Origin: Holophagaceae bacterium
GTDB lineage: Bacteria; Acidobacteriota; Holophagae; Holophagales; Holophagaceae
Reading direction: 5' to 3'
Length of the DNA stretch: 58,830 nucleotides
NCBI GenBank assembly: GCA_003165415.1
Contig: PLUC01000079.1
Span: 7,551 to 66,380, forward strand
In this document: piece by piece, positions 1 to 58,830 of the stretch
Position numbering within the stretch: the first letter of the stretch is position 1
Layout: each line of letters opens with the position of its first letter
Translations under genes and position numbers: made by a program
The notes under the pieces: model-generated
Seen by the model: only the letters and a program-made list of their open reading frames with translations
What the model was told of the DNA's origin: nothing
The model's database searches: none

Positions 1-179
1 TTCACGGGGGCCTTCTTGGCGACGGGCTTCTTGGCGGCGGGCTTCTTGGCCGCGGGCTTCTTGGCCGCCGCGGGCTTCTTGGCGGCGGGCTTCTTGGCGG
101 CCGGCTTCTTCGGAGCTGCGGGCGTCTCGGCTACGACGCTGGCCAGACTGGTCTCGTCGGGCTGATGGTTTTGTTCCAT
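1..179 (-). CDS. Possible separate histone H1-like Lys/Pro/Ala-repeat protein, partial
   Basis: An in-frame ATG at 179 sits 8 bases behind AAGGAGTT, a strong ribosome binding site in the tail of the longer TrpC-like frame. Starting here gives MEQNHQPDETSLASVVAETP followed by repeated AAKKP units to the left edge. Such Lys-Ala-Pro-rich basic chains are typical of bacterial histone H1-like, DNA-compacting proteins. The sequence cannot decide whether this is an independent gene, an internal start giving a second product, or just the tail of the larger protein. No stop codon separates it from the upstream domain. Confidence 0.45.
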   Translation of the reverse strand, partial: MEQNHQPDETSLASVVAETPAAPKKPAAKKPAAKKPAAAKKPAAKKPAAKKPVAKKAPV

Positions 180-1145
180 TGGGAACTCCTTTTTGCCCTC
201 GCGGGCTGGTTGAGGGGTGTGGGTGGAGGAATGACGTTTACCGGTTGCGACCGAACCACCCGTTTTCTGGCTACTGCCTTCGTGGGGACCCGCCGCAGCT
301 TTTCCAGGCTTGACGACCGTAGCTGAGGGGTCCTGGGAAACTTCCTGCCTGCCCTTGGTCTTGATGGGCTTTTTCGGGATCTCGACCCCGGCGAGGATCT
401 GCGCCAATCGCTTGCCGGGATAGAACTCGTCCAGTAGCGCGTCTCCGACCATGACGCCGTGCACGCCCATGCCTTCCAGCCGCTGGATCTGCTGGAGCGT
501 GCAGACGCCTGCCTCCAGGATCCGGAGGCACCTGTTCTGGGGGACCTTTTCCAGCAAGGCGAGCGCCTCCTCCCAGCGGGGCTCCCAGGTGTCAAGGTCT
601 CGGCCCAGCACGCACACGATGTCGGCGTCGGCCTCCAGCGCCCGCTTGAGGTCGGCCTCGCTGGCTACTTCCACGATCACGTCCAGGCTCTTGGCCCTGG
701 CCAGCTTCTGCAGCGCCGCGAGCCGGTCCGGCTCCAGCAGGGAGGCCATGAGGAAGACGCCGTCCGCGCCCAGGATCTTGCTCTCCTCGATCTGGTACTC
801 CTCGAAGATGAAGTCGTGGCGGAGCAGCGGGACCTTCACCGCCGAGCGGACGTCGGAGAGGTGCTTGTCCTCCCCGTAGAAGAGGAAGCGGTCGGTGGCC
901 ACCGAGATGACCCGGGCTCCGTTCTCCACCAGGCTCTTGGCGTGGGTGGAAGCGCGGTAGCTTTCCCGGACCTGGCCGCGCAGCGGGTTGCCTCCCGCGG
1001 TCTCGGCGATGATGGAAATGCCCGGCTGGCTCAGTTCCTCTTTCAGCGAGTGGTGTCCCTTGTAGGCATCCTTCACCGCCGCGGGACCTTTTTGCTTCTT
1101 GATTTCGATGTCCAGTGCTTTGAATATCTGGACTTTTTTCAACAT
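1..1145 (-). CDS. TrpC-fold (indole-3-glycerol-phosphate synthase-like) protein with Lys-Pro-Ala-rich C-terminal tail, partial
   Basis: One uninterrupted frame starts at ATG 1145 and runs off the left edge with no stop (381 codons seen). Residues 1-256 follow indole-3-glycerol-phosphate synthase (TrpC, tryptophan pathway) over its whole barrel: IAETAGGNPLRG aligns without gaps with the family's IAEIKKASPSKG, LLRHDFIFEEYQ with LRKDFIxxxYQ, VIVEV with the Glu159 strand, RILEAGV with AESGI. Against the Sulfolobus enzyme, Glu51, Glu159 and Glu210 equivalents are kept (E48, E159, E211), but Lys53 is A50, Lys110 is H110, Asn180 is L180 and Ser211 is A212. Synthase activity is therefore doubtful. 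Residues about 257-322 are a low-complexity linker with AT-richer codons. From residue 323 the chain is KKPAA repeats as in histone H1-like proteins. The gene is divergent from upp. Either a true fusion or two genes that happen to be in frame. Confidence 0.75.
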   Translation of the reverse strand, partial: MLKKVQIFKALDIEIKKQKGPAAVKDAYKGHHSLKEELSQPGISIIAETAGGNPLRGQVRESYRASTHAKSLVENGARVISVATDRFLFYGEDKHLSDVRSAVKVPLLRHDFIFEEYQIEESKILGADGVFLMASLLEPDRLAALQKLARAKSLDVIVEVASEADLKRALEADADIVCVLGRDLDTWEPRWEEALALLEKVPQNRCLRILEAGVCTLQQIQRLEGMGVHGVMVGDALLDEFYPGKRLAQILAGVEIPKKPIKTKGRQEVSQDPSATVVKPGKAAAGPHEGSSQKTGGSVATGKRHSSTHTPQPAREGKKEFPMEQNHQPDETSLASVVAETPAAPKKPAAKKPAAKKPAAAKKPAAKKPAAKKPVAKKAPV

Positions 1146-1359
1146 TTACAACCCCCGGGTCCCATCGGGTCCTGACACGTTTATGCGCAAGGAGTCGAGT
1201 GGGAAGCTTCTTACTAGAATCCACTAAACCAGCGTTTCCAATACGGTCAATAGAATTGTGCAGGTTTTTTTCGATATTCCATTCGTGGTTTTTGCCGGGC
1301 TCAACGCTTTGCGGATCCCCGGGAATGCGCGAAACTGCTACAACACAGGAGAATCAACC

Positions 1360-1986
1360 ATGGAAGCTACGGTGCTCGACCACCCTCTCTGCCAGCACAA
1401 ACTGACTTTGATCCGCGACGTGAAAACCCCTGGCAGCCTGTTTCGCCGGGTCATCGAGGAGCTCGGCCTCATCCTCGCGGTGGAAGGCACCCGCCACCTT
1501 CCCACCGAGCCGGTCGCCGTGGAGACGCCCCTGGAGCGGACTCAGGGCCGCCGGATGCTCCCCCTCGACCCGGTCCTGGTGCCGGTGCTGAGGGCGGGCC
1601 TGGGCCTGCTGCCGAGCTTCCTGCAGCTCATCCCCACGGCCAAGGTGGGGCACCTGGGCCTCTACCGGGACCATGATTCCCTGGTGCCGGTGCCCTACTA
1701 CCGGAACTTCCCGCCGCTCCTGGACCAGCGGATCGTGTTCGTGCTGGATCCCATGCTGGCCACCGGCGGCAGCGCCTCCGAGGCGGTCCGGCAGCTGAAG
1801 GCGGCCGGGGCGAAGAACATCACCCTGTGCTCGGTGATCGCCGCTCCGGAGGGGATCACCCGGCTGCAGGCGGACCACCCTGATCTCAGGATCGTGGTGT
1901 GCGCCCTGGACCGCGAGCTGAACGACAAGGCCTACATCCTGCCCGGCCTGGGCGACGCGGGCGACCGGCTGTTCGGCACGCTGTAG
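1360..1986 (+). CDS. upp: Uracil phosphoribosyltransferase
   Basis: Pyrimidine salvage enzyme: uracil + PRPP gives UMP + pyrophosphate, in the cytoplasm. The 208-residue length is normal for the family. The PRPP-binding loop is seen as VLDPMLATGGSASEAV, and the C-terminus PGLGDAGDRLFGT is the conserved uracil-binding end (PGLGDAGDR). The start ATG 1360 follows CAGGAGA at a good distance. An upstream in-frame start at 1258 would add residues not found in the family and lacks a binding site. Monocistronic as far as can be seen: a divergent gene lies upstream and a convergent small gene directly downstream (stop codons adjoin). Confidence 0.95.
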   Translation: MEATVLDHPLCQHKLTLIRDVKTPGSLFRRVIEELGLILAVEGTRHLPTEPVAVETPLERTQGRRMLPLDPVLVPVLRAGLGLLPSFLQLIPTAKVGHLGLYRDHDSLVPVPYYRNFPPLLDQRIVFVLDPMLATGGSASEAVRQLKAAGAKNITLCSVIAAPEGITRLQADHPDLRIVVCALDRELNDKAYILPGLGDAGDRLFGTL

Positions 1987-2286
1987 CTAGACGGGACTTG
2001 AACGGTAGCCTTTGAGCGCCCTGCGGCTCACGGAAAACCGGTTCAGTTCCCGGCGCACCCGGTCCTGGGCGGCTCGGAGCAGCTGCTCCCGGCGCTTGAG
2101 CAGGCGGCCCAGGGTCCTGGCCCGCGCCAGCGCTTCCGGCCACCGGGGGCCGCGCTCGGCGCTGGCCACGGAAGCCTTGAAGGCCTCGTGCCAGCGGGCG
2201 ATGAGGTCGGGGTTGGGGAACTCCAGCGGCATCGCCAGGATCCGCTCCAGGTCGTCCAGGACGTCGAGCACGGCCTGGTCGCTCAT
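1987..2286 (-). CDS. Small protein following fliD, FliT-like candidate
   Basis: 99 residues, rich in Arg and Leu with a long predicted helix (ARTLGRLLKRREQLLRAAQD), no signal peptide. Its ATG overlaps the fliD stop as ATGA, so translation is probably coupled. Small helical proteins right after fliD are often export chaperones of the FliD cap (FliT) or of flagellin (FliS). No specific motif confirms this, so the role is inferred from position and size only. Last gene of the flagellar filament operon, ending next to the convergent upp stop. Confidence 0.7.
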   Translation of the reverse strand: MSDQAVLDVLDDLERILAMPLEFPNPDLIARWHEAFKASVASAERGPRWPEALARARTLGRLLKRREQLLRAAQDRVRRELNRFSVSRRALKGYRSSPV

Positions 2287-4475
2287 GCCAGGCTGCTCAC
2301 GCTCTGGCCCGCCGACTGGAGCTGGGACAGGGTGGCCTCCATCTGGTTGTACTGGGCCTCCAGCGAAGCCTGCAGGGTATTGAGCATGGTCTGCTGGCTG
2401 GAGATCTGGGTGGTGAGCTGGGTGTTCTGGTTGGTGATGTTCTTCAGCATCTGGGTGATGGTGCCGCTGGCCTCGTTGGTCATGTTGGAGATGGCGTTGA
2501 TGGTCTGCTGGCCCACCCCCTGGCTGAGGGTCAAGGTGCCACTGCCGGTGCCGGTCACGTTGAGGTAGAGTCCGGCCAGGGTCGAACCGGCCGGGCCCTG
2601 GATGATCCCGTTGTCCCCGGTCACGTTGTAGGTCTTGCCGTCGGGAGCGGTGAGCGTCCCGGCCAGCGCGCCGCCGGAGATGAAGGAGGTGATGTCGAAG
2701 CCGATGTTGCCGGTGGCGGTGTTGGGCCCGGCGGCGCCCAGGGACACCTCCGCATTGGTGGAGGTGGCGGCGTTGGCGAACACGTTCTGGGCCGCGGTGG
2801 GATTGGTCGAGATGGCCGTCCGGAAGGCCGTGGTGTCCAGGGTCAGGGAGCCGTCATTGTTGGTGCTGATGCCCAGGGACGCGGCGGAATTGTACGTGGC
2901 CCCGGTGGACAGGCCCTGGGGGAGCCCGGTGAGGGCGGACTGGATCCGGGTGATGAGCGACTGGGCGCCATAGTTGCCGCTCAGGGGGCCCCCTGTGGCG
3001 GAGTCGGTGTTGTAGGTGCTCATGAGGGTGTTGTAGTCGGTGATCACCTGCTGCATATCGGCGGTGGCGGTGTCAACGTCCGGGGCCACGGTGAGGGTGG
3101 TGGTGCCGCTCTGGTTGCCCTGCAGGAGGTTGAAGGTGATCCCGTTGACGGCATCCGACACGGAGTTAGAGGAGCGGGTAAGCTTGATCCCGTCCAGGGT
3201 GAACACCGCGTTGGTGGCGGCGGCGGAGGTGGTGCCGCCGCTGGCGATGGCCGAGTTCGCATTGGCAGCGGCCTGATTGGACTGGGTGCCACCGCTGATG
3301 ATGGTGGTTCCGCCGGCGTTCAGGGTGCCGGCGCCGATGTTAAGGGCGTTGCCGGTGGACCCGCCGGTGGTGTCGGCGATGGTGAGGTTGCTGCCGGAGC
3401 TGCCGACGCCCGAGTTGGTGGAGGTGAGGGTCAGTTCGGTGTCGCCGTTGCTGGCCAGGCTGGTGGTGGCCTTGACGTCCAGGCCGGACGCGCTGTTGAT
3501 GGCGCTCACCAGTCCGTTGAGGCTGTTGGCGTTGCCGGAGGAGCCCCCCAGGGTGATGGTCTGGGTGTGGCCGTTGGTGTCTTCGATGGAGAACTGGCCG
3601 GTCCCGCCGGTGAAGACCGCGGTGGCATCGGGGTCGGCCACCGCGAGGCTGGTGGGATTGCCGGAGCTGTCCAGGGTCGGGGTGAGCGCGGCGGGACTGG
3701 CGGCGTTCAGGGTGCCGGCCGGGATGCCGATGGTGTTGGCCGGGGTGCTGCTGTTGGGCAGCGTGCTGAGGTCGGCGATCTTGATGGTGCTGCCGGCGGT
3801 GCCGGAGCCGGTGGTGGCGGAGGTCAGGATCAACTCGTAGGGGTTGGTCCCGGTGCCGGTATTCACCACCGTGGCCTGGACCCCCAGTCCGGTGGAACCC
3901 GGCACGCTCGGGTTGGCGGTCTGCAGGGCGTTGATGGCGTCGGCCAGGGCATTGATGGTGTTGTTGCCGCCGCTCAGGGTCACCTGCTGGGTGTTGCCGT
4001 TGGTGTCCTCGATGGCGAAGGTGTCGCTGGTGCCGGAGAAGATGGGGTCGCTGGCGTTGGCCACCGCGAGGGTGGTGGCGTTGCCGGAACTGTCCGTGGC
4101 CGGGGAGATCTGGGCGGCGGTGGCGGTGTTCTGCACCGCCACGGTGAAGGTGCCCGAGGCCCCGCCCGAGGCGGTGGCGGTCACGTGGCTGTTGGTGGAG
4201 TCCGAACTGGTCACGATCCGGGCCTGGAAGCCCGAGGTGTTCATGGTGCCCAGGTCGGTGGACAGGGTGCTCATCTGCGTTTCGAGGGAGCTCATCGCAG
4301 AGGAGGTGCTGGTGTTCGCCGACTGCTCTGCCTGCAGGGTCTGCATGGGCAGGCTGGCCTGGGCAATTTCGGCCGTCACCAGCGCGGTGGTGTTGATGCC
4401 GCTGGCGATCCCCGCGAAACTGCTGCTTCCGGTGGAGGTGGTGCTTACGTTGCCTAGACTGAGGGAGGACGACAT
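2283..4475 (-). CDS. fliD: Flagellar filament cap protein FliD (hook-associated protein 2)
   Basis: Forms the cap at the tip of the flagellar filament that guides flagellin folding. The N-terminus GIASGINTTALVTAEIAQAS is the FliD_N signature (family SGLD/N..xIVxxL). The C-terminus is a long helix with heptad-like NQNTQLTTQISSQQTML, as in FliD_C. At 730 residues it is longer than most FliD. The excess comes from a Ser/Thr/Gly-rich middle with tandem flagellin-IN-like units, marked by FAIEDTNGNTQQVTL near 155 and FSIEDTNGHTQTITL near 295. Codon use is Thr/Ser/Gly-biased, as for an exported filament protein. Lies 29 bp after flaG in the same operon. Confidence 0.93.
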   Translation of the reverse strand: MSSSLSLGNVSTTSTGSSSFAGIASGINTTALVTAEIAQASLPMQTLQAEQSANTSTSSAMSSLETQMSTLSTDLGTMNTSGFQARIVTSSDSTNSHVTATASGGASGTFTVAVQNTATAAQISPATDSSGNATTLAVANASDPIFSGTSDTFAIEDTNGNTQQVTLSGGNNTINALADAINALQTANPSVPGSTGLGVQATVVNTGTGTNPYELILTSATTGSGTAGSTIKIADLSTLPNSSTPANTIGIPAGTLNAASPAALTPTLDSSGNPTSLAVADPDATAVFTGGTGQFSIEDTNGHTQTITLGGSSGNANSLNGLVSAINSASGLDVKATTSLASNGDTELTLTSTNSGVGSSGSNLTIADTTGGSTGNALNIGAGTLNAGGTTIISGGTQSNQAAANANSAIASGGTTSAAATNAVFTLDGIKLTRSSNSVSDAVNGITFNLLQGNQSGTTTLTVAPDVDTATADMQQVITDYNTLMSTYNTDSATGGPLSGNYGAQSLITRIQSALTGLPQGLSTGATYNSAASLGISTNNDGSLTLDTTAFRTAISTNPTAAQNVFANAATSTNAEVSLGAAGPNTATGNIGFDITSFISGGALAGTLTAPDGKTYNVTGDNGIIQGPAGSTLAGLYLNVTGTGSGTLTLSQGVGQQTINAISNMTNEASGTITQMLKNITNQNTQLTTQISSQQTMLNTLQASLEAQYNQMEATLSQLQSAGQSVSSLA

Positions 4476-4504
4476 GGAGAGCCTCTACGTGCTGCCGGCA
4501 GAGA

Positions 4505-4957
4505 TCAGCCCTGCTGGTCCACCAGGCCGCCGGAGGCAGTCTTGGAGGTGCCCAGGGTTTGCATTTTCTGGGCCATTGCCAAGACCTGTTCCGGGGGAAT
4601 CTGCAGGATGGTCTGGTGGGTCTGGGGATCCTCGATCTTGACGTAGGTCTGGCCAGTGGCCTTGTCCACCTGCATGCTGGCCGTCTGCTGAGGCTGCACA
4701 TAGTCCTGGATGGTCTTGAGGGCCGCATCCAGCTGTGAGGCCGTTTCCGCCGGCGCGGCGGGTTGGGACGCGGCCACAGAAGCGTTTGCGGATACCGATG
4801 CGGGGGCCGACGGGGTCGAAGGGGTTGCCGCCGTGTTTCCGGCGGCGGGGTCCGGCGCCCCCGCCGGTGTGGTGACTGGCTGCGACTGGGCGACCCCGAG
4901 GGCGGGCAGGGGCAGGCCGGCCGGAACGCTGGTTGTACTGCTGACAGAGGCACCCAT
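4505..4957 (-). CDS. flaG: FlaG family flagellar protein
   Basis: 150 residues with the start at ATG 4957, chosen because GAGGAGA precedes it; the upstream in-frame start at 4993 has no binding site. The first about 80 residues are a Pro/Ala/Ser-rich disordered segment. The C-terminal part has the FlaG core: QVDKATGQTYVKIED and ILQIPPEQVLAMAQKM, matching the family pattern VKVxDxxTGEVIRQIPPEExL. FlaG affects filament length and stands next to fliD in many bacteria, as here. It follows flagellin after a strong hairpin at 4981-5005. Confidence 0.88.
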   Translation of the reverse strand: MGASVSSTTSVPAGLPLPALGVAQSQPVTTPAGAPDPAAGNTAATPSTPSAPASVSANASVAASQPAAPAETASQLDAALKTIQDYVQPQQTASMQVDKATGQTYVKIEDPQTHQTILQIPPEQVLAMAQKMQTLGTSKTASGGLVDQQG

Positions 4958-4980
4958 GGTGATTCTCCTCATTGAACGCG

Positions 4981-5005
4981 GGGGAACAGGCACGGCCTGT
5001 TCCCC
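4981..5005 (-). terminator. Perfect 11-bp hairpin between flagellin and flaG
   Basis: GGGGAACAGGC at 4981-4991 pairs perfectly with GCCTGTTCCCC at 4995-5005 around a 3-base loop. It lies 19 bases past the flagellin stop on the minus strand. There is no U-tract after it on the minus strand, so it may be a partial terminator or an mRNA 3' stabiliser that lets flagellin message outnumber flaG-fliD message. On the plus strand it is followed by TTATTT. Confidence 0.7.
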
Positions 5006-5023
5006 TTATTTCAATTCAAGCCG

Positions 5024-5779
5024 CTATTGAAGGAGGGTGAGGATCCCCTGAGAAGCTTGGTTCGCCTTGGACAAGGCGCTGATGCCGGACTGCTGAAGAA
5101 TCTGGTACTTGGTGAGGTTCACGACTTCATTGGCGATGTTGGCGTCCTGGATCTGGCTCAACTGGGCGGTCTGGTTCTGCATCTGAATGCCCAGCACGCT
5201 GGAGTAGGCCTGGAGGGACTCTTCACCGGCCCCGATGGCGCCCCGGGCCGCGCCCAGGGAGGCGAGGGAAGCGCTGATATTGGTGGCGGCGGTGGCGGCG
5301 TTGGTGGTCAGGCTGCCGGCGAGGGCGGTGACCGCGTCCACCGACACGGTGAAGTTGCCGTAAGTGGTGCCCAGACCCGTGGTGTAACCGGTCGTGGTGG
5401 TGCTGGTCAGGGCGTTGAAGGTGGAGAGGATGCTCTGGAATTCTGAATCCAGGGCGGACTTGTCAGCGCCCTGCCCCTGGGCTTCCTGGGCCAGTTCCGC
5501 CGCGCGGGTGAGCAGGTTGGTGGCCTCGTTGAGGGTGCCGTCCTGGGTCTGCAGGGTGGAGAGCATGTTGTTGGCGTTGGCCTGGCCCTGGACGTCGATC
5601 TGGGTGTCGGCGGTGAGGCCGTTGGCGATCACCAGGCCGGAGGCGTCGTCCGATGCCTGGTTGATGCGCTTGCCCGTGGTGAGGGCGGTGATGGTGTCCT
5701 TCAGTCCTGTGCCGGTGAGACCGAGCTGGTAGCTGGCACCCAGGGCTGCGACGTTGTTGAGAATTGAGGTGACAGCCAT
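5024..5779 (-). CDS. fliC: Flagellin
   Basis: Structural subunit of the flagellar filament, exported by the flagellar type III system (no Sec signal). 251 residues, a minimal D0/D1-type flagellin with almost no variable outer domain. The N-terminal segment TTGKRINQASDDASGLVIAN is the classic flagellin motif (LSSGxRINSAxDDAAGLAI), and the C-terminal NLTKYQILQQSGISALSKAN is the matching end helix (xKxQILQQAGxxxLxQAN). A Thr/Ser-rich stretch near residues 120-150 (ALTSTTTTGYTTG) could carry O-linked sugar. ATG 5779 has CAGGAGGAT in front and begins the family's conserved N-terminus. Confidence 0.95.
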   Translation of the reverse strand: MAVTSILNNVAALGASYQLGLTGTGLKDTITALTTGKRINQASDDASGLVIANGLTADTQIDVQGQANANNMLSTLQTQDGTLNEATNLLTRAAELAQEAQGQGADKSALDSEFQSILSTFNALTSTTTTGYTTGLGTTYGNFTVSVDAVTALAGSLTTNAATAATNISASLASLGAARGAIGAGEESLQAYSSVLGIQMQNQTAQLSQIQDANIANEVVNLTKYQILQQSGISALSKANQASQGILTLLQ

Positions 5780-5799
5780 GGCATCCTCCTGATGCGAAA

Positions 5800-5841
5800 G
5801 GCAGCATCCATGCTGCCGGTGAGGCGTAAGGGAATCCTTAC
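5800..5841 (-). promoter_or_regulatory. Two hairpins in the flagellin 5' leader
   Basis: Two inverted repeats lie between the predicted promoter and the flagellin start. GGCAGCAT/ATGCTGCC at 5800-5817 is a perfect 8-bp stem with a very short loop. GTAAGG/CCTTAC at 5826-5841 is a perfect 6-bp stem with loop GAAT. The first ends about 9 bases before the flagellin ribosome binding site, so it could protect the message or set its translation. Confidence 0.55.
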
Positions 5842-5848
5842 GAGTAAT

Positions 5849-5876
5849 GTTTCGGACGGGATGGCCAGCATCTTTA
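5849..5876 (-). promoter_or_regulatory. Sigma-28-like promoter of flagellin
   Basis: On the minus strand TAAAG (5876-5872) is followed after about 16 bases by TCCGAAAC (5856-5849). The flagellar sigma-28 consensus is TAAA-N15-GCCGATAA, so the -35 fits well and the -10 fits partly. It lies about 70 bases upstream of the flagellin ATG. Spacing is one base long and the -10 is imperfect. Confidence 0.4.
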
Positions 5877-5943
5877 GCTTTTTTCGTTCCGGCCCGGGGA
5901 CGGGGGCGGTCCGGGGCCCGTAACCCCGGTGCTATCATTCGCC

Positions 5944-7278
5944 ATGTCCGCCCTTTCTCTCGCCATGATCACCAAGAACGAAGCGGCCGCCCTGGGCCAC
6001 TGCCTGGATTCGGTGCGCTCCCTGGTTGATGAGATAGTAATAGTAGATACGGGCTCCACCGATGCCACCGTGGCCATCGCCGAATCCTTCGGCGCCCGGA
6101 TCGGTCATTTCCCCTGGCGGGACGATTTCGCCGCCGCCCGCAACGAGAGCCTGCGGCTGTGCACCGGCGACTGGGTGCTGGTGCTGGACGCGGACGAGGC
6201 CATCGACAAGGCGGACCACGGCAAGATCCGCGCGGCCCTGGAGCAGGTGTCGGCGGCGGCCTTCCACCTGGTCTCCCGGAACTACACCTGGGACTGGGCG
6301 GCCAAGGTGTTCGACCAGCCGGTGCTGCCCAACCGCACCGGCTACGCGGAAGGGGCGGAGTTCCCCTTCTATGCCGACATGCCCATCTTCCGCCTGTTCC
6401 GCCGCATGCCGGGCATGGGCTACGCGGGCCGGATCCATGAGCTCCTGGACCCCTGGTTCCGGGGGAGAAACCTTCCCATCGGCCACCTCGACGCGGTGAT
6501 CCATCACTTCGGCAAGCTGGACGAGACCCGGGAAAAGGCAAAAATGGCCTACTACCTGGAATTGGCGGAGCGGGACACGGCCGACCAGCCCCGGGACGCG
6601 GACCGGCAGTTCAAGGTCATGGCCCAGGCCGAGGTGGCCGGGCAATGGGAAAAGGCCTTGGCCGCCGGCCTGGCGGTCCTGCGCCACTCCCGCCGGCCGG
6701 TGCCCTTCGCGGTGCTCATCACCCTCGCCCGGGCGTACCACGAGCTGGGTCGGGACCCGGAGGCGCTGCCCCACCTGCAGCGGGTGCTCCAGAGCCAGCC
6801 CGACCACCCCCAGGCGCTCTGGCGCATGGCCTTCTCCCTGGTGGTCCTGGGCCGGGAGGGGGAGGCGCGGCCCTACCTGGCGCGGGCCATCGCCGCCCAT
6901 CCGGAGGACCAGATGCCCTTCCTGGTCCTGTGCGACCTGGAGGAGCGGGCCGGCAGGCTGACCGAAGCCAGGGCGGCCCTGCGCTCAGCCATCGAACGCC
7001 ACCCCCAGGATCCCCGGCTGCGCCAGGGGCTGGTGGACATGGATCTCCGGCACCGGATGCAGGCCCAGGCCTCGGCGGACGCCATGGAGGCCCTGCGGGC
7101 GCTGCCGGGCCAGGGTGGCGGCCAGTGGCACGCCCTGGCGGCGGGCTTCCTCCTGCGGGCGGGCCACAGGATCCCCGGCCAGGCGGTGCTGGAACTGGGC
7201 TTGGCGGCCTTTCCCCGGCACGAGGGCCTGCGCGCCCTGGACGCGGCGGTCAGGTCCGGGGAAGCCCCCGAAGCCTGA
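5944..7278 (+). CDS. Family 2 glycosyltransferase with TPR domain
   Basis: 444 residues. The N-terminal domain has the GT-A fold marks of GT2 enzymes: SLAMITKNEAAALGHCLDSV, then VDEIVIVDTGSTDATV (nucleotide-sugar binding) and the metal-binding LVLDADEAID. The C-terminal half (about 205-440) is helical repeats with TPR spacing (RAYHELGRDPEALPHLQRVL). ATG 5944 was chosen over a GTG at 5929 since the family begins right at the SALSLAMITKNE strand. It is divergent from flagellin, and together with the OGT-type protein at 8760 it may build or attach a flagellin glycan. The Listeria flagellin O-GlcNAc transferase GmaR also joins a GT2 domain to TPRs. Its target here is inferred from position. Confidence 0.85.
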   Translation: MSALSLAMITKNEAAALGHCLDSVRSLVDEIVIVDTGSTDATVAIAESFGARIGHFPWRDDFAAARNESLRLCTGDWVLVLDADEAIDKADHGKIRAALEQVSAAAFHLVSRNYTWDWAAKVFDQPVLPNRTGYAEGAEFPFYADMPIFRLFRRMPGMGYAGRIHELLDPWFRGRNLPIGHLDAVIHHFGKLDETREKAKMAYYLELAERDTADQPRDADRQFKVMAQAEVAGQWEKALAAGLAVLRHSRRPVPFAVLITLARAYHELGRDPEALPHLQRVLQSQPDHPQALWRMAFSLVVLGREGEARPYLARAIAAHPEDQMPFLVLCDLEERAGRLTEARAALRSAIERHPQDPRLRQGLVDMDLRHRMQAQASADAMEALRALPGQGGGQWHALAAGFLLRAGHRIPGQAVLELGLAAFPRHEGLRALDAAVRSGEAPEA

Positions 7279-7280
7279 AA

Positions 7281-8717
7281 TCAGCTCTTGTCCGTGTTGC
7301 CGAGGATCGACTTGAACCGGCTGAACAGGGTGGGGGGCGGAGGAGGTTCGGGCGGGAGTTCCGCCTCCAGGTCCCGGTAGTCTACTTCGGGAGGGATGGG
7401 CACCGAGGGATCAAGTTCGAGGGCCTTGTGGAAGCAGGCCACGGCATTGGTCCGGAAGCCCTTGCGGTAGTAGACCTCGCCCATGCTCACCCAGGGCTCG
7501 GCGGCCGTGGGCCGGATGCGGGAGGCGGCCTGGAGGGCGTTGATGGCGCGGGTGGACCAGGCCGGATTGGACATCCGCAGCTGGCCCAGGAGCAGCCAGA
7601 CCGGGTAGGCGTATTCGGAACCGGGGTCCAGCTGCACCGACAGCTCCAGGCAGTGGATGGCTTCGCCGATGCGCTCCTGGAGGTGGAAGGACTTGGCCTT
7701 GCGGTGCAGGCTGGCGGCCCGCTCCATGGGGGTCTGGCGCATGGGGCCGCCGCCGGGGGCGGCTGCGGGGGTCGAGCCGCTTTCCGCCTCCAGGTCGATG
7801 AATTCCGGTAAGTCCGGGGAGATGAACGAATGGTCGGGATCCAGCTCGATCACCTCGGGGGGCTTCGGCGACTTGGGGATGGGCGCCGGCGCGGGGGGCG
7901 GGATGGGCGGCGGATTGGCCGCCGGGGTGGCCGCCGGAGGGGGCACGTGGGTGGAGGTCGGGGCGGAGGGGGACGCGGCGGCGCGGGCGTTCAGGGCGGG
8001 CAGTTCGCCCTGGGCGAGGGTCAGGGCGCCCACCGCCCACAGGACCAGGAAGAGGCGGGCCGCGTCTTCCTCGTCGAGCCTGCTGAGGGAAAGGAAGGTG
8101 TCGAAGCTGATCGGCTCGGAGCCCAGGAAGGACAGGGCGTAGGCGGTGGCGGGATTGAGCGGCAGGTCGGAAACGGATTCCAGCAGGCGGGGTATCCCTT
8201 CCCACTTCCAGTCGGTGCGGGCGTGCAGCAGGTCGAAGGTCGGCTCGAGGTTGTTCGCCTCCAGGAAGGTGTTCCAGATGAAGTGGCGGTGGTCCAGCTT
8301 CAGGTGGAGGTCTTCGCTCAGCTTCTCGCCGGTGCTGTCCGGGTTCCAGGTCATCAGCAGGATGGGATGCTCGAGGGCATGGATCATGACCTGTTCCTGG
8401 AGCTCCCGCAGATGGGCATCCCGGTCGTCGACGGTCATCATTCCCCACTGGACCACCTTCTCCCCCAGCCGGGAGCGGTCATCGCTGGCCAGCAGTTGGT
8501 TGAGGCCGGCGAAATCGAGGATGCCCTGCCGGAGCAGGTAGTTGCCGAACTGCTCCCCGGCCGCGTCGCTCTGCAGGTAGACCAGCTCGCCGCCCCTCCA
8601 GTAGAGCCGGCGCAGGCCATCGTTCTGTTCCAGCACCAGTTCGCCGTCCAGGTGCTGCTGGCGCAGGGTGGCCAGGATGGCGGGGAGGTGATTCGACTGG
8701 TCCGTTTGGGGCACCAT
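7281..8717 (-). CDS. DUF4388/PATAN-like protein with TPR repeats
   Basis: 478 residues from ATG 8717 (GGAG in front; a TTG at 8756 would extend it). The N-terminal about 220 residues resemble the DUF4388/PATAN-type domain of bacterial regulatory proteins (LDGELVLEQNDGLRRLYWRG, GELVYLQSDAAGEQFGNYLL). A Pro/Ala linker follows (about 250-320). The C-terminal about 130 residues are TPR-like (AINALQAASRIRPTAAEPWV, AVACFHKALELDPSVP). No signal peptide or membrane segment. Such proteins usually act as signalling or scaffold components; the exact role is unknown. Convergent with the GT2 gene, 2 bases apart, and 42 bases downstream of the OGT-type gene on the same strand. Confidence 0.75.
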   Translation of the reverse strand: MVPQTDQSNHLPAILATLRQQHLDGELVLEQNDGLRRLYWRGGELVYLQSDAAGEQFGNYLLRQGILDFAGLNQLLASDDRSRLGEKVVQWGMMTVDDRDAHLRELQEQVMIHALEHPILLMTWNPDSTGEKLSEDLHLKLDHRHFIWNTFLEANNLEPTFDLLHARTDWKWEGIPRLLESVSDLPLNPATAYALSFLGSEPISFDTFLSLSRLDEEDAARLFLVLWAVGALTLAQGELPALNARAAASPSAPTSTHVPPPAATPAANPPPIPPPAPAPIPKSPKPPEVIELDPDHSFISPDLPEFIDLEAESGSTPAAAPGGGPMRQTPMERAASLHRKAKSFHLQERIGEAIHCLELSVQLDPGSEYAYPVWLLLGQLRMSNPAWSTRAINALQAASRIRPTAAEPWVSMGEVYYRKGFRTNAVACFHKALELDPSVPIPPEVDYRDLEAELPPEPPPPPTLFSRFKSILGNTDKS

Positions 8718-8759
8718 GACTCCGGGGGACGTTGGATTGAAAAAAAAGTATACCAAATA

Positions 8760-11048
8760 CTATAGAGCCTGATTCATACACCAGTGTCGCCACATCTGCC
8801 GGAATGCGGTTTCCATGCTCCGGGCGAACCGGGCGCCATCCATGAGGGGGGAGGCCTCCATGCGGGAGCGCAGGCCGGCCCGCAGCTGGGCCAGGCGGGG
8901 CAGGTCCCGGGCCAGGTCCACGGCGGTCCGCACGAAGGCCGGGTCCGAGCCGGCCGCCAGCTCCCGCAGGTCCAGGTTGCAGAGCTGGCTCCAGCCCGCC
9001 CGGCCCACCACGGTCTCGCCCAGGCGGGTCACCACCGGCACCCCCATCCAGAAGGCGTCCAGGCTGGTGGTGTGGCCGTTGTAGGGGAAGGTGTCCAGGC
9101 CCAGGTCCACCCGCTGGTGCAGGGCCAGATACTCCGGCCGGGGCCGGAACGCCGCGAACTCGACCCGCCCGGCTCCCACTCCCCCCGCCGCCAGGCGGTC
9201 CAGCACGCCCTGCCGGTGGTCGCCGGGCTGGCACAGCAGCAGCAGCCGGGAATCCGGAACCGCTGTCAGCACCTGGGCCCACAGGCCCAGCACGGCCGGG
9301 GTGACCTTGCAGAAGTTGTTGAGGCAGCCAAAGGTGACGAACCCGTTGGCCAGGGCCGGCAGGGGGCCGGGCTGGGGTTGCGCGGTGAGCGGGTCATAGC
9401 ACCAGTAGGTGTCCGCCAGGCGGATGGAGGTTTCGCAATACCAGTCGTCATGCTCGCCCGGAGGGTCCAGGTAGGGATCGGTCAGCCGGTAGTCCATGGC
9501 CGAAAGGCCGGTGGTGCCGGGATAGGCGAGCCAGGCGGCCTGCACTGGCGCGGGCTTGCGGGTGAACACCCCCAGGGCGCCGTTGGCCATGTGCTGGGTC
9601 AGGTCCACCAGGATGTCGATGCGGTCGGCGCGCACCTGCTCCGCCACCTCCCCGTCGGTCCACCGGTTGGCGTCGCGCCAGGTGTCGGCGAACCCGGCGA
9701 TGCGGCCGGTGATGGCGTCCGGCCTGGGCACCCTGGCGTAGCAGAAGATCTCGAAGCGGCCGTGGTCGTGGTGGGACAGCAGGGGGATGGTGAAGAGCGC
9801 CTGGCAGTGCTCGCGGAAATCGGGCGAGATGTAGCCGATGCGCAGCCGGCGCTCGGGGTCGGGGTCGTTGGGGTGCCGGCCGGGTGCCTCCAGCCCGCCG
9901 TGGGCCCGGTCCCAGTCCAGGTTCTCCCGCAGGATCGCGTGGGCGTCGAAGCCGGGCAGGAAGCTCACCGCGTAGGCGAGGTTGCTGTGGCTGACGACGT
10001 CGCCGGGGTCCAGTTCCAGCGCCCGGCGGAAGTTCTGCACCGCCTCTTCCATCCGGCCGATGTCCTTGAGCACGTTGCCCAGGTTGCAGTGGGTCACGGC
10101 GGAATCCGGCCGCGCGGCGAGGGCGTCGCGGAGCAGCCGCGCGGCCTGGTCCATGCGGCCCAGGGCGCGGGCGGCGGCGCTGGCGTTGTTGCCGGCGTCC
10201 ACGAATCCCGGGTTGAGCCGAAGCGCCTCCAGGTAGGCCGCCAGGGCCTCTTCGTTGCGGCCCAGGGCCTGGAGCGCGTTGCCCAGGTTGTTGCGTGCCG
10301 AAAGGTGGGCCGGGGCCAGGGCCAGGGTCCGCCGGTAGGCCGCTTCGGCTTCCGGGAACCGGCAACCGGTGAAGGCGGCGTTGCCCAGGTTGTACCAGGC
10401 GTCGGCGAAATCCGGCCAGCGGCGCACCACACCCTGGAGCTGGTCCAGGGCCGGATCCACCTGGCGGTCCAGCAGCAGGGCGTTGCCCAAGTTGTTGTGG
10501 GCGATGGGGAAATCGTCCTCCAGCTGGGTGGCGCGCCGGAAGGCCTGGACGGCTTCGGCCAGGCGGCCCGCGTCCTGCAGGGCGATGCCCAGGTTGTTCT
10601 GGGCCTCGGCATGGTCCGGCCCCAGGGCTGCGGCCTGGGCGAAGGCGGCCAGGGCTTCCCGGCCCAGGCCCAGGGCCCGGCAGGCAGCGCCGGTTCCCAG
10701 CCAGGCTTCCAGGCAGCCGGGATTCAGGCCCGTGGCCCGCTGGAAGGCTTCCCGCGCCTCCGGGAACCGCTCCAGGGCTGCCAGGGCCTGGCCCAGGCCG
10801 CAGTGGGAGCGCCAGGCGGCCGGGTCCGCGGCCGCGGCCCGCCCGAGCAGCTCCAGGGCGGTCTCCGCATGGCCCGACTGCAGGGCCAGGAGCCCGAGCC
10901 GGTGCAGGGCGGCCCCGTGCTCCGGGCGCTGGGCCAGCACCCGGCGGTAGCCGGCTTCCGCCTCGTCCAGGCGGCCCGCCCGGTGCAGCTCGGTGGCCCG
11001 GAGCAGGGTCTGCTCCAGTGCCGCGTCCGCCTCGGTGGGGAAGGTCAT
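8760..11048 (-). CDS. TPR / O-GlcNAc-transferase-type (GT41, SPINDLY) glycosyltransferase
   Basis: 762 residues. The N-terminal about 375 residues hold some ten tetratricopeptide repeats (for example NNLGNALQALGRNEEALAAY). The C-terminal half is the catalytic GT41 region: LRIGYISPDFREHCQALFTI, an acceptor/UDP-sugar part with AWLAYPGTTGLSAMDYRLTD, and the signature LDTFPYNGHTTSLDAFWMGV. GT41 enzymes transfer GlcNAc (or fucose in SPY) from a nucleotide sugar to Ser/Thr of proteins. With flagellin, fliD and a GT2-TPR gene beside it, flagellin is the likeliest substrate, but this is inferred. ATG 11048 is preceded by GGAGTCGGAG. Divergent from rnc with a 75-bp gap. Confidence 0.87.
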   Translation of the reverse strand: MTFPTEADAALEQTLLRATELHRAGRLDEAEAGYRRVLAQRPEHGAALHRLGLLALQSGHAETALELLGRAAAADPAAWRSHCGLGQALAALERFPEAREAFQRATGLNPGCLEAWLGTGAACRALGLGREALAAFAQAAALGPDHAEAQNNLGIALQDAGRLAEAVQAFRRATQLEDDFPIAHNNLGNALLLDRQVDPALDQLQGVVRRWPDFADAWYNLGNAAFTGCRFPEAEAAYRRTLALAPAHLSARNNLGNALQALGRNEEALAAYLEALRLNPGFVDAGNNASAAARALGRMDQAARLLRDALAARPDSAVTHCNLGNVLKDIGRMEEAVQNFRRALELDPGDVVSHSNLAYAVSFLPGFDAHAILRENLDWDRAHGGLEAPGRHPNDPDPERRLRIGYISPDFREHCQALFTIPLLSHHDHGRFEIFCYARVPRPDAITGRIAGFADTWRDANRWTDGEVAEQVRADRIDILVDLTQHMANGALGVFTRKPAPVQAAWLAYPGTTGLSAMDYRLTDPYLDPPGEHDDWYCETSIRLADTYWCYDPLTAQPQPGPLPALANGFVTFGCLNNFCKVTPAVLGLWAQVLTAVPDSRLLLLCQPGDHRQGVLDRLAAGGVGAGRVEFAAFRPRPEYLALHQRVDLGLDTFPYNGHTTSLDAFWMGVPVVTRLGETVVGRAGWSQLCNLDLRELAAGSDPAFVRTAVDLARDLPRLAQLRAGLRSRMEASPLMDGARFARSMETAFRQMWRHWCMNQAL

Positions 11049-11123
11049 GCTGCGCTCCGACTCCTAAGATTGTGGCCGGAATCGGCCGGGCCGGACGCGC
11101 TATCATGGCTGTTCGGAGAGCCC

Positions 11124-11837
11124 GTGCCGCAACCTGGTCCAAGCGCCCCATCGCCCCTGGAAGAGGGACTCGGCCACCGCTTCCAGGATCCCGCCCTGCT
11201 CCGCGCCGCCCTCACCCCGCCTTCGGCGGGCCTGCCCGAGGACAACCAGCGGCTGGAGTTCCTGGGGGATTCGGTGCTGCACCTCTGCGTTTCGGTCCTG
11301 GTCTACCGGGAGCATCCGCAATGGGCCGAGGGGGCCCTGTCCAAGCTGAGGGGACTGCTGGTCTGCACCGACGCGCTGCACCAGTGGGCCAAGGACCTGG
11401 GCATCGAGCTGGGGCGGGGGCCGCGCTCGCCGCGCAAACCCGGGGCCGTGGATCTGCGCAACCCCCTGGCGGACGCGGTGGAGGCGCTCCTGGCCGCGGT
11501 GTTCCTGGATGTCCAGGCCGGGGGGGGTGATGCCTTCGGCGCGGTGCAGGCCATCGTCGAGCGCCGGTTCCTCCAGGAAGTCCGGGAAGCCTACGTGGGG
11601 ATCTGGGAAGCCAGGGACAGCAAGACCACCCTCCAGGAGCGCGCCGCCGCCCTGACCCTGCCGCCGCCGGTCTACGAGCTGGTGGGGCGGACGGGTCCGG
11701 ACCACGCCCCCAGCTTCACGGTCCAGGTCAGCCTGGGGGAACGCGCCGCCACCGCCACCGCCGGCACCCTGAAACGGGCCCAGACCGAGGCGGCGCGGGC
11801 CCTGCTCCTTTGCCTTCAATGCCTTCCTTCTTTATAA
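11124..11837 (+). CDS. rnc: Ribonuclease III
   Basis: Cleaves double-stranded RNA (rRNA precursors, structured mRNAs). 237 residues: RNase III domain about 10-150 with the signature NQRLEFLGDSVL (catalytic Glu and Asp present) and the second acidic motif ADAVEALLAAVFLD. The dsRNA-binding domain is about 158-235, beginning DSKTTLQERAAAL and ending TLKRAQTEAARALL. GTG 11124 is taken as start because GGAGAG lies 5 bases before it and the family's helix begins soon after; no ATG is available in frame near there. First gene of a plus-strand run to queA. Confidence 0.9.
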   Translation: MPQPGPSAPSPLEEGLGHRFQDPALLRAALTPPSAGLPEDNQRLEFLGDSVLHLCVSVLVYREHPQWAEGALSKLRGLLVCTDALHQWAKDLGIELGRGPRSPRKPGAVDLRNPLADAVEALLAAVFLDVQAGGGDAFGAVQAIVERRFLQEVREAYVGIWEARDSKTTLQERAAALTLPPPVYELVGRTGPDHAPSFTVQVSLGERAATATAGTLKRAQTEAARALLLCLQCLPSL

Positions 11838-11886
11838 GGCCGGGTTGGGGTAACATCGCTGGATCCCCTGAGGGAAAGGTTACGCC

Positions 11887-12600
11887 TTGAAGCTTCTACC
11901 CACCCTGAACCTCCAGAACGGATTGGCGGTCCCCATGTTCGGGGGCGGCCAGGGCCCCAGGAAACCGATCGAGCTCCTGGACTTCATCTTCGACCAGGGC
12001 TGCAACCGGCTGATGCTGGTGGACGTGGACGCCGCCGAGGGCCAGGGCAACAACCGCGACCTCATCGCCGGCATCATGCACCGGTTCCGCCAGGGCCACG
12101 CCAAGGTGTGCATCCAGGTGGGCGGGGGCGTCCGCAGCTCCGACCATGTGCAGTTCTTCCTGGACCACGGGGCCACCTGGGTCCTGGTGGGGACCGTCAT
12201 CCAGCGTTCGCCGCTGGTGGTGGAACAGCTGCTGGCGCGGTTCCGGGACAACCTCAGCGCGGGCGTGGACGCCAGGTGCGGGGAGATCCTGTGCGCCGGC
12301 TGGCGCGAACCGGCCCCGCTCAAGCCCGATGCCGCCGGCCAGCTGATCCGGGACCACGGCTTCAAGCGGATCATGTTCACCGACATCCCCCCTGCCCACC
12401 AGGCCCGGCCCGACTTCGAGACGGCCCGGATCCTCGCCCAGAGCGCCCGGGTTCCCCTGTTCATGGGGGGGAGCATCCACTCGATGGCGCACTTGAAGTT
12501 GGCCATGGAGATTCCCGGCATGCAAGGCGTCGCCGTGGACGCGCTCCAGCTCATGGATGACTCGGATCTGCTGGGTTCCTTGAATCTCGCACATATCTGA
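11887..12600 (+). CDS. HisA/HisF-like TIM-barrel protein with Asp8 replaced
   Basis: 237 residues, full HisA length. HisA isomerises ProFAR in histidine synthesis. Conserved parts: phosphate-binding CIQVGGGVRS, DARCGEILCAGW (catalytic Asp127 equivalent kept), FTDIPPAH (Thr164 equivalent kept) and LFMGGSIHSM as second phosphate site. At residue 8 the family's PAIDLxxG reads PTLNLQNG, so the general acid/base Asp8 is Asn. That change is known to abolish HisA activity, so this is probably a paralogue with another job or a non-catalytic barrel. The start is TTG 11887 after AGGGAAAGG. No other his genes are near; ten bases separate it from the next gene. Confidence 0.75.
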   Translation: MKLLPTLNLQNGLAVPMFGGGQGPRKPIELLDFIFDQGCNRLMLVDVDAAEGQGNNRDLIAGIMHRFRQGHAKVCIQVGGGVRSSDHVQFFLDHGATWVLVGTVIQRSPLVVEQLLARFRDNLSAGVDARCGEILCAGWREPAPLKPDAAGQLIRDHGFKRIMFTDIPPAHQARPDFETARILAQSARVPLFMGGSIHSMAHLKLAMEIPGMQGVAVDALQLMDDSDLLGSLNLAHI

Positions 12601-12610
12601 GGAGGGGGCG

Positions 12611-14392
12611 GTGGCTGATGAAGTTGCATTCATGGCCCAGCTCCCCGAGATGGACCGGGTGCACTTCCGCAATCTGGCCCTCATCCGGCCCCAGGTGCCC
12701 ACCGAAAGCCAGCTGCTGCTGGTGGAAGGCCTGGCCCGGAACCTCTCCTCGCCCCGTCTGCTGACCCTCATCGCCCGCACCCCCCATTGGCTGGTGCACG
12801 GCCCCGTGCTCCAGGCCCTGGCCGAGAACGAGGCCACCCCGGAGCCCCTGCGCCGGGACCTGGAGCTGGCGGTCTCCCTGTTCGACCTGATGCGGGAGCT
12901 GGACCGGGCGCCCGCCGAAGAGAAGGATGAGCGGGCCGACACCGTCAAGGCGCTCTATCTGCAGTTGCCCCTGGAGCTCAGGGCCATCGTCAAGCAGCAG
13001 GCCAAGCAGCTCGCCCGTTCCGTCAGCGGCTCCGGGCTGACCATGGAACTGCCGCCCCTGCCCGCCCCCGACCCGGACTGGGAGGCCCTCACCGTCCTGC
13101 CCGGAAGCCCGGAACCCAGCGGCCTGCCCTTCCGCCTCTCCAAGCTGGACCTCCTGCCGCGGGCGGAGGCCACCCCGATCCTGGAGGACCTGCAGGAGTT
13201 CCTGCTGGATCCGGATCCGGACATCCGGGCCGCGGCGCTGCGCAACCCGTCCCTTTCGGAGGAGGTGCTGCTGGCCACCTTCCCCGTGTGCCCGGTGCCG
13301 GAGCTGTTCGAGGAGGCCTACGCCGAAGCCCGGTGGTACTTCCGGGACCCCATGCGGGAGGCCATCTACGCCTCTCCGTCCTGCCCCGACACCCTCGCCA
13401 AGCGGGTGGCCAACACCCGGGACCTGGTGGCCCTGCTGGAGCACGGGCCCCAGAGCGGGCGCAACCTGCACCGCACCGTCTGCCTGTTCACCCAGCTCGA
13501 CGAATCCGAGTACCAGTACCTGACCCTGTGGGCCAAGCGCCGCGCGCCCAGCATGCTCCGGGTGATCAAGATCTTCTTCGACCGGCTGCAGCGCCGGCGC
13601 CTGAACCAGGCCAGCGGCATCGCCGCCAGCCAGAGCGAGGGGCGCTGGGTTTCCCTGAAGGAGCGGGTCTACATGGCCAGCCAAGCCACCCAGCCCGAAC
13701 AGCTGATCGCGGCCTTGCGGGACGCGGACCCCAAGGTGTTCAACGCGGTGCTGGAAAACCCGGGGCTGAAGGCCCAGGAACTCCTCGCCGTCATCCCCGG
13801 GCTGGACGCGCTGCAGGCGGAGAAGGTGGCCAACCACAGGATCTGGAAGGCCTTCCCCAGGGTGTGCGAAGCCCTGGTGCACAACGTCCACCTGGGCCCC
13901 AAGACCTCGCTCAGGCTTCTGCAGGAGCTCAAGCTGCCCCGGATCCTGATGGACATCCTCAGGGACCAGCGCATCCCCCACCTGGAAGTGAAGCAGCAGG
14001 CCCTGGAGATGCTCACGGCCGCCTACCGGAACATGACCGTCCCCCAGCGGATCCTGGCCCTGCGCGCCAGCGGCGGCGAGCTGCTGCGCCACCTCACCCA
14101 GGAGATCCTGGGCGACGGCGAGACCCTGCACCAGCTCGTGGCCGACCGCCAGGTGGATCCGGGCATCCTCCTGCGCCTGGCCCGCAACAAGCAGACCCCG
14201 CGGGAGATCCTGGAGCTCATCGCGGGCCACCCGGTGCTCATGGCCCATCCCTCGGTCATGTCCGAACTGCTGCTGAATCCCAAGACGCCCCGCCAGGCCT
14301 CCAGCCGGATCTGGGGGCTGCTGTCGGAGAGCGAGCAGCAGCACCTGCTGCGCAGCCCCCACCTGCCCGCCCCGCTCCGTCACCTGACATGA
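12611..14392 (+). CDS. Alpha-helical repeat protein of unknown function
   Basis: 593 residues, no signal peptide or membrane segment. The whole chain is Leu-rich helices in a loose repeat resembling leucine-rich-repeat-variant or HEAT proteins: segments such as DPDPDIRAAALRNPSLSEEV, LVADRQVDPGILLRLARNKQ and TPREILELIAGHPVLM share an N-P-x-L/T-P-x-x-L pattern. GTG 12611 is 10 bases after the HisA-like stop and preceded by GGAGGG, so the two are probably co-translated; its stop overlaps or adjoins the lipoprotein gene. Likely a protein-interaction scaffold; function unknown. Confidence 0.75.
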   Translation: MADEVAFMAQLPEMDRVHFRNLALIRPQVPTESQLLLVEGLARNLSSPRLLTLIARTPHWLVHGPVLQALAENEATPEPLRRDLELAVSLFDLMRELDRAPAEEKDERADTVKALYLQLPLELRAIVKQQAKQLARSVSGSGLTMELPPLPAPDPDWEALTVLPGSPEPSGLPFRLSKLDLLPRAEATPILEDLQEFLLDPDPDIRAAALRNPSLSEEVLLATFPVCPVPELFEEAYAEARWYFRDPMREAIYASPSCPDTLAKRVANTRDLVALLEHGPQSGRNLHRTVCLFTQLDESEYQYLTLWAKRRAPSMLRVIKIFFDRLQRRRLNQASGIAASQSEGRWVSLKERVYMASQATQPEQLIAALRDADPKVFNAVLENPGLKAQELLAVIPGLDALQAEKVANHRIWKAFPRVCEALVHNVHLGPKTSLRLLQELKLPRILMDILRDQRIPHLEVKQQALEMLTAAYRNMTVPQRILALRASGGELLRHLTQEILGDGETLHQLVADRQVDPGILLRLARNKQTPREILELIAGHPVLMAHPSVMSELLLNPKTPRQASSRIWGLLSESEQQHLLRSPHLPAPLRHLT

Positions 14393-14412
14393 CCCTGCCG
14401 CCGGGAGTTACG

Positions 14413-15333
14413 ATGACCTCCGTCCGCCCCCTGCTGCTCTGCCTGGCCCTGCTGGGCTGCGAAGCCCGGCGGCCCCAGGCCCAGGACTGGGTGCGCAGCG
14501 CGCCCGCCCCGGCGGCCACGGCGATCTCCTTCCGGGCCGACTGGGCCCTGCAGCAGCCGCGCCTGCGGGTCCTGCTGGAGCGCTACCCCCTGGCGGGGCG
14601 GTCCCTGGACCTGTTCCTGACCCGGGTGAAGCTGAATCTCGGCCAGGACCCGGGCCGGCTCACCATCTACCTGACCCGTCCCCGGCTGGCCGCGCCGTCC
14701 CTGGGGTTCCTCATTCAGCTCGGCGGTTTCCCGGACCCCGGCGGGCTCCAGGTGGCCATCGCCGATGTCTTCCCGGTGGAAGGCAGCCAGTCCATGGAGA
14801 ACCGGGACCACCCGCTGTTCGTGCTCCTGGATCTCGACCCCTACCACATCCGCGCCATGGCGGACGGAGAGGGCCGGGTCTGGCTGGGCGACGGGGCCGT
14901 GCTGGCCAGGCTGGCCACCGGGCCCGGCCAGGTCTCCGACGATCTGGCCGCCGCCTCGGCCTGGATCAGCCGGACGGCCCCCATCCAGGGCTTCATCCGC
15001 CCGGCGGAGCTGGCCGACCAGGTTCCGGGGGAACTGGCCCGGAACCTCCCCAGGGGCATCGACGCCCTGGCCTGGGGGGTGACCCCCGGCCTCGATTGGA
15101 ATGCTCCCAACGGGTTCGAACTGTCCGTCACCGGAACAGAGGCCGCCATCGAGCAGGCTTCGCCCTGGCTGCAGCGGTTCGTGGCCGCGGCCCAGGCGGC
15201 GCCCGGAGCGCCCGCCCAGCCCCCGGAGATCCTCCAGGAAGCCCGGCGCCTCAGCCTGCGCTGCCTGCTGTCCCAGGAACAGGTGGATGTGGCCATGGCC
15301 AGGCTGGACCAGCCGCCCCTGCCATGCCATTAA
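14413..15333 (+). CDS. Putative secreted lipoprotein, function unknown
   Basis: 306 residues. MTSVRPLLLCLALLGC is a short lipoprotein signal with a lipobox-like LLGC, so the mature chain would be anchored by Cys16. The rest shows no family known to me: a mixed alpha/beta protein with PGRLTIYLTRPRLAAPSLGF and a Pro/Ala-rich end. ATG 14413 was chosen since GGGAG lies before it and it starts the signal directly. An earlier ATG at 14389 overlaps the previous stop as ATGA. It precedes an MsbA-type exporter by 18 bases, hinting at an envelope role. Confidence 0.65.
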   Translation: MTSVRPLLLCLALLGCEARRPQAQDWVRSAPAPAATAISFRADWALQQPRLRVLLERYPLAGRSLDLFLTRVKLNLGQDPGRLTIYLTRPRLAAPSLGFLIQLGGFPDPGGLQVAIADVFPVEGSQSMENRDHPLFVLLDLDPYHIRAMADGEGRVWLGDGAVLARLATGPGQVSDDLAAASAWISRTAPIQGFIRPAELADQVPGELARNLPRGIDALAWGVTPGLDWNAPNGFELSVTGTEAAIEQASPWLQRFVAAAQAAPGAPAQPPEILQEARRLSLRCLLSQEQVDVAMARLDQPPLPCH

Positions 15334-15351
15334 AAAAGGTAAGCTGATTGG

Positions 15352-17163
15352 ATGGGTTCCTTCCTCCGCTTCTTCCGTGAACATCTCAAGCGCTTCCTGC
15401 CGCTCATCATCGGCGGGAGCCTGCTGCTCACCCTGGCCGGAGCCTGCCAGGGGCTGCTCATCGGCATCCTCAGGTTCGTGTTCGAGGACAGCCTGGCCAT
15501 GGGCGGCAGCGGCACCACCGACCCCACCGGCCTGCTGGTGCGGTGGAAGGCATGGCTCGTGGCCCTGCTGCCCCCGGCCGCCCAGCTGCGCCAGGCGACC
15601 TTCCTGATCCCCACCATCCTGGTGCTGGTGTTCCTGCTGAAGGGCGTCCTCACCTACAGCGGCACCATCCTCATGGTCCGCTCCGGGGTCAAGGCCACCC
15701 TCAACCTGCGGGAGCGCCTGTTCTCGCACCTGCTGCGGCAGGAGCCGGCCTTCTTCCAGCGGCATCCGGTGGGCGAGCTGCTCCAGCGCTGCATCTCCGA
15801 TGTGGGGGCGGTGCAGGGTATCGCCTCCAACCAGTTCGCCGACGCGGTGCGCGAGCTGACCATGGCCCTGGCCATGCTGGGCACCATCCTGGTCATGAAC
15901 TGGCGCCTGTCCCTGACCCTGTTCATCGCCGGCCCCCTGGTGGTGGTGCCCATCAAGAAGCTCAGCCAGCGCATCCGCAGGATCAACCACCGCAACATGG
16001 AGGCGTCCAGCCGGCTGCTGCAGCGGCTCAAGGAAGTCTTCAGCAACATCAGGGTGGTGCTGGGCTTCGCCCGGGAACCGTTCGAGGAGGAGCGCTTCCA
16101 CCAGCAGAACAACGAGCTGTTCCGGCTGATGATGAAGTCCGCCCGGGCCCAGGCCGTGGCTCACCCGATCATGGAGCTGGTGGGCGGCCTGCTGCTGGCC
16201 GCGCTGCTGATCTACGCCTCCAGCACCATCCGCAGCGGGGGCATGACCGGGCCGGGATTCTTCGCCTACATCATCGCCGTCTATGCCTTCTACGATCCCA
16301 TCCGCCGGCTCACCAAGCTCAACAGCGAAGTCCAGGTGGCCCAGGCCAGCCTGGACCGGGTCTACTCGGTCCTGGACCGGACCTCCAAGATGCCCATGGC
16401 CGCCCACCCGGTGCCGGTGCCGGCCGAGCCCCGGAGGCTGGCCTTCGAGGACGTCCATTTCGCCTACGACGGCCGCAACGGCAAGAACGAAGTGCTGCGC
16501 GGGATCAACCTGGAGGTGCACAAGGGCGAGACCGTGGCCCTGGTGGGGGGCTCCGGCGGCGGCAAGACCACTCTGGTGAACCTGGTGCCCCGGTTCTTCG
16601 ATCCCACCTCCGGCCGGGTGACCCTGGACGGCATCGACCTGAGGGAATTCGACCCCCGGGAACTGCGCCTGCGCATCGGCATCGTCACCCAGGAGACGCT
16701 GCTGTTCATGGACTCCATCCACGACAACATCGCCTACGGCCGGCCGGCGGACCGGGCGGCCGTGGTGGCCGCGGCCACCAAGGCCCAGGCCCACGGGTTC
16801 ATCAGCGCCCTGCCCAAGGGCTACGACACCCCCCTGGCCGAGACCGGCTCCACCCTGTCCGGCGGCCAGCGCCAGCGCCTGGCCATCGCCCGGGCCCTGC
16901 TCCAGGACCCGCCCATCCTCATCCTGGACGAGGCCACCAGCGCCCTGGACACCGAAAGCGAGCGGGCGGTGCAGGAGGCCCTGGAAGTGCTCATGCAGGA
17001 CCGCACCACCCTGGTGATCGCCCACCGCCTCTCCACCATCCAGCGGGCCACCCGGATCTGCGTGCTGAACCACGGCGAGGTGGTGGAGCGGGGCCCCCAC
17101 GAGGAACTGCTGGCCGCCAAGGGCGAGTACGACCGCCTCTACCAGCTCCAGTTCCGCTCATGA
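15352..17163 (+). CDS. msbA: MsbA-type ABC exporter (lipid A/lipid flippase family)
   Basis: 603 residues, a half-transporter: six-helix membrane domain (about 1-330) fused to a nucleotide-binding domain. Walker A is GGSGGGKTTLV, the ABC signature LSGGQRQRLAIARALL, Walker B ILILDEATSALD and the H-loop VIAHRLSTI. Homodimers of this type flip lipid A or other lipids and drugs across the inner membrane using ATP. Length and the SGGMTGPGFFAYIIAVY region fit the MsbA branch, but substrate cannot be read from sequence. The next gene, queA, starts 5 bases downstream, so they share a message. Confidence 0.87.
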   Translation: MGSFLRFFREHLKRFLPLIIGGSLLLTLAGACQGLLIGILRFVFEDSLAMGGSGTTDPTGLLVRWKAWLVALLPPAAQLRQATFLIPTILVLVFLLKGVLTYSGTILMVRSGVKATLNLRERLFSHLLRQEPAFFQRHPVGELLQRCISDVGAVQGIASNQFADAVRELTMALAMLGTILVMNWRLSLTLFIAGPLVVVPIKKLSQRIRRINHRNMEASSRLLQRLKEVFSNIRVVLGFAREPFEEERFHQQNNELFRLMMKSARAQAVAHPIMELVGGLLLAALLIYASSTIRSGGMTGPGFFAYIIAVYAFYDPIRRLTKLNSEVQVAQASLDRVYSVLDRTSKMPMAAHPVPVPAEPRRLAFEDVHFAYDGRNGKNEVLRGINLEVHKGETVALVGGSGGGKTTLVNLVPRFFDPTSGRVTLDGIDLREFDPRELRLRIGIVTQETLLFMDSIHDNIAYGRPADRAAVVAAATKAQAHGFISALPKGYDTPLAETGSTLSGGQRQRLAIARALLQDPPILILDEATSALDTESERAVQEALEVLMQDRTTLVIAHRLSTIQRATRICVLNHGEVVERGPHEELLAAKGEYDRLYQLQFRS

Positions 17164-17167
17164 CCCG

Positions 17168-18226
17168 ATGAAGCGCCAGGCCTTCCACTTCCATCTGCCG
17201 CCCGGGCTGATCGCCCAGCACCCGGCCCCCGACCGGGACGGGGCCAGGCTCCTGGTGGTGGACCCGGTGGACCGGAGCATCCGCCACCGCGCCATCCGGG
17301 ACCTGCCGGAGCTGGTGCCGCCCGGCACCCTCTGCGTGCCCAACGACGTCAAGGTCCGGCACGCGCGCCTGCTGCTGCGCCGGGCCGGGGGCGGGGCCGG
17401 CGAGGCCCTGCTGCTGCGGGCCCTGCCCGACGGCTTCGAGGCCCTGGTCCGGCCCGGGGCGCGGTTGAAGCCCGGCAAGGAAGCCATGGTGGTGGACCCC
17501 GCGACCGGCGAGGTGCTGGCGGAACTGCGGGTGGAGGCGGCCCTGGAGGAAGGGCTGCGCCGGGTGCGGGTGCTGGGTCCCCGGGGCGACCTGGACTGGG
17601 ACGCGGTGGACCGCATCGGCCGGATGCCCCTTCCCCCGTACATCGCCCATCCCGCCGGGGAGGAGGACGAAGCGCGCTACCAGACCGTGTTCCGGGCCGA
17701 CCAGGGGGAGGCCGTGGCCGCCCCCACCGCCGGCCTGCACTTCACCGACGGACTCATCGCCGCCCTGCGGGACCGGGGCTGCCTCTGGCACCCGGTGCGG
17801 CTGCACGTGGGCCTGGGCACCTTCCGCCCCATGACCGCCGAGGACCTGGCGGACCACGTGATGCACGAGGAGCGCTACGAGATCCCCGAGGCCACCGCGG
17901 AGGCCCTGGAGCCGGTGCTGCGCGCCCGGACCCGCCCGCTGCTGGCGGTGGGCACCACCAGCCTGCGCACCCTGGAAGCCGCCTGGGACGGCGCCGCCCT
18001 GAAGCGCGGCGGCTCCACCCGCCTGTTCATCCAGCCCGGCTACCGGCTGCGCACCGCCGATCTCCTGCTCACCAACTTCCACCTGCCGGAGAGCACCCTG
18101 TTCGTGCTGGTCTCCGCGCTGCTGGGGGTCGAACTGGCCCAGGCGGCCTATGCCGAGGCGATCCGGGAGCAGTACCGCTTCTTCAGCTATGGCGACGCCA
18201 TGCTCATCTTGAATGCTAGACCGTAG
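17168..18226 (+). CDS. queA: S-adenosylmethionine:tRNA ribosyltransferase-isomerase
   Basis: Makes epoxyqueuosine on tRNA from preQ1-modified tRNA and SAM. 352 residues, normal length. Family marks: LIAQHPAPDRDGARLLVVD (family QxPxxxRxxSRLL), YQTVF followed by AAPTAGLHFT, LHVGLGTFRPM, VGTTSLRTLE and TNFHLPESTL. The usual NDTRVxPARL appears here as NDVKVRHARL. It is the last gene of the plus-strand run and is followed by a long hairpin at 18268-18320. Confidence 0.95.
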   Translation: MKRQAFHFHLPPGLIAQHPAPDRDGARLLVVDPVDRSIRHRAIRDLPELVPPGTLCVPNDVKVRHARLLLRRAGGGAGEALLLRALPDGFEALVRPGARLKPGKEAMVVDPATGEVLAELRVEAALEEGLRRVRVLGPRGDLDWDAVDRIGRMPLPPYIAHPAGEEDEARYQTVFRADQGEAVAAPTAGLHFTDGLIAALRDRGCLWHPVRLHVGLGTFRPMTAEDLADHVMHEERYEIPEATAEALEPVLRARTRPLLAVGTTSLRTLEAAWDGAALKRGGSTRLFIQPGYRLRTADLLLTNFHLPESTLFVLVSALLGVELAQAAYAEAIREQYRFFSYGDAMLILNARP

Positions 18227-18267
18227 GGTCCGAACAACGTTTCACATTTCGTTGGTGGTCCGGCATA

Positions 18268-18320
18268 AGGTGGCGTAACAAAATGACCTGAAAAGCACAG
18301 GTCATTTCGTAACGCCACCT
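18268..18320. terminator. Long imperfect hairpin between convergent genes
   Basis: A 23-base arm (18268-18290) pairs with 18298-18320 at 21 of 23 positions around a 7-base loop AAAAGCA. It lies after queA and reaches the stop of the convergent gene at 18319, so it can act as a bidirectional terminator, though there is no clear T-tract. Arms begin AGGTGGCGT and end ACGCCACCT. Confidence 0.7.
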
Positions 18321-18666
18321 AAAGGTAATCCATCAGCTGGCTGATGACCGGGATCTTGTGCCGCTTGCCCTTGCACGCCTGGAGCACGGACGTGACCGAA
18401 TTGCCCAGGCACCACAGCAGCCAGATGGGCAGCAGGAAGCGCACCGTGAGCAGGCCGACCATGGGGAACAGGCCCATGATCACCAGGGCCAGGCCGATGG
18501 CCACCTCCACGAAGGCCAGCAGGACCCCCTGGCGGGAATGCCAGAGCAGTTCCTCGTCCTCGCGGCAGCGCAGGTACGGAAGGAACGCCCAGGGGCCGGC
18601 ATAGCAGAGGATGAGATCCCTCAGGCGTTCACCCTGGTAGAGCGGGGCGGGAGCATCCAGCGGCAC
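18319..18666 (-). CDS. Small membrane protein (DUF4870-like)
   Basis: 115 residues from GTG 18666, which has GGAGG 8 bases upstream; the frame stays open far upstream only as a shadow of the neighbouring gene. Contains about three hydrophobic segments (LCYAGPWAFLPYL, VLLAFVEVAIGLALVIMGLF, LLTVRFLLPIWLLWCLGN) and the W-H-S-R-Q-G-x-L motif common to small DUF4870-type proteins (LLWHSRQGVLLAF). Function unknown. It starts 30 bases after the TauE gene stop on the same strand. Confidence 0.7.
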   Translation of the reverse strand: MPLDAPAPLYQGERLRDLILCYAGPWAFLPYLRCREDEELLWHSRQGVLLAFVEVAIGLALVIMGLFPMVGLLTVRFLLPIWLLWCLGNSVTSVLQACKGKRHKIPVISQLMDYL

Positions 18667-18695
18667 GGGCAAACCTCCATGGCCAGGATAACCGA

Positions 18696-19484
18696 TCACG
18701 CTCCCTTCAGGATCAGCAGCAGGGCCATGGCCACCATCAGCCCGGCAAAGCCCTGGCGCAGGCGGGGGCCGCGGATCCGCAACGCCAAAATGGCACCATA
18801 GTAGGCCCCGCACAGGAAGCCCGCCGCCACCCCGCCCAGGGCCAGCCAGGGCAGCCCGCCACCATTGCGGGCGTACACCCACACCCCCGGCAGGCCGATG
18901 GGCGCCAGCATGAGCACCAGGCTGGTGGCCTGGGCCTCGTGCTGGGGGATGCGCACCAGCCAGACCATGAGCGGAATCATGAGGATGGCGCCGCCGATGC
19001 CCAGCAGCCCGGAGGCCAGGCCCCCGGCGCAGCCGATGGCCAGGCCGGGCAGCCAGGTGCGGCCATAGGGGACCGGGACGACACTGGACGGGTGCTCGCG
19101 GGCCGGGGTCTTCTGCAGCAGGGTGCGCCCGGCCAGCAGGAGCAGGACTCCGGCGAAGCCCATGCGCAGGGCCGGTTCGGGGATCAGGTTGGCCAGGGCC
19201 GCTCCCGCCCAGACGGCGGGCAGGAACCCGCACGTGAGGGTCACCACCAGGGCCCAGTGGATGACGATGCCCATGCGCCGCATGTAGAGCACCGCGGGCA
19301 GGCCGTTGGGCAGGAGCATCGCGGCCAGGGCCGTGCCCTGGGCCTGGTGCTGGTTCAGGCCCAGCAGCAGGGCCAGCATGGGGATGAGCACCAGTGCCCC
19401 GCCGACGCCGAACAAGCCGGCGAGGATGCCGCCGCCGGCTCCCGCCACCAGGCTCCCCAACCCCGTCCACCACACTGAACCCAT
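18696..19484 (-). CDS. TauE/SafE family membrane permease
   Basis: 262 residues with about eight hydrophobic segments in two related halves, each beginning with a Gly-rich turn: GGGILAGLFGVGGALVLIPM and GGLASGLLGIGGAILMIPLM. This duplicated G-(I/L)-G-G-(A/G) pattern is the hallmark of TauE/SafE/YfcA proteins, thought to export sulfite, sulfoacetate or other sulfur anions through the inner membrane. ATG 19484 follows CTGGAGG. Substrate cannot be inferred; no sulfur genes are adjacent. Confidence 0.88.
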   Translation of the reverse strand: MGSVWWTGLGSLVAGAGGGILAGLFGVGGALVLIPMLALLLGLNQHQAQGTALAAMLLPNGLPAVLYMRRMGIVIHWALVVTLTCGFLPAVWAGAALANLIPEPALRMGFAGVLLLLAGRTLLQKTPAREHPSSVVPVPYGRTWLPGLAIGCAGGLASGLLGIGGAILMIPLMVWLVRIPQHEAQATSLVLMLAPIGLPGVWVYARNGGGLPWLALGGVAAGFLCGAYYGAILALRIRGPRLRQGFAGLMVAMALLLILKGA

Positions 19485-19546
19485 GGGAGCCTCCAGCCCA
19501 ATTTTTGCATAAATAGGGAATCCCTTCGATCACTGGGACCCGGGCG

Positions 19547-19568
19547 CCTATCGTGTTCCAATGATAGG
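19547..19568. promoter_or_regulatory. Inverted repeat CCTATC-N10-GATAGG in divergent spacer
   Basis: CCTATC at 19547-19552 mirrors GATAGG at 19563-19568 in the 102-bp space between the divergent TauE and PdeM-like genes. It lies about 19 bases before the start of the latter, so it may be an operator. No regulator is known. Confidence 0.3.
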
Positions 19569-19586
19569 GACTGGAACCGTGAAGCC

Positions 19587-20366
19587 ATGCAGATCAAGTT
19601 CTCCGAAGACGTCATTCTCGACAGCCGCCGCGCGATCCTGCTGCCCCGCCAGGAAACCCTCGTGCTGGCCGACCTGTTCCTGGGGCTGGGCGCCGCCCGG
19701 CGCAAGCGGCCGGACCCGGTGCCCAACGGCCAGCACCACGAGATCTGGGAACGCCTGCTGGGCCTGCTGGACGACACCAGGCCCAAGCGGGTGGTGCTGC
19801 TGGGCGACATCAAGCCCAACCAGGGCCACCTGGAGGACGAGGAAGGGGAGGAGCTGAGGGCCCTGTTCCAGAAGCTCCAGGGCCACGGCCGGGAGGTGAT
19901 CCAGGTGGTGGGCCATCCGGAGCGGGCCTGGGGGCCTTCCCTGGAGAACACCGGGATCCAGCCGCTGGACGCCTACCGGGTGGGCGCCAACACCCTGATG
20001 CACCGCCGCCGCATCTTCGTCTATCCCCGGCACGACCCCCCCACCGGCTTCTGGATCAACGGCGGGCTGCACCCCCTGTTCGCCCTGCCCCTGGCGGGTC
20101 CCGACGGCGGCGAGGGCTGGATCCGCTATCCCGCCTTCCTCTACACCGGGTTCGCCCTGGTGATGCCTTCCTTCGTCTCCTACGCCCAGGGGTGGGAAGT
20201 CATGCAGCCGGAGCGCCTGCCCAAGCAGGCCAGGGCCTGGAAGGTGGTGGGGGACTACCACCTGTCCCCCATCGACCTGACCGCCCTGTCCAACCCCCCG
20301 GAGTCCCAGCGCCTGGTGGTCCGTCCCCAGGCCAAGAACCGGCGCAAGGAAGTGGTCGCGGAATAA
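19587..20366 (+). CDS. PdeM-like phosphoesterase homologue lacking metal ligands
   Basis: 259 residues that follow the layout of DNA-ligase-associated (PdeM) calcineurin-type phosphoesterases: LVLADLFLGLGAARR, RVVLLGDIKPN, VIQVVGHPERA, WINGGLHPLF and RYPAFLYTGFALVMPSF. In active family members these read DLHxG, GDxxH, GNHD and GHxHP; here His is Phe, His is Pro/Asn, Asn-His is His-Pro. Two-metal catalysis looks impossible, so this is probably a non-catalytic homologue. No Lhr-type helicase or DNA ligase gene is beside it. The following gene is convergent (stops 1 base apart). Confidence 0.65.
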   Translation: MQIKFSEDVILDSRRAILLPRQETLVLADLFLGLGAARRKRPDPVPNGQHHEIWERLLGLLDDTRPKRVVLLGDIKPNQGHLEDEEGEELRALFQKLQGHGREVIQVVGHPERAWGPSLENTGIQPLDAYRVGANTLMHRRRIFVYPRHDPPTGFWINGGLHPLFALPLAGPDGGEGWIRYPAFLYTGFALVMPSFVSYAQGWEVMQPERLPKQARAWKVVGDYHLSPIDLTALSNPPESQRLVVRPQAKNRRKEVVAE

Positions 20367-20367
20367 T

Positions 20368-20808
20368 TTAACCGATCATCCGGCGGTGGTAGTTGAGCTG
20401 GCCGAGGTGGTAGCCCAGATGGTCGCAGAGGTGGAGCAGGAACAGCCCGCCCGTCACCTTCTTGCCGCCCATGGTGGAGGGGGACTCCTGGTCCAGGATG
20501 GCGGGGTCCATGGCCGTGAGGGCTTCCTCCACCGCCTTGGCCGCCGCGTCGATCTCCTGGAGCACCCGGGTCCGGGGCAGGCCCCGGGCCTCGAACTCCC
20601 AGTCGCGGTGCCGCACGTAGCCCGAATGGCCCACCTGTTCGCCCACGTAGAACTGCAGGTTCCCGGCCAGGTGCAGGGCGAGGTTGCCGCCGGGGTTGGC
20701 GATCCCCGGCAGCGTCCGCCAGAGGGAGGCGTCGTCGGGATACAACTCCACCTCGCGCCGGAGGGTGGCCAGGTCTTTGAGCAGCAAGGTCTTCAGTTCC
20801 TGGATCAT
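20368..20808 (-). CDS. DinB-family (DUF1572-like) four-helix protein
   Basis: 146 residues from ATG 20808, preceded by AAAGGAA. The chain is helical with His residues in the places of the DinB/YfiT metal site: NLALHLAGNLQFYVGEQVGH and LHLCDHLGYHLGQLNYHRRM. Family members are metal-binding proteins, some of them thiol-dependent S-transferases (bacillithiol/mycothiol), many DNA-damage induced. The reaction here is unknown. Transcribed away from the KS/AT gene. Confidence 0.75.
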   Translation of the reverse strand: MIQELKTLLLKDLATLRREVELYPDDASLWRTLPGIANPGGNLALHLAGNLQFYVGEQVGHSGYVRHRDWEFEARGLPRTRVLQEIDAAAKAVEEALTAMDPAILDQESPSTMGGKKVTGGLFLLHLCDHLGYHLGQLNYHRRMIG

Positions 20809-20990
20809 GTTCGTTCCTTTCAGGCTGGAAGCATTGTAGCAACGGCAACCGGGCGGGATTGACAATGAATAAAACATGACCTATGTTTCTGCCCTGTGAC
20901 CTTCCGGGGCGGTATGGCGGCTGACCGTGTTGTGCTTTTGAACAAGACCGACGGGATCCGCCCTGTTACCGGGTCCGCGCGGGGCGCAGC

Positions 20991-23210
20991 TTGAAGCCGG
21001 TGGCCCGCCTCGCCCAGGCGGCCGTGGTGGGGATCGGCGTCCACGGCCAGGGCCTGGCGGGCTCCGGCGCCTTCCTGGACCGGCTGTTCCGGAACCGGGA
21101 GGGTTCCCAGGCCGAGGACCGGGCCCCGGGCCTGCTGGCCCTGGCGGCGGCGGACGAGGCGCACGCCGGCGCCGGTTCCTGGGATCCCGCCCGCTCCGCT
21201 GTCTTCCTCGGCCTGGAATCAGCGCCGGGCACCGGGCTGGGCCCCCTGGCCCGGAAGCTTCAGGCCAGGTTCGGCTTCCGCGGCCAGGGTGGTGCCTGCG
21301 TCGGGGAGGACCTGGGCGCGAACCTGGCCCTCAGCGCCGCGGTCCGGCGGATCCAGGCGGGTGGGCTGGACGGCGCCCTGGTGGGCGCGATCCAGGCCTG
21401 GCCCGCCGGCCGGACCCAGCCAGCATCCGCCCCCGGCGGCCTGGCCGTGTTCCTCGCGCTCCGGCGCAAGGACGCCGCCGACCGGGACGGCGACCACATC
21501 TGGGCGGTCATGGGTTCCGGGCCGGAGCGGGACCGCAAGAGCATCCGCTTCGACCCCGCCGCCCTCTTTCCCGGCCTGGGCCAGATGGTTTCGGGCTTGC
21601 TGCAGGTGGCGGCCGGGTGCATGATGGCCGGCCACGGCGCCTGGCTCAGCCCGGAGGACGACCGCTGGGAACCCTTCCTGGACCGCAACGACGGCCTCGG
21701 CTTCATGCTGGAAGTGGAAGCTCCGGGAGGCAGACGGCTGCGCACGGACCTCTGGCGGCCGTTCCGTCCCGGGCCGGCGCCCAAGCCGCTGCTCGCGGCG
21801 CCGGAGATCTCCGCCTACGCGGGCGACAGCCTGGATGACCTGATCCAGCGGGTGCTCCTGGATGAGCCGGGCGGCCAGGGCCCGGTCCGCCTGGCGGTGG
21901 TGGCCCACGGCGAATTGGAACGCCAGCAGGTCCTGGACCGGATCCCCGGGCTGATCCAGCGCAACGGCGCGGCCGAACCATGGCTGGACCCGCAGGCCTG
22001 CTTCTGCCCGGCACCGGTCCGGGGCAAGGTCGCCTGCCTGTTCACCGTCTGCGGCTTGGGCTACCCGGGCATGGGCAGGGAGCTTCTGCTGGGGATGCCC
22101 TGCCTGCCGATGCTCATCCGCGCCTACCAGGATTTCGCCCCAGCCGACTGGGCCTACGGAGCCCACCCGGGACGGAGCGGCGACCCCCTTTACGAGCGTG
22201 CGGCCAGCCGGTTCCTGTGCCAGGCCCACGCGGCCTTCACCCGGGACCTGCTCGGGCTTTGGCCGGACCTGGCCATGGGGTTGTCCCTGGGCGAAACGGA
22301 AGCCCTGGTTGCCTACGGCGCCTGGGGTTGCTCCGAGGGCGAACAGGAACTGCCGAAACCCCGGGGGCTTTCTGCCAGGCAGGTATCCGGCACCTTCGAG
22401 GCCGCCAGGATCCACTGGGGACTGCCCGAAGGGGCCGAGGTCAGGTGGCGGAACTGGATGGTGTTCGGTCCTGTGGGCAAGGTGCTGGAGCGGGTCTCGG
22501 GCGAGGAGCGGGCCTACGTCAGCATCATCTTCTCTCTGGTCCACTGTCTGCTGGCCGGGCAGGCCGAGGCCTGCAGGAGGGTCCTGGCGGGCTGTGCGGG
22601 CATAACCGCGTTCCCCACGGGCGGTCTCGTCGAGCACACGCCGGTCATGACCGCGGTCCCGCCCCTCTGGTACCTCCAGCACCGCCGTCCCACCCGGCCG
22701 GTGCCGGGGATGACATTCTTTTCCCAGTATCTCGGTGATTCCTATGAATTGAGCGATGACCGAGTCGCCGAGGCCTTGGCCGGCCAGGCCCTGCATCCGC
22801 TGGACTTTCCCACCGCCGCATGGCGGGCGTGGGACAACGGCGTGCGCGTCTTCATCGAGCACGGTCCCCGGAACGTCCTGACCTCCGCGCTGGCGCGGCT
22901 GCTGCCCAGGCAGGAGGGGGTTTTCCTATCCCTGGACGCCCAGGGCGAGGACTCCCTCCAGCGGGCGGTCAAGGTGGCGGCGGAGCTCTGGTGCCGGGGG
23001 GTTCCGGTGGACCTGGAACGGATGCAGGCCACCCTTCGCGGGCGCCCGATCAGGCAGCCCAAGGATCCGCGGCTGGCTGTGGCCGCGAGCCTGTTCGCCG
23101 CGTCGCTGGAGCGCACCGGGACCCTGGACGGGGCCTACCAGGCCTGCCTGCGGGAAACCCACGGGCGGTTCCTGGAGTTCCTGGGGCTGCCGGGGGATGA
23201 GGGTTTCTAG
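20991..23210 (+). CDS. PfaB-like protein: degenerate ketosynthase-like domain plus acyltransferase domain
   Basis: 739 residues. The acyltransferase domain (about 345-640) has the family pattern: LFTVCGLGYPGMGRELLL (GQGxQxxxM-like), nucleophile motif MGLSLGETEAL with Ser in GxSxG, VEHTPVM carrying the catalytic His, and IEHGPRNVLTSAL. The N-terminal about 300 residues resemble a thiolase-fold ketosynthase (AAVVGIGVHGQGL start, LDGALVGAIQAW), but the nucleophile region reads CVGEDLGANLALSAAV instead of DAACASSL, so the Cys site is not preserved. Size and order match PfaB of polyunsaturated-fatty-acid synthases. No PfaA/C/D or phosphopantetheinyl transferase is in the window. Start TTG 20991 with GGGG before it is tentative. 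Stops overlap the next, convergent gene by 4 bases. Confidence 0.7.
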   Translation: MKPVARLAQAAVVGIGVHGQGLAGSGAFLDRLFRNREGSQAEDRAPGLLALAAADEAHAGAGSWDPARSAVFLGLESAPGTGLGPLARKLQARFGFRGQGGACVGEDLGANLALSAAVRRIQAGGLDGALVGAIQAWPAGRTQPASAPGGLAVFLALRRKDAADRDGDHIWAVMGSGPERDRKSIRFDPAALFPGLGQMVSGLLQVAAGCMMAGHGAWLSPEDDRWEPFLDRNDGLGFMLEVEAPGGRRLRTDLWRPFRPGPAPKPLLAAPEISAYAGDSLDDLIQRVLLDEPGGQGPVRLAVVAHGELERQQVLDRIPGLIQRNGAAEPWLDPQACFCPAPVRGKVACLFTVCGLGYPGMGRELLLGMPCLPMLIRAYQDFAPADWAYGAHPGRSGDPLYERAASRFLCQAHAAFTRDLLGLWPDLAMGLSLGETEALVAYGAWGCSEGEQELPKPRGLSARQVSGTFEAARIHWGLPEGAEVRWRNWMVFGPVGKVLERVSGEERAYVSIIFSLVHCLLAGQAEACRRVLAGCAGITAFPTGGLVEHTPVMTAVPPLWYLQHRRPTRPVPGMTFFSQYLGDSYELSDDRVAEALAGQALHPLDFPTAAWRAWDNGVRVFIEHGPRNVLTSALARLLPRQEGVFLSLDAQGEDSLQRAVKVAAELWCRGVPVDLERMQATLRGRPIRQPKDPRLAVAASLFAASLERTGTLDGAYQACLRETHGRFLEFLGLPGDEGF

Positions 23211-23929
23211 ATGGAAACTTCCTTCCGCGCCGCGGCCACCAATCCGGCCACCAGCGGGTGCGGGGCTCCCGGCCGCGAGCGCGCCTGGGGCACGAAGAGG
23301 GTACCGAAGAAGAACGGGTGCCCCCGCAACTCCAGGACCCGCACCAGGCCGTCCTCGCCCAGGCCGCTGACCATGAGGCCCCGGGCTTCGAGGAGCGGCC
23401 GGTAATCGGGATTGAGCCCATAATTGCAGTAGAACGGTTCCACCGCGCTGGCCACGGCATAGATCCCGGCCGCCCTGGACCCCGGGACCAACCGCACCGG
23501 ATGCTGCTGTCCGGCCAGGGAGCAGGTGAGGGGGGTGATGGCCAGACGGGGCGCCGAGGGGTTGGTCTCCGCGTGGTCCGCATCGGCGATGCCCAGCACG
23601 TTGCGGGTGAACTCCACGACGATGTGCTGGAAGCCTCCGCAGGTTCCCAGCAGCGGCACGAGGGCTTCACGGGCGTAGCGGATGGCCGCGAGGGCGCCTT
23701 CCATGCTGAGGTACGGGCTGCCCGGAGAAATGATGAGACCGGCATAGCGCGACAGCCGGCCGGCAGGATCCGCCGCGATCTGTTCCGTGGGCACCCATTC
23801 GAAGGCGATCGGCTCGGCACCGTGGCCCAGGGCGTCTTCGGTCATCAGGTGGGTCTTGTTGCCGGGATTCCTATCGCCGACGATGCCGATCAGGGCCGCC
23901 TGCGCTCCGCTTGGGGTCTTGGGTTCCAT
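23207..23929 (-). CDS. CTP-synthase C-terminal-region-related protein (GATase class I fold)
   Basis: 240 residues matching only the glutaminase half of PyrG: GLIISPGSPYLSMEGALAAI, nucleophile elbow LLGTCGGFQHIVVEFTRNVL (Cys kept, encoded TGC), and HPFFFGTLFVPQARSRPG. In CTP synthase the last segment is QFHPEF, so the catalytic His and Glu are Val and Gln here. A family annotated as CTP synthase C-terminal region-related (seleno)protein has this form and in some members selenocysteine at the nucleophile; this would be a Cys member (from memory). Not a functional CTP synthase since the synthetase half is absent. Divergent from a LysR gene that may control it. Confidence 0.75.
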   Translation of the reverse strand: MEPKTPSGAQAALIGIVGDRNPGNKTHLMTEDALGHGAEPIAFEWVPTEQIAADPAGRLSRYAGLIISPGSPYLSMEGALAAIRYAREALVPLLGTCGGFQHIVVEFTRNVLGIADADHAETNPSAPRLAITPLTCSLAGQQHPVRLVPGSRAAGIYAVASAVEPFYCNYGLNPDYRPLLEARGLMVSGLGEDGLVRVLELRGHPFFFGTLFVPQARSRPGAPHPLVAGLVAAARKEVSI

Positions 23930-23990
23930 GGCGCCTCCTCCTGGCGGACAGCCCCGCCATCCGCTCCGTCATCCTGGCCTGGGGCAATCC

Positions 23991-24005
23991 TTAATGTCCA
24001 GTTAA
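23991..24005. promoter_or_regulatory. Possible LysR-type box TTAA-N7-TTAA
   Basis: TTAATGTCCAGTTAA in the 85-bp divergent spacer between the GATase-like gene and the LysR gene has the T-N-A dyad type bound by LysR regulators. It ends 9 bases before the LysR start. Only one weak dyad, so tentative. Confidence 0.3.
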
Positions 24006-24014
24006 ACTATCTGC

Positions 24015-24950
24015 ATGGAACCACGCATCCAGACCTTAACAATCGATATCCGGCGCCTGCGGGTGCTCCGGGAACTGCAGGCGCGAGGCACGGTCGGAGC
24101 CACGGCGGGCGCGCTGAACCTGACCCCATCGGCCATTTCCCAGCAGATCGCGTCCCTGAGCCGCGAGGCCGGGGTGCCGCTGCTCATGCCCCATGGCCGG
24201 GGAGTGCGCCTCACCCCCCAGGCCATGCTCCTGCTCGAGCACGCATCGGCCATCGACGCCCAACTGGAGCGCGCCAGGGCGGACCTGGCGGCCTTCGACG
24301 AGGGCATCGTCGGCCACGTCACCATCGGGGCATTCGCCACCGCCATTGTCGGCATCATGGCCCCCGCCCTGGTCCGGCTGCGCCGGGAGCGGCCACGGTT
24401 GCGGCTGTCGGTGTTCGAGACCGAGGCGCCGGAATGCTTCACCCGGCTGGACGCAGGAGATCTCGATATCGCCATCACGGTGGATTACCACAACGGCCCC
24501 GACCGCGGCGACCCCCGCTACAGCCGGAAGGAGCTGCTGGACGATCCCCTCCTGGTGGCCTTGGCCGAGGATCACCCCATGGCCCCGCAGGCCTTGATCG
24601 AACTCAAGGATCTGGCGACGGAGCCTTGGATCGTGGGGGCTATGCGCGGACCTTGCCAGGAGGTTGGTTTGGCCGCATGCACGTCTGCTGGGTTCAATCC
24701 AGGCATCATCCACCATGCCAACGACTGGTCCGCAGTCTTCGCCCTGGTGGCCGCGGGCTGCGGCGTGGCCCTGGTGCCGCGGATGGCCGTTCCCAGTGCG
24801 GTACAGGCCGGGGTGGCCTTGCGCGCCCTGAAGGGTCCGCAGAGCCCCAGCCGGCATGTGTACGCCGCCATTCGCGCGGGGTCCGAGGGCTACCCGAGTC
24901 TGGTCCCAGTGCTCGCCGCGCTGCAGGACCTCCCAGAACCCGAGACCTAG
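24015..24950 (+). CDS. LysR family transcriptional regulator
   Basis: 311 residues. The N-terminal winged helix-turn-helix is seen as LRVLRELQARGTVGATAGAL and NLTPSAISQQIASLSREAGV, the LysR DNA-reading helix. The rest is the two-lobed periplasmic-binding-like effector domain (GHVTIGAFATAIVGIMAPAL; GDLDIAITVDY; AVFALVAAGCGVALVPRMAV). Divergent from the CTP-synthase-related gene, the usual arrangement for a regulator and its target. There is no clear ribosome binding site before ATG 24015. Overlaps the convergent ridA stop by 4 bases. Effector unknown. Confidence 0.9.
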   Translation: MEPRIQTLTIDIRRLRVLRELQARGTVGATAGALNLTPSAISQQIASLSREAGVPLLMPHGRGVRLTPQAMLLLEHASAIDAQLERARADLAAFDEGIVGHVTIGAFATAIVGIMAPALVRLRRERPRLRLSVFETEAPECFTRLDAGDLDIAITVDYHNGPDRGDPRYSRKELLDDPLLVALAEDHPMAPQALIELKDLATEPWIVGAMRGPCQEVGLAACTSAGFNPGIIHHANDWSAVFALVAAGCGVALVPRMAVPSAVQAGVALRALKGPQSPSRHVYAAIRAGSEGYPSLVPVLAALQDLPEPET

Positions 24951-25321
24951 ATCCCAGCGATGAGCTCGATCTCCACCTTGGCGCCCTTGGGCAGCGCGGC
25001 CACCTGGACGGTGCTGCGGGCCGGTTTCGCCCCGCCCAGCAGCCTTTCGTAGACCGCGTTGAAGGCGCCGAACTCGGCCAGATCGGTGAGGAAGACCGTG
25101 GTCTTGAGCACCCGGGACCAGTCCGTGCCGGCCTCGGCGAGGATGGCGGTGAGGTTGCCGATGACCTGCTCGGTCTGGGCCTCGATGGGTCCGGTGACCA
25201 ACTCCATGGTTCCGGGCACCAGCGCGATCTGGCCGGCCGAGAACAGCAGGTTGCCCAGCACCTTGGCCTGGGAGTAGGGGCCGATGGCGGCGGGGGCGTG
25301 GGCGGTATTGATGGTCTGCAT
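24947..25321 (-). CDS. ridA: RidA family enamine/imine deaminase
   Basis: 124 residues from ATG 25321 (AGGAG upstream). RidA hydrolyses reactive 2-aminoacrylate-type enamines to 2-keto acids. Typical parts: AIGPYSQAKVLGNLLFSAGQ, LTAILAEAGTDWSRVLKTTV, FNAVYERLLGGAKPARSTVQ with the carboxylate-binding Arg, and the end LPKGAKVEIELIAGI. Family marks GPYSQA, KxTVFL and PARSTVxV are all present. Twenty bases downstream of the SWIM-domain gene, same strand; likely the last gene of that transcript. Confidence 0.93.
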   Translation of the reverse strand: MQTINTAHAPAAIGPYSQAKVLGNLLFSAGQIALVPGTMELVTGPIEAQTEQVIGNLTAILAEAGTDWSRVLKTTVFLTDLAEFGAFNAVYERLLGGAKPARSTVQVAALPKGAKVEIELIAGI

Positions 25322-25341
25322 GAAGGCTCCTGGGGTTCGGG

Positions 25342-26298
25342 TCAGTTCTTGCTCCACCGGCGCTTCTTGTTGTGACGCCAAGGCTTCACGGCTGGCGGGG
25401 CGGGAATGGGGGTTTCGAAGGGCGAGGGCGCGGAGCTGCTTTCGGGCTCCGGATCATCCATGCTGTCCACCCCTTCCTCGATCTGCAGCTGGACCACCTG
25501 GGCAGTGCGGTGCATGAGCGCGGCCAGGCACAAGCTGGCCTCGATCCGGGCGTGGGGCAGCGGGCCGAGCTGGATGAACACGGAAGGGTCGGCCGGGATG
25601 GTGCGGGGCAGGGCGATGTCCGGCAGGGGCACCGGGGGCGCGTCGTAGGCGTCGTCGGGCATGCGGAACCAGGGCTCGGCCATCTCCCGGCGCCGGGGCA
25701 GCAGGTCCACCACCGAGACCACCTTCTTCGGCCGCCCGCGCTTCCTGGGGGCCTCCACCGCGGGCACTTCCATGCGCGCCTGGAGCGCTTCCAGCACTTC
25801 TTCCCGGGTGCGCCCGCGCAGGTCGAACAGCAGCCAGGGGTCCCGGTCCAGGGCCTCGGCCATGATGTAGCAGACCGCGGCCACGTGCTTGCACGGGTTG
25901 GCCCAGTCCGGGCAGTCGCAGTGGGTCTGCAGCTCCTTGGGCACCCTGGGATACAGGCTGGCGCCGGATTCCCTGAAGGTCTCGTCCAGCCCCTGGGGCA
26001 TCTCTCCGGCCAGGAGCGAGGCCACGAACCGGCTTTCCAGGTGGATCCGCTCCAGGGCCTTCTCCCACTGGGCCGCGGTGAGCGCCGGAAGGCCCAGGGT
26101 GACGTTGTAGGTCTTGCGGCCGTGGACCTTGGCCTGGATCTCGCCGGGGCTGACGGTGAAGTGGCTCACGGCGCCCTCCTCCGCGTACTTCTTGCCGCGG
26201 GGCAGGCGGTTCTCGAAATCGTCGCCCAGCTGCTCCAGGGCCGTGATCCAGAGGCGCCCCCACCAGGTGGTGCCGAAGCGCTCGCTCAGCGTGGTCAC
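25342..26298 (-). CDS. SWIM zinc-finger protein, partner of SNF2 helicase
   Basis: 318 residues. The N-terminus GTTWWGRLWITALEQL is typical of bacterial SWIM proteins next to SNF2 helicases. The SWIM finger is at about 126-140: HCDCPDWANPCKHVAAVCY (CxC...CxH). An AT-hook-like RKRGRPKK lies near 188 and the C-terminus is Pro/Ser-rich and basic. The ATG overlaps the SNF2 stop (ATGA), so the two are made together. Such pairs are widespread but their task (chromatin-like remodelling, repair or phage defence) is not settled. Confidence 0.87.
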   Translation of the reverse strand: MTTLSERFGTTWWGRLWITALEQLGDDFENRLPRGKKYAEEGAVSHFTVSPGEIQAKVHGRKTYNVTLGLPALTAAQWEKALERIHLESRFVASLLAGEMPQGLDETFRESGASLYPRVPKELQTHCDCPDWANPCKHVAAVCYIMAEALDRDPWLLFDLRGRTREEVLEALQARMEVPAVEAPRKRGRPKKVVSVVDLLPRRREMAEPWFRMPDDAYDAPPVPLPDIALPRTIPADPSVFIQLGPLPHARIEASLCLAALMHRTAQVVQLQIEEGVDSMDDPEPESSSAPSPFETPIPAPPAVKPWRHNKKRRWSKN

Positions 26299-29200
26299 GA
26301 GATCACCCCTTTGCGCAAGGCCACTTTGGGCTTTTTCCGGACCAGCCCCTTGGCACCGGGGGGCCGGCCGCGGGTGGGCCTCTCGGTATCCCCTTCGGGA
26401 ATACGCGAGACCAACTGATTTTTCAAGGGCGCGGCCGCCAGGGCCAGCTCCGGCTCTTCCGGGTCACGCCCGGGCTCGTCGGCCTCGGCGGGCGCCGGCA
26501 CCGGCGCCGGGGGCGCAGGCGCCTGGGTGGCGCGGCCATGGCCGTTGACGTGGCCGTTGCCGTTGGGCTCGTCCTCGCCCATGATGTCGGCGTCGGGCTC
26601 CAGCAGCACCAGCCGGCGCAGCGCGTCGTCGTCCAGCTCGGTGAGCCAGCCTTCGCCGGTGCCCACCACCCGGTCCGCCAGGTCCCGCTTGGATTCCAGC
26701 ATGGCGTCGATCTTCTCCTCGAGGGTGCCCATGGTGATGAGCTTGTGCACCTGGACGTTCTTGGTCTGGCCGATGCGGTAGGTCCGGTCCGTGGCCTGGT
26801 CCTCCACCGCCGGGTTCCACCAGCGGTCGAAGTGGAAGACGTGGGTGGCGGCGGTGAGGTTCAGGCCGACCCCGCCGGCCTTGAGGCTGAGCAGCAGCAC
26901 CTTGGCGCCGTCGGCGTCCTCCTGGAAGCTGCGCACCATCTCGTCCCGCTGTTCCCGCGAGGATCCGCCGTGCAGGAACGGCGGCTCGAAGCCGAGCACG
27001 TCGTTCAGGTGGATCTGGAGCCGGTCGCCCATCTCCTTGAACTGGGTGAACACCAGCGCCTTCTCGCCGGTCTCCAGCACTTCCTCCAGCATCTCGGTGA
27101 GCCGCTCCAGCTTGCCGCTGCGGCCTTTGTAAGGGCCGGTGGTCTTGAGGAACTGGGTGGGGTGGTTGCAGATCTGCTTGAGGTGGGTGAGCAGGGCCAG
27201 GATCCGGCCCCTGCGCTCGATGCCCTGGGCCGCAGACAGGTCCAGGTCCATCTGCTCCACCCGGGCCTTGTAGAGTTGGGCCTGCTCCTTGCTGAGCTGG
27301 GTGTAGACCTTCATCTCCAGCTTCTCGGGGAGATCCTGGATGATGGTGCGGTCGGTCTTGAGCCGGCGGAGGATGAATGGGCCGACCCGCTGGCGCAGCT
27401 CCAGGGCGGCGTCGGGATCCCGGTACTTCTCGATGGGCGAGGCGAACTGGTCCTTGAACACGGTCTCGCCGCCCAGGTAGCCCGGGAGCGCGAAGGCCAG
27501 GATGGACCACAGCTCCAGCAGCCGGTTCTCGATGGGGGTGCCGGTGAGGGCCAGCTTGAAGGCGGCCTTCAGTTTGCGCACGGCCTTGGCCTGGAACGAG
27601 CCGGCGTTCTTGATGGCCTGGGCCTCGTCCACCACCGCCATGCCCCAGTGGCGGGCGGAGAAGATCTCCTCCTCGCGCCGGATCACGCCGTAGGTTGTGA
27701 GCACGATGGTGTGCGGCCGGAACACCTTGGGCAGGCTGTCGCGGTTGTTGCCGTGGTGCACGAAGAACGGGATGGTGGGCGCGAACTTGGCGATCTCGCG
27801 CTCCCAGTTGCCCAGCAGCGAGGTGGGGCAGACCAGCAGGGTGGGCGGGCCTACGTTGGGGTTCTTCTGCTGCCGGTGCAGCAGCAGCGCCAGCACCTCG
27901 ATGGTCTTGCCCAGGCCCATGTCGTCGGCCAGGATGCCGCCCAGGCCGAGCCGGCACAGGCCGTCCAGCCAGGCCAGGCCGCGCAGCTGGTAGGGCCGCA
28001 GCTGGCCGATGAACCCGGCGGGCTGGGTGATGGGCTGGTCGGGGAGGATCTTCAGCTCGTCCAGGGCGGCGCCGAAATCGCCGGCCGCCTCCACTTCGAT
28101 GGCCTCGCTCACCCCCGGGATGCGGGCGGTGCCGGTGAGGGCCGCGGCCAGGGCCTCGCCCCGGCTCATGCTCTCGAAGCCGGCGCCGCGGCTGGCCTGG
28201 ATCACCTGGGTGATCTGCTTGAGGGTGGCCGGGTCCAGGGCCACCCACTTGCCCTTCCAGGCCACCAGGGGGTGCTTGAGGCTGGCCATCTGGGCGAAGT
28301 CCTGGAGGTCCAGGGTGTCGTTGCCCAGCATCAGCGACCAGTCCGCCGAGACCGCGCCGTCGAGGCCTTCCTGGGCCGAGCCGTCGCCGGCCGCCGCCAG
28401 GAGCTGGCGGGCGCCGAGCTTGACCTTGGCCCGCAGCCGGCGGGCGCCGCCGAACTCCGCCAGGGCTTCGGGGATGTGCACCAGGAACCCGGCCTCCTTG
28501 AGCTGGGCGGCGCCGCGGGTGAGGAACTCCCAGGCCTCGGTGGGGTTGAGGATGAGGTCATCCGGCTGCTTGCCGGACAGGGTGCCCTGCAGGGCCGGGA
28601 AGAACGGCACCGCCCGGGCCAGGCCCCGCAGCAGCACCTTGCGCGCCTCCAGCACCTCGGGCTCGGTGGAGGCCTCCCACAGCCGGTTCACCGGGATGAC
28701 GTCCCCTTCCTGGGTCTCCAGGCCCACCCGCAGGATCCACCCCCCTTCGGAAAGGCGGTCGGCCTCCTGGATGGCGTCCTTGCCCGGCGGCACCGGGGGC
28801 GCCTCCAGCGTGAGGCTGGGCCGGATCCACTGGACCCGCGCGCCTTCGCTCCACTGCTCCAGCTGCTCGCCCAGGGTCCGCTCGGTGATGCCGATGGTGG
28901 GGAACTCGTTCATGGGGTGGCTGAGGGCCACCATCAGCCGCTCGTCCCAGGGCAGGCGGTCCCGCTTGTGCCCGCGCAGGCGGTGGATCAGGCCCAGCCG
29001 GGGATCTTCGCCCTGCCTGAGCGACCCGGCCACGAAGCGCACCAGGAAATCCGCGCCGTCCTCCAGGAAGGCCCGCAGCACCATCTGGCCGCTGGGGGGC
29101 ATGGCCAGGTCGTCGTCCAGCTCCTCGGTGTCCAGGGTGCCCAGGGCCAGGCCCTTGGTGAAGGTCCAGCCGTCGTCTTCGGGGAAGGCCAGGGCCGAGG

Positions 29201-29636
29201 GTGGCATGGACTTCAGGAGCAGGTCCAGGGCCTCCCGGTCCGCGGGGCTGGTGAGGCTGATGCCCCAGGTGGCGCGCCAGGGGTTGCCGCGGGTGTCCAG
29301 CTGGGGCAGCAGGGCGCCCCGGAGCACCATGGACTGCAGCAGGCGCAGGGCCACCCCCCAGAAGGCCAGGCTGCCCCCCACCCGCTCGGGATCGGTGGGC
29401 ATGGAGGCCAGCCAGGGCAGGGCCCGCTGCCAGCGCAAGGGCACGGTGTGGGTTTCCACCAGCCGGCCGTCGGGCAGGAAGGCCCGGGCCCGGGCCGGCG
29501 TCAGCCGGTCCCGGCCGTGGAGGTTGCCGGGTAGGGTGCGCAGGGTCCGCTGCCAGTCGGCGACTCCGGACTCACCCTCAAGACAAAGCAGAAAGCCTCG
29601 GTCCAGTGGACGATACTGAAGAATGGGCCGGGTCAT
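26295..29636 (-). CDS. SNF2 family DEAD/DEAH-box ATPase
   Basis: 1113 residues. N-terminal about 480 residues carry the bacterial SNF2-associated region. The two RecA-like domains follow: motif I LADDMGLGKTIEVLALLL, motif II VVDEAQAIKN, motif III region LALTGTPIENRLLELW, motif V LKAGGVGLNLTAATHVFHFD, motif VI DQATDRTYRIGQ. These translocate on double-stranded DNA using ATP. The C-terminal about 90 residues are a Pro/Ala-rich tail with a basic TRGRPPG segment, AT-hook-like. Divergent from rpiB with a 30-bp gap; AAAAGGG serves as binding site before ATG 29636. Confidence 0.93.
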   Translation of the reverse strand: MTRPILQYRPLDRGFLLCLEGESGVADWQRTLRTLPGNLHGRDRLTPARARAFLPDGRLVETHTVPLRWQRALPWLASMPTDPERVGGSLAFWGVALRLLQSMVLRGALLPQLDTRGNPWRATWGISLTSPADREALDLLLKSMPPSALAFPEDDGWTFTKGLALGTLDTEELDDDLAMPPSGQMVLRAFLEDGADFLVRFVAGSLRQGEDPRLGLIHRLRGHKRDRLPWDERLMVALSHPMNEFPTIGITERTLGEQLEQWSEGARVQWIRPSLTLEAPPVPPGKDAIQEADRLSEGGWILRVGLETQEGDVIPVNRLWEASTEPEVLEARKVLLRGLARAVPFFPALQGTLSGKQPDDLILNPTEAWEFLTRGAAQLKEAGFLVHIPEALAEFGGARRLRAKVKLGARQLLAAAGDGSAQEGLDGAVSADWSLMLGNDTLDLQDFAQMASLKHPLVAWKGKWVALDPATLKQITQVIQASRGAGFESMSRGEALAAALTGTARIPGVSEAIEVEAAGDFGAALDELKILPDQPITQPAGFIGQLRPYQLRGLAWLDGLCRLGLGGILADDMGLGKTIEVLALLLHRQQKNPNVGPPTLLVCPTSLLGNWEREIAKFAPTIPFFVHHGNNRDSLPKVFRPHTIVLTTYGVIRREEEIFSARHWGMAVVDEAQAIKNAGSFQAKAVRKLKAAFKLALTGTPIENRLLELWSILAFALPGYLGGETVFKDQFASPIEKYRDPDAALELRQRVGPFILRRLKTDRTIIQDLPEKLEMKVYTQLSKEQAQLYKARVEQMDLDLSAAQGIERRGRILALLTHLKQICNHPTQFLKTTGPYKGRSGKLERLTEMLEEVLETGEKALVFTQFKEMGDRLQIHLNDVLGFEPPFLHGGSSREQRDEMVRSFQEDADGAKVLLLSLKAGGVGLNLTAATHVFHFDRWWNPAVEDQATDRTYRIGQTKNVQVHKLITMGTLEEKIDAMLESKRDLADRVVGTGEGWLTELDDDALRRLVLLEPDADIMGEDEPNGNGHVNGHGRATQAPAPPAPVPAPAEADEPGRDPEEPELALAAAPLKNQLVSRIPEGDTERPTRGRPPGAKGLVRKKPKVALRKGVIS

Positions 29637-29666
29637 TCAGTTACCCTTTTCCTGGGAGCGACACAT

Positions 29667-30104
29667 ATGAGGCTTGGTTTTGCTAGCGATCATGCAGGTT
29701 ATGACCTCAAGGAGCGCCTGAAGGCATGGGCCCTGGCGCAGGGACACGAGGTGGTCGACTTCGGAACCGATGGTCCTGGCTCTGTGGATTATCCGGATTT
29801 CGCGCACCGGGCAGCGGCAGGAATGGACAAGTGGGAACGCCTGGTACTGGTCTGCGGGTCGGGGATCGGGATCAGCATCACGGCCAACCGCCATGCCAAC
29901 ATCCGTTGTGCCCTGGTGACTTCCCCCGAGCACGCCAGACTGGCTAGACAGCACAACGACGCAAACGCCATCGCTTTCGGCCAGCGGCTGACGGATCCGC
30001 TCCAAGCTGAATATTACCTTAAAACCTTTTTGGAAACCCCTTTTCTCGGTGGCCGCCACCAAAATCGCGTGAAAAAAATCGAACTGGATCCCAAAAATGA
30101 CTAG
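29667..30104 (+). CDS. rpiB: Ribose-5-phosphate isomerase B
   Basis: Interconverts ribose 5-phosphate and ribulose 5-phosphate. 145 residues with the family start [19 protein letters not shown], the phosphate/substrate loop VDYPDFA, the active-site [16 protein letters not shown] (Cys base), and [22 protein letters not shown] precedes ATG 29667. Its end overlaps the start of rph by 8 bases, so they are co-translated. Confidence 0.95.
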
Positions 30105-30825
30105 AAACAATAATGAAATTAGAAACTTACGTCTGGAGACCGGCGTCCAGGTCCATGCGCACGGATCCTGCCTGATCCGCCTGGGCGACACCCACGTGCT
30201 CTGCTCCGCCAGCCTGGAAGAGCGCGTCCCGGCCTGGATGAAAGGCCAGGGCCGGGGCTGGATTACTTCCGAGTACGGGATGCTGCCGGGGAGCACCCAC
30301 ACCCGGACGGACCGGGAGGCGGCCAAGGGCAAGCAGCAGGGCCGGACCGTGGAGATCCAGCGCCTCATCGGCCGGAGCCTGCGCCAGGCGGTGGACCTGC
30401 AGGCCCTGGGCGAGCGCCAGATCACCCTGGACTGCGATGTGCTCAACGCCGACGGCGGCACCCGCTGCGCCGCCATCACCGGGGCCTGGGTGGCCCTGGC
30501 CCTGGCCCTGCGGGCCCGGGGGCTGAGCGCCGCCCTGGGGCGCCAGGTGGCGGCGGTGAGCGTGGGCATCCTGGAGCGGGAGGACGCCGGCCTGCGCCGG
30601 GGGCTGATCCTGGACCTGGAGTACGAGGAGGACCACCGGGCGGCGGTGGACTGCAACCTGGTGGCGGCGGGCCTGGCGTGGGCGGCGGGCGGGCTGGAGC
30701 TGGTGGAATTCCAGTCCACCGGTGAGGGGCGCAGCTTCAGCCGGGCCGAGACCCTGGCGCTGCTGGACCTGGGGCTGGAGGGCTGCGGCGCGATGATGGC
30801 GGCCCAATGCGCGGCGCTGGCATGA
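30097..30825 (+). CDS. rph: Ribonuclease PH
   Basis: Phosphorolytic 3'-5' exonuclease trimming tRNA 3' ends. 242 residues. Marks: [60 protein letters not shown] (phosphate-binding Arg), [20 protein letters not shown] and [20 protein letters not shown], all standard for the family. Starts inside the end of rpiB; its stop overlaps the next start as ATGA. Confidence 0.95.
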
Positions 30826-33689
30826 GCAGAGGGTGGGCGGCCCTGGCCGTGCTCGCTCCCGCCTGCCTGCTGGCGGCCCAGGCCCAAGCGCTGGAGGCGC
30901 CCTTCGCTGTGAAGGTCGTGCCTGCGGATTTCGTGTTCCGCTTCGCCCCCCGGGTGGAGCTTCCCGGAAGGCCCTCCCTGGCCCTGGTGCTGAGCGGCGG
31001 AGGCGCCCGCGGCGTGGCCCACATCGGCGTGATCCAGCGCCTGGAGGAAGCCGGCGTGCCCATCGACAGCATCACCGGCACCAGCGCCGGCTCGCTCATG
31101 GGCGCGCTCATGGCCTGCGGCTTCTCGGGCAAGGAGATCGAGGAGCTGTTCACCCGGGTGGACTTCAACCGGGCCTTCCTGGACCCGCTGCTGCGCAATC
31201 CCGGGCGCACCCTTCAGGAGGACGAGGCGGAGAACGGGACCTTCCTCTCCATCGAGATGAACGGCGGCAAGCCCTCCTTCGCCCTGGCCCTGCGCGACGG
31301 GGTGGAGATCCAGCGGACCCTGGAAGGCCTGCTGGCCCGGGGCGCCTATTTCTCCGGGGGGACCTACGACGGCTTGAAATGGCCCCTGCGGGTGGTGGCC
31401 ACCAACCTGGAGACGGGCCAGGGCCGGATCTTCGCGGAAGGCGACCTGGTGGAGGTGCTGCGGGCTTCCATGGCCGTGCCCGGGGCCTTCAGCCCGGTGC
31501 TCATCGGCGGCCAGCACTATGTGGACGGGGCCCTGGTGGAGAACCTGCCGGTGTCCGTGGCCAAGGAGAGCTTCCATCCGGATCTGACCCTGGCGGTGGA
31601 CGTGAGCTCGCCGCTGGAGAGCCGCACTTCCTCCAACTTCTTCTCGCTGGCCGCCCGCAGCCTGGACCTGGTGGTGGAGCGCAGGCAGTGGGAAAGCCGC
31701 GCAGCGGCCAGCATCCTGATCCGGCCGCAGCTTGGGCCGATCAATTTCCTCGACTACGGCGATCAGGTTCCGGCCATGGTGGCGGCGGGGCGCAAGGCCT
31801 TCGACGCGGCCATCCCGGCCCTCAGGGCGGCGGTGCTGGACCCCCTGGGCGGCGAGGAGCTGCTGCCGGTGCGCCGCGCGGTGGTCCAGGCAACTGATAT
31901 GACTGAGGGGGGACCGCGCGCTGGTGAGCCCTCTCATGCCACGCATGCATGGCATCCCCTCAGACTCCCCCACTCCATGCCCGGGCAGAGCCCGGACATG
32001 GAGTCTACGCTTCCCCCGGAGGCCGCGGCCATGATGGGCCGGGCGCTGCCCGAGGGCCAGCCGATCCGCCGCCAGGGCGTCCTGGTGGTGCTCCAGCAGA
32101 TGCTGCTGCACGGCTGGGCCAGGGAGGCCAAGGCGGAATGCGCGACCCAGGACGGGGAGCCGGTGGTCCGGTTCCAGTTCACGCCCTTCGCCCGGATCCG
32201 GCAGCGCCAGGTGCAGGCGCCGGAGGTCTGGCGGGAGCAGATCGAGGCCGGGCTGCGGGAGCGCTTCCCGCTGGGGGCGGCCTTCAACCCCGAAGCCTTC
32301 GGGGACTTCGTGGGCGGCTGGGTGCACCGGATCGTGATGGACGGCGTGCCGCTGGTGGACGTGCGCGGATCCGGTTTCGTGGATGAATCCGGCGTGCTCA
32401 AGGTGGTGGTCCAGGAGCCGCGGATCCGCAAGGTCACGGTCCTGGGCGGCGGCCGGGAAGCCGAGACCCGCTACCTCAGGACCACCATGGGCAAGCTGAT
32501 CGGGCAGCCCCTGCGCACCGCCCGGCTGCGCAACGCCATCGACATGGCCGAAAGCCGCCTGCAGCTTCTGGAGCTGCGCTACCAGCTCCGGCCGGCGGAG
32601 GGCCCCGGGGGCGGGGTGGAGCTGGTCCTGGTGCCGGTGCACCACCAGAGGCAGTCCCTGGACCTGAGCGTGGGCTACGAATCCAACCTGGGGGCCGAGG
32701 TCGGCTTCACCTACCGCACGGTCAATGTGGGCGGCGTGGGCGTCGTGGGGGAGATCGGCGGCGCCAAGAACCGCCTGGAGGACCAGGTGTGGCTGGCCCT
32801 CCGCGGGCCGGTGGCCCAGACCCTGCCCGGGACCGGTCTGGAATTCCTGGCCTCCTCATCCCGCCAGCGGCTGGACGGGCCCTTGAGCTTCAACAGCGGC
32901 ACCCTCCCGGCCGGGATCGACGGCGGCAGGGTGGAGCGGCGGGACCTGGACCTGGGCTGGTTCGTGCGGTTCGGCAACCTGGGACAGGGCAAGGCCGCGC
33001 TCGACGGCGACTGGCGGGAGGCCGCCGCCAGCTGGAGCGGCCAGCGGGTGGTGAGCCACCAGCGCACCGCCGGCCTGTCCACGGAGTGGGACAACTTCGA
33101 CCGGCACACCTTCCCCCGGGACGGCCTGCTGCTGCGCGGCCGCTACGGCTACGGCGAGGCCATGGCGGAGCCCGATTCCGGGCCGGCCCCCGGACCGGCC
33201 GCGCCCTTCCGCTTCGCCTACCTGCGGGCCCGGGGGATCACCTCCTTCGGCTCCGACCGGCTCGCGGCCAATCCGGGGCTGGATCTGGACCTGGAATGGG
33301 GCTACGGCAACCACCTGCCCCTGGACCGCTGGTGGACCCTGGGCGGGACCTCCTTCCTCATGGGCTCAAAGTCCATGGGCTACCTGGCCCCGAACTTCCT
33401 GGTGGGGCGCCTGGGCCTGCCGGTGCGCGTGCCCGGGCCCTTCGGCCTGTCCTTCCAGGCGATTCCCAGGTTCGACTACGGCCTTCTCGCCGGCGACCCC
33501 GGCAGCCTGTTCTCCGCCAACCGGGGCGAGGCCGCCGGGCTCATGCTCCGGACCATCCTGGCCCGGTTCTACGTGGAGCTCTCCTACGGCTACCTGCGCA
33601 CCGACCAGGGCCTGGGCTGGAGCAGGTACTCGGGCGCGCTCACCGCCCTCATCGGCACCCAGCCGTTCGACATCTGGAGCCGCCGTTGA
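30822..33689 (+). CDS. Patatin-like phospholipase fused to POTRA/Omp85 barrel (type Vd autotransporter class)
   Basis: 955 residues from ATG 30822, overlapping the rph stop. A signal peptide (about 1-24, [17 protein letters not shown]) leads to the periplasm. The patatin domain (about 52-340) has the oxyanion loop [13 protein letters not shown], nucleophile GTSAGSL (Ser about 88) and the catalytic [11 protein letters not shown] linker with nested palindromes follows (31903-32004). Then a POTRA-like part ([20 protein letters not shown]) and a C-terminal Omp85 beta barrel ([20 protein letters not shown]; ending [18 protein letters not shown]). Architecture as in PlpD, an outer-membrane phospholipase. 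Acts at the outer membrane; substrate lipids unknown. Confidence 0.9.
31903..32004. repeat. Nested palindromes inside the patatin-barrel linker
   Basis: Three inverted repeats stand in 102 bp of coding sequence. CTGAGGGG (31903-31910) mirrors CCCCTCAG (31956-31963). Inside that, ATGCCA (31936) mirrors TGGCAT (31950-31955). Directly after, the 15-base arm 31972-31986 (ACTCCATGCCCGGGC) mirrors 31990-32004 at 14 of 15 positions around AGA. The reading frame runs through, giving a Pro/His/Met-rich linker between domains. It looks like a palindromic repeat inserted in frame. Confidence 0.6.
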
Positions 33690-33764
33690 CAACGGAAACC
33701 TTGCGGATTCCACCAACCCCGGCATTCTTGAGTCATAATCCACTTGGGCTTTGCATGGGGACCT

Positions 33765-35711
33765 ATGGCTGATTTTCGACGTCTTCTTTTGGGTCGCCGT
33801 CTGGCCACCGACGAGACCCAGCACACCAAGATCAGCACCCCCATCGGACTCGCGGTCTTCTCCTCGAATGCCCTCTCCTCGGTGGCGTACGCCACCCAGG
33901 AGATCACGGCCTCGCTCTCCATGACCCTTGGCCAGGGCGGGCTGGGCCTCGCCGCCGGCGTGGCGGCGTCGGCCGTGTTCGGGCTGCTGGTCCCGGCGGC
34001 CTGCGGCATCGTCATCCTCCTGGCCCTGCTGGCCATCAGCTACCGGCAGACCATCCTGGAGTATCCCGGGGGCGGCGGGACCTACATGGTGGCCAAGGAA
34101 AACCTCGGGGAGATGGCGGCGCAGACCGCCGGCGCGTCCCTGCTCATCGACTACGTGCTCACCGTGGCGGTGTCGGTGTCCGCCGGGATCGCCGCCATCA
34201 CCTCCGCCGTGCCGGCCCTGGAGGGCGCCAACGTGTTCCTGGCGCTGCTGGTCATCGCCGGCATCGCCATGGCCAACCTGCGCGGGCTGCGGGAAGGGCG
34301 CAGGTACTTCGCCATTCCCACCTTCGGCTTCCTCGGCTGCATGGCGGTCCTGCTGGCCATCGGTTTCGGCCGCTGGATGTTCGGGGCGCCGCTGGTGCCC
34401 GGGCCCGGCCACCTGCAGATGGAGCGCGCCGCGGGGCACGCCTCCCAGCTGGCGGGCCTGGTGCTGCTCTGGGTGTTCATGCGGGCCTTCGCCGCGGGCT
34501 GCACCGCCCTGACCGGGGTGGAGGCCATCTCCAGCGGGGTTCCCGCCTTCAAGGAGCCCGCCGGCCGGAACGCGGCCAGGACCATGGTCTGGATGGCGCT
34601 CCTGCTGGGGATCATGTTCCTGGGGATCACCCTGCTCAGCCGCCACTATGGCGTCACCTACCACCACAGCCCCGACGCCGAGGTGGTGCAGGAGACCCTG
34701 CTGTCCAGGCTCAGCTGGCAGATCCTGGGGTACAACGGCGTCCTGGGCATTCCCGCCCGGATCGGCTACGGCCTGATCCAGGCCTTCACCTTCGCCATCC
34801 TGCTGGTGGCGGCCAACACCGCCTACTCCGACTTCCCGCGGCTGGCAGCGCTCCACGCCAAGGACGGGTTCATGCCCCAGCAGTTCACCAGCATGGGCGA
34901 CCGCCTGGTGTTCTCCAACGGCATCCTGATCCTCTCGGTCCTCTCCGGGGCGCTGGTCTACCTGTTCCACGCCAACACCGACATCCTGCTGCCGCTCTAT
35001 GCCCTGGGCGTGTTCATGGGCTTCACCATCAGCCAGACCGGCATGGTCGTGCACTGGTTCAGGAAGCGCGGCCGCCACTGGCATGTGAAGTCGGTGGTGA
35101 ACGGCGTCGGCGCGGCCGCCTCGGCGCTGGTGATGCTGGACATCGCCATCACCAAGTTCGCCGGCGGCGCCTGGATCGTCATCGCGCTGGTGCCGATGCT
35201 GGTGGTGATCTTTTTCAACATCCACCGCCACTACATCCGGGTGAAGTCCACCCTGGCCGCCAGCCGCACCGACGCCTTCCTCCCGAGCAAGCACCACGCC
35301 ATCGTGCTGGTGTCCAGCCTGCACGCCGGGGTGGTCCAGGCATTGGCCTACGCCCGGCTGATATCGGGCAACCGGGTGGAGGCGCTCACCGTCGATCTGG
35401 GCTCGGACGGCTTCCACGAAAGCGCCGCCATCCAGAAGCTGAGGGCAGACTGGGCCTACTACGGCATGGGCGTGCCCCTGCGCAGTGTGCCGAGCCCATA
35501 CCGGCGGATCGTGGAGCCGATCCTGGACGAAGTGGAGCGGTTCCGCCTGGCCGAGCCCGAGGTCTGCCTGACCGTGATCCTCCCCGAGTTCGTCACGCCC
35601 AAATGGTGGCAGCGCATCCTGCACAACCAGATGGCCTTCCGCATCAAAGCGATGCTCATGCTCAAGCCCGGAGTCATCGTCACTTCCGTTCGGATGCACC
35701 TGCCGGATTGA
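33765..35711 (+). CDS. kimA: KimA-type potassium transporter (APC superfamily)
   Basis: 648 residues. After a short cytoplasmic start comes the segment KISTPIGLAVFSSNALSSVA, matching the KimA/YdaO opening (ALxxLSSDALSSVAYG). About twelve hydrophobic helices follow to about residue 480, including EYPGGGGTYMVAKENLG (substrate-binding unwound helix, PxGGGxYxVA in the family). A C-terminal cytoplasmic alpha/beta domain of about 160 residues begins KHHAIVLVSSLHAGVVQALA and is universal-stress-like, as in KimA. KimA takes up K+ by proton symport. ATG 33765 preceded by GGGG. No c-di-AMP riboswitch is visible in the 75-bp leader. The next 400 bp are the palindromic element. Confidence 0.85.
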   Translation: MADFRRLLLGRRLATDETQHTKISTPIGLAVFSSNALSSVAYATQEITASLSMTLGQGGLGLAAGVAASAVFGLLVPAACGIVILLALLAISYRQTILEYPGGGGTYMVAKENLGEMAAQTAGASLLIDYVLTVAVSVSAGIAAITSAVPALEGANVFLALLVIAGIAMANLRGLREGRRYFAIPTFGFLGCMAVLLAIGFGRWMFGAPLVPGPGHLQMERAAGHASQLAGLVLLWVFMRAFAAGCTALTGVEAISSGVPAFKEPAGRNAARTMVWMALLLGIMFLGITLLSRHYGVTYHHSPDAEVVQETLLSRLSWQILGYNGVLGIPARIGYGLIQAFTFAILLVAANTAYSDFPRLAALHAKDGFMPQQFTSMGDRLVFSNGILILSVLSGALVYLFHANTDILLPLYALGVFMGFTISQTGMVVHWFRKRGRHWHVKSVVNGVGAAASALVMLDIAITKFAGGAWIVIALVPMLVVIFFNIHRHYIRVKSTLAASRTDAFLPSKHHAIVLVSSLHAGVVQALAYARLISGNRVEALTVDLGSDGFHESAAIQKLRADWAYYGMGVPLRSVPSPYRRIVEPILDEVERFRLAEPEVCLTVILPEFVTPKWWQRILHNQMAFRIKAMLMLKPGVIVTSVRMHLPD

Positions 35712-35724
35712 TTCACCCTGCCGA

Positions 35725-36133
35725 GGCGTCCGTTGTTCCGCCCATCGCGCCCTACTGTTTCGTTCGGGCCCCTTAGCGGTGCGCCGACCCATCGGTGCGT
35801 GAATCTCTTGAAGCGTCCTCGCTGCGCTCCGGGCGCTGCAAGAGTTCACGCAGGTCTTCCCCGCCTGGTTTTTGGAATACGTCGCCAGTCATCGGAAAAC
35901 GATTTGCGGCAACCATTCCAGGACCCGGGGCCTATAGGATCAGACCATCGCCACCTTTGCCATTGAACCGCAACCTGGAATCCAGGCGGGGAAGGCCAGC
36001 GTGAGACCTTGGATCGCCCGCAGGCGGCGCAGCCGCCGAGGACGGTCCAAGGATCTCACGCACCGATGGGTCGGCGCATCAACATGGGACCCGAAGGAAA
36101 CAGATAGGCGCGTTGGGCGGGACAACGGACGCC
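35725..36133. repeat. Large palindromic intergenic element, copy A
   Basis: 409 bp, almost wholly self-complementary, filling the space between the convergent kimA and the Zn-ribbon gene (gene-free 35712-36142). Outer ends GGCGTCCGTTGTTCCGCCC and GGGCGGGACAACGGACGCC mirror each other. 35781-35802 mirrors 36056-36077 perfectly over 22 bases. Side hairpin 1 is 35796-35852 (TGCGTGAA-t-CTCTTG with CAAGAG-TTCACGCA). Side hairpin 2 is 35999-36061 (GCGTGAGA CCTTGGA with TCCAAGG-a-TCTCACGC) and holds an inner GGCGGC-gca-GCCGCC. The centre also has TTCCCCGCCTGG mirrored by CCAGGCGGGGAA. A second copy in inverse orientation is at 49181-49601. Short open frames inside are by-products. Mobile palindrome, structured RNA or bidirectional terminator are all possible. 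Confidence 0.85.
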
Positions 36134-36142
36134 ACGGTAGGG

Positions 36143-36871
36143 TTAGCGTACCCGGCGGCTGGGGAGTTGCAGGATCTCCAGGCCGGAGAGCAGCTCGGCC
36201 AGGGTGCGGTGGTTGGGGGTGAGCACCATGCACAGGAAGGACACCGGGAAGCCCAGGGCCGAGACCAGGTGGAGCAGGGAGAAGGACATGCGGCGCTCGG
36301 GCAGGTCGGTGTCCAGCAGCAGGCGCTCCATGCCCATCATGGGCGACTGGCCCACCAGGACCAGCGGCACCATGAGGTAGGCCCAGGACACGGCACCGTG
36401 CACCGGCAGCAGGTAGGGCCAGAGGTTCGGGTAGAGCACGGCGGGCGGTGAGCCGGACATCCAGCAGGCCACCAGCGCCAGCCCGCCGTTGAGCATCAGC
36501 AGCGCCAGGCACTCCAGGGCCTCCATCTTGACCACGGGCCAGAAGGCATCGGTCAGCTCCAGGTCGGGGCTGGGGGCGGGCAGCTCCAGGCGCAGGCCGG
36601 GGTCCGGGAAGCCCCCGGTGAAGCTCTGGGGCTCCGCGTTCTCCGGCGGTATCCGCTCCAGGATGGTCAGGGGCTCGACCCGGCCCAGGGCCGGCGTCGA
36701 GAGGGTCTGTCTTTCCTCCCTGGCGGACCCGGAGTTCTTCAGGGCCGAGGCCTGGAACAGGAGCGGCCGGGGCAGGGGCTGGCGGGCCAGGCTCAGGCCG
36801 CACTGGGGGCATTCCAGTACCAGCGGGGTGATCCGCTGGTGGCAGCTCGGGCAGTGGGTTCGCAGGTTCAA
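36143..36871 (-). CDS. Zinc-ribbon membrane protein (RDD-like)
   Basis: 242 residues. A zinc ribbon opens the protein: CPSCHQRITPLVLECPQCGL (two CxxC). A Pro-rich linker follows (about 30-115), then about four hydrophobic segments (ALLMLNGGLALVACWMSG; PYLLPVHGAVSWAYLMVPLV; LLHLVSALGFPVSFLCMVL). The arrangement MGMERLLLDTDLPERRMSF...NHRTLAELLSG is that of RDD family membrane proteins. Function unknown. Last gene of a six-gene minus-strand operon (from 41619) that also has FHA, TPR and LolA genes; 2 bases after the TPR gene. Confidence 0.75.
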   Translation of the reverse strand: MNLRTHCPSCHQRITPLVLECPQCGLSLARQPLPRPLLFQASALKNSGSAREERQTLSTPALGRVEPLTILERIPPENAEPQSFTGGFPDPGLRLELPAPSPDLELTDAFWPVVKMEALECLALLMLNGGLALVACWMSGSPPAVLYPNLWPYLLPVHGAVSWAYLMVPLVLVGQSPMMGMERLLLDTDLPERRMSFSLLHLVSALGFPVSFLCMVLTPNHRTLAELLSGLEILQLPSRRVR

Positions 36872-36873
36872 GG

Positions 36874-38448
36874 TCAGCCCAGCAGCTGGATCCAGGGAGT
36901 CCGGTCGGGCTTGGCCATGTCCTGGATCGCTTCAAGCAGTTTAAGCCGGGCCGGCCAGGTCAGGTCCTGGGGAAACATGGCCTGCCCCAGGCGGAGGGCC
37001 TCCCGGGCCTTGCCCATGCGGTCGTCGGCGGCGTAGAGCGGTGCCAGCGCCAGCAGCACCTTGCGGGCGCGGCCGCGCAGATCCAGGTCGTCGGGGTCGT
37101 GCCGCAGCAGGACCAGGATGGCCCGGTTGGCGCTCTCCAGGTCCCTGGCCTGCAGGGCCTTGTCGAAATCGGCCAGGGTCGCGGTGACCGGGAGGTAGGT
37201 GAGCTTGTCCTTGGACCGCTGCACCAGCAGGGTCGCTGCAGGATTCTCCGGATCAAGCAGCCGCCACTCCTGGGCCCGGAAGTAGGCCAGCAGAGGGTCC
37301 TCGGCCAGGGCCTCCTCGGCCTCCTTGCGGATGGCCTCCACCGGCTCGATGAGGGAGGGGATGTCCACCAGCCGGGAGACCGGCTTCAGGGCGTTCTGCT
37401 TGGCCGCGGCGACGGCCGACCTCAGGGCCGCTTCCCGGCGGCGCAGGCCGTAGACGGCCAGCCCCGCGACCACCAGGAGGCCCAGGCCGATGGCGACCGC
37501 CAGGGCCCTGGTGGTCCTGAACCAGGGCGGCAGGCGCAGGGCGCTCAGGGCCCCCGGAAGCCTGAATCCGTCCCGCTGGAGGGGCCGCACGGTGAGGGCC
37601 CTGGGGGGCCCCACCGCCGGGGGGATGGCGGGCCTGGCGGGAGGCTCGGCCAGGCTCAGGGGAACCGGGCGGGGCGCCTCGTCCCGGGCGGCGAGGAGGG
37701 TCCTGGCCTGGTGGTAGCCCTGGAGGATGCGGGCATCCTGGGAACCCTCGTCCAGCAGCTGCTGGAAGGCCCGGGCGGCGTCCTCCAGGCGCCGCTCGCG
37801 AAGGAACTGCTCGGCGCGCCAGATCCGGGTCTCCCGCTCGGGGGCGGCATCCCGGTCCGGCGCGTGGCTGGGGGCCTGGGGCCGGGCGGCTTCCTGCTCC
37901 TGGTCGCGGCGGGCCATCACCAGGTACTCGCGGGCGTCCTGGTGCCCCGGCTGCAGTTCCAGGGCCCGCCGCCATTTGACCATGGCCTCCTCGGCCATGC
38001 CCAGATCGTAGAGCTGGACCCCCTCGTGGACCAGCTGGTCCACATCGATCCGGGCGGCCCCCGTGGCGGCCTCAGGGGCGGCCGCGGCCTGGGGCGGCCT
38101 CCGCGGGGGCAGGCCCAGGTCCCGGCGGGCGTCGTTGGCATAGGCGATGGCCAGCTTGTGTCCCGGATCGACGGCGAGGATCTGCTCCCATTTCCGCAGG
38201 GCGTCCCCGGCCTGGCCCAGGTCGTAGAGGGCGCAGCCCTCCTGCAGGAGGCGCTCGTTGCTCCAGGCGCCGTTCTTCTGGTCCAGGGCCAGCTTGACCC
38301 GGTAGAGGCCCGCCCGCGCCGCCTGGTGGGCCGGGTCGCGCTTGAGGATGGCCTGCCAGATCTGTCCCGCCTGCACCACGTCCCCCGCCTCGAACAGCGA
38401 GGTCGCGCGGTCCAGGTAGGTCTGGAAGGGATTGGGGGCGGCGGGCAT
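36874..38448 (-). CDS. TPR protein with one membrane helix
   Basis: 524 residues. Three or more TPR-like units fill the first about 170 residues (FEAGDVVQAGQIWQAILKRD; YDLGQAGDALRKWEQILAVD; YDLGMAEEAMVKWRRALELQ). A Pro/Ala/Arg-rich middle follows, then one transmembrane helix at about 325-345 (ALAVAIGLGLLVVAGLAVYG), and a helical C-terminal domain, presumably across the membrane. An in-frame TTG at 38454 overlapping the FHA stop is an alternative start. With FHA and LolA genes this suggests an envelope-linked signalling or assembly operon; the role is unproven. Confidence 0.75.
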   Translation of the reverse strand: MPAAPNPFQTYLDRATSLFEAGDVVQAGQIWQAILKRDPAHQAARAGLYRVKLALDQKNGAWSNERLLQEGCALYDLGQAGDALRKWEQILAVDPGHKLAIAYANDARRDLGLPPRRPPQAAAAPEAATGAARIDVDQLVHEGVQLYDLGMAEEAMVKWRRALELQPGHQDAREYLVMARRDQEQEAARPQAPSHAPDRDAAPERETRIWRAEQFLRERRLEDAARAFQQLLDEGSQDARILQGYHQARTLLAARDEAPRPVPLSLAEPPARPAIPPAVGPPRALTVRPLQRDGFRLPGALSALRLPPWFRTTRALAVAIGLGLLVVAGLAVYGLRRREAALRSAVAAAKQNALKPVSRLVDIPSLIEPVEAIRKEAEEALAEDPLLAYFRAQEWRLLDPENPAATLLVQRSKDKLTYLPVTATLADFDKALQARDLESANRAILVLLRHDPDDLDLRGRARKVLLALAPLYAADDRMGKAREALRLGQAMFPQDLTWPARLKLLEAIQDMAKPDRTPWIQLLG

Positions 38449-38450
38449 GT

Positions 38451-39020
38451 TCAATCCATGGACATCATGTCGACGGCCCGGATCAGCAGCATGAATGTGC
38501 TCTTTCCGCAGGAGAACTCCTGCCGGTCCGAGAGCTGGGTGGGCCCGTCGATGACCTTGCCGTTGGTGACGGTGCCGTTGGTGGAGCCCAGATCACTGAG
38601 CCAGGCGGTGCCGTCGGCGTGGATCTCGATGCGGGCGTGCCGGCGCGAGGTTTCCGGGTCGTTGATGATCACGTCGCCTTCTTCCCGGCCGATGACTGTG
38701 ACCGCGGAGGTGAGCACGCGGACCGTGGACGCCTGGGGGCCGGTGAGGAACGCCAGGCTGTAGCGCATGCCGGGCGGCATGGCCGCCTCACCCGTCGCCG
38801 AGGCGAGCAGGGCGTCCCGCTGCCGCCGGGAGGTGGTCTCGGTGGGCTTGGGTTCCGGCGCCTCCTCCCTGGGGGTGGGCGGAGGTTCGCCGGTGGAGGG
38901 ATTCATGACCTCGAACACCATGGAGCACTTGGGGCACTGGAACCGCTTGGATTTCGCCCCCTGGAAGCGAACGTCCGAGTACTGGAAACGCGCCGAGCAG
39001 GAAGGACAGACAACGATCAT
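38451..39020 (-). CDS. Zinc-ribbon plus FHA domain protein
   Basis: 189 residues. The first 40 are an MJ0042-type zinc ribbon (VVCPSCSARFQYSD; KRFQCPKCSMVFEV; CxxC twice). A Pro/Glu linker leads to a forkhead-associated domain (about 95-185) with all landmark residues: VIGREEGDVIINDPETSRRH and LSDLGSTNGTVTNGK. FHA domains bind phosphothreonine, so a Ser/Thr kinase may act upstream, although none is in the window. Next to the TPR membrane protein, with coupled or overlapping starts. Confidence 0.88.
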   Translation of the reverse strand: MIVVCPSCSARFQYSDVRFQGAKSKRFQCPKCSMVFEVMNPSTGEPPPTPREEAPEPKPTETTSRRQRDALLASATGEAAMPPGMRYSLAFLTGPQASTVRVLTSAVTVIGREEGDVIINDPETSRRHARIEIHADGTAWLSDLGSTNGTVTNGKVIDGPTQLSDRQEFSCGKSTFMLLIRAVDMMSMD

Positions 39021-39043
39021 TTCTCCCCCCGGAAAAGTCCAGT

Positions 39044-39748
39044 CTACTTTCTCGTGGCGAAAAAACTGAATTCGTCTTTGAGGGGCACGCCGGGGGGGAC
39101 CTTGAACCCGGTCACCGCCGCCGGCAGCGCCTGGTTGGTCACCAGCGGCCCGAGCTCCAGCAGCCAGGAATCCCCGCCCCGTTCCACCCAGTTCACCTGG
39201 CGCGGCAGGTACGAGTCCTTGTCGACCCAGATGGTGAGCAGTTCCATGCGCCGCTTGACCGAGAGGCTGCGCGGGAGGAGGGTGAACTGGAGCGACCCCT
39301 TCACTTCCTTGCCCTCGTCCAGGGAGATCTTGAAGTAATCAGAAAGATAGGAGAGCTTCTGCCCCAGGCCCAGGAACTGGCGGTTGGCGTTCTTGAGAAA
39401 GCCGATCTTGAGCCGCTGGCCCTGGCCGGCGGCCGGACTGTAGGAGATGAGGGCCTTGGGGGTCAGGTGGAGGATCAGGTCCTCGGGCGGCGCGAAGGCG
39501 AAATGGGCGAACTCGGAGCCCTGGAGGTAGAGGGTCCCCTTGGTGACCGTGGGGGTCTTGAGCATGACCCGGCGGATGGTGAGGGTGAACGGCGCCTGGA
39601 GGGTGACCACCTTGGCCTGGGCCGCGTCGAAGCGTTCGGCCGCTTCCTGCACGCCCAGCACTTGGGCGCCGAGGGTCGCGGCGGAAAGGAGCAGGCACCC
39701 CATCAGCCCCATGGCCAGCCAGGGGCGGTGATGCCGGGGCATGCCCAT
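39044..39748 (-). CDS. LolA-family outer-membrane lipoprotein carrier
   Basis: 234 residues with a signal peptide (LAMGLMGCLLLSAATLGAQ). The mature part has the LolA pattern: VVTLQAPFTLTIRR, KGTLYLQGSEFAHFAFAPPE (family KGxxxxxrPxxFRWxxxxP, here reduced), LILHLTPKALISYSPAAGQG and IWVDKDSYLPRQVNWVERGG. LolA ferries lipoproteins over the periplasm. The usual positions of Arg43 and neighbouring aromatics are not clear, so it may be a LolA-like protein with other cargo. Its ATG overlaps the preceding OM-barrel gene stop. Confidence 0.78.
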   Translation of the reverse strand: MGMPRHHRPWLAMGLMGCLLLSAATLGAQVLGVQEAAERFDAAQAKVVTLQAPFTLTIRRVMLKTPTVTKGTLYLQGSEFAHFAFAPPEDLILHLTPKALISYSPAAGQGQRLKIGFLKNANRQFLGLGQKLSYLSDYFKISLDEGKEVKGSLQFTLLPRSLSVKRRMELLTIWVDKDSYLPRQVNWVERGGDSWLLELGPLVTNQALPAAVTGFKVPPGVPLKDEFSFFATRK

Positions 39749-40824
39749 CAGTTCACCATGAAGGTGCCGCCCTTCATGGGGCGGTCCTGGCCGGCCTGGA
39801 AGCCCACGGCGAGCAGCAGGGAACTGGTGCGGATCTGCAGGGTTCCCCCGATGTTGGTCACGCTGACCCCATCGATCTTCTTCTGCTCGACCCCCACCAG
39901 GAACGCCGCCGCCGCGCTGAGGCCGAAGCGCAGGGACGCGCTGGAGGACTGCTGCTTGACCGGGAACGGCATCCGCTCGACGGCATTGATGTCGCTCTCC
40001 AGGGAGAGCTTGGCGATCTGCCCCAGGTCGAGCTGGAGGCCGGCCCGGAACTGGGGTTGCAGGTAGACGTCCCAGAGGTGCTTGGAAATGAGCTGGTCCG
40101 CGGTGACCCCCAGGCGCACGCCCTGGGCCAGTTCCAGCACGGCTCCCGCGTCCAGTCCCAGGTTCCAGCTGCTCTCCGAGGTGCCGGTGCTGTCCAGCAG
40201 CGTGGTGGTGGCGCTGGCGAAGGGGGAATAGAGGCCGTTGTAGTTCAGGACAGTCTCGCCCATGGACCAGCGCTCCATCCGCAGGCAGACGCCCAGGGCG
40301 GTGGTGGAGCCGCTCTGCATCGGCCCCCCGCCGCCGATGCTCAGGCGGTCGACGGTGGCCCGGCGTCCGTCCAGGGTGGACTGGTTGTTGCCAAGGCCGC
40401 CGTTCAGGTTGGCGGTGGTGAGGTCGGGGTAGGCCAGGATGCTGTTGAACTCCTCCCGGGTCAGGGCCAGGTTGCCCCCGTCCTTGGCGGCGGAGGCGCC
40501 GTAGGCCTGGGTGCGCAGGACCCAGGGCGCGTTGGCGAGCTGGGCCAGGGAGGCGGAGGCCGCCGCCGGGTCCGAGGACGCGCTGCCGTTCAGGATGGAC
40601 TCGGCGTCCTTGGCCTGCAGGTCGCCGTTCAGGTAGGTGAAGTAGTAGCCCTTGGGGGCCTGGCCGTCCCGGGCGGGGTTGGCCAGGGGGTTCATGCCCT
40701 CCGAGAAGATGCTGGACCCGCCGAAGGCGGGGCCGTCGGTGAACAGCGGCGTCTGGGCCCAGAGGGGCGCGGAGACTGCGGACGCGGCGAGGACGATCCG
40801 GGCGAGGAGAGGTTTGTGGCTCAT
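39748..40824 (-). CDS. Outer-membrane beta-barrel protein, unknown function
   Basis: 358 residues with a signal peptide (LLARIVLAASAVSAPLWAQ). The mature chain has the alternating pattern and aromatic girdle of a barrel (WSMGETVLNYNGLYSPFASA; VYLQPQFRAGLQLDLGQIAK; SASLRFGLSAAAAFLVGVEQ). A PANP-like start (GMNPLANPARDGQAPKGYYF) recalls conjugal-transfer TraF/UPF0164-type outer-membrane proteins. Fifteen bases after the metallo-beta-lactamase gene; overlaps lolA start. Substrate unknown. Confidence 0.7.
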   Translation of the reverse strand: MSHKPLLARIVLAASAVSAPLWAQTPLFTDGPAFGGSSIFSEGMNPLANPARDGQAPKGYYFTYLNGDLQAKDAESILNGSASSDPAAASASLAQLANAPWVLRTQAYGASAAKDGGNLALTREEFNSILAYPDLTTANLNGGLGNNQSTLDGRRATVDRLSIGGGGPMQSGSTTALGVCLRMERWSMGETVLNYNGLYSPFASATTTLLDSTGTSESSWNLGLDAGAVLELAQGVRLGVTADQLISKHLWDVYLQPQFRAGLQLDLGQIAKLSLESDINAVERMPFPVKQQSSSASLRFGLSAAAAFLVGVEQKKIDGVSVTNIGGTLQIRTSSLLLAVGFQAGQDRPMKGGTFMVN

Positions 40825-40839
40825 GGGAATATCCTGAGC

Positions 40840-41619
40840 CTATCGGGCCTGGGCCGCAACCACCAAAGGCGTGTCCTGCCGGGCCAGATGCAGGTCCGTC
40901 GTTGAGCTGCGCAACACCTCGGCGGCCGCCAGCCGGGCCAGGGCGGGATCATTGTTCTGTTCGCTCAGGTGGGACAGGACCACGGTCTTGAGCCTCGGGC
41001 TGAGGATCCCGGCCAGCAGCTCGGCCATGCTCTCGTTGCTGAGGTGGCCCACCCGGCTGAGGATGCGGGCTTTCAGCACCGGCGGGTAGCCGCCCTCCCG
41101 GAGCATCTGGACATCGTGGTTGGCCTCCAGGGCCAGCAGATCCAGGCCGGCGCAGTGGTCCGCCACCAGGGCGGTGGGATGGCCCAGGTCGGTGACCACC
41201 GCGGCCTGGAACCCGTCCCATTCCAGCCGGTACGCCACCGGGTCCACCGCGTCGTGGGGGGTGGTGAAGGGCAGCACCCGCACCCCGTTCCAGTCGGCGG
41301 CGTGGCCGGCGCGCAGGGGAATCAGCCGGGACGGGGGGATGTCGATGCCATGGATGGCGTTGACCGCGGCCAGGGTCTCCGCCGTGACCATGAACACCCA
41401 ATCGGTGTGCCGGAGCAGGATCGGCACCGCGCGGATGTGGTCCGAGTGCTCGTGGGAAAGGGCCACCGCCCCCACCTGGCCGATGTCCCAGCCGATCTCC
41501 TCCATGCGCAGACGGATCTGCTTGAGGGAGATGCCCACGTCCACCAGCAGCGTGCGCCGGCCGTCCGAGAAGGCATGGCAGTTCCCTTTGGAGCCTGAGG
41601 CGAGCGCAGCGTAGTTCAC
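40840..41619 (-). CDS. Metallo-beta-lactamase-fold hydrolase (YycJ/WalJ-like)
   Basis: 259 residues. The start YAALASGSKGNCHAFSDGRR and the metal motif VALSHEHSDHIRAVPILLRH (HxHxDH) are typical of the YycJ/WalJ branch, with further ligands in TPHDAVDPVAYRLEW, AVVTDLGHPTALV and LEANHDVQMLREG. YycJ-like proteins are thought to be nucleases/phosphodiesterases. GTG 41619 was taken as start since it precedes the family's first strand directly; there is no strong binding site. First gene of the operon that runs to 36143. Confidence 0.87.
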   Translation of the reverse strand: MNYAALASGSKGNCHAFSDGRRTLLVDVGISLKQIRLRMEEIGWDIGQVGAVALSHEHSDHIRAVPILLRHTDWVFMVTAETLAAVNAIHGIDIPPSRLIPLRAGHAADWNGVRVLPFTTPHDAVDPVAYRLEWDGFQAAVVTDLGHPTALVADHCAGLDLLALEANHDVQMLREGGYPPVLKARILSRVGHLSNESMAELLAGILSPRLKTVVLSHLSEQNNDPALARLAAAEVLRSSTTDLHLARQDTPLVVAAQAR

Positions 41620-41737
41620 CGCCCAAGGATAGCAGCGAGGGGTCCCGGAGGAGGGCCGGCCCTGAACCCAATGACGGAACCTTGCCCGCCCGGGCCGCAT
41701 GACTGAGGGGCGCCGGAACCGGCGAAGGGGGGTATCC

Positions 41738-43943
41738 ATGTCCGTCTTGCATCCACGCCCGGTCCTCCGGGCGCTGGCCCTCGTATGTCTGGCGCAGGTC
41801 CAGACCGGCGCCGCGGTCCACATCCTGCCCCTGTGCCACCCTCGCTGAGGGCGCCACCTGCGCCTTCAAGGCCGTCAGGGTGGGCGGAGCGGGTTCCGGG
41901 CCTGGCGCGTGGCGCTGGACGCTCCAGTCCGGACCCGGCGTCATCGACGCGCACAGCGGCGTCTACACGGCTCCCCGCCTTCCGGAGGCCGCCATGGCAC
42001 GGGTGCGGGCGACGCTCCTGGCCGACGCCGCCGTGTGGGGCGAGGCCACCGTGGCCTTGCTCCCTTTGCCCTTCCTGCCCTTCGATCTGGTGACCAAGGT
42101 CCAGGGCCAGGATTGGGTGGTGCCGTTTTCCGCGGCCTTGCCCTTCCTGGACCTGGAGACGGGAGCGCGCCCGGTGAAGGGCAAGGTCCAGGTCCAGCCA
42201 CCGGAATTCCCCAGCTGGGAAGTGTGGGCGGGGTATGGGATCCCCTTCACCTTCCCATGGAAGTCCCATTGCGGCGCCCAGGGGGAGCTCCTCAGCTGCC
42301 GGGAAGGGAGCGAGGTCATCCGCAGGGACGTCACCGGGCAGGCCATCCATGAACACATCCCCCGGGGCAGCCTCCAGGGCTTTTGCCAGTTGGAGAGCCT
42401 GATCCCCCGGGGCCAGGGCGGCTGGACCAGCATAACCCAGAACGCCAAAGTGTACGTCCGCGGGCTGTTCCCTTTCGCCGGGAACCTGGTCGCACCCCCA
42501 GGGCACCAGGACGGCGCGGGGTTTTCCGCGCGGTTCAAGGAACCGTTCGGCATCGTCCTGGTCCAGCCCTACCCGCGGCGCGACGGCTACACGGGCCATC
42601 ACTACCCGGCACACTTCGTGGTGGCCGACCGCCAGGACCACGTCCTCCGGACCGTGACCATGGATGGCAAGGTGGCGACCCTCTGCGGACAGCCCGGGAA
42701 GGCTGGGCACCGGGATTCCCCTTCCTGGCTCGAGCGGATGGGTTCCTGGGCGACGCGCAGGCCCCTGGACCCGCCCCTGTTCAACGCGCCGACCCATGTG
42801 GCCGTCTCCTACCCGAACCAGCCCATCCTGGTCGCCGACAGCGGCAACCATGTGATCCGCACGATAAGCCAGGACGGCACCGTGGGCACCCTGGCGGGAA
42901 CCCCCGGCCAGGCCGGCTATCAGGACTCCCCGGACCCGGCCCGGGCCGCCTTCAACGACCCCCAGGGCATCGCCATGGACCCTGGCACCGGGCGGGTCTA
43001 CGTGGCCGACCGGGGCAACCGGGTGATCCGGATCATCTACCGCGGTGGCCAGGTCTCGACCTTGGCGGGCGACCCGGAAGCCCGGGCCAGCCGGGATGGA
43101 CGCGGGCCCCTGGCGGGCTTCACGGATCTCAAGGGCCTCCATGTGGATCGGGTCCTGGGCGGGGAGTATTTGCTTTACGCGCTGGATGGCCATGCGGTGC
43201 GCAGCATCCGGCTGTCCGACGGCAACGTCACCACCCTCCTGGGCGTCGTGGACCAGCCTGGGTGGGAGGATTTCCGGGAGGGCAGCTGGGAGGTCCGCGC
43301 CCGGTTGGCCCGGAGGCCCTGTCTCAACGACCCGACGGGCATCCTTTGCTTCCCGGGAGGCTTCCACATCGCCGATCATGGCAACCATGCGGTGAGAACC
43401 TACCTGTTCGACCACAAGCTGACCACCTGGGCCGGCGGGCCGGACCTCGGGGGCGCGACCCGGTGGGGCCTGCCCAGGGATTTCCTCACCGTTCCCCTGG
43501 ATGAGAACTATGCCGCCCTGGAGGGCCCCAGGACCCTGGCCTGGAGCGGCCTGAGCGACACCTGCCAGCACGCCGAGCATCTGGCGCTCACGTCGGGATC
43601 GGGCCTGGCCAGACTCCAATATGCCCACAACATCCTGGATACCTTGGTCATCAGGGATCTGGAGGTCGCGCGGGAGGCGGCTGGCGGCCCCGTGGTGGTG
43701 CGCTTCGCCTTGGCTGCCTTGACCCCGTGGGAACGGCAAGTCCGCCGCCCCGTCCACTACACGGTGGATTTCATGAGCCCTGATGGCAAGGTGGACACCC
43801 GGATCAGGGGCCGATCGGCGGGCGGGGAAACAGTGGTGGTCCTGGGAGACCCCCCCTGGGAGGGGTCCGGGACAGTGGTGGTGCGATGCGTCACCGATGA
43901 GGGGTGGTCGGCGGGGGCGAAGGGTTATTTGCCCGCCTCGTAG
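41738..43943 (+). pseudogene. Frameshifted secreted NHL/beta-propeller protein
   Basis: ATG 41738 begins a signal peptide (MSVLHPRPVLRALALVCLAQ) but this frame stops at TGA 41846-41848. The other frame is open from the same place: LAEGATCAFKAV, then an Ig-like pattern GPGVIDAHSGVYTAPRLPEA, then at about 42580-43440 NHL repeats such as PILVADSGNHVIRTISQDGT and VYVADRGNRVIRIIYRGGQV. A single +1 shift near CCCC 41828-41831 would join them into about 735 residues. Either a recent indel, a sequencing error or programmed slippage. A GTG at 41880 gives a truncated protein without signal peptide. NHL propellers bind proteins or ligands. Overlaps the convergent glcF by 19 bases. Confidence 0.7.
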
Positions 43944-45202
43944 GCCTCATCCAGCACCTGGCTCACATGGAGCACCTTCAGCGCGAGCCCGTTCTTCCGG
44001 GCCCCATAACCCAGGTGCATCATGCAGGAGGGGCACTCGGTGACCAGGGTCGCGGCGCCGGTCTTCTCCACGTTCTTCATCTTCCGTTCCAGGACTCCCG
44101 AGGCCTCCTCGTGGTGCAGGAAGGTATAGCTGCCGGCCGCGCCGCAGCACCAGTCGCTCTCGGGCAGCTCCTTGTAGGTCAGGCCCGGGATGCCCTTCAG
44201 CAGCTTGCGCGGCTGGGCGGTGATCTTGGCGAAGCGGTTGGAGAGGTGGCAGGGGTCGTGGTAGGTGACCGTGCCCTGCAGCGCGCCCGGCGCCTCGATC
44301 CCGATGGCGGCGAGGTACTCGCTGAAGCTCCGGATCTTCTGGGACAGGGCCGCGGCCTTGTCCCGGTAGGCCGGGTCATCCTTGAGCATGGCGCCGTAAT
44401 CCTTGAGGTGGGTGCTGCAGCTGCCGCAGTCGGAAACGATCGCTTCCAGTCCCTCGGCCTCTGCACCCATGCGGTCGATGTTCTTGCGGGCGATGTCCCT
44501 GGCGGTGTCCAGGTCCCCGTAGGCATGGGCCGGACGGCCGCAGCAAGTGTTGTCCATGATGGTGGTGGCGCAGCCGTTGCGGGCCAGGACGCGCAGGGTG
44601 GCCGCCACCGCCTCCGGGAACTGGAAGCTCATGCCGCAGGAGGCGAAGTAGCCGATCTTGTGCTTCACTTCCTTGGGCTGGGGCACCTGGGCCTGGTTGC
44701 CGCGCAGGAAGCCCTTGCCGCCCATGGCCGGCAGCACCTGGTCCACTTTCTGGAACCTGGGGTCCACCAGCCGCAGCATGCCGGACTTCTCGGCCAGCTT
44801 GGTCAGGCCGTGGCGCTTGGCCCAGAGGGCCATGCGTCCGGCGGTCTCCAGCCGCTTGCTGTGGGCCAGGATCTCCCGGAACAGGAAGCTCTGCCATTTG
44901 GGCTGGCCGTGGCGCTTGAGGTAGGCGTGGCGGATGGCCAGCACCGTCTCGTCGGTCTTGATGGCCGGGAAGCAGTGGGCGGTGCAGCCGCGGCACAGCA
45001 GGCAGTCCTCCAGGGCGTGGGCGACCTCGGGGGTCAGCTCCATGTGGCCCAGGATCAGGGCCCGGGCCACGGCCTGGCGGCCGCGGCCCAGAGAATGCTC
45101 GGAGCCGGTGGTGCGGAACACCGGGCACCCGGCCTGGCAGAAGCCGCAGCGATTGCACTGGGCGATGGTGTCGTACAGGGGAAGCAGTTCGTTGGTTGCC
45201 AT
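43925..45202 (-). CDS. glcF: Glycolate/lactate oxidase iron-sulfur subunit
   Basis: 425 residues. Two CxxCxxCxxxCP clusters for 4Fe-4S centres: CNRCGFCQAGCPVF near 16 and CLLCRGCTAHCFPA near 68. The C-terminal half has two CCG domains (DNTCCGRPAHAYG with SDCGSCSTHLKDYG; YHDPCHLSNRF, WCCGAAGSYTFLH with TECPSCMMHLGYG). This matches GlcF or LutA, which pass electrons from the FAD subunits to the quinone pool. Last gene of the glcD-glcE-glcF operon. Confidence 0.9.
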   Translation of the reverse strand: MATNELLPLYDTIAQCNRCGFCQAGCPVFRTTGSEHSLGRGRQAVARALILGHMELTPEVAHALEDCLLCRGCTAHCFPAIKTDETVLAIRHAYLKRHGQPKWQSFLFREILAHSKRLETAGRMALWAKRHGLTKLAEKSGMLRLVDPRFQKVDQVLPAMGGKGFLRGNQAQVPQPKEVKHKIGYFASCGMSFQFPEAVAATLRVLARNGCATTIMDNTCCGRPAHAYGDLDTARDIARKNIDRMGAEAEGLEAIVSDCGSCSTHLKDYGAMLKDDPAYRDKAAALSQKIRSFSEYLAAIGIEAPGALQGTVTYHDPCHLSNRFAKITAQPRKLLKGIPGLTYKELPESDWCCGAAGSYTFLHHEEASGVLERKMKNVEKTGAATLVTECPSCMMHLGYGARKNGLALKVLHVSQVLDEAYEAGK

Positions 45203-45215
45203 GTCTACCCTCGCC

Positions 45216-46580
45216 TCAGATCCCGCCCACGAACCGGCCCGGGTTGCACAGCCCCCTCGGGTCGAATTCCGCCTTGAGCCGCTTCATCATGCCGAGCCCG
45301 GTTCCGGGCTCGCCCCAGGCGTCCACCTGCCGTTTCAGGGGCGATGGAGCGTCATGGAGCACCAGGCTGCCGCCCGCGGCGGCCGCCTCCCCGCGCAGCG
45401 CTTCCAGCGCCGAGGCCACCGGCGATCCGGGCACCGCGTCCATGGCCGGCAGATACAGGGCCCAGATCACGCCGCTGCCGGCATAGGCCATGACCGCGGC
45501 CTGCAGTCCGCAGCGCCGGCCCAGCTCGCCGGCGGCGGCCACCAGGTCGCAAGTGCGGGCGATGGGCACGGTGATCTTGCACAGGATCCGGGCCGGATTG
45601 TCGGCGTGGGCTCCGTCCAGCAGGTTGCGGATGGCCCGCCAGGTCCGGCTGGTCTGCCCGGCCGGGACCGGCGCCACCTGCCCGCCCGCTTCCTGGAACA
45701 GGGCGGCGAAGTCCCGGTCCTGCCGCGCCACGGTTTCAGGGCTGCCGGCCAGCGCCAGGGCGATGCCCCAGGTGCCCGGGGCCACCGGGATGCCCAGGCT
45801 CGGAGCCAGCAGGGCCACCGCCTCCGGGTTCAGCAGATCCAGGGACTCCGGCAGCAGGAAGGAGGCCATGGCCTTCTCCACCACCGTCCGGGCTCCGGCC
45901 AGGTCCGGGAACAGCCCGATCATGGAGGCCCATTGAGCGGGCATGGGCAGCAGCTTGAAGGTCACCTCGGTGATGATGCCCAGGGTGCCCAGGCTGCGGA
46001 TGAAAAGCTTGTTCATGTCGTAGCCGGAGACATTCTTGATGACCTTGCCGCCGCAGTGGATGCGCTGACCGTCCGGCAGCACCACCCGCATGCCCAGCAC
46101 CCAGTCGCGCACGGTGCCATAGCGCAACCGGCTCGGGCCGTTCTGGTTGGCCGCCACCATGCCGCCCAGGGAGACCCGGTGGTCGGCGGGGGGATCCAGC
46201 GGGAAGATCGCACGTTCCTTGGCCACCAGCTCCTGCAGCGCGGCCAGGCGCATGCCGGCCTCGGCGGTGATGGTGAGGTTGGCGGGGTCCCATTCCACCA
46301 CCCGGTTCACCCGGTCGAGCTGGATCACCACCTGGGTCCGGGTCGGGGCATTGCCCAGGCCCATGGCGGTGCCGCCGCCCCAGGGGATCATCGCCGCGCC
46401 GATGCGGGCGCAGGCGGCCACCACCTGGGAAACCTCGTCCTGGGTTCCGGGCCGCACCACCAGCTCCGGCAGGATCCCGTCCACGGCGAAGGCCGCGGTG
46501 CCGGCCACTCCGGCCACCACCTGGTCCTGGCCCACGATCGCTTCCAACTGCCCGCGCAGGTTGCTCAGATCACTGTGCAC
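45216..46580 (-). CDS. glcE: FAD-binding oxidoreductase subunit (GlcE-like)
   Basis: 454 residues with a PCMH-type FAD domain: IPWGGGTAMGLGNAPTRTQV, PADHRVSLGGMVAANQNGPS and GKVIKNVSGYDMNKLFIRSL, the pattern of glycolate oxidase GlcE. Longer than E. coli GlcE (about 350), owing to a fuller C-terminal cap. Its start overlaps the glcD stop by 11 bases and it ends 13 bases before glcF, so the three are one complex and operon. Glycolate or D-lactate is the likely substrate; the sequence does not decide. Confidence 0.85.
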   Translation of the reverse strand: MHSDLSNLRGQLEAIVGQDQVVAGVAGTAAFAVDGILPELVVRPGTQDEVSQVVAACARIGAAMIPWGGGTAMGLGNAPTRTQVVIQLDRVNRVVEWDPANLTITAEAGMRLAALQELVAKERAIFPLDPPADHRVSLGGMVAANQNGPSRLRYGTVRDWVLGMRVVLPDGQRIHCGGKVIKNVSGYDMNKLFIRSLGTLGIITEVTFKLLPMPAQWASMIGLFPDLAGARTVVEKAMASFLLPESLDLLNPEAVALLAPSLGIPVAPGTWGIALALAGSPETVARQDRDFAALFQEAGGQVAPVPAGQTSRTWRAIRNLLDGAHADNPARILCKITVPIARTCDLVAAAGELGRRCGLQAAVMAYAGSGVIWALYLPAMDAVPGSPVASALEALRGEAAAAGGSLVLHDAPSPLKRQVDAWGEPGTGLGMMKRLKAEFDPRGLCNPGRFVGGI

Positions 46581-47970
46581 AGACCACCTCCTCGGGAGCC
46601 GGGAACATCTTCCCGGGATTGGCCAGGTTCCTGGGGTCGAAGGTCCGCTTGACCCGCCGTTGCGTCTCGATGTCGGCCTCGCTCAGCACCAGGCGCATGG
46701 CCTCCAGCTTCTCCAGCCCCACCCCGTGCTCGCCGCTGATGGTGCCGCCCAGGGACGCGCAGAGGGCGAGGATCTCCATCCCGGCCTTGAGCACCCGGGC
46801 CTTCTGGTCCGCGTCCCGCCAATCGAACAGGATCAGGGGGTGCAGGTTGCCGTCCCCGGCGTGGAACACATTGGGAATGCGCAGGTCGTACTTCAGGGCC
46901 ACCTCGGCCACCTTGCGGATCGCCTCGGGCAGGGCGGTGCGCGGCACGGTGCCGTCGCAGACCAGGAAGCTGGGGGCCAGCCGGGCCACGGCGCCGAAGG
47001 CGCCCCGCCGCCCGGCCCAGAGCAGGTTCCGTTCGGTGTCGTCCTTGGCCTGTCTGACCTCCCGGGCGCCATGGGCCAGGCACAGGTCCTCGATGGCCTT
47101 GGCCTGGAGCTCCAGATCGTCCCTGAGCCCGTCCACTTCGATCAGCAGGACGGTGGCGCAGTCCAGCGGCAGCCCGCAGTGGAGGGAGGCCTCCACCGCC
47201 TGGATCACCAGCTGGTCCATCATCTCCAGGGTGGCCGGGATCATGCCGGCGGCGACGATGGCGGACACCGTCCTGCTGCCGGCATCGATGGTGTCGTAGA
47301 TGGCGAGGAGGGTCTTGACGCTCTCGGGCAGGCGGGCGATCTTCGCCACGATCTCGGTGCAGATGCCGAAGGTGCCTTCGCTGCCCACGAACACGCCGGG
47401 GAGGTCGTAGCCCAGCGGATCGGGGGCAGTTCCGCCCAGCTGCACCACCTGGCCGTCGGCCTGGACCACGGTCATGCCCAGGATGTGGTTGGTGGTGACC
47501 CCGTACTTGAAGCAGTGGGGGCCGCCGGCATTCTCGGCCACGTTGCCGCCCAGGGTCGCGGCCTTCTGGCTGGCGGGATCGGGCAGGAACTGATAGCCCA
47601 TGGGCGCCAGGGCGTTGCCCAGCTCCAGGTTGAACAGGCCCGGCTGCACCCGGGCCCACAGGCTGGTGCAGTCCACTTCCAGGATCCGGTTCATGCGGAT
47701 CATCTCGATCACCAGGCCGCCCTTGAAGGGGATGGTGCCGCCGGTGAGGTTGGTGCCCCCGCCCCGGGGCACGAAGGGGCGTCCGTGCCGGTTGCAGACT
47801 TCCACCACCCGGGCCACTTCCTCGGTGGAGTGGACGAACGCCACGGCTTCGGGCCGGCGCTCCTCAAGGAACCCATCATACTGGTAGAGCTGGAGATCCA
47901 CTGAACCGTCGAGCACGTTGGCCTTGCCGACGATCTGCCTCAGTTCCTCTACAAACGTCTTCTCAGTCAT
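46570..47970 (-). CDS. glcD: FAD-linked glycolate/D-lactate oxidase, catalytic subunit
   Basis: 466 residues from ATG 47970 with GGAGCG 8 bases ahead; the frame stays open upstream but only the part from MTEKTFVEELRQIVG fits the family. The FAD-binding pattern is RGGGTNLTGGTIPFKGGLVI, PDPASQKAATLGGNVAENAG and GPHCFKYGVTTNHILGMTVV. The C-terminal FAD-oxidase domain ends NVFHAGDGNLHPLILFD and GEHGVGLEKLEAM with the substrate-binding His residues. First gene of glcDEF. Confidence 0.92.
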   Translation of the reverse strand: MTEKTFVEELRQIVGKANVLDGSVDLQLYQYDGFLEERRPEAVAFVHSTEEVARVVEVCNRHGRPFVPRGGGTNLTGGTIPFKGGLVIEMIRMNRILEVDCTSLWARVQPGLFNLELGNALAPMGYQFLPDPASQKAATLGGNVAENAGGPHCFKYGVTTNHILGMTVVQADGQVVQLGGTAPDPLGYDLPGVFVGSEGTFGICTEIVAKIARLPESVKTLLAIYDTIDAGSRTVSAIVAAGMIPATLEMMDQLVIQAVEASLHCGLPLDCATVLLIEVDGLRDDLELQAKAIEDLCLAHGAREVRQAKDDTERNLLWAGRRGAFGAVARLAPSFLVCDGTVPRTALPEAIRKVAEVALKYDLRIPNVFHAGDGNLHPLILFDWRDADQKARVLKAGMEILALCASLGGTISGEHGVGLEKLEAMRLVLSEADIETQRRVKRTFDPRNLANPGKMFPAPEEVVCAQ

Positions 47971-48259
47971 CGCGCTCGCTCCTATGGGCAGGACCGGAAT
48001 TTTCGGATCGCGCAGGCCCTCCGAGGTCGAGTGGATCAACCTGGATCGCCGGCGCACGGGCAAATCGAACTCCCGCCCAGGTGGAAAGGACCGCTTGAGG
48101 GGATGGGAATGAATTTGTCTGAGGGAAGAACGTTGCGATTCTCTACCCTGGAAATTATCCTGTCCATTGTTGATTTGTCCTACGGGGAACCTGTGATCTA
48201 AACCCGCGCGGTCGAGGGATGATAAGAAAATGCGCTTTGGGTGGTATAGTTTTTTACCC

Positions 48260-49171
48260 ATGACTCCCGACATTCCTGCCCAGCCCGTCCAGAACCGCAT
48301 CGCCGAAGCCTACCGGGAGTTGCCCGAGGCCATGCGGCGGATCGCCGATGCCCTGATGTCCGACCCGCTCCTGGGGGCGCTCTGGGGCATCGAAGTCATG
48401 TCGGAGAAGGCGGAGGTGAGCGTCGGCACCGTGGTCCGCTTCGCCAAGCGGCTCGGCTACAAGGGCTTCAGCGAATTCCGCGACGCGCTCAGGGCGGCCT
48501 GCCATGCCCGGAGCGGCGACGCGGAACTGGAGCTCATGGAGGTCCCCTCCGCCGATGTGGTCGGGACCCTCGCGGAAGTGACCCGGCGCGACGGCGAGAA
48601 TCTCCAGCGGCTGATCCAGGCGGTGGACCACGACACCCTCACCGCGGCCACGCGCATGCTCATTGAGGCCCACCACCGGGTGATCCTGGGGCGCGGCGTC
48701 TCCCACGTGATGAGCCTGGTGCTGGGGTTCTACCTGACCCAGGCCGGGCTGCCCTGCATCGCCGCCATCCCTTCGGATTTCTCCACCCAGGTGGCCAACC
48801 TGGGGCCCAAGGACCTGCTGGTGGTGCTCAGCTTCTTCCCCTACAGCCGGGAGTCGGTGGATTCCGCCATGTTCGCCAAGGAGTGCGGGATCCCGGTCCT
48901 GGCCTTCGCCGACCGGACCGACTCGCCGCTCAAGAGCTGCGCCGACATCCTCATCCCGGTTCCCAGCGAGGACCTGCTGTTCAGCTTCAGCATCACCACC
49001 TTTGCCGCCCTCGCCCACGCCTTCGCCATCGTGGTGGCCTCCGAGGACCATGCCGGCACCCTGAAGCGGCTCAAGGCCGCGGACAAGGTCGCCCAGCCGC
49101 TGCTGGTGGACCACTGGCTGCCCATGCACCCGGGCGCCTTCAGCTTCGACAGCAGGCTGCCCAAGCGCTAG
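48260..49171 (+). CDS. RpiR/MurR family transcriptional regulator (HTH + SIS)
   Basis: 303 residues. Helix-turn-helix at about 10-80 (AIxxAYRELPEAMRRIADAL region, then SEKAEVSVGTVVRFAKRLGY, the RpiR reading helix). The C-terminal SIS domain (about 130-280) binds a phosphosugar: RVILGRGVSHVMSLVLGFYL and VVLSFFPYSRESVDSAMFAK. Divergent from glcD, so it may control glcDEF. ATG 48260 has a -10-like TATAGT 10 bases before it and no ribosome site, which would suit a leaderless message; ATG 48230 with GAGGGA upstream is the alternative start. The palindromic element copy B lies right behind its stop. Confidence 0.87.
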   Translation: MTPDIPAQPVQNRIAEAYRELPEAMRRIADALMSDPLLGALWGIEVMSEKAEVSVGTVVRFAKRLGYKGFSEFRDALRAACHARSGDAELELMEVPSADVVGTLAEVTRRDGENLQRLIQAVDHDTLTAATRMLIEAHHRVILGRGVSHVMSLVLGFYLTQAGLPCIAAIPSDFSTQVANLGPKDLLVVLSFFPYSRESVDSAMFAKECGIPVLAFADRTDSPLKSCADILIPVPSEDLLFSFSITTFAALAHAFAIVVASEDHAGTLKRLKAADKVAQPLLVDHWLPMHPGAFSFDSRLPKR

Positions 49172-49180
49172 CCCAACTGG

Positions 49181-49601
49181 GTCGTCCGTTGTCCCGCCCG
49201 TCGCGCCTTCTCGTTTCGTTCGGGTCCCGAACTGATGCGACGACCCACCGGTGCGTCAGATCTTTGGAACGTGCTCGGCGGCTTCGCCGCCTGCGCGCGA
49301 TCCAAAGTCTGACGCTGACCTTCCCCGCCTGAGTTCCAGGTTGCGGTTCAATGGCGGGAATAGGGGCAAAGGTGGCAAAGGTCTGATCCCATAGGCCCCG
49401 GGTTCCGGAATGGTTGCCGCAGATCGTCTTCCAATAACTGGTGACGTATCCAAAAAGCCAGGCGGGGATGGTCTGCGTGAACTCTTGCAGCGCCCGCAGC
49501 ATAGCGAGGACGTTGCAAGAGGTTCACGCACCGGTGGGTCGGCGCACCGATTCGGGACCCGAACGAATCAGGAAGGCGCGACGGGCGGGACAACGGGCGC
49601 C
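49181..49601. repeat. Large palindromic intergenic element, copy B
   Basis: 421 bp, inverse in orientation to the element at 35725-36133 and similar over its whole length. It fills the gap (gene-free 49172-49567) between the RpiR gene and the convergent secreted-protein gene, and runs past that gene's stop by 34 bases. Outer ends GTCGTCCGTTGTCCCGCCC and GGGCGGGACAACGGGCGCC mirror each other. Side hairpins: 49253-49315 (GCGTCAGA-t-CTTTGGA with TCCAAAG-TCTGACGC, inner GGCGGC-ttc-GCCGCC) and 49474-49530 (TGCGTGAA CTCTTGC with GCAAGAG-g-TTCACGCA). Stems, bulge positions and inner hairpin are as in copy A, several with paired base changes. Confidence 0.85.
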
Positions 49602-52141
49602 GCAATAATGCTAGGCACCGGCGGCGGGAACCTCACCGCCAGCACCAGGTCGGGCCAGCCGAACAGTTTGATGTAGCAGGTGTTGCCCAGGAGGGGCGAG
49701 GTCAGCCGGGCCACTTCGCGGCCGCCTTCGATGCTGACGGCGGCGTTCTGCCAGGGTCCTTCCGGGGCCGGGGCCACGGCCTCGATCTGGTCCAGGGACT
49801 GGCCGGTGAGCTGGAACCCGCCCGCCTCCGCCCGGACCGCGCCGATGCTCGGCAGTTCCAGGAAGGTGGCCGGGAGGGGGATCCAGTCGCTGGCGCCGGC
49901 GTGGTTGTCCTCCACCTGCACTTCCAGCCTGCCGGAGGCCCTTCCCCCCAGCAGCTCCTGCGGATTGAAGATGAAGGCCGCCTTCTGCTCGCGGCCCATG
50001 ACCCGGATCTTCCCGGGCAGGATGGTGCGGATTTCCGAGGGGTCATCGGCGTTGCGGATGGCCACCCGGAAGCTCGGGTCCGATGGGAACCGGTAGCCCT
50101 TGGCCGTGAGCAGGCTCACCTGGCTGGGGTCGCCGGTGGAGGCGATGGGGATGGTGGAGCTGAGGGTCAGGTCGGTGCTGCGGGTCGCCACCGGGATGAC
50201 CTGCACCGCCCTGAGCCGGGGCCGGGCCGCCAGCAGGGTGGCCGGACCCTTGGCCGCCAGCTTTCCGTGGTCCAGTACCAGGGTCACCGTAAGCTGCATG
50301 CCCAGCGGGCCTTCCAGGGGTTTCCCGTCCTCCGCCTGGAAGGTCCGGGCCGGGCCGTCGGCCGGGTCCTTGGCCGGAAGGAACCGGCGCTCACCCACCA
50401 GGACCGCCTGGACACCCCGCAGATGCTGGCCGTGCAGCACCACGGAGGCGTCCCCCAGGCGGGCTTCGAGGGAAGTGACTTCCGGCGGGGCCGCGGCCAG
50501 GGTCAGGGGGCGGGACAGGGCGGGGTGCTCGGCGCCGAAGGTCTGGATTTCCAGGGTGCCCGGGCCCGCGTCCTCCGGCCTGGGCTCGAACACGGCCTCC
50601 TTGGACCCGTCCTTGGCGAGGTTGAGCTTGGCCACCAGGGGGGCGGCAACCGCCGCGGCAGGCCTGAAGCTGACCTGCTTCACCGTGCCGGCCCAGCGCC
50701 CGGGAAGGTTGAAGGCACAGGCCTTCCCGATCTGGAAAGCCGCCGTCTCGGCCGGAGTGGGGGTCCACACCGGATCGCATCCGGTGGGGAACACCTGGGG
50801 GTCCATGGCGATGCTGGTGAAGCCCCAGCGGCCCACGATGCGGCCCTTGACCTCCATGGCGTCCAGCTTGCGCAGGGCGTCCAGGATGGGCGCCGGGGAC
50901 GCCACGAACGACTGCTTGTTCGGGCTGGGGGCCAGGGTGAGCGGGGGCAGGCTCTCGCCCTTGGGTCCGGTGAGCAGCAGTTTCCAGTCGTGGCCGAATA
51001 GGGCGAAGGGGCTGCGGCTGTCCTCCCTGGGCCGGGCCTTCAGCAGGAACTGCTTCTCCAGGAGGGATTCCCCGGCGGGCAGGTCGAAGTCGAAGGCGGG
51101 GGCCGCCTGGTCCTCCCAGTTGCCGGGGCAGCACATGAGGGCGCCGCGGAGGTCCCCGGTGGTGCGGATCCAGGAACTGTAGTACAGGTCCGCGCTGGAA
51201 TCATGGAAATCCCGCGCCACGGCCGGAAGGTACTGGAACTGGTGGTCGGGCCAGAGATTGTTGACGATGGCCGCCAGGTCGAAAATGATCGAGACGTAGG
51301 CCGAGACCGGACGCTCGCCGGCGGTGACGGCCACCGGGCCCGCCGCCACCGGCGCGGCCGGGGCCGAGCCGGGCACCAGGACATTGGTGTTCCGGAACTC
51401 CTGGGTGAGGAGATTGCACTTGTCCAGGTTGGAACTGGGGGTGCCCAGGAACCCCTGCAGCTCCCCGGAGACCTCGTCCCCGTAGGCGTGCAGGAAGCCC
51501 TGCAGCGCGCTGTCATACTGGGCCGGGGACAGGCTCTTGTCGATGGCGTCCAGGTCCTGGATGAACTTGTCCGCCGCCGCCCGCTGGGTGGAGATGTCGG
51601 CGATCTTGGCGCACAGGGTCCGGAAAGCTTCCAGGTGGTCGTTGAGATCCTTCAGGACCTTCTTCCGGGCGTTCTTGTCCGGGATGAGGAAAATCATGGG
51701 GATGGAATCGTAGGGCACGGAGATGGTCGGGATGACCATCCGGTCGTCCTTGCGTTTCAAGGTATAGTCCACCACCCCTTGATCCGTGGGGGCGATGGTC
51801 CGGGGCAGGAACACCACGATGAGCGACCAGTCGGCGCTGGTCACCCGCTGGTCGAAGGCCTCTCCGGAAAAGGACAGGTCCAGCTTGTCCTGGAATTTCA
51901 GGACCGGCACCTGGAACAGGGGCAGGACCGATAGCTCGGCCGGGGCCAGGGCCCGGGTCACCTTGGCGGAAATGGAGATGGGGCCCTTCTGGAAGGCCTC
52001 CACCAGCGGCGCGGCCGGGGCCTGGGCGGGCAAGGCCTTGGCGGTTTCAGGCGCGGCCGCCGCCAGGGGCGGCATTCCACCGAGCAAAGCGCAGACGAAC
52101 AGGACCTGCCTGGTCAATGGACCGGAACCTGGGGTTCTCAT
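49568..52141 (-). CDS. Large secreted protein of unknown function
   Basis: 857 residues with a signal peptide (LTRQVLFVCALLGGMPPLAAAA). The mature chain is rich in beta-type segments; the part around 560-640 (EVTSLEARLGDASVVLHGQH, LRGVQAVLVGERRF) resembles IPT/Ig-like modules and the last about 60 residues also look beta-rich. No catalytic motif recognised. Probably periplasmic or surface located. The last 11 codons and the stop lie inside the palindromic element copy B, so the C-terminus may have been changed by its arrival. Pal lies upstream, 43 bases away, on the same strand. Confidence 0.65.
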   Translation of the reverse strand: MRTPGSGPLTRQVLFVCALLGGMPPLAAAAPETAKALPAQAPAAPLVEAFQKGPISISAKVTRALAPAELSVLPLFQVPVLKFQDKLDLSFSGEAFDQRVTSADWSLIVVFLPRTIAPTDQGVVDYTLKRKDDRMVIPTISVPYDSIPMIFLIPDKNARKKVLKDLNDHLEAFRTLCAKIADISTQRAAADKFIQDLDAIDKSLSPAQYDSALQGFLHAYGDEVSGELQGFLGTPSSNLDKCNLLTQEFRNTNVLVPGSAPAAPVAAGPVAVTAGERPVSAYVSIIFDLAAIVNNLWPDHQFQYLPAVARDFHDSSADLYYSSWIRTTGDLRGALMCCPGNWEDQAAPAFDFDLPAGESLLEKQFLLKARPREDSRSPFALFGHDWKLLLTGPKGESLPPLTLAPSPNKQSFVASPAPILDALRKLDAMEVKGRIVGRWGFTSIAMDPQVFPTGCDPVWTPTPAETAAFQIGKACAFNLPGRWAGTVKQVSFRPAAAVAAPLVAKLNLAKDGSKEAVFEPRPEDAGPGTLEIQTFGAEHPALSRPLTLAAAPPEVTSLEARLGDASVVLHGQHLRGVQAVLVGERRFLPAKDPADGPARTFQAEDGKPLEGPLGMQLTVTLVLDHGKLAAKGPATLLAARPRLRAVQVIPVATRSTDLTLSSTIPIASTGDPSQVSLLTAKGYRFPSDPSFRVAIRNADDPSEIRTILPGKIRVMGREQKAAFIFNPQELLGGRASGRLEVQVEDNHAGASDWIPLPATFLELPSIGAVRAEAGGFQLTGQSLDQIEAVAPAPEGPWQNAAVSIEGGREVARLTSPLLGNTCYIKLFGWPDLVLAVRFPPPVPSIIAAPVVPPVAPS

Positions 52142-52184
52142 ATGCCCCTTGGACCGGCTGATGGCACGCCGGGTTGAAGGAATC

Positions 52185-52748
52185 CTATTTCAGGGAGAAG
52201 TGGTCGCGGCGGTTCCGGACCCAGCAGGGCTCGGCCGGTTCCGTGCAGACCGGCTTCTCCTTGCCATAGGAAGTCATGCTCAGGCGGGTGGCGGGAACGC
52301 CCAGGCCCACCAGGTAGGCCATGGCCGCGTGGGCCCGGCGCTCGCCCAGGGCGAGGTTGTATTCCACCGTGCCCCGCTCGTCGCAGTTCCCGTCGATGAA
52401 CACGTTGGCCTTGGGATACTGCTTCATGAAATTGGCCACGGCCAGGAGCACGGGCTTGTCGTTCTCCATGATCTCCGACTGGTCGTAGGCGAAGTGGATG
52501 TCCTGGAGCGCGGATGCGGCTGCCTGCTGGAAGGCGGCCTCGGCTTTCCGGGCCGCTTCCGCGGCTTCATCCATCTTGCGCGCCTGGGAGGCGTCGGTCT
52601 GCGTGGCGATGGACGCGGCCGGAGCCGGAGCCGGCGCAGCCTGGACCGGTGCGGGCGCCGGCGCCTCGGCGGGCTTGCGGCAGGCCAGGCCGGAGGCGAC
52701 CAGGATGGCCGCCACGAGGTACGGGGAGGTCTTGCTAAGAGCTGACAT
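52185..52748 (-). CDS. pal: Peptidoglycan-associated lipoprotein (OmpA-like)
   Basis: 187 residues from ATG 52748 with AGGAGACG ahead. Lipoprotein signal with lipobox (VAAILVASGLAC, Cys about 24), a Pro/Ala-rich linker, a helical segment (MDEAAEAARKAEAAFQQAAA) and a C-terminal OmpA domain: IHFAYDQSEI, VFIDGNCDERGTVEYNLALG, GERRAHAAMAYLVGLGVP and LSMTSYGKEKPVC. Matches Pal, which ties the outer membrane to peptidoglycan with Tol. The usual GHCDERGT is GNCDERGT here. No tol genes in the window. Confidence 0.9.
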   Translation of the reverse strand: MSALSKTSPYLVAAILVASGLACRKPAEAPAPAPVQAAPAPAPAASIATQTDASQARKMDEAAEAARKAEAAFQQAAASALQDIHFAYDQSEIMENDKPVLLAVANFMKQYPKANVFIDGNCDERGTVEYNLALGERRAHAAMAYLVGLGVPATRLSMTSYGKEKPVCTEPAEPCWVRNRRDHFSLK

Positions 52749-52947
52749 GGCAGCGTCTCCTAAAGGATGGGGGTCGCGCCCAGCGAGGTGGGGCCGGGAA
52801 CAACGAAATGGGGCGGCGCCGGTCATGACGCCTCCCGCACCAACAGGTAGGACACCGTGGTGGCGATCAGGCGCCGGCTGGCTGGTCGCAATGAGGGAGG
52901 GATTTTTTCGGTTAACATGAATTGCTTCAGTTCCACGTATCAAGGTA

Positions 52948-52985
52948 GATTGACAATATTTGATTTGCAACCCAAATTGTCAATC
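52948..52985. promoter_or_regulatory. 10-bp inverted repeat upstream of marR-like gene, probable operator
   Basis: GATTGACAAT at 52948-52957 mirrors ATTGTCAATC at 52976-52985 perfectly, with 18 bases between. The right arm ends 11 bases before the MarR-family ATG, so it overlaps the ribosome site and likely the promoter (TTGACA is part of the left arm). MarR proteins usually autoregulate through such dyads. Confidence 0.6.
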
Positions 52986-52996
52986 AGGGATTGCCA

Positions 52997-53473
52997 ATGG
53001 CCAAAGTCACCCAGCAACAGCTCATCCAGGAATGCATGCAGAACCTTCGCCGGATCGTGAAGGCCCTGGAGGACTATTCCCTGGGCGTGGAGAAGCGGTT
53101 CGAGCTCACCGGACCCCAGTTGTGGGCCCTGTGGGAACTGGGCCGCAGCGGTCCCTGCGCCCTCAAGGACCTGGCGGAGCGGATGAAGCTGGACTCCAGC
53201 ACGGTGGTGGGGGTGGTGGACCGGCTGGTGCTCAAGGGGCTGGTGGTGCGCAACCCCGATCCCACGGACCGCAGGCGGATTTCCCTGGCCCCGACGGCCA
53301 AGGGCGAGGAGATCCTGAGCGCGGCGCCCCACCCGGCCCAGGGCCATCTCCTGGTGGGCCTGGAGGGCATGGACCGCAGGAAGGTGGAGAACCTGCACGA
53401 GGCCCTCGGCACCCTGGTGGGAGTCCTGGAGGCGGAGCACCTGGAGGCGCCCTTCTTCTTTGCCAAGGAATGA
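52997..53473 (+). CDS. MarR family transcriptional regulator
   Basis: 158 residues from ATG 52997 (AGGGA upstream). The winged helix is seen as LTGPQLWALWELGRSGPCAL, LAERMKLDSSTVVGVVDRLV (reading helix) and the wing NPDPTDRRRISLAPTAKGEE, standard for MarR. The upstream inverted repeat at 52948-52985 is the probable binding site. Target genes unclear: pal is divergent, the DUF1223 gene convergent. Ligand unknown. Confidence 0.9.
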   Translation: MAKVTQQQLIQECMQNLRRIVKALEDYSLGVEKRFELTGPQLWALWELGRSGPCALKDLAERMKLDSSTVVGVVDRLVLKGLVVRNPDPTDRRRISLAPTAKGEEILSAAPHPAQGHLLVGLEGMDRRKVENLHEALGTLVGVLEAEHLEAPFFFAKE

Positions 53474-53587
53474 CCGGCTCCAGGGGTCATGTGTTGCGTG
53501 CGGGCCTAGATGCCCGGGGGCACTTGGTGTATCGAGGGAAAAAGGTGTTCAGGAACTTGGAGCCCAGGAGCAGCACCAGGACATCGG

Positions 53588-54427
53588 CTACTGGCCAGGT
53601 GCCAGCGAAAGCGCGGCCACTCCCAGGACCCGGCCACTCCGGAGTTCCTGCACGAAGACAACCGCTTTCAGGTTCGCCCGCTTCCAGGAGGGCTCGATGG
53701 ACACCACGGGCGCGGCGGAAAACACCTTGTTCCCCTCCGCACCGCCCAAGGCCGTGAGGCTTCGCACCACTGCCGTGTGGTCGAGCCCACGGCCCGAGTT
53801 CTCGCCGCGCAGGATCTGGGAATGCAGCCGGCTTTCCGTGATCGCCAGGAATACGTCCGATGGGCCATGGGGCGGCAGCCCAGGCAACCCTTCAACCCGG
53901 ACCGTCAGTCCGATCTGGCCACCGGTTACGGCCTGCGTGCGGGGGGCGATGGCAAGGACCACGTTGGCCTTGGGCTGGCGCGCCGCGTCGGCGATGGCCC
54001 GCAAAGCATGGGTCCGGTCGCTGCCGACCAGTTCTTCGTGGCCATCGACAACCATCTGCGGCGTATAGATTCCGGCCTGGGCAAAGCAGGCCGCGTAGCC
54101 TTTCTGGCGGTCGCTGAACTGGGAGGATGAGAAGGGATCGACCCAGCCCAGCCGGTTCCAGTAATCGACGTGTTCGCTGAGAACGATCACTTCGGCGTTG
54201 GCAAGCCAGTGCGCCTGGTCGAGCTCCATCAGCAACTGGTCGGCGGGAGGACAGCTCGAACAACCTTCGGACGTGAAGAGTTCCACCAGGACTGGCTGTT
54301 CTCGGCCGGTCCTCGGGCTGCGCGCCACTTTGACCAGGCTGGTGGAGTCTGCCATGGCCAAGGCGAAAGCCCCCAACACGCTTGCGGCGACCAGAGGTAA
54401 AAGGGTGAACAGGACGGATGAGCGCAT
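53588..54427 (-). CDS. DUF1223 family secreted thioredoxin-like protein
   Basis: 279 residues with a signal peptide (LFTLLPLVAASVLGAFALAM). The mature part starts with VLVELFTSEGCSSCPPADQL, the DUF1223 motif with a CxxC in a thioredoxin-like fold, followed by VIVLSEHVDYWNRLGWVDPF and AGIYTPQMVVDGHEELVGSD, all conserved in that family. Function undetermined; possibly a redox or lipid-linked periplasmic protein. The 114-bp gap before it holds a weak CGGGC/GCCCG hairpin at 53501-53516. Divergent from the OmpA lipoprotein gene. Confidence 0.88.
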   Translation of the reverse strand: MRSSVLFTLLPLVAASVLGAFALAMADSTSLVKVARSPRTGREQPVLVELFTSEGCSSCPPADQLLMELDQAHWLANAEVIVLSEHVDYWNRLGWVDPFSSSQFSDRQKGYAACFAQAGIYTPQMVVDGHEELVGSDRTHALRAIADAARQPKANVVLAIAPRTQAVTGGQIGLTVRVEGLPGLPPHGPSDVFLAITESRLHSQILRGENSGRGLDHTAVVRSLTALGGAEGNKVFSAAPVVSIEPSWKRANLKAVVFVQELRSGRVLGVAALSLAPGQ

Positions 54428-54461
54428 GTGGGGACTTCAAAGGTTCCACCATGGTTACATA

Positions 54462-54500
54462 AACACTCGAAGTGGGAATGTCCCGGCACGGCCGAGTGTT
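54462..54500. promoter_or_regulatory. Inverted repeat in divergent spacer before the copper group
   Basis: AACACTCG (54462-54469) mirrors CGAGTGTT (54493-54500), with a smaller GGGA-atg-TCCC hairpin inside. It is followed by GGTTTT. The 292-bp spacer between DUF1223 and the OmpA gene is visibly AT-richer than the genes around it. Operator, attenuator or remnant terminator are all possible. Confidence 0.35.
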
Positions 54501-54719
54501 GGTTTTCCGACAGGCAAGATCCTTGAGCGAAAAACGCTATTTTACCAGTATGGTTCAGGGTTGATGAGGGGAAAAATAAATTGGCCTCGGGTTTGCTACC
54601 TGAACATTATTTGAGACGCAAAGGAAATTATTGCTTGTTGAAAGGTGCCGTTCGGTATCAGGCTGTATTCACTTTCCGGGGTACCAAGACGTTGCTGCAA
54701 CCACCATGAGGGCATAGTC

Positions 54720-55277
54720 ATGAAATCATCGCTCGTTCCATCCTTCCTTTTGGCGCTGGCTGCGCTCGGCCTATCCGGCACTGCAGGGTGCACTCACGCC
54801 ACCACTGCCGTTCAGTCTCCTGGTCCGGTACAAGCGCAACCACCTGCTCCATCCATGGTGGCAACCTCCGCGCCTGAACCGAAATCAGCGCCCCTCCCCC
54901 AGCCTGAAACCAAACCCGAACTGCCGGCCCCGGTGGTCCTTGATGGCAGCGTCCTGAGACACACCACCGCTGGATGGAAGCTTGAGCCCCAGGGCCAGGC
55001 GGCCATCCACCAGGTGGCGGAATGGGTTCGGGCCCATAGTTCTGGCACCGCACTGATCGTCACCGGATATTCCTCCTCCAGCGGCACTCCAACCCAGAAC
55101 CTCGCCGTCAGCCGTCATCGGGCCGAGTTCATAGCGCAGGCCCTGACCAAGGAGGGGGTTCCATCCGCCAAGATCATGGTGAAGGGACGGGGGGCGGAAA
55201 ATGCCGTCGCGAGCAATGCGACCCGGGGAGGCCGACTGAAGAATGAGCGGGTCGAGGTTTCCTTCCAGAATCCCTGA
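54720..55277 (+). CDS. OmpA-family lipoprotein
   Basis: 185 residues from ATG 54720 (GAGGG ahead). Lipoprotein signal LALAALGLSGTAGC, then a Pro/Ala/Gln linker (about 25-75) and an OmpA-like peptidoglycan-binding domain: ALIVTGYSSSSGTPTQNLAV, SRHRAEFIAQALTKEGVPSA, IMVKGRGAENAVASNATRGG and NERVEVSF. The usual acidic turn residue of OmpA is not evident, so peptidoglycan binding may differ. It may belong to the copper group downstream, but a 312-bp gap separates them. Confidence 0.85.
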   Translation: MKSSLVPSFLLALAALGLSGTAGCTHATTAVQSPGPVQAQPPAPSMVATSAPEPKSAPLPQPETKPELPAPVVLDGSVLRHTTAGWKLEPQGQAAIHQVAEWVRAHSSGTALIVTGYSSSSGTPTQNLAVSRHRAEFIAQALTKEGVPSAKIMVKGRGAENAVASNATRGGRLKNERVEVSFQNP

Positions 55278-55589
55278 AGGCGAGCCCAAGCCGGCTCATC
55301 TTGGTGGGGAACCATTCCATTTTGAATCAGAAGGCATGCCCTCCACCAGAAGAAAAAAACTAAATATTGTAATAATATAACTTAAAATATTGGCACTTTT
55401 GATGCTCCAACAGAAACAGCATCTCCAACGAGGTGCGAAAGCCATGGCAAAGCAGAATCCTTGAGAATGGCCGCATCCCCGGTGCGCCCAGTCGCGCACT
55501 CAGCCCCAAGGCGGAGCTGATCCTCTTTCTGGAAAGATTTGAGCATGTGCAGCTGCCGTGACAGATAACGTCGAAAGGCAGGGATCTTT
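55278..55589. promoter_or_regulatory. Gene-free stretch with strongly AT-rich core
   Basis: No convincing gene is seen. 55351-55392 has 5 G/C in 42 bases (TTGTAATAATATAACTTAAA and neighbours), in sharp contrast to the GC-rich surroundings, and is a natural place for a promoter of the copper genes downstream. 55400-55555 contains an open frame without a good start (ends FLERFEHVQLP), possibly a gene remnant. Confidence 0.45.
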
Positions 55590-55715
55590 ATGATGGACCA
55601 TACAGGCGGTTGGATGGGCGGGTGGCCGGGCCATGGAATGTGGCTTTGGACGGTGTTTGGTGCGCTAGCCGTGGTCCTGATCGTTGTCTTGATCTCTAAA
55701 AACGCTAGGAAATAG
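55590..55715 (+). CDS. 41-residue Met/His/Trp-rich single-pass membrane peptide
   Basis: Starts MMDHTGGWMGGWPGHGMWLW, followed by one hydrophobic helix (TVFGALAVVLIVVLIS) and a short basic end KNARK. AGGGA lies 8 bases before ATG 55590. The N-terminal Met and His residues are suited to bind Cu(I). Similar short proteins stand beside copper ATPases in other bacteria (from memory). It is followed by a YHS-domain gene and CopA on the same strand. Function inferred from position and composition. Confidence 0.7.
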   Translation: MMDHTGGWMGGWPGHGMWLWTVFGALAVVLIVVLISKNARK

Positions 55716-55793
55716 TCAGCCCGTCTGGGCTGACTCCGCAGCGCCGGCAGCGCAACACCTTTCGAAATGAAAACCAAACAAAGGAATCGGGCC

Positions 55794-55973
55794 ATGAGCG
55801 AAACCAAAATCCAATGCAAAGACCCCATCTGTGGCATGAACGTGGATGAGACCAGCGCTTTCCATGCTGAACGCGATGGCAAAACGTCCTACTTCTGCAG
55901 CGATACCTGCCGGCAGAAGTTCCTTTCTGTCTCCGGTGGCGGCAACCCCAAAGGGAAGAATTGCTGTGGCTGA
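55794..55973 (+). CDS. Small YHS-domain metal-binding protein
   Basis: 59 residues from ATG 55794 (AAGGA before it; an upstream ATG at 55767 has no binding site). One YHS/TRASH domain: [13 protein letters not shown], then [11 protein letters not shown], and a Cys-pair end GKNCCG. Such domains bind heavy metals, mainly copper, and are often fused to or beside copper ATPases. CopA begins 66 bases downstream, so the two likely share a message. Confidence 0.85.
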
Positions 55974-56038
55974 GGACGCCCTTGGCCCTGCCGGTAATGC
56001 TGGTTCCACCCCTGCCCACCCACAAGGAATGGATTGCA

Positions 56039-58228
56039 ATGGATCTGGAAGCCACGCCCCCCCCAAACACGCTACCCGGGGCAGCACCGGCTGAATCTGT
56101 TCTCGGGAAAAGCAGCTACATCTGTCCAATGCACCCAGAAGTGCGGCAGGACCAGCCTGGGGACTGTCCCAAGTGCGGTATGCCGCTCGAGCGCGCTACC
56201 GTCAAGGCAGGTGCCGAAGAAGAGGCGAATGTCCAACTCGAGGACATGGAACGACGTCTCTGGATCGGCGCAGCCTTCGCCCTGCCGGTGTTTCTTTTGG
56301 CAATGGCACACATGGTCCCGGGCCTCTCCAGGCTGGCCTGGGTGGAAAGCAGCACGGCACGGTGGATTCAGGCAGCCATGACGACCCCTGTGGTCTGGTG
56401 GGCAGGTTGGCCGTTCTGGCGCAGGGGCGTTCGTTCCATCGTGACCTGGAACCTGAACATGTTCACCCTGATCACTCTTGGTGTCGGAGCCGCCTTCATC
56501 TTCAGCTCAGTGGCGATGGTATTCCCTGGACGGTTCCCGGATTCGCTGCGGCATGGCGGGATGATTCCCATTTACTTTGAAGCCTCAGCCGTGATTGTCG
56601 TACTGGTGCTCCTGGGCCAGGTGCTTGAATTGCGAGCCCACAGCCGCACCGGGAGCGCAATCAAGGCCCTGTTGAATCTGGCACCACCCACCGCCAAGCA
56701 GGTCGCTCCCGGCGGGGACAACGAGGTCCCCCTGGACCGGGTGAAAGTCGGTGACTGGCTGAGAGTGGTTCCCGGTGACCGGGTGCCAGTGGATGGCACG
56801 GTGGTGGAAGGCCATTCAAATGTGGAAGAGTCCATGGTCACCGGGGAGCCGGTGCCTGTGGCAAAGGGGGTCGGCGACCAGGTGACCGGCGGTACCGTCA
56901 ATGGTTCCGGCAGTTTCGTTATGCGCGCAGAACGGATTGGCACTGACACCCTGCTGGGACAGATCGTCAACATGGTGGCCGACGCCCAACGCAGTCGAGC
57001 CCCCATCCAGGGCCTTGCCGACAAGGTGGCGAGCCTTTTCGTGCCGGCGGTAGTTGCGATTGCCATGCTGACGTTAGCTCTGTGGCTGTGGCTTGGGCCC
57101 GAACCACGGCTCGCCCATGCCATCGTCAATGCCGTTGCCGTTCTCATCGTCGCTTGCCCCTGCGCCCTCGGTCTTGCTACGCCCATGTCCATCATGGTCG
57201 GGGTCGGCCGAGGCGCCCAGGAAGGGGTGCTGGTGAAAAACGCCGAATCCCTGGAGCGCCTGGAGAAGGCCACGATCCTGGTCGTGGACAAGACGGGCAC
57301 GATCACCGAGGGCAGGCCCAGGCTGGTGGACATCCTGCCAAATCAGGGATTCGACGGGAAAGAGTTCCTGCGTCTCTCGGCCTCCCTGGAACAGAACAGC
57401 GAACACCCGCTCGCTGCCGCCATCGTCGGTGGCGCCAGGGAACAAAGCCTGGCCATCGAGGCAGTGAAGGACTTTCGATCGGTAACGGGGGGCGGTGTCA
57501 TCGGCACCATCGCCGACCGCCAGGTGATGATCGGTAAGCTGGAGTTCCTGCGCAACGAAAAGATTCCGGGGATGGAGGGCCTGGAAGCCTCGGCCGTGAA
57601 GCTTCAGGATGCGGGGAAGACGGTCATGTACGTCGCAATTGATGGAAAACCCGCCGGGCTTCTCGCGGTCGCCGACCCGATCAAGGCTACGACCACCGAA
57701 GCCGTCCAGTCGCTGCACGGCCTCGGAATCAAGATCATCATGGTCACCGGGGACAATCGCCGCACCGCAACCATGGTGGCCAAAGAACTTGGCCTGGATG
57801 GTCTGGAGGCGGGAATCGAACCTGCGGGGAAGGTGGCCTATATCAAGAAGCTTCGAGTCGATGGCTCCCGGGTGGCGATGGCCGGGGACGGGGTCAATGA
57901 CGCCCCCGCCCTGAGTGAAGCCGATGTGGGGATCGCCATGGGCACGGGTACTGACGTGGCCATGCAAAGCGCGGGCGTCACCCTGGTGAAGGGGGATCTC
58001 CGCAGCATTGCCAAGGCCATCCATCTCAGTCGGGCCACCATGGGGAACATCCGCCAGAATCTGGCTTTCGCCTTTTTCTATAACGCCCTGGGCATTCCGG
58101 TAGCGGCAGGGGTGTTGTACCCGCACTTCGGCTTATTGCTCAGCCCGATCATCGCTGGCGCCGCCATGAGCATAAGTTCGGTATCGGTCATCGGCAACGC
58201 TTTGCGGTTGCGAAGGATGAAGTTATGA
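56039..58228 (+). CDS. copA: Copper-translocating P1B-type ATPase
   Basis: 729 residues from ATG 56039 (AAGGA upstream). It lacks an N-terminal HMA domain and instead has a heavy-metal-binding YICPMHPEV...CPKCGMPLE segment (about 25-50). P-type ATPase landmarks: TGEPVPV, the channel motif [12 protein letters not shown], phosphorylation site [19 protein letters not shown] (HP motif), [20 protein letters not shown], and the helix-8 [16 protein letters not shown] typical of Cu+ pumps. Exports copper out of the cytoplasm. Base composition is somewhat lower in GC than in the left part of the window; with the AT-rich leader this could mark acquired DNA. Convergent with aspA, 39 bases apart. Confidence 0.93.
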
Positions 58229-58267
58229 AATCGATCTGTCCCGGGCCCGCCACGTCCAGGAACCCCT

Positions 58268-58830
58268 TTACGCTTGAATTAATTTGGGGTTCAGCAGGTT
58301 CTCCACGGAGAACAGTTCGTCCCACTTTTCCTGGGAGAGGAGCTTTTGTTCCACGACGGCGATCTGGTGGATGGACTTGTTGTGGGCCGAGCCTTCCAGG
58401 GCAATGTCGGAGCACTGCTGGTAGCCCAGGATCGGACTCAGCAGGGTGACGATGCCCAGGCTGCCCAGGACCATGTCCCGGGTGCGCTCCGGGTTGGCGG
58501 TGATGCCGACGACGCACTTGTCGCGCAGGGTCTTCATGGCGTTTTCCAGGATCATGATGGAGCTGAACAGGGCGAAGGTCATGACCGGCTCCATCACGTT
58601 GAGCTGGAGCTGACCCGCGGAGGCGGCCAGGGTGATCGTGAGATCGGTGCCAATGACATAGAAGCTGGCTTGGTTCACCACCTCGGGAATCACCGGGTTG
58701 ACCTTGCCGGGCATGATCGCCGCGCCCGGCTGCACGGCCGGCAGCGTGATCTCCGCGAGCCCTGTGCGCGGCCCGCTCGCCAGCAGCCGCAGGTCGTTGG
58801 CGAGCTGGATGAGGCTCAGCGCCGCGCCCC
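58268..58830 (-). CDS. aspA: Aspartate ammonia-lyase / fumarase-superfamily protein, C-terminal part
   Basis: The last 187 residues, start lost beyond the right edge. The family signature is present as QPGAAIMPGKVNPVIPEVVN, followed by QLQLNVMEPVMTFALFSSIM and HNKSIHQIAVVEQKLL at the end, as in aspartase. In active aspartases and fumarases the loop is GSSxMPxKxNP with catalytic Ser; both serines are Ala here (codons GCG GCG). So the enzyme may be inactive, altered in substrate, or the catalytic base differs. Aspartase makes fumarate + ammonia from aspartate. Confidence 0.8.
   Translation of the reverse strand, partial: GAALSLIQLANDLRLLASGPRTGLAEITLPAVQPGAAIMPGKVNPVIPEVVNQASFYVIGTDLTITLAASAGQLQLNVMEPVMTFALFSSIMILENAMKTLRDKCVVGITANPERTRDMVLGSLGIVTLLSPILGYQQCSDIALEGSAHNKSIHQIAVVEQKLLSQEKWDELFSVENLLNPKLIQA

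Follow-up and report, generated by a model that had tools for sequence, protein, structure and literature searches.

A dispersed palindromic element of about 430 bp with paired base changes at convergent gene ends in a Holophagaceae genome

Two copies of a palindrome in the window

The stretch of Holophagaceae DNA analysed here (58,830 nt, hereafter the window) carries two copies of a long palindromic element on opposite strands, 13 kb apart. Copy B, which provides the reference orientation for all copies, spans 439 nt of the plus strand (49172..49610) between the tetramers CTAG at 49168-49171 and CTAG at 49611-49614. Copy A (locus L008) spans 427 nt of the minus strand (35716..36142) between TTCA at 35712-35715 and TTAG at 36143-36146. 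To the left of copy B lies a gene for an RpiR-type regulator with HTH_6 and SIS domains (48230..49171, plus strand), directed towards the element, whose TAG stop is supplied by the left CTAG; this tetramer may be part of a target-site duplication, the right CTAG being identical and equally distant (16 nt) from the start of the conserved arm. The gene to the right (49568..52141, minus strand; no Pfam match at E 0.001) is likewise directed towards the element, and its frame enters the right arm for about 40 nt before ending in TGA. Copy A is flanked on its left by an amino acid permease-like gene (33744..35711, plus strand; stop at 35709-35711) and on its right by a gene (36143..36871, minus strand) whose stop lies within the TTAG tetramer and which gave no Pfam match at E 0.001; for this right neighbour, DNA similarity on both sides of the junction is found in the relatives G001-G005. 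At the start of the window, a unit of about 15 bases (GGGCTTCTTGGCGGC, with variants) is repeated in tandem at positions 8-133, which we guess to be a lysine/alanine-rich protein tail on the other strand.

The first-pass annotation had placed a second, inverted copy of a palindromic element at 49181-49601. This identification stands, with the slightly wider limits given above for copy B: two repeat pairs (I1 and I2) link 35725-36148 to 49166-49601 at 85-86% identity, and each copy is an inverted repeat in itself (I3, 78% over 125 nt; I4, 80% over 110 nt). Both fold strongly when taken alone: the energy is -302 kcal/mol for copy B (z -18.4) and -290 kcal/mol for copy A (z -16.4), with 0 of 100 shuffles as good in either case.

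When the element is read from the outside inwards, a YTAR tetramer often comes first. Next is a tip of about 12 nt with variable sequence, then a conserved arm (GTCCGTTGTCCCGCCCGTCGCGCC...) with the core GGGTCCC-N7-TGCGCCGACCCAYCGGTGCG after it; a bulged hairpin follows, and beyond it lies a more weakly pairing centre, after which the order is mirrored. Each of the two outer arms measures about 90 nt and has the fixed core. In copy B, the left core (GGGTCCC-N7-TGCGACGACCC, 49222..49246, plus strand), which recurs in the family-1 palindromes of the sister genome G002, is mirrored by an inverted right core (GGGTCGGCGCA-N7-GGGACCC, 49536..49560, minus strand). The core flanks hardly vary among copies; the seven-base spacer between them is variable in sequence and near-constant in length (six bases on one side of L010), and the left and right spacers of a copy agree at 2 to 7 of 7 positions (11 of 13 copies, with both spacers read at equal length). 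Hairpin A of copy B (63 nt, 49253..49315, plus strand) contains a bulged base on its arm-side strand and an inner GC hairpin, and hairpin B (55 nt, 49475..49529, minus strand) has a bulged base on its own arm-side strand; in copy A the corresponding hairpins lie at 35999..36061 (A, minus strand) and 35797..35851 (B, plus strand).

The paired differences between the copies that the annotation had listed are all present in the sequence: GCGTGAGA/TCTCACGC becomes GCGTCAGA/TCTGACGC, CCTTGGA/TCCAAGG becomes CTTTGGA/TCCAAAG, and ATCGGT/ACCGAT becomes ACCGGT/ACCGGT. The bulge and the inner GC hairpin, said to be kept, are indeed retained in both copies. The last of the three differences, however, is no clean compensation across the family, where this column pair reads T-G in 6 of 13 copies, C-G in 3, T-A in 3 and C-A in 1. 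Copy B also shows unpaired drift, both in the seven bases that follow GGGTCCC, of which 4 match, and at CTCG/CAGG in its outer arm.

Copies across genomes and their placement

In the source genome of the window (G000; 4.84 Mb in 273 contigs), a DNA search whose 41 rows were merged by hand located the element at 17 places, 13 of them with intact copies; this count is a lower bound, since 40 of 53 first-look candidates were scored. Two places (C84, C186) are incomplete and run into assembly gaps, and two others (C120, C266), each interrupted by one end of a group II intron, are probably halves of a single copy, which gives about 16 copies rather than 17. These four were excluded for these reasons, so that the alignment covers 13 of the 17 places; as aligned, the whole element measures 412-452 nt and its hairpins 53-65 nt. 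The 12 other intact copies are 80-91% alike to copy B, and pairwise identity among the 13 ranges from 79 to 91% (mean 86%, 78 pairs). With the closest of the 78 pairs at 91%, the element appears to have made no recent movement. Copies L005 and L007 have near-identical centres and different hairpin A sequences, and the hairpin A of L007 is that of L003; judged from these alignments, the copies are mosaics. A coding sequence was considered and rejected, as among six frames in each of the 13 copies only one frame of L009 is open through the element. Copy B found no match at E 1e-5 among 50,697 phage and 72,556 plasmid records, and no description of these repeats was found in the open-access literature searched.

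The intron found in two parts (L013 1800-3063, on the C120 side, and L252 1700-2634, on the C266 side) carries reverse transcriptase and maturase domains and lies just 3' of the inner hairpin. The C120 side matches Rfam RF02001 (E 3.3e-13) and encodes an N-terminal part of a reverse transcriptase; on the C266 side a C-terminal part including the GIIM maturase domain is encoded, and the match to RF00029 is sub-threshold (29 bits, cut-off 40). We take GTGCG to be the first bases of the intron, which then starts five bases 3' of GGCGGC-AGA-GCCGCC. As passages of PMC3898094 describe, group IIC introns target DNA hairpins, including terminators and phage attachment sites; this putative group IIC intron, behind a hairpin in one G000 copy, would offer a natural test case for hairpin targeting.

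The exact core pattern was matched in 3 of 100 genomes (15 times in G000, 14 in G002 and once in G005), and the reversed control in none. G002 (one contig, 98% complete) holds two large palindrome families, each at about 40 places after rows were merged by hand, and 20 of these were fetched per family, mostly best-scoring first. Family 2 (L083; L150 1589-2110) measures 424-526 bp in its 20 copies and has several conserved blocks separated by variable spacers; one of its places is the copy A junction. Even sampling for inverted repeats (60 bits or more, with a span of up to 900) gave 10 in G002 and 5 each in G001 and G004, from 200 kb of each genome, and none in G008 and 2 in G053, from 100 kb of each. 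Of the 10 repeats from G002, rough codon scores make 6 convergent, 3 co-directional and 1 divergent. The divergent one is of a short kind of about 150 bp, which occurs in G002 and G001 and has the core TGCGCCGACCCAT close to its apex and in opposite order. Palindromes of about 130-155 bp in these two genomes (L227 7004-7156, L233 8755-8909, L214 14993-15125) have the core GCGCCGACCCAT in common with the 430-bp family and differ in the rest. Others of about 140 bp in G004 (L219 7154-7293, L224 7638-7780) contain CCTCGGCG-like repeats, unlike the other families. Two elements of G001 with inverted ends (L210 4159-4460, L213 13547-13924) share their outer ends by eye and are unrelated to the present finding; their inner parts resemble pieces of a short reading frame.

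All 13 intact copies in G000 are flanked on both sides by genes directed at them, almost stop to stop, according to gene calls based on the codon usage of six window ORFs picked by eye rather than on annotation. On 25 of the 26 flanks the stop codon falls between -18 (outside) and +9 (inside) of the matched edge; on the remaining one, the right gene of copy B continues into the arm. The chance of finding 13 of 13 at convergent junctions is 1.5e-8 if one quarter of all junctions are convergent and 1.2e-4 if half are, both shares being assumed.

Such placement could indicate a gene-end device recruited by the host, either a bidirectional transcription stop or an mRNA 3' shield for converging genes. 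Family 2 of G002 agrees with this, with 14 of the 20 sampled copies convergent and the other 6 behind one gene end, as does family 1, where 6 of 18 scored copies are convergent and 12 of 18 lie at one gene end (2 of the 20 were without detectable arms). However, intrinsic terminators, taken as a GC stem-loop with a T run behind it, numbered 0 at copy B (0.6 expected) and 1, a weak one, at copy A (0.5 expected), the outer arm has no clear preference for G-U over A-C (25 vs 22), and the copy A junction exists without the element in G001, G004 and G005. We consider this explanation unlikely.

The flanking tetramers bear on the mode of insertion. Across the 24 ends of 12 of the 13 copies (L014 was left out, as its right end could not be placed), YTAR stands 16 nt from the arm start at 10 ends; 14 further distances were examined, and at each of them the count is 0-2 of 24. 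The two flank tetramers at 16 nt are identical in 3 of 12 copies (L001, L004, L009; p 0.038). Together with the inverted ends, these features would suit a miniature inverted-repeat element (MITE) mobilised by a classical transposase of the DDE type, with duplication of a YTAR target; on this reading, insertion at stop codons would be favoured by a presumed rarity of such tetramers within genes. However, the duplication test at 16 nt is beaten by two of the 14 other distances (p 0.004), and weighing these led us to lower the probability of this reading slightly. Moreover, MITEs keep their tips, whereas the parts in common with family 1 of G002 are internal (GGGTCCC-N7-TGCGCCGACCC and inward) and the outermost sequence differs: the tips are similar yet variable among the G000 copies and are not common to G002 family 1. 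No parent element was found among the arm matches in G000 (273 contigs, with two copies running into gaps). A DDE-mobilised MITE is thus, in our judgement, quite improbable.

Insertion sites were compared with genomes lacking the element, a check proposed in the first-pass annotation. At the copy A junction, the gap between the flank matches is only 22 bp in G001, 32 bp in G004 and 37 bp in G005, and the site is free of an insert; in G003 the matches are separated by about 600 bp, apparently a gene, and in G002 by a different palindrome of 522 bp. At the junctions of copies B, L004 and L009, the flanks in comparable relatives are not neighbours, or only one of them matches. Gene order has thus changed at three of the four junctions examined, and only copy A yields a usable site without insert. 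The elements may mark points of rearrangement or give rise to them. When 28 flanks of 14 G000 loci were compared with 40 fetched G002 loci, both copy A flanks matched the two sides of one G002 locus and one L013 flank matched another, from which we claim no excess of hot spots shared between the species.

Paired change in the stems

Across the 13 intact G000 copies, two-sided changes occur in 24 of 128 pairs, compared with 11.0 in shuffled alignments (0 of 500 as high); the 24 include pair 97/143 of hairpin A (T-G to G-T), which depends on bulge placement and carries no weight in our argument. Pairing cells make up 96.4% of 1,652 vs 93.5% after shuffling and the covariation score is 0.124 vs 0.072, with 0 of 500 shuffles reaching either value, and further pair types number 52 vs 46.4 (reached in 4 of 500). 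Slid controls gave 1 to 6 two-sided pairs; since the structure was derived from the same alignment, it is favoured over its slid versions. A FastTree tree was built from those columns of the centre that lie outside the pairs being counted; on it, 38 double changes fall on the same branch, and 30 of these replace one Watson-Crick pair with another. The null, 200 draws in which right columns were dealt to other pairs, has a mean of 5 and a maximum of 14. The number of double-change events is inflated, because the tree is weakly supported and the copies are mosaic. When distinct hairpin A sequences alone are considered, about five paired changes remain by eye. Paired change thus exceeds the shuffled, slid and tree-based controls by a clear margin, and something holds the G000 stems together.

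The strength of coupling differs among the stems. Mismatches within a copy are fewer than between copies in the outer arms (8.8% vs 12.6%, permutation p 0.0002) and in hairpin A (9.9% vs 19.2%, permutation p 0.0002); coupling is weak in the middle stem (5.5% vs 7.7%, p 0.033) and not significant in hairpin B (2.8% vs 3.5%, p 0.079). Unpaired drift in the stems, which the annotation had set against its own claim, therefore occurs in part, as the mismatches of the outer arms in each copy and the weak or absent coupling of the last two stems indicate.

As a raw count, every one of the 26 G000 hairpins (13 copies with two each) has a one-base bulge. In the minimum-energy fold, the bulged base is unpaired on the arm-side strand, 8-11 positions from the foot and without a partner opposite; L014 has it too, despite a different stem in its hairpin A. 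Such constancy would be expected if a protein reads the folded strand, and simple palindrome correction would tend to remove the bulge. We regard it as the best argument for structure as such, although it is not a general rule, since in family 2 of G002 the consensus stems of the hairpins are perfect and lack the bulge. In E. coli REPs, the REP transposase requires a bulge, according to a passage of PMC8266576.

The fold and the covariation could also reflect a structured non-coding RNA gene family, and two column pairs of hairpin A do have T-G as their commonest state. Elsewhere, where a Watson-Crick pair is the commonest, G-U cells number 25 vs 22 A-C cells in the outer arm and 9 vs 5 in the hairpins and middle stem. 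An RNA made from one strand should tolerate G-U over A-C, so that the lack of a clear bias leaves slight evidence for RNA; a DNA role, or the absence of a strand preference, fits the pair counts. Furthermore, no sigma-70-like promoter was found in the two stretches scanned, and no Rfam family reached its gathering threshold in the window, the best hit of copy B (E 0.04) lying far below the cut-off, at chance level. From sequence data of this kind, an RNA family seems highly improbable.

The family-2 hairpins of G002 inform on what keeps the stems matched. Among 40 hairpins in 20 loci, 25 have the consensus, and departures from it were compensated in 16 cases and uncompensated in 5; these are counts of copies, not of events, and a hairpin was included if each of its strands had 7 or more of the 11 consensus bases. 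The compensated departures represent 6 distinct variants in 8 loci. The two hairpins of a locus differ in 6 of these (L154, L160, L164, L165, L167, L169) and agree in 2 (L166, L168), and L165 contains two different compensated variants. Exchange between the long arms, which the annotation had offered as the rival explanation, therefore cannot be the whole cause in this family, and, as compensation is mostly confined to one hairpin, the unit kept matched is mostly the single hairpin. The perfect stems make short-range template switching possible, and likewise the swapping of segments between copies.

Pairing might then be kept by mutation itself, through polymerase template switching within short hairpins and gene conversion between copies, the elements being passive. 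Template switching can create and maintain stems, as PMC8794818 sets out, and so can make the same paired pattern. The mosaic make-up of the copies (L005/L007 centres, L007/L003 hairpin A) and the mostly local compensation in perfect family-2 stems point the same way. However, correction tracts should tend to remove the bulge between paired changes, which is kept in 26 of 26 G000 hairpins, and the outer arms retain 8.8% mismatches. We judge this explanation possible, though on the unlikely side; our preferred reading and its rivals can partly hold together. The suggestion that paired substitution reflects selection on structure is thus supported in part, by the paired change above controls and the constant bulge, but covariation is no proof of selection, since template switching could give a similar picture and the mosaic make-up of the copies inflates the apparent events.

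Relation to known palindromic repeats

Our preferred reading, for which we see an even chance, is a non-autonomous dispersed palindrome of REP-dimer type, far larger than known REPs. It would be built as a head-to-head REP dimer of about ten times REP length, and settling at or beside stop codons in convergent gaps, often at CTAG or CTAA, would harm neither gene. A trans-acting protein may recognise the bulged hairpins as folded single-stranded DNA and may have moved the copies; such recognition would be the selection that keeps the hairpins, with template switching and conversion between copies perhaps helping to keep them matched. The element looks like an enlarged relative of known palindromic repeats. 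What the data show directly is its dispersal, the convergent placement of the intact copies, one site free of it in relatives, the paired changes and the constant bulge, whereas its mobiliser and function are inferred. Y1 transposases (Y1_Tnp, PF01797) gave no match in G001, G002, G003 and G005, 3 matches in G000 and 5 in G004, the whole ones being 165-aa frames. The G000 and G004 genes were rejected as REP transposase candidates, since the four loci read look IS200-like by eye and the element core is not beside them. As G002, the genome richest in the palindromes found, has no Y1 match, the enzyme would have been lost or be of another kind if the element is kin to REPs.

The element may instead represent a distinct class, which we consider doubtful: large mobile palindromes specialised on convergent gene ends, in several families that differ in outer sequence and share the core TGCGCCGACCCAY, with folded single-stranded hairpins read by an enzyme other than a RAYT (REP-associated Y1 transposase). 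The target would be a stop-codon tetramer, which would leave each of the two genes with a stop. Long palindromes are commonly regarded as unstable in bacterial genomes, yet these sister species carry tens of them, old and diverged and mostly at one type of site. Selection on structure and template switching during replication are usually confounded as causes of compensatory change; dozens of copies in several families, each with two hairpins, and the opposition of a fixed bulge to perfect stems make this material suited to separating them.

The resemblance to REP, BIME and REPIN sequences lies in several features that passages of PMC3733652 and PMC8266576 describe: intergenic head-to-head hairpin dimers near the 3' ends of genes that converge, sub-families whose stems use alternative complementary bases, and, in some, a stem irregularity that is kept and a location within longer palindromes. 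In the two species covered by such a passage of PMC3733652, the majority of REPs between converging genes have both gene ends at a distance of <20 bp. REPs are found at 3' ends, mainly where genes converge or run co-directionally, and this location is shared by the G000 copies (13 of 13 convergent) and by G002 family 2 (14 of 20), and the stem irregularity with compensatory variants, known from some REP groups, by the G000 copies, the stems of G002 family 2 being perfect. The differences are size, with REP units being imperfect palindromes of 20-40 bp, single or in dimers, and a whole element of about 430 bp here; the enzyme, which is a RAYT there, whereas G002 has no Y1 transposase match; and, less clearly, the tag, since REPs are GTAG- or CGTC-tagged and the hairpin foot in G000 has no GTAG and is mostly GGTGCGTGA or GGTGCGTCA, with GGTAGCGC in many G002 family-1 copies. 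With MITEs of IS elements, our palindromes have in common the inverted ends, the lack of a conserved reading frame and, at some ends, YTAR at a fixed distance; they differ in that the shared parts are internal, the whole element is palindromic and no parent was found. In attC sites and other folded single-strand recombination sites, bulged hairpins are functional, and by analogy such a function would explain both the paired change and the fixed bulge. A further likeness to folded single-strand sites is the group II intron behind a hairpin, the position that group IIC introns take according to passages of PMC3898094.
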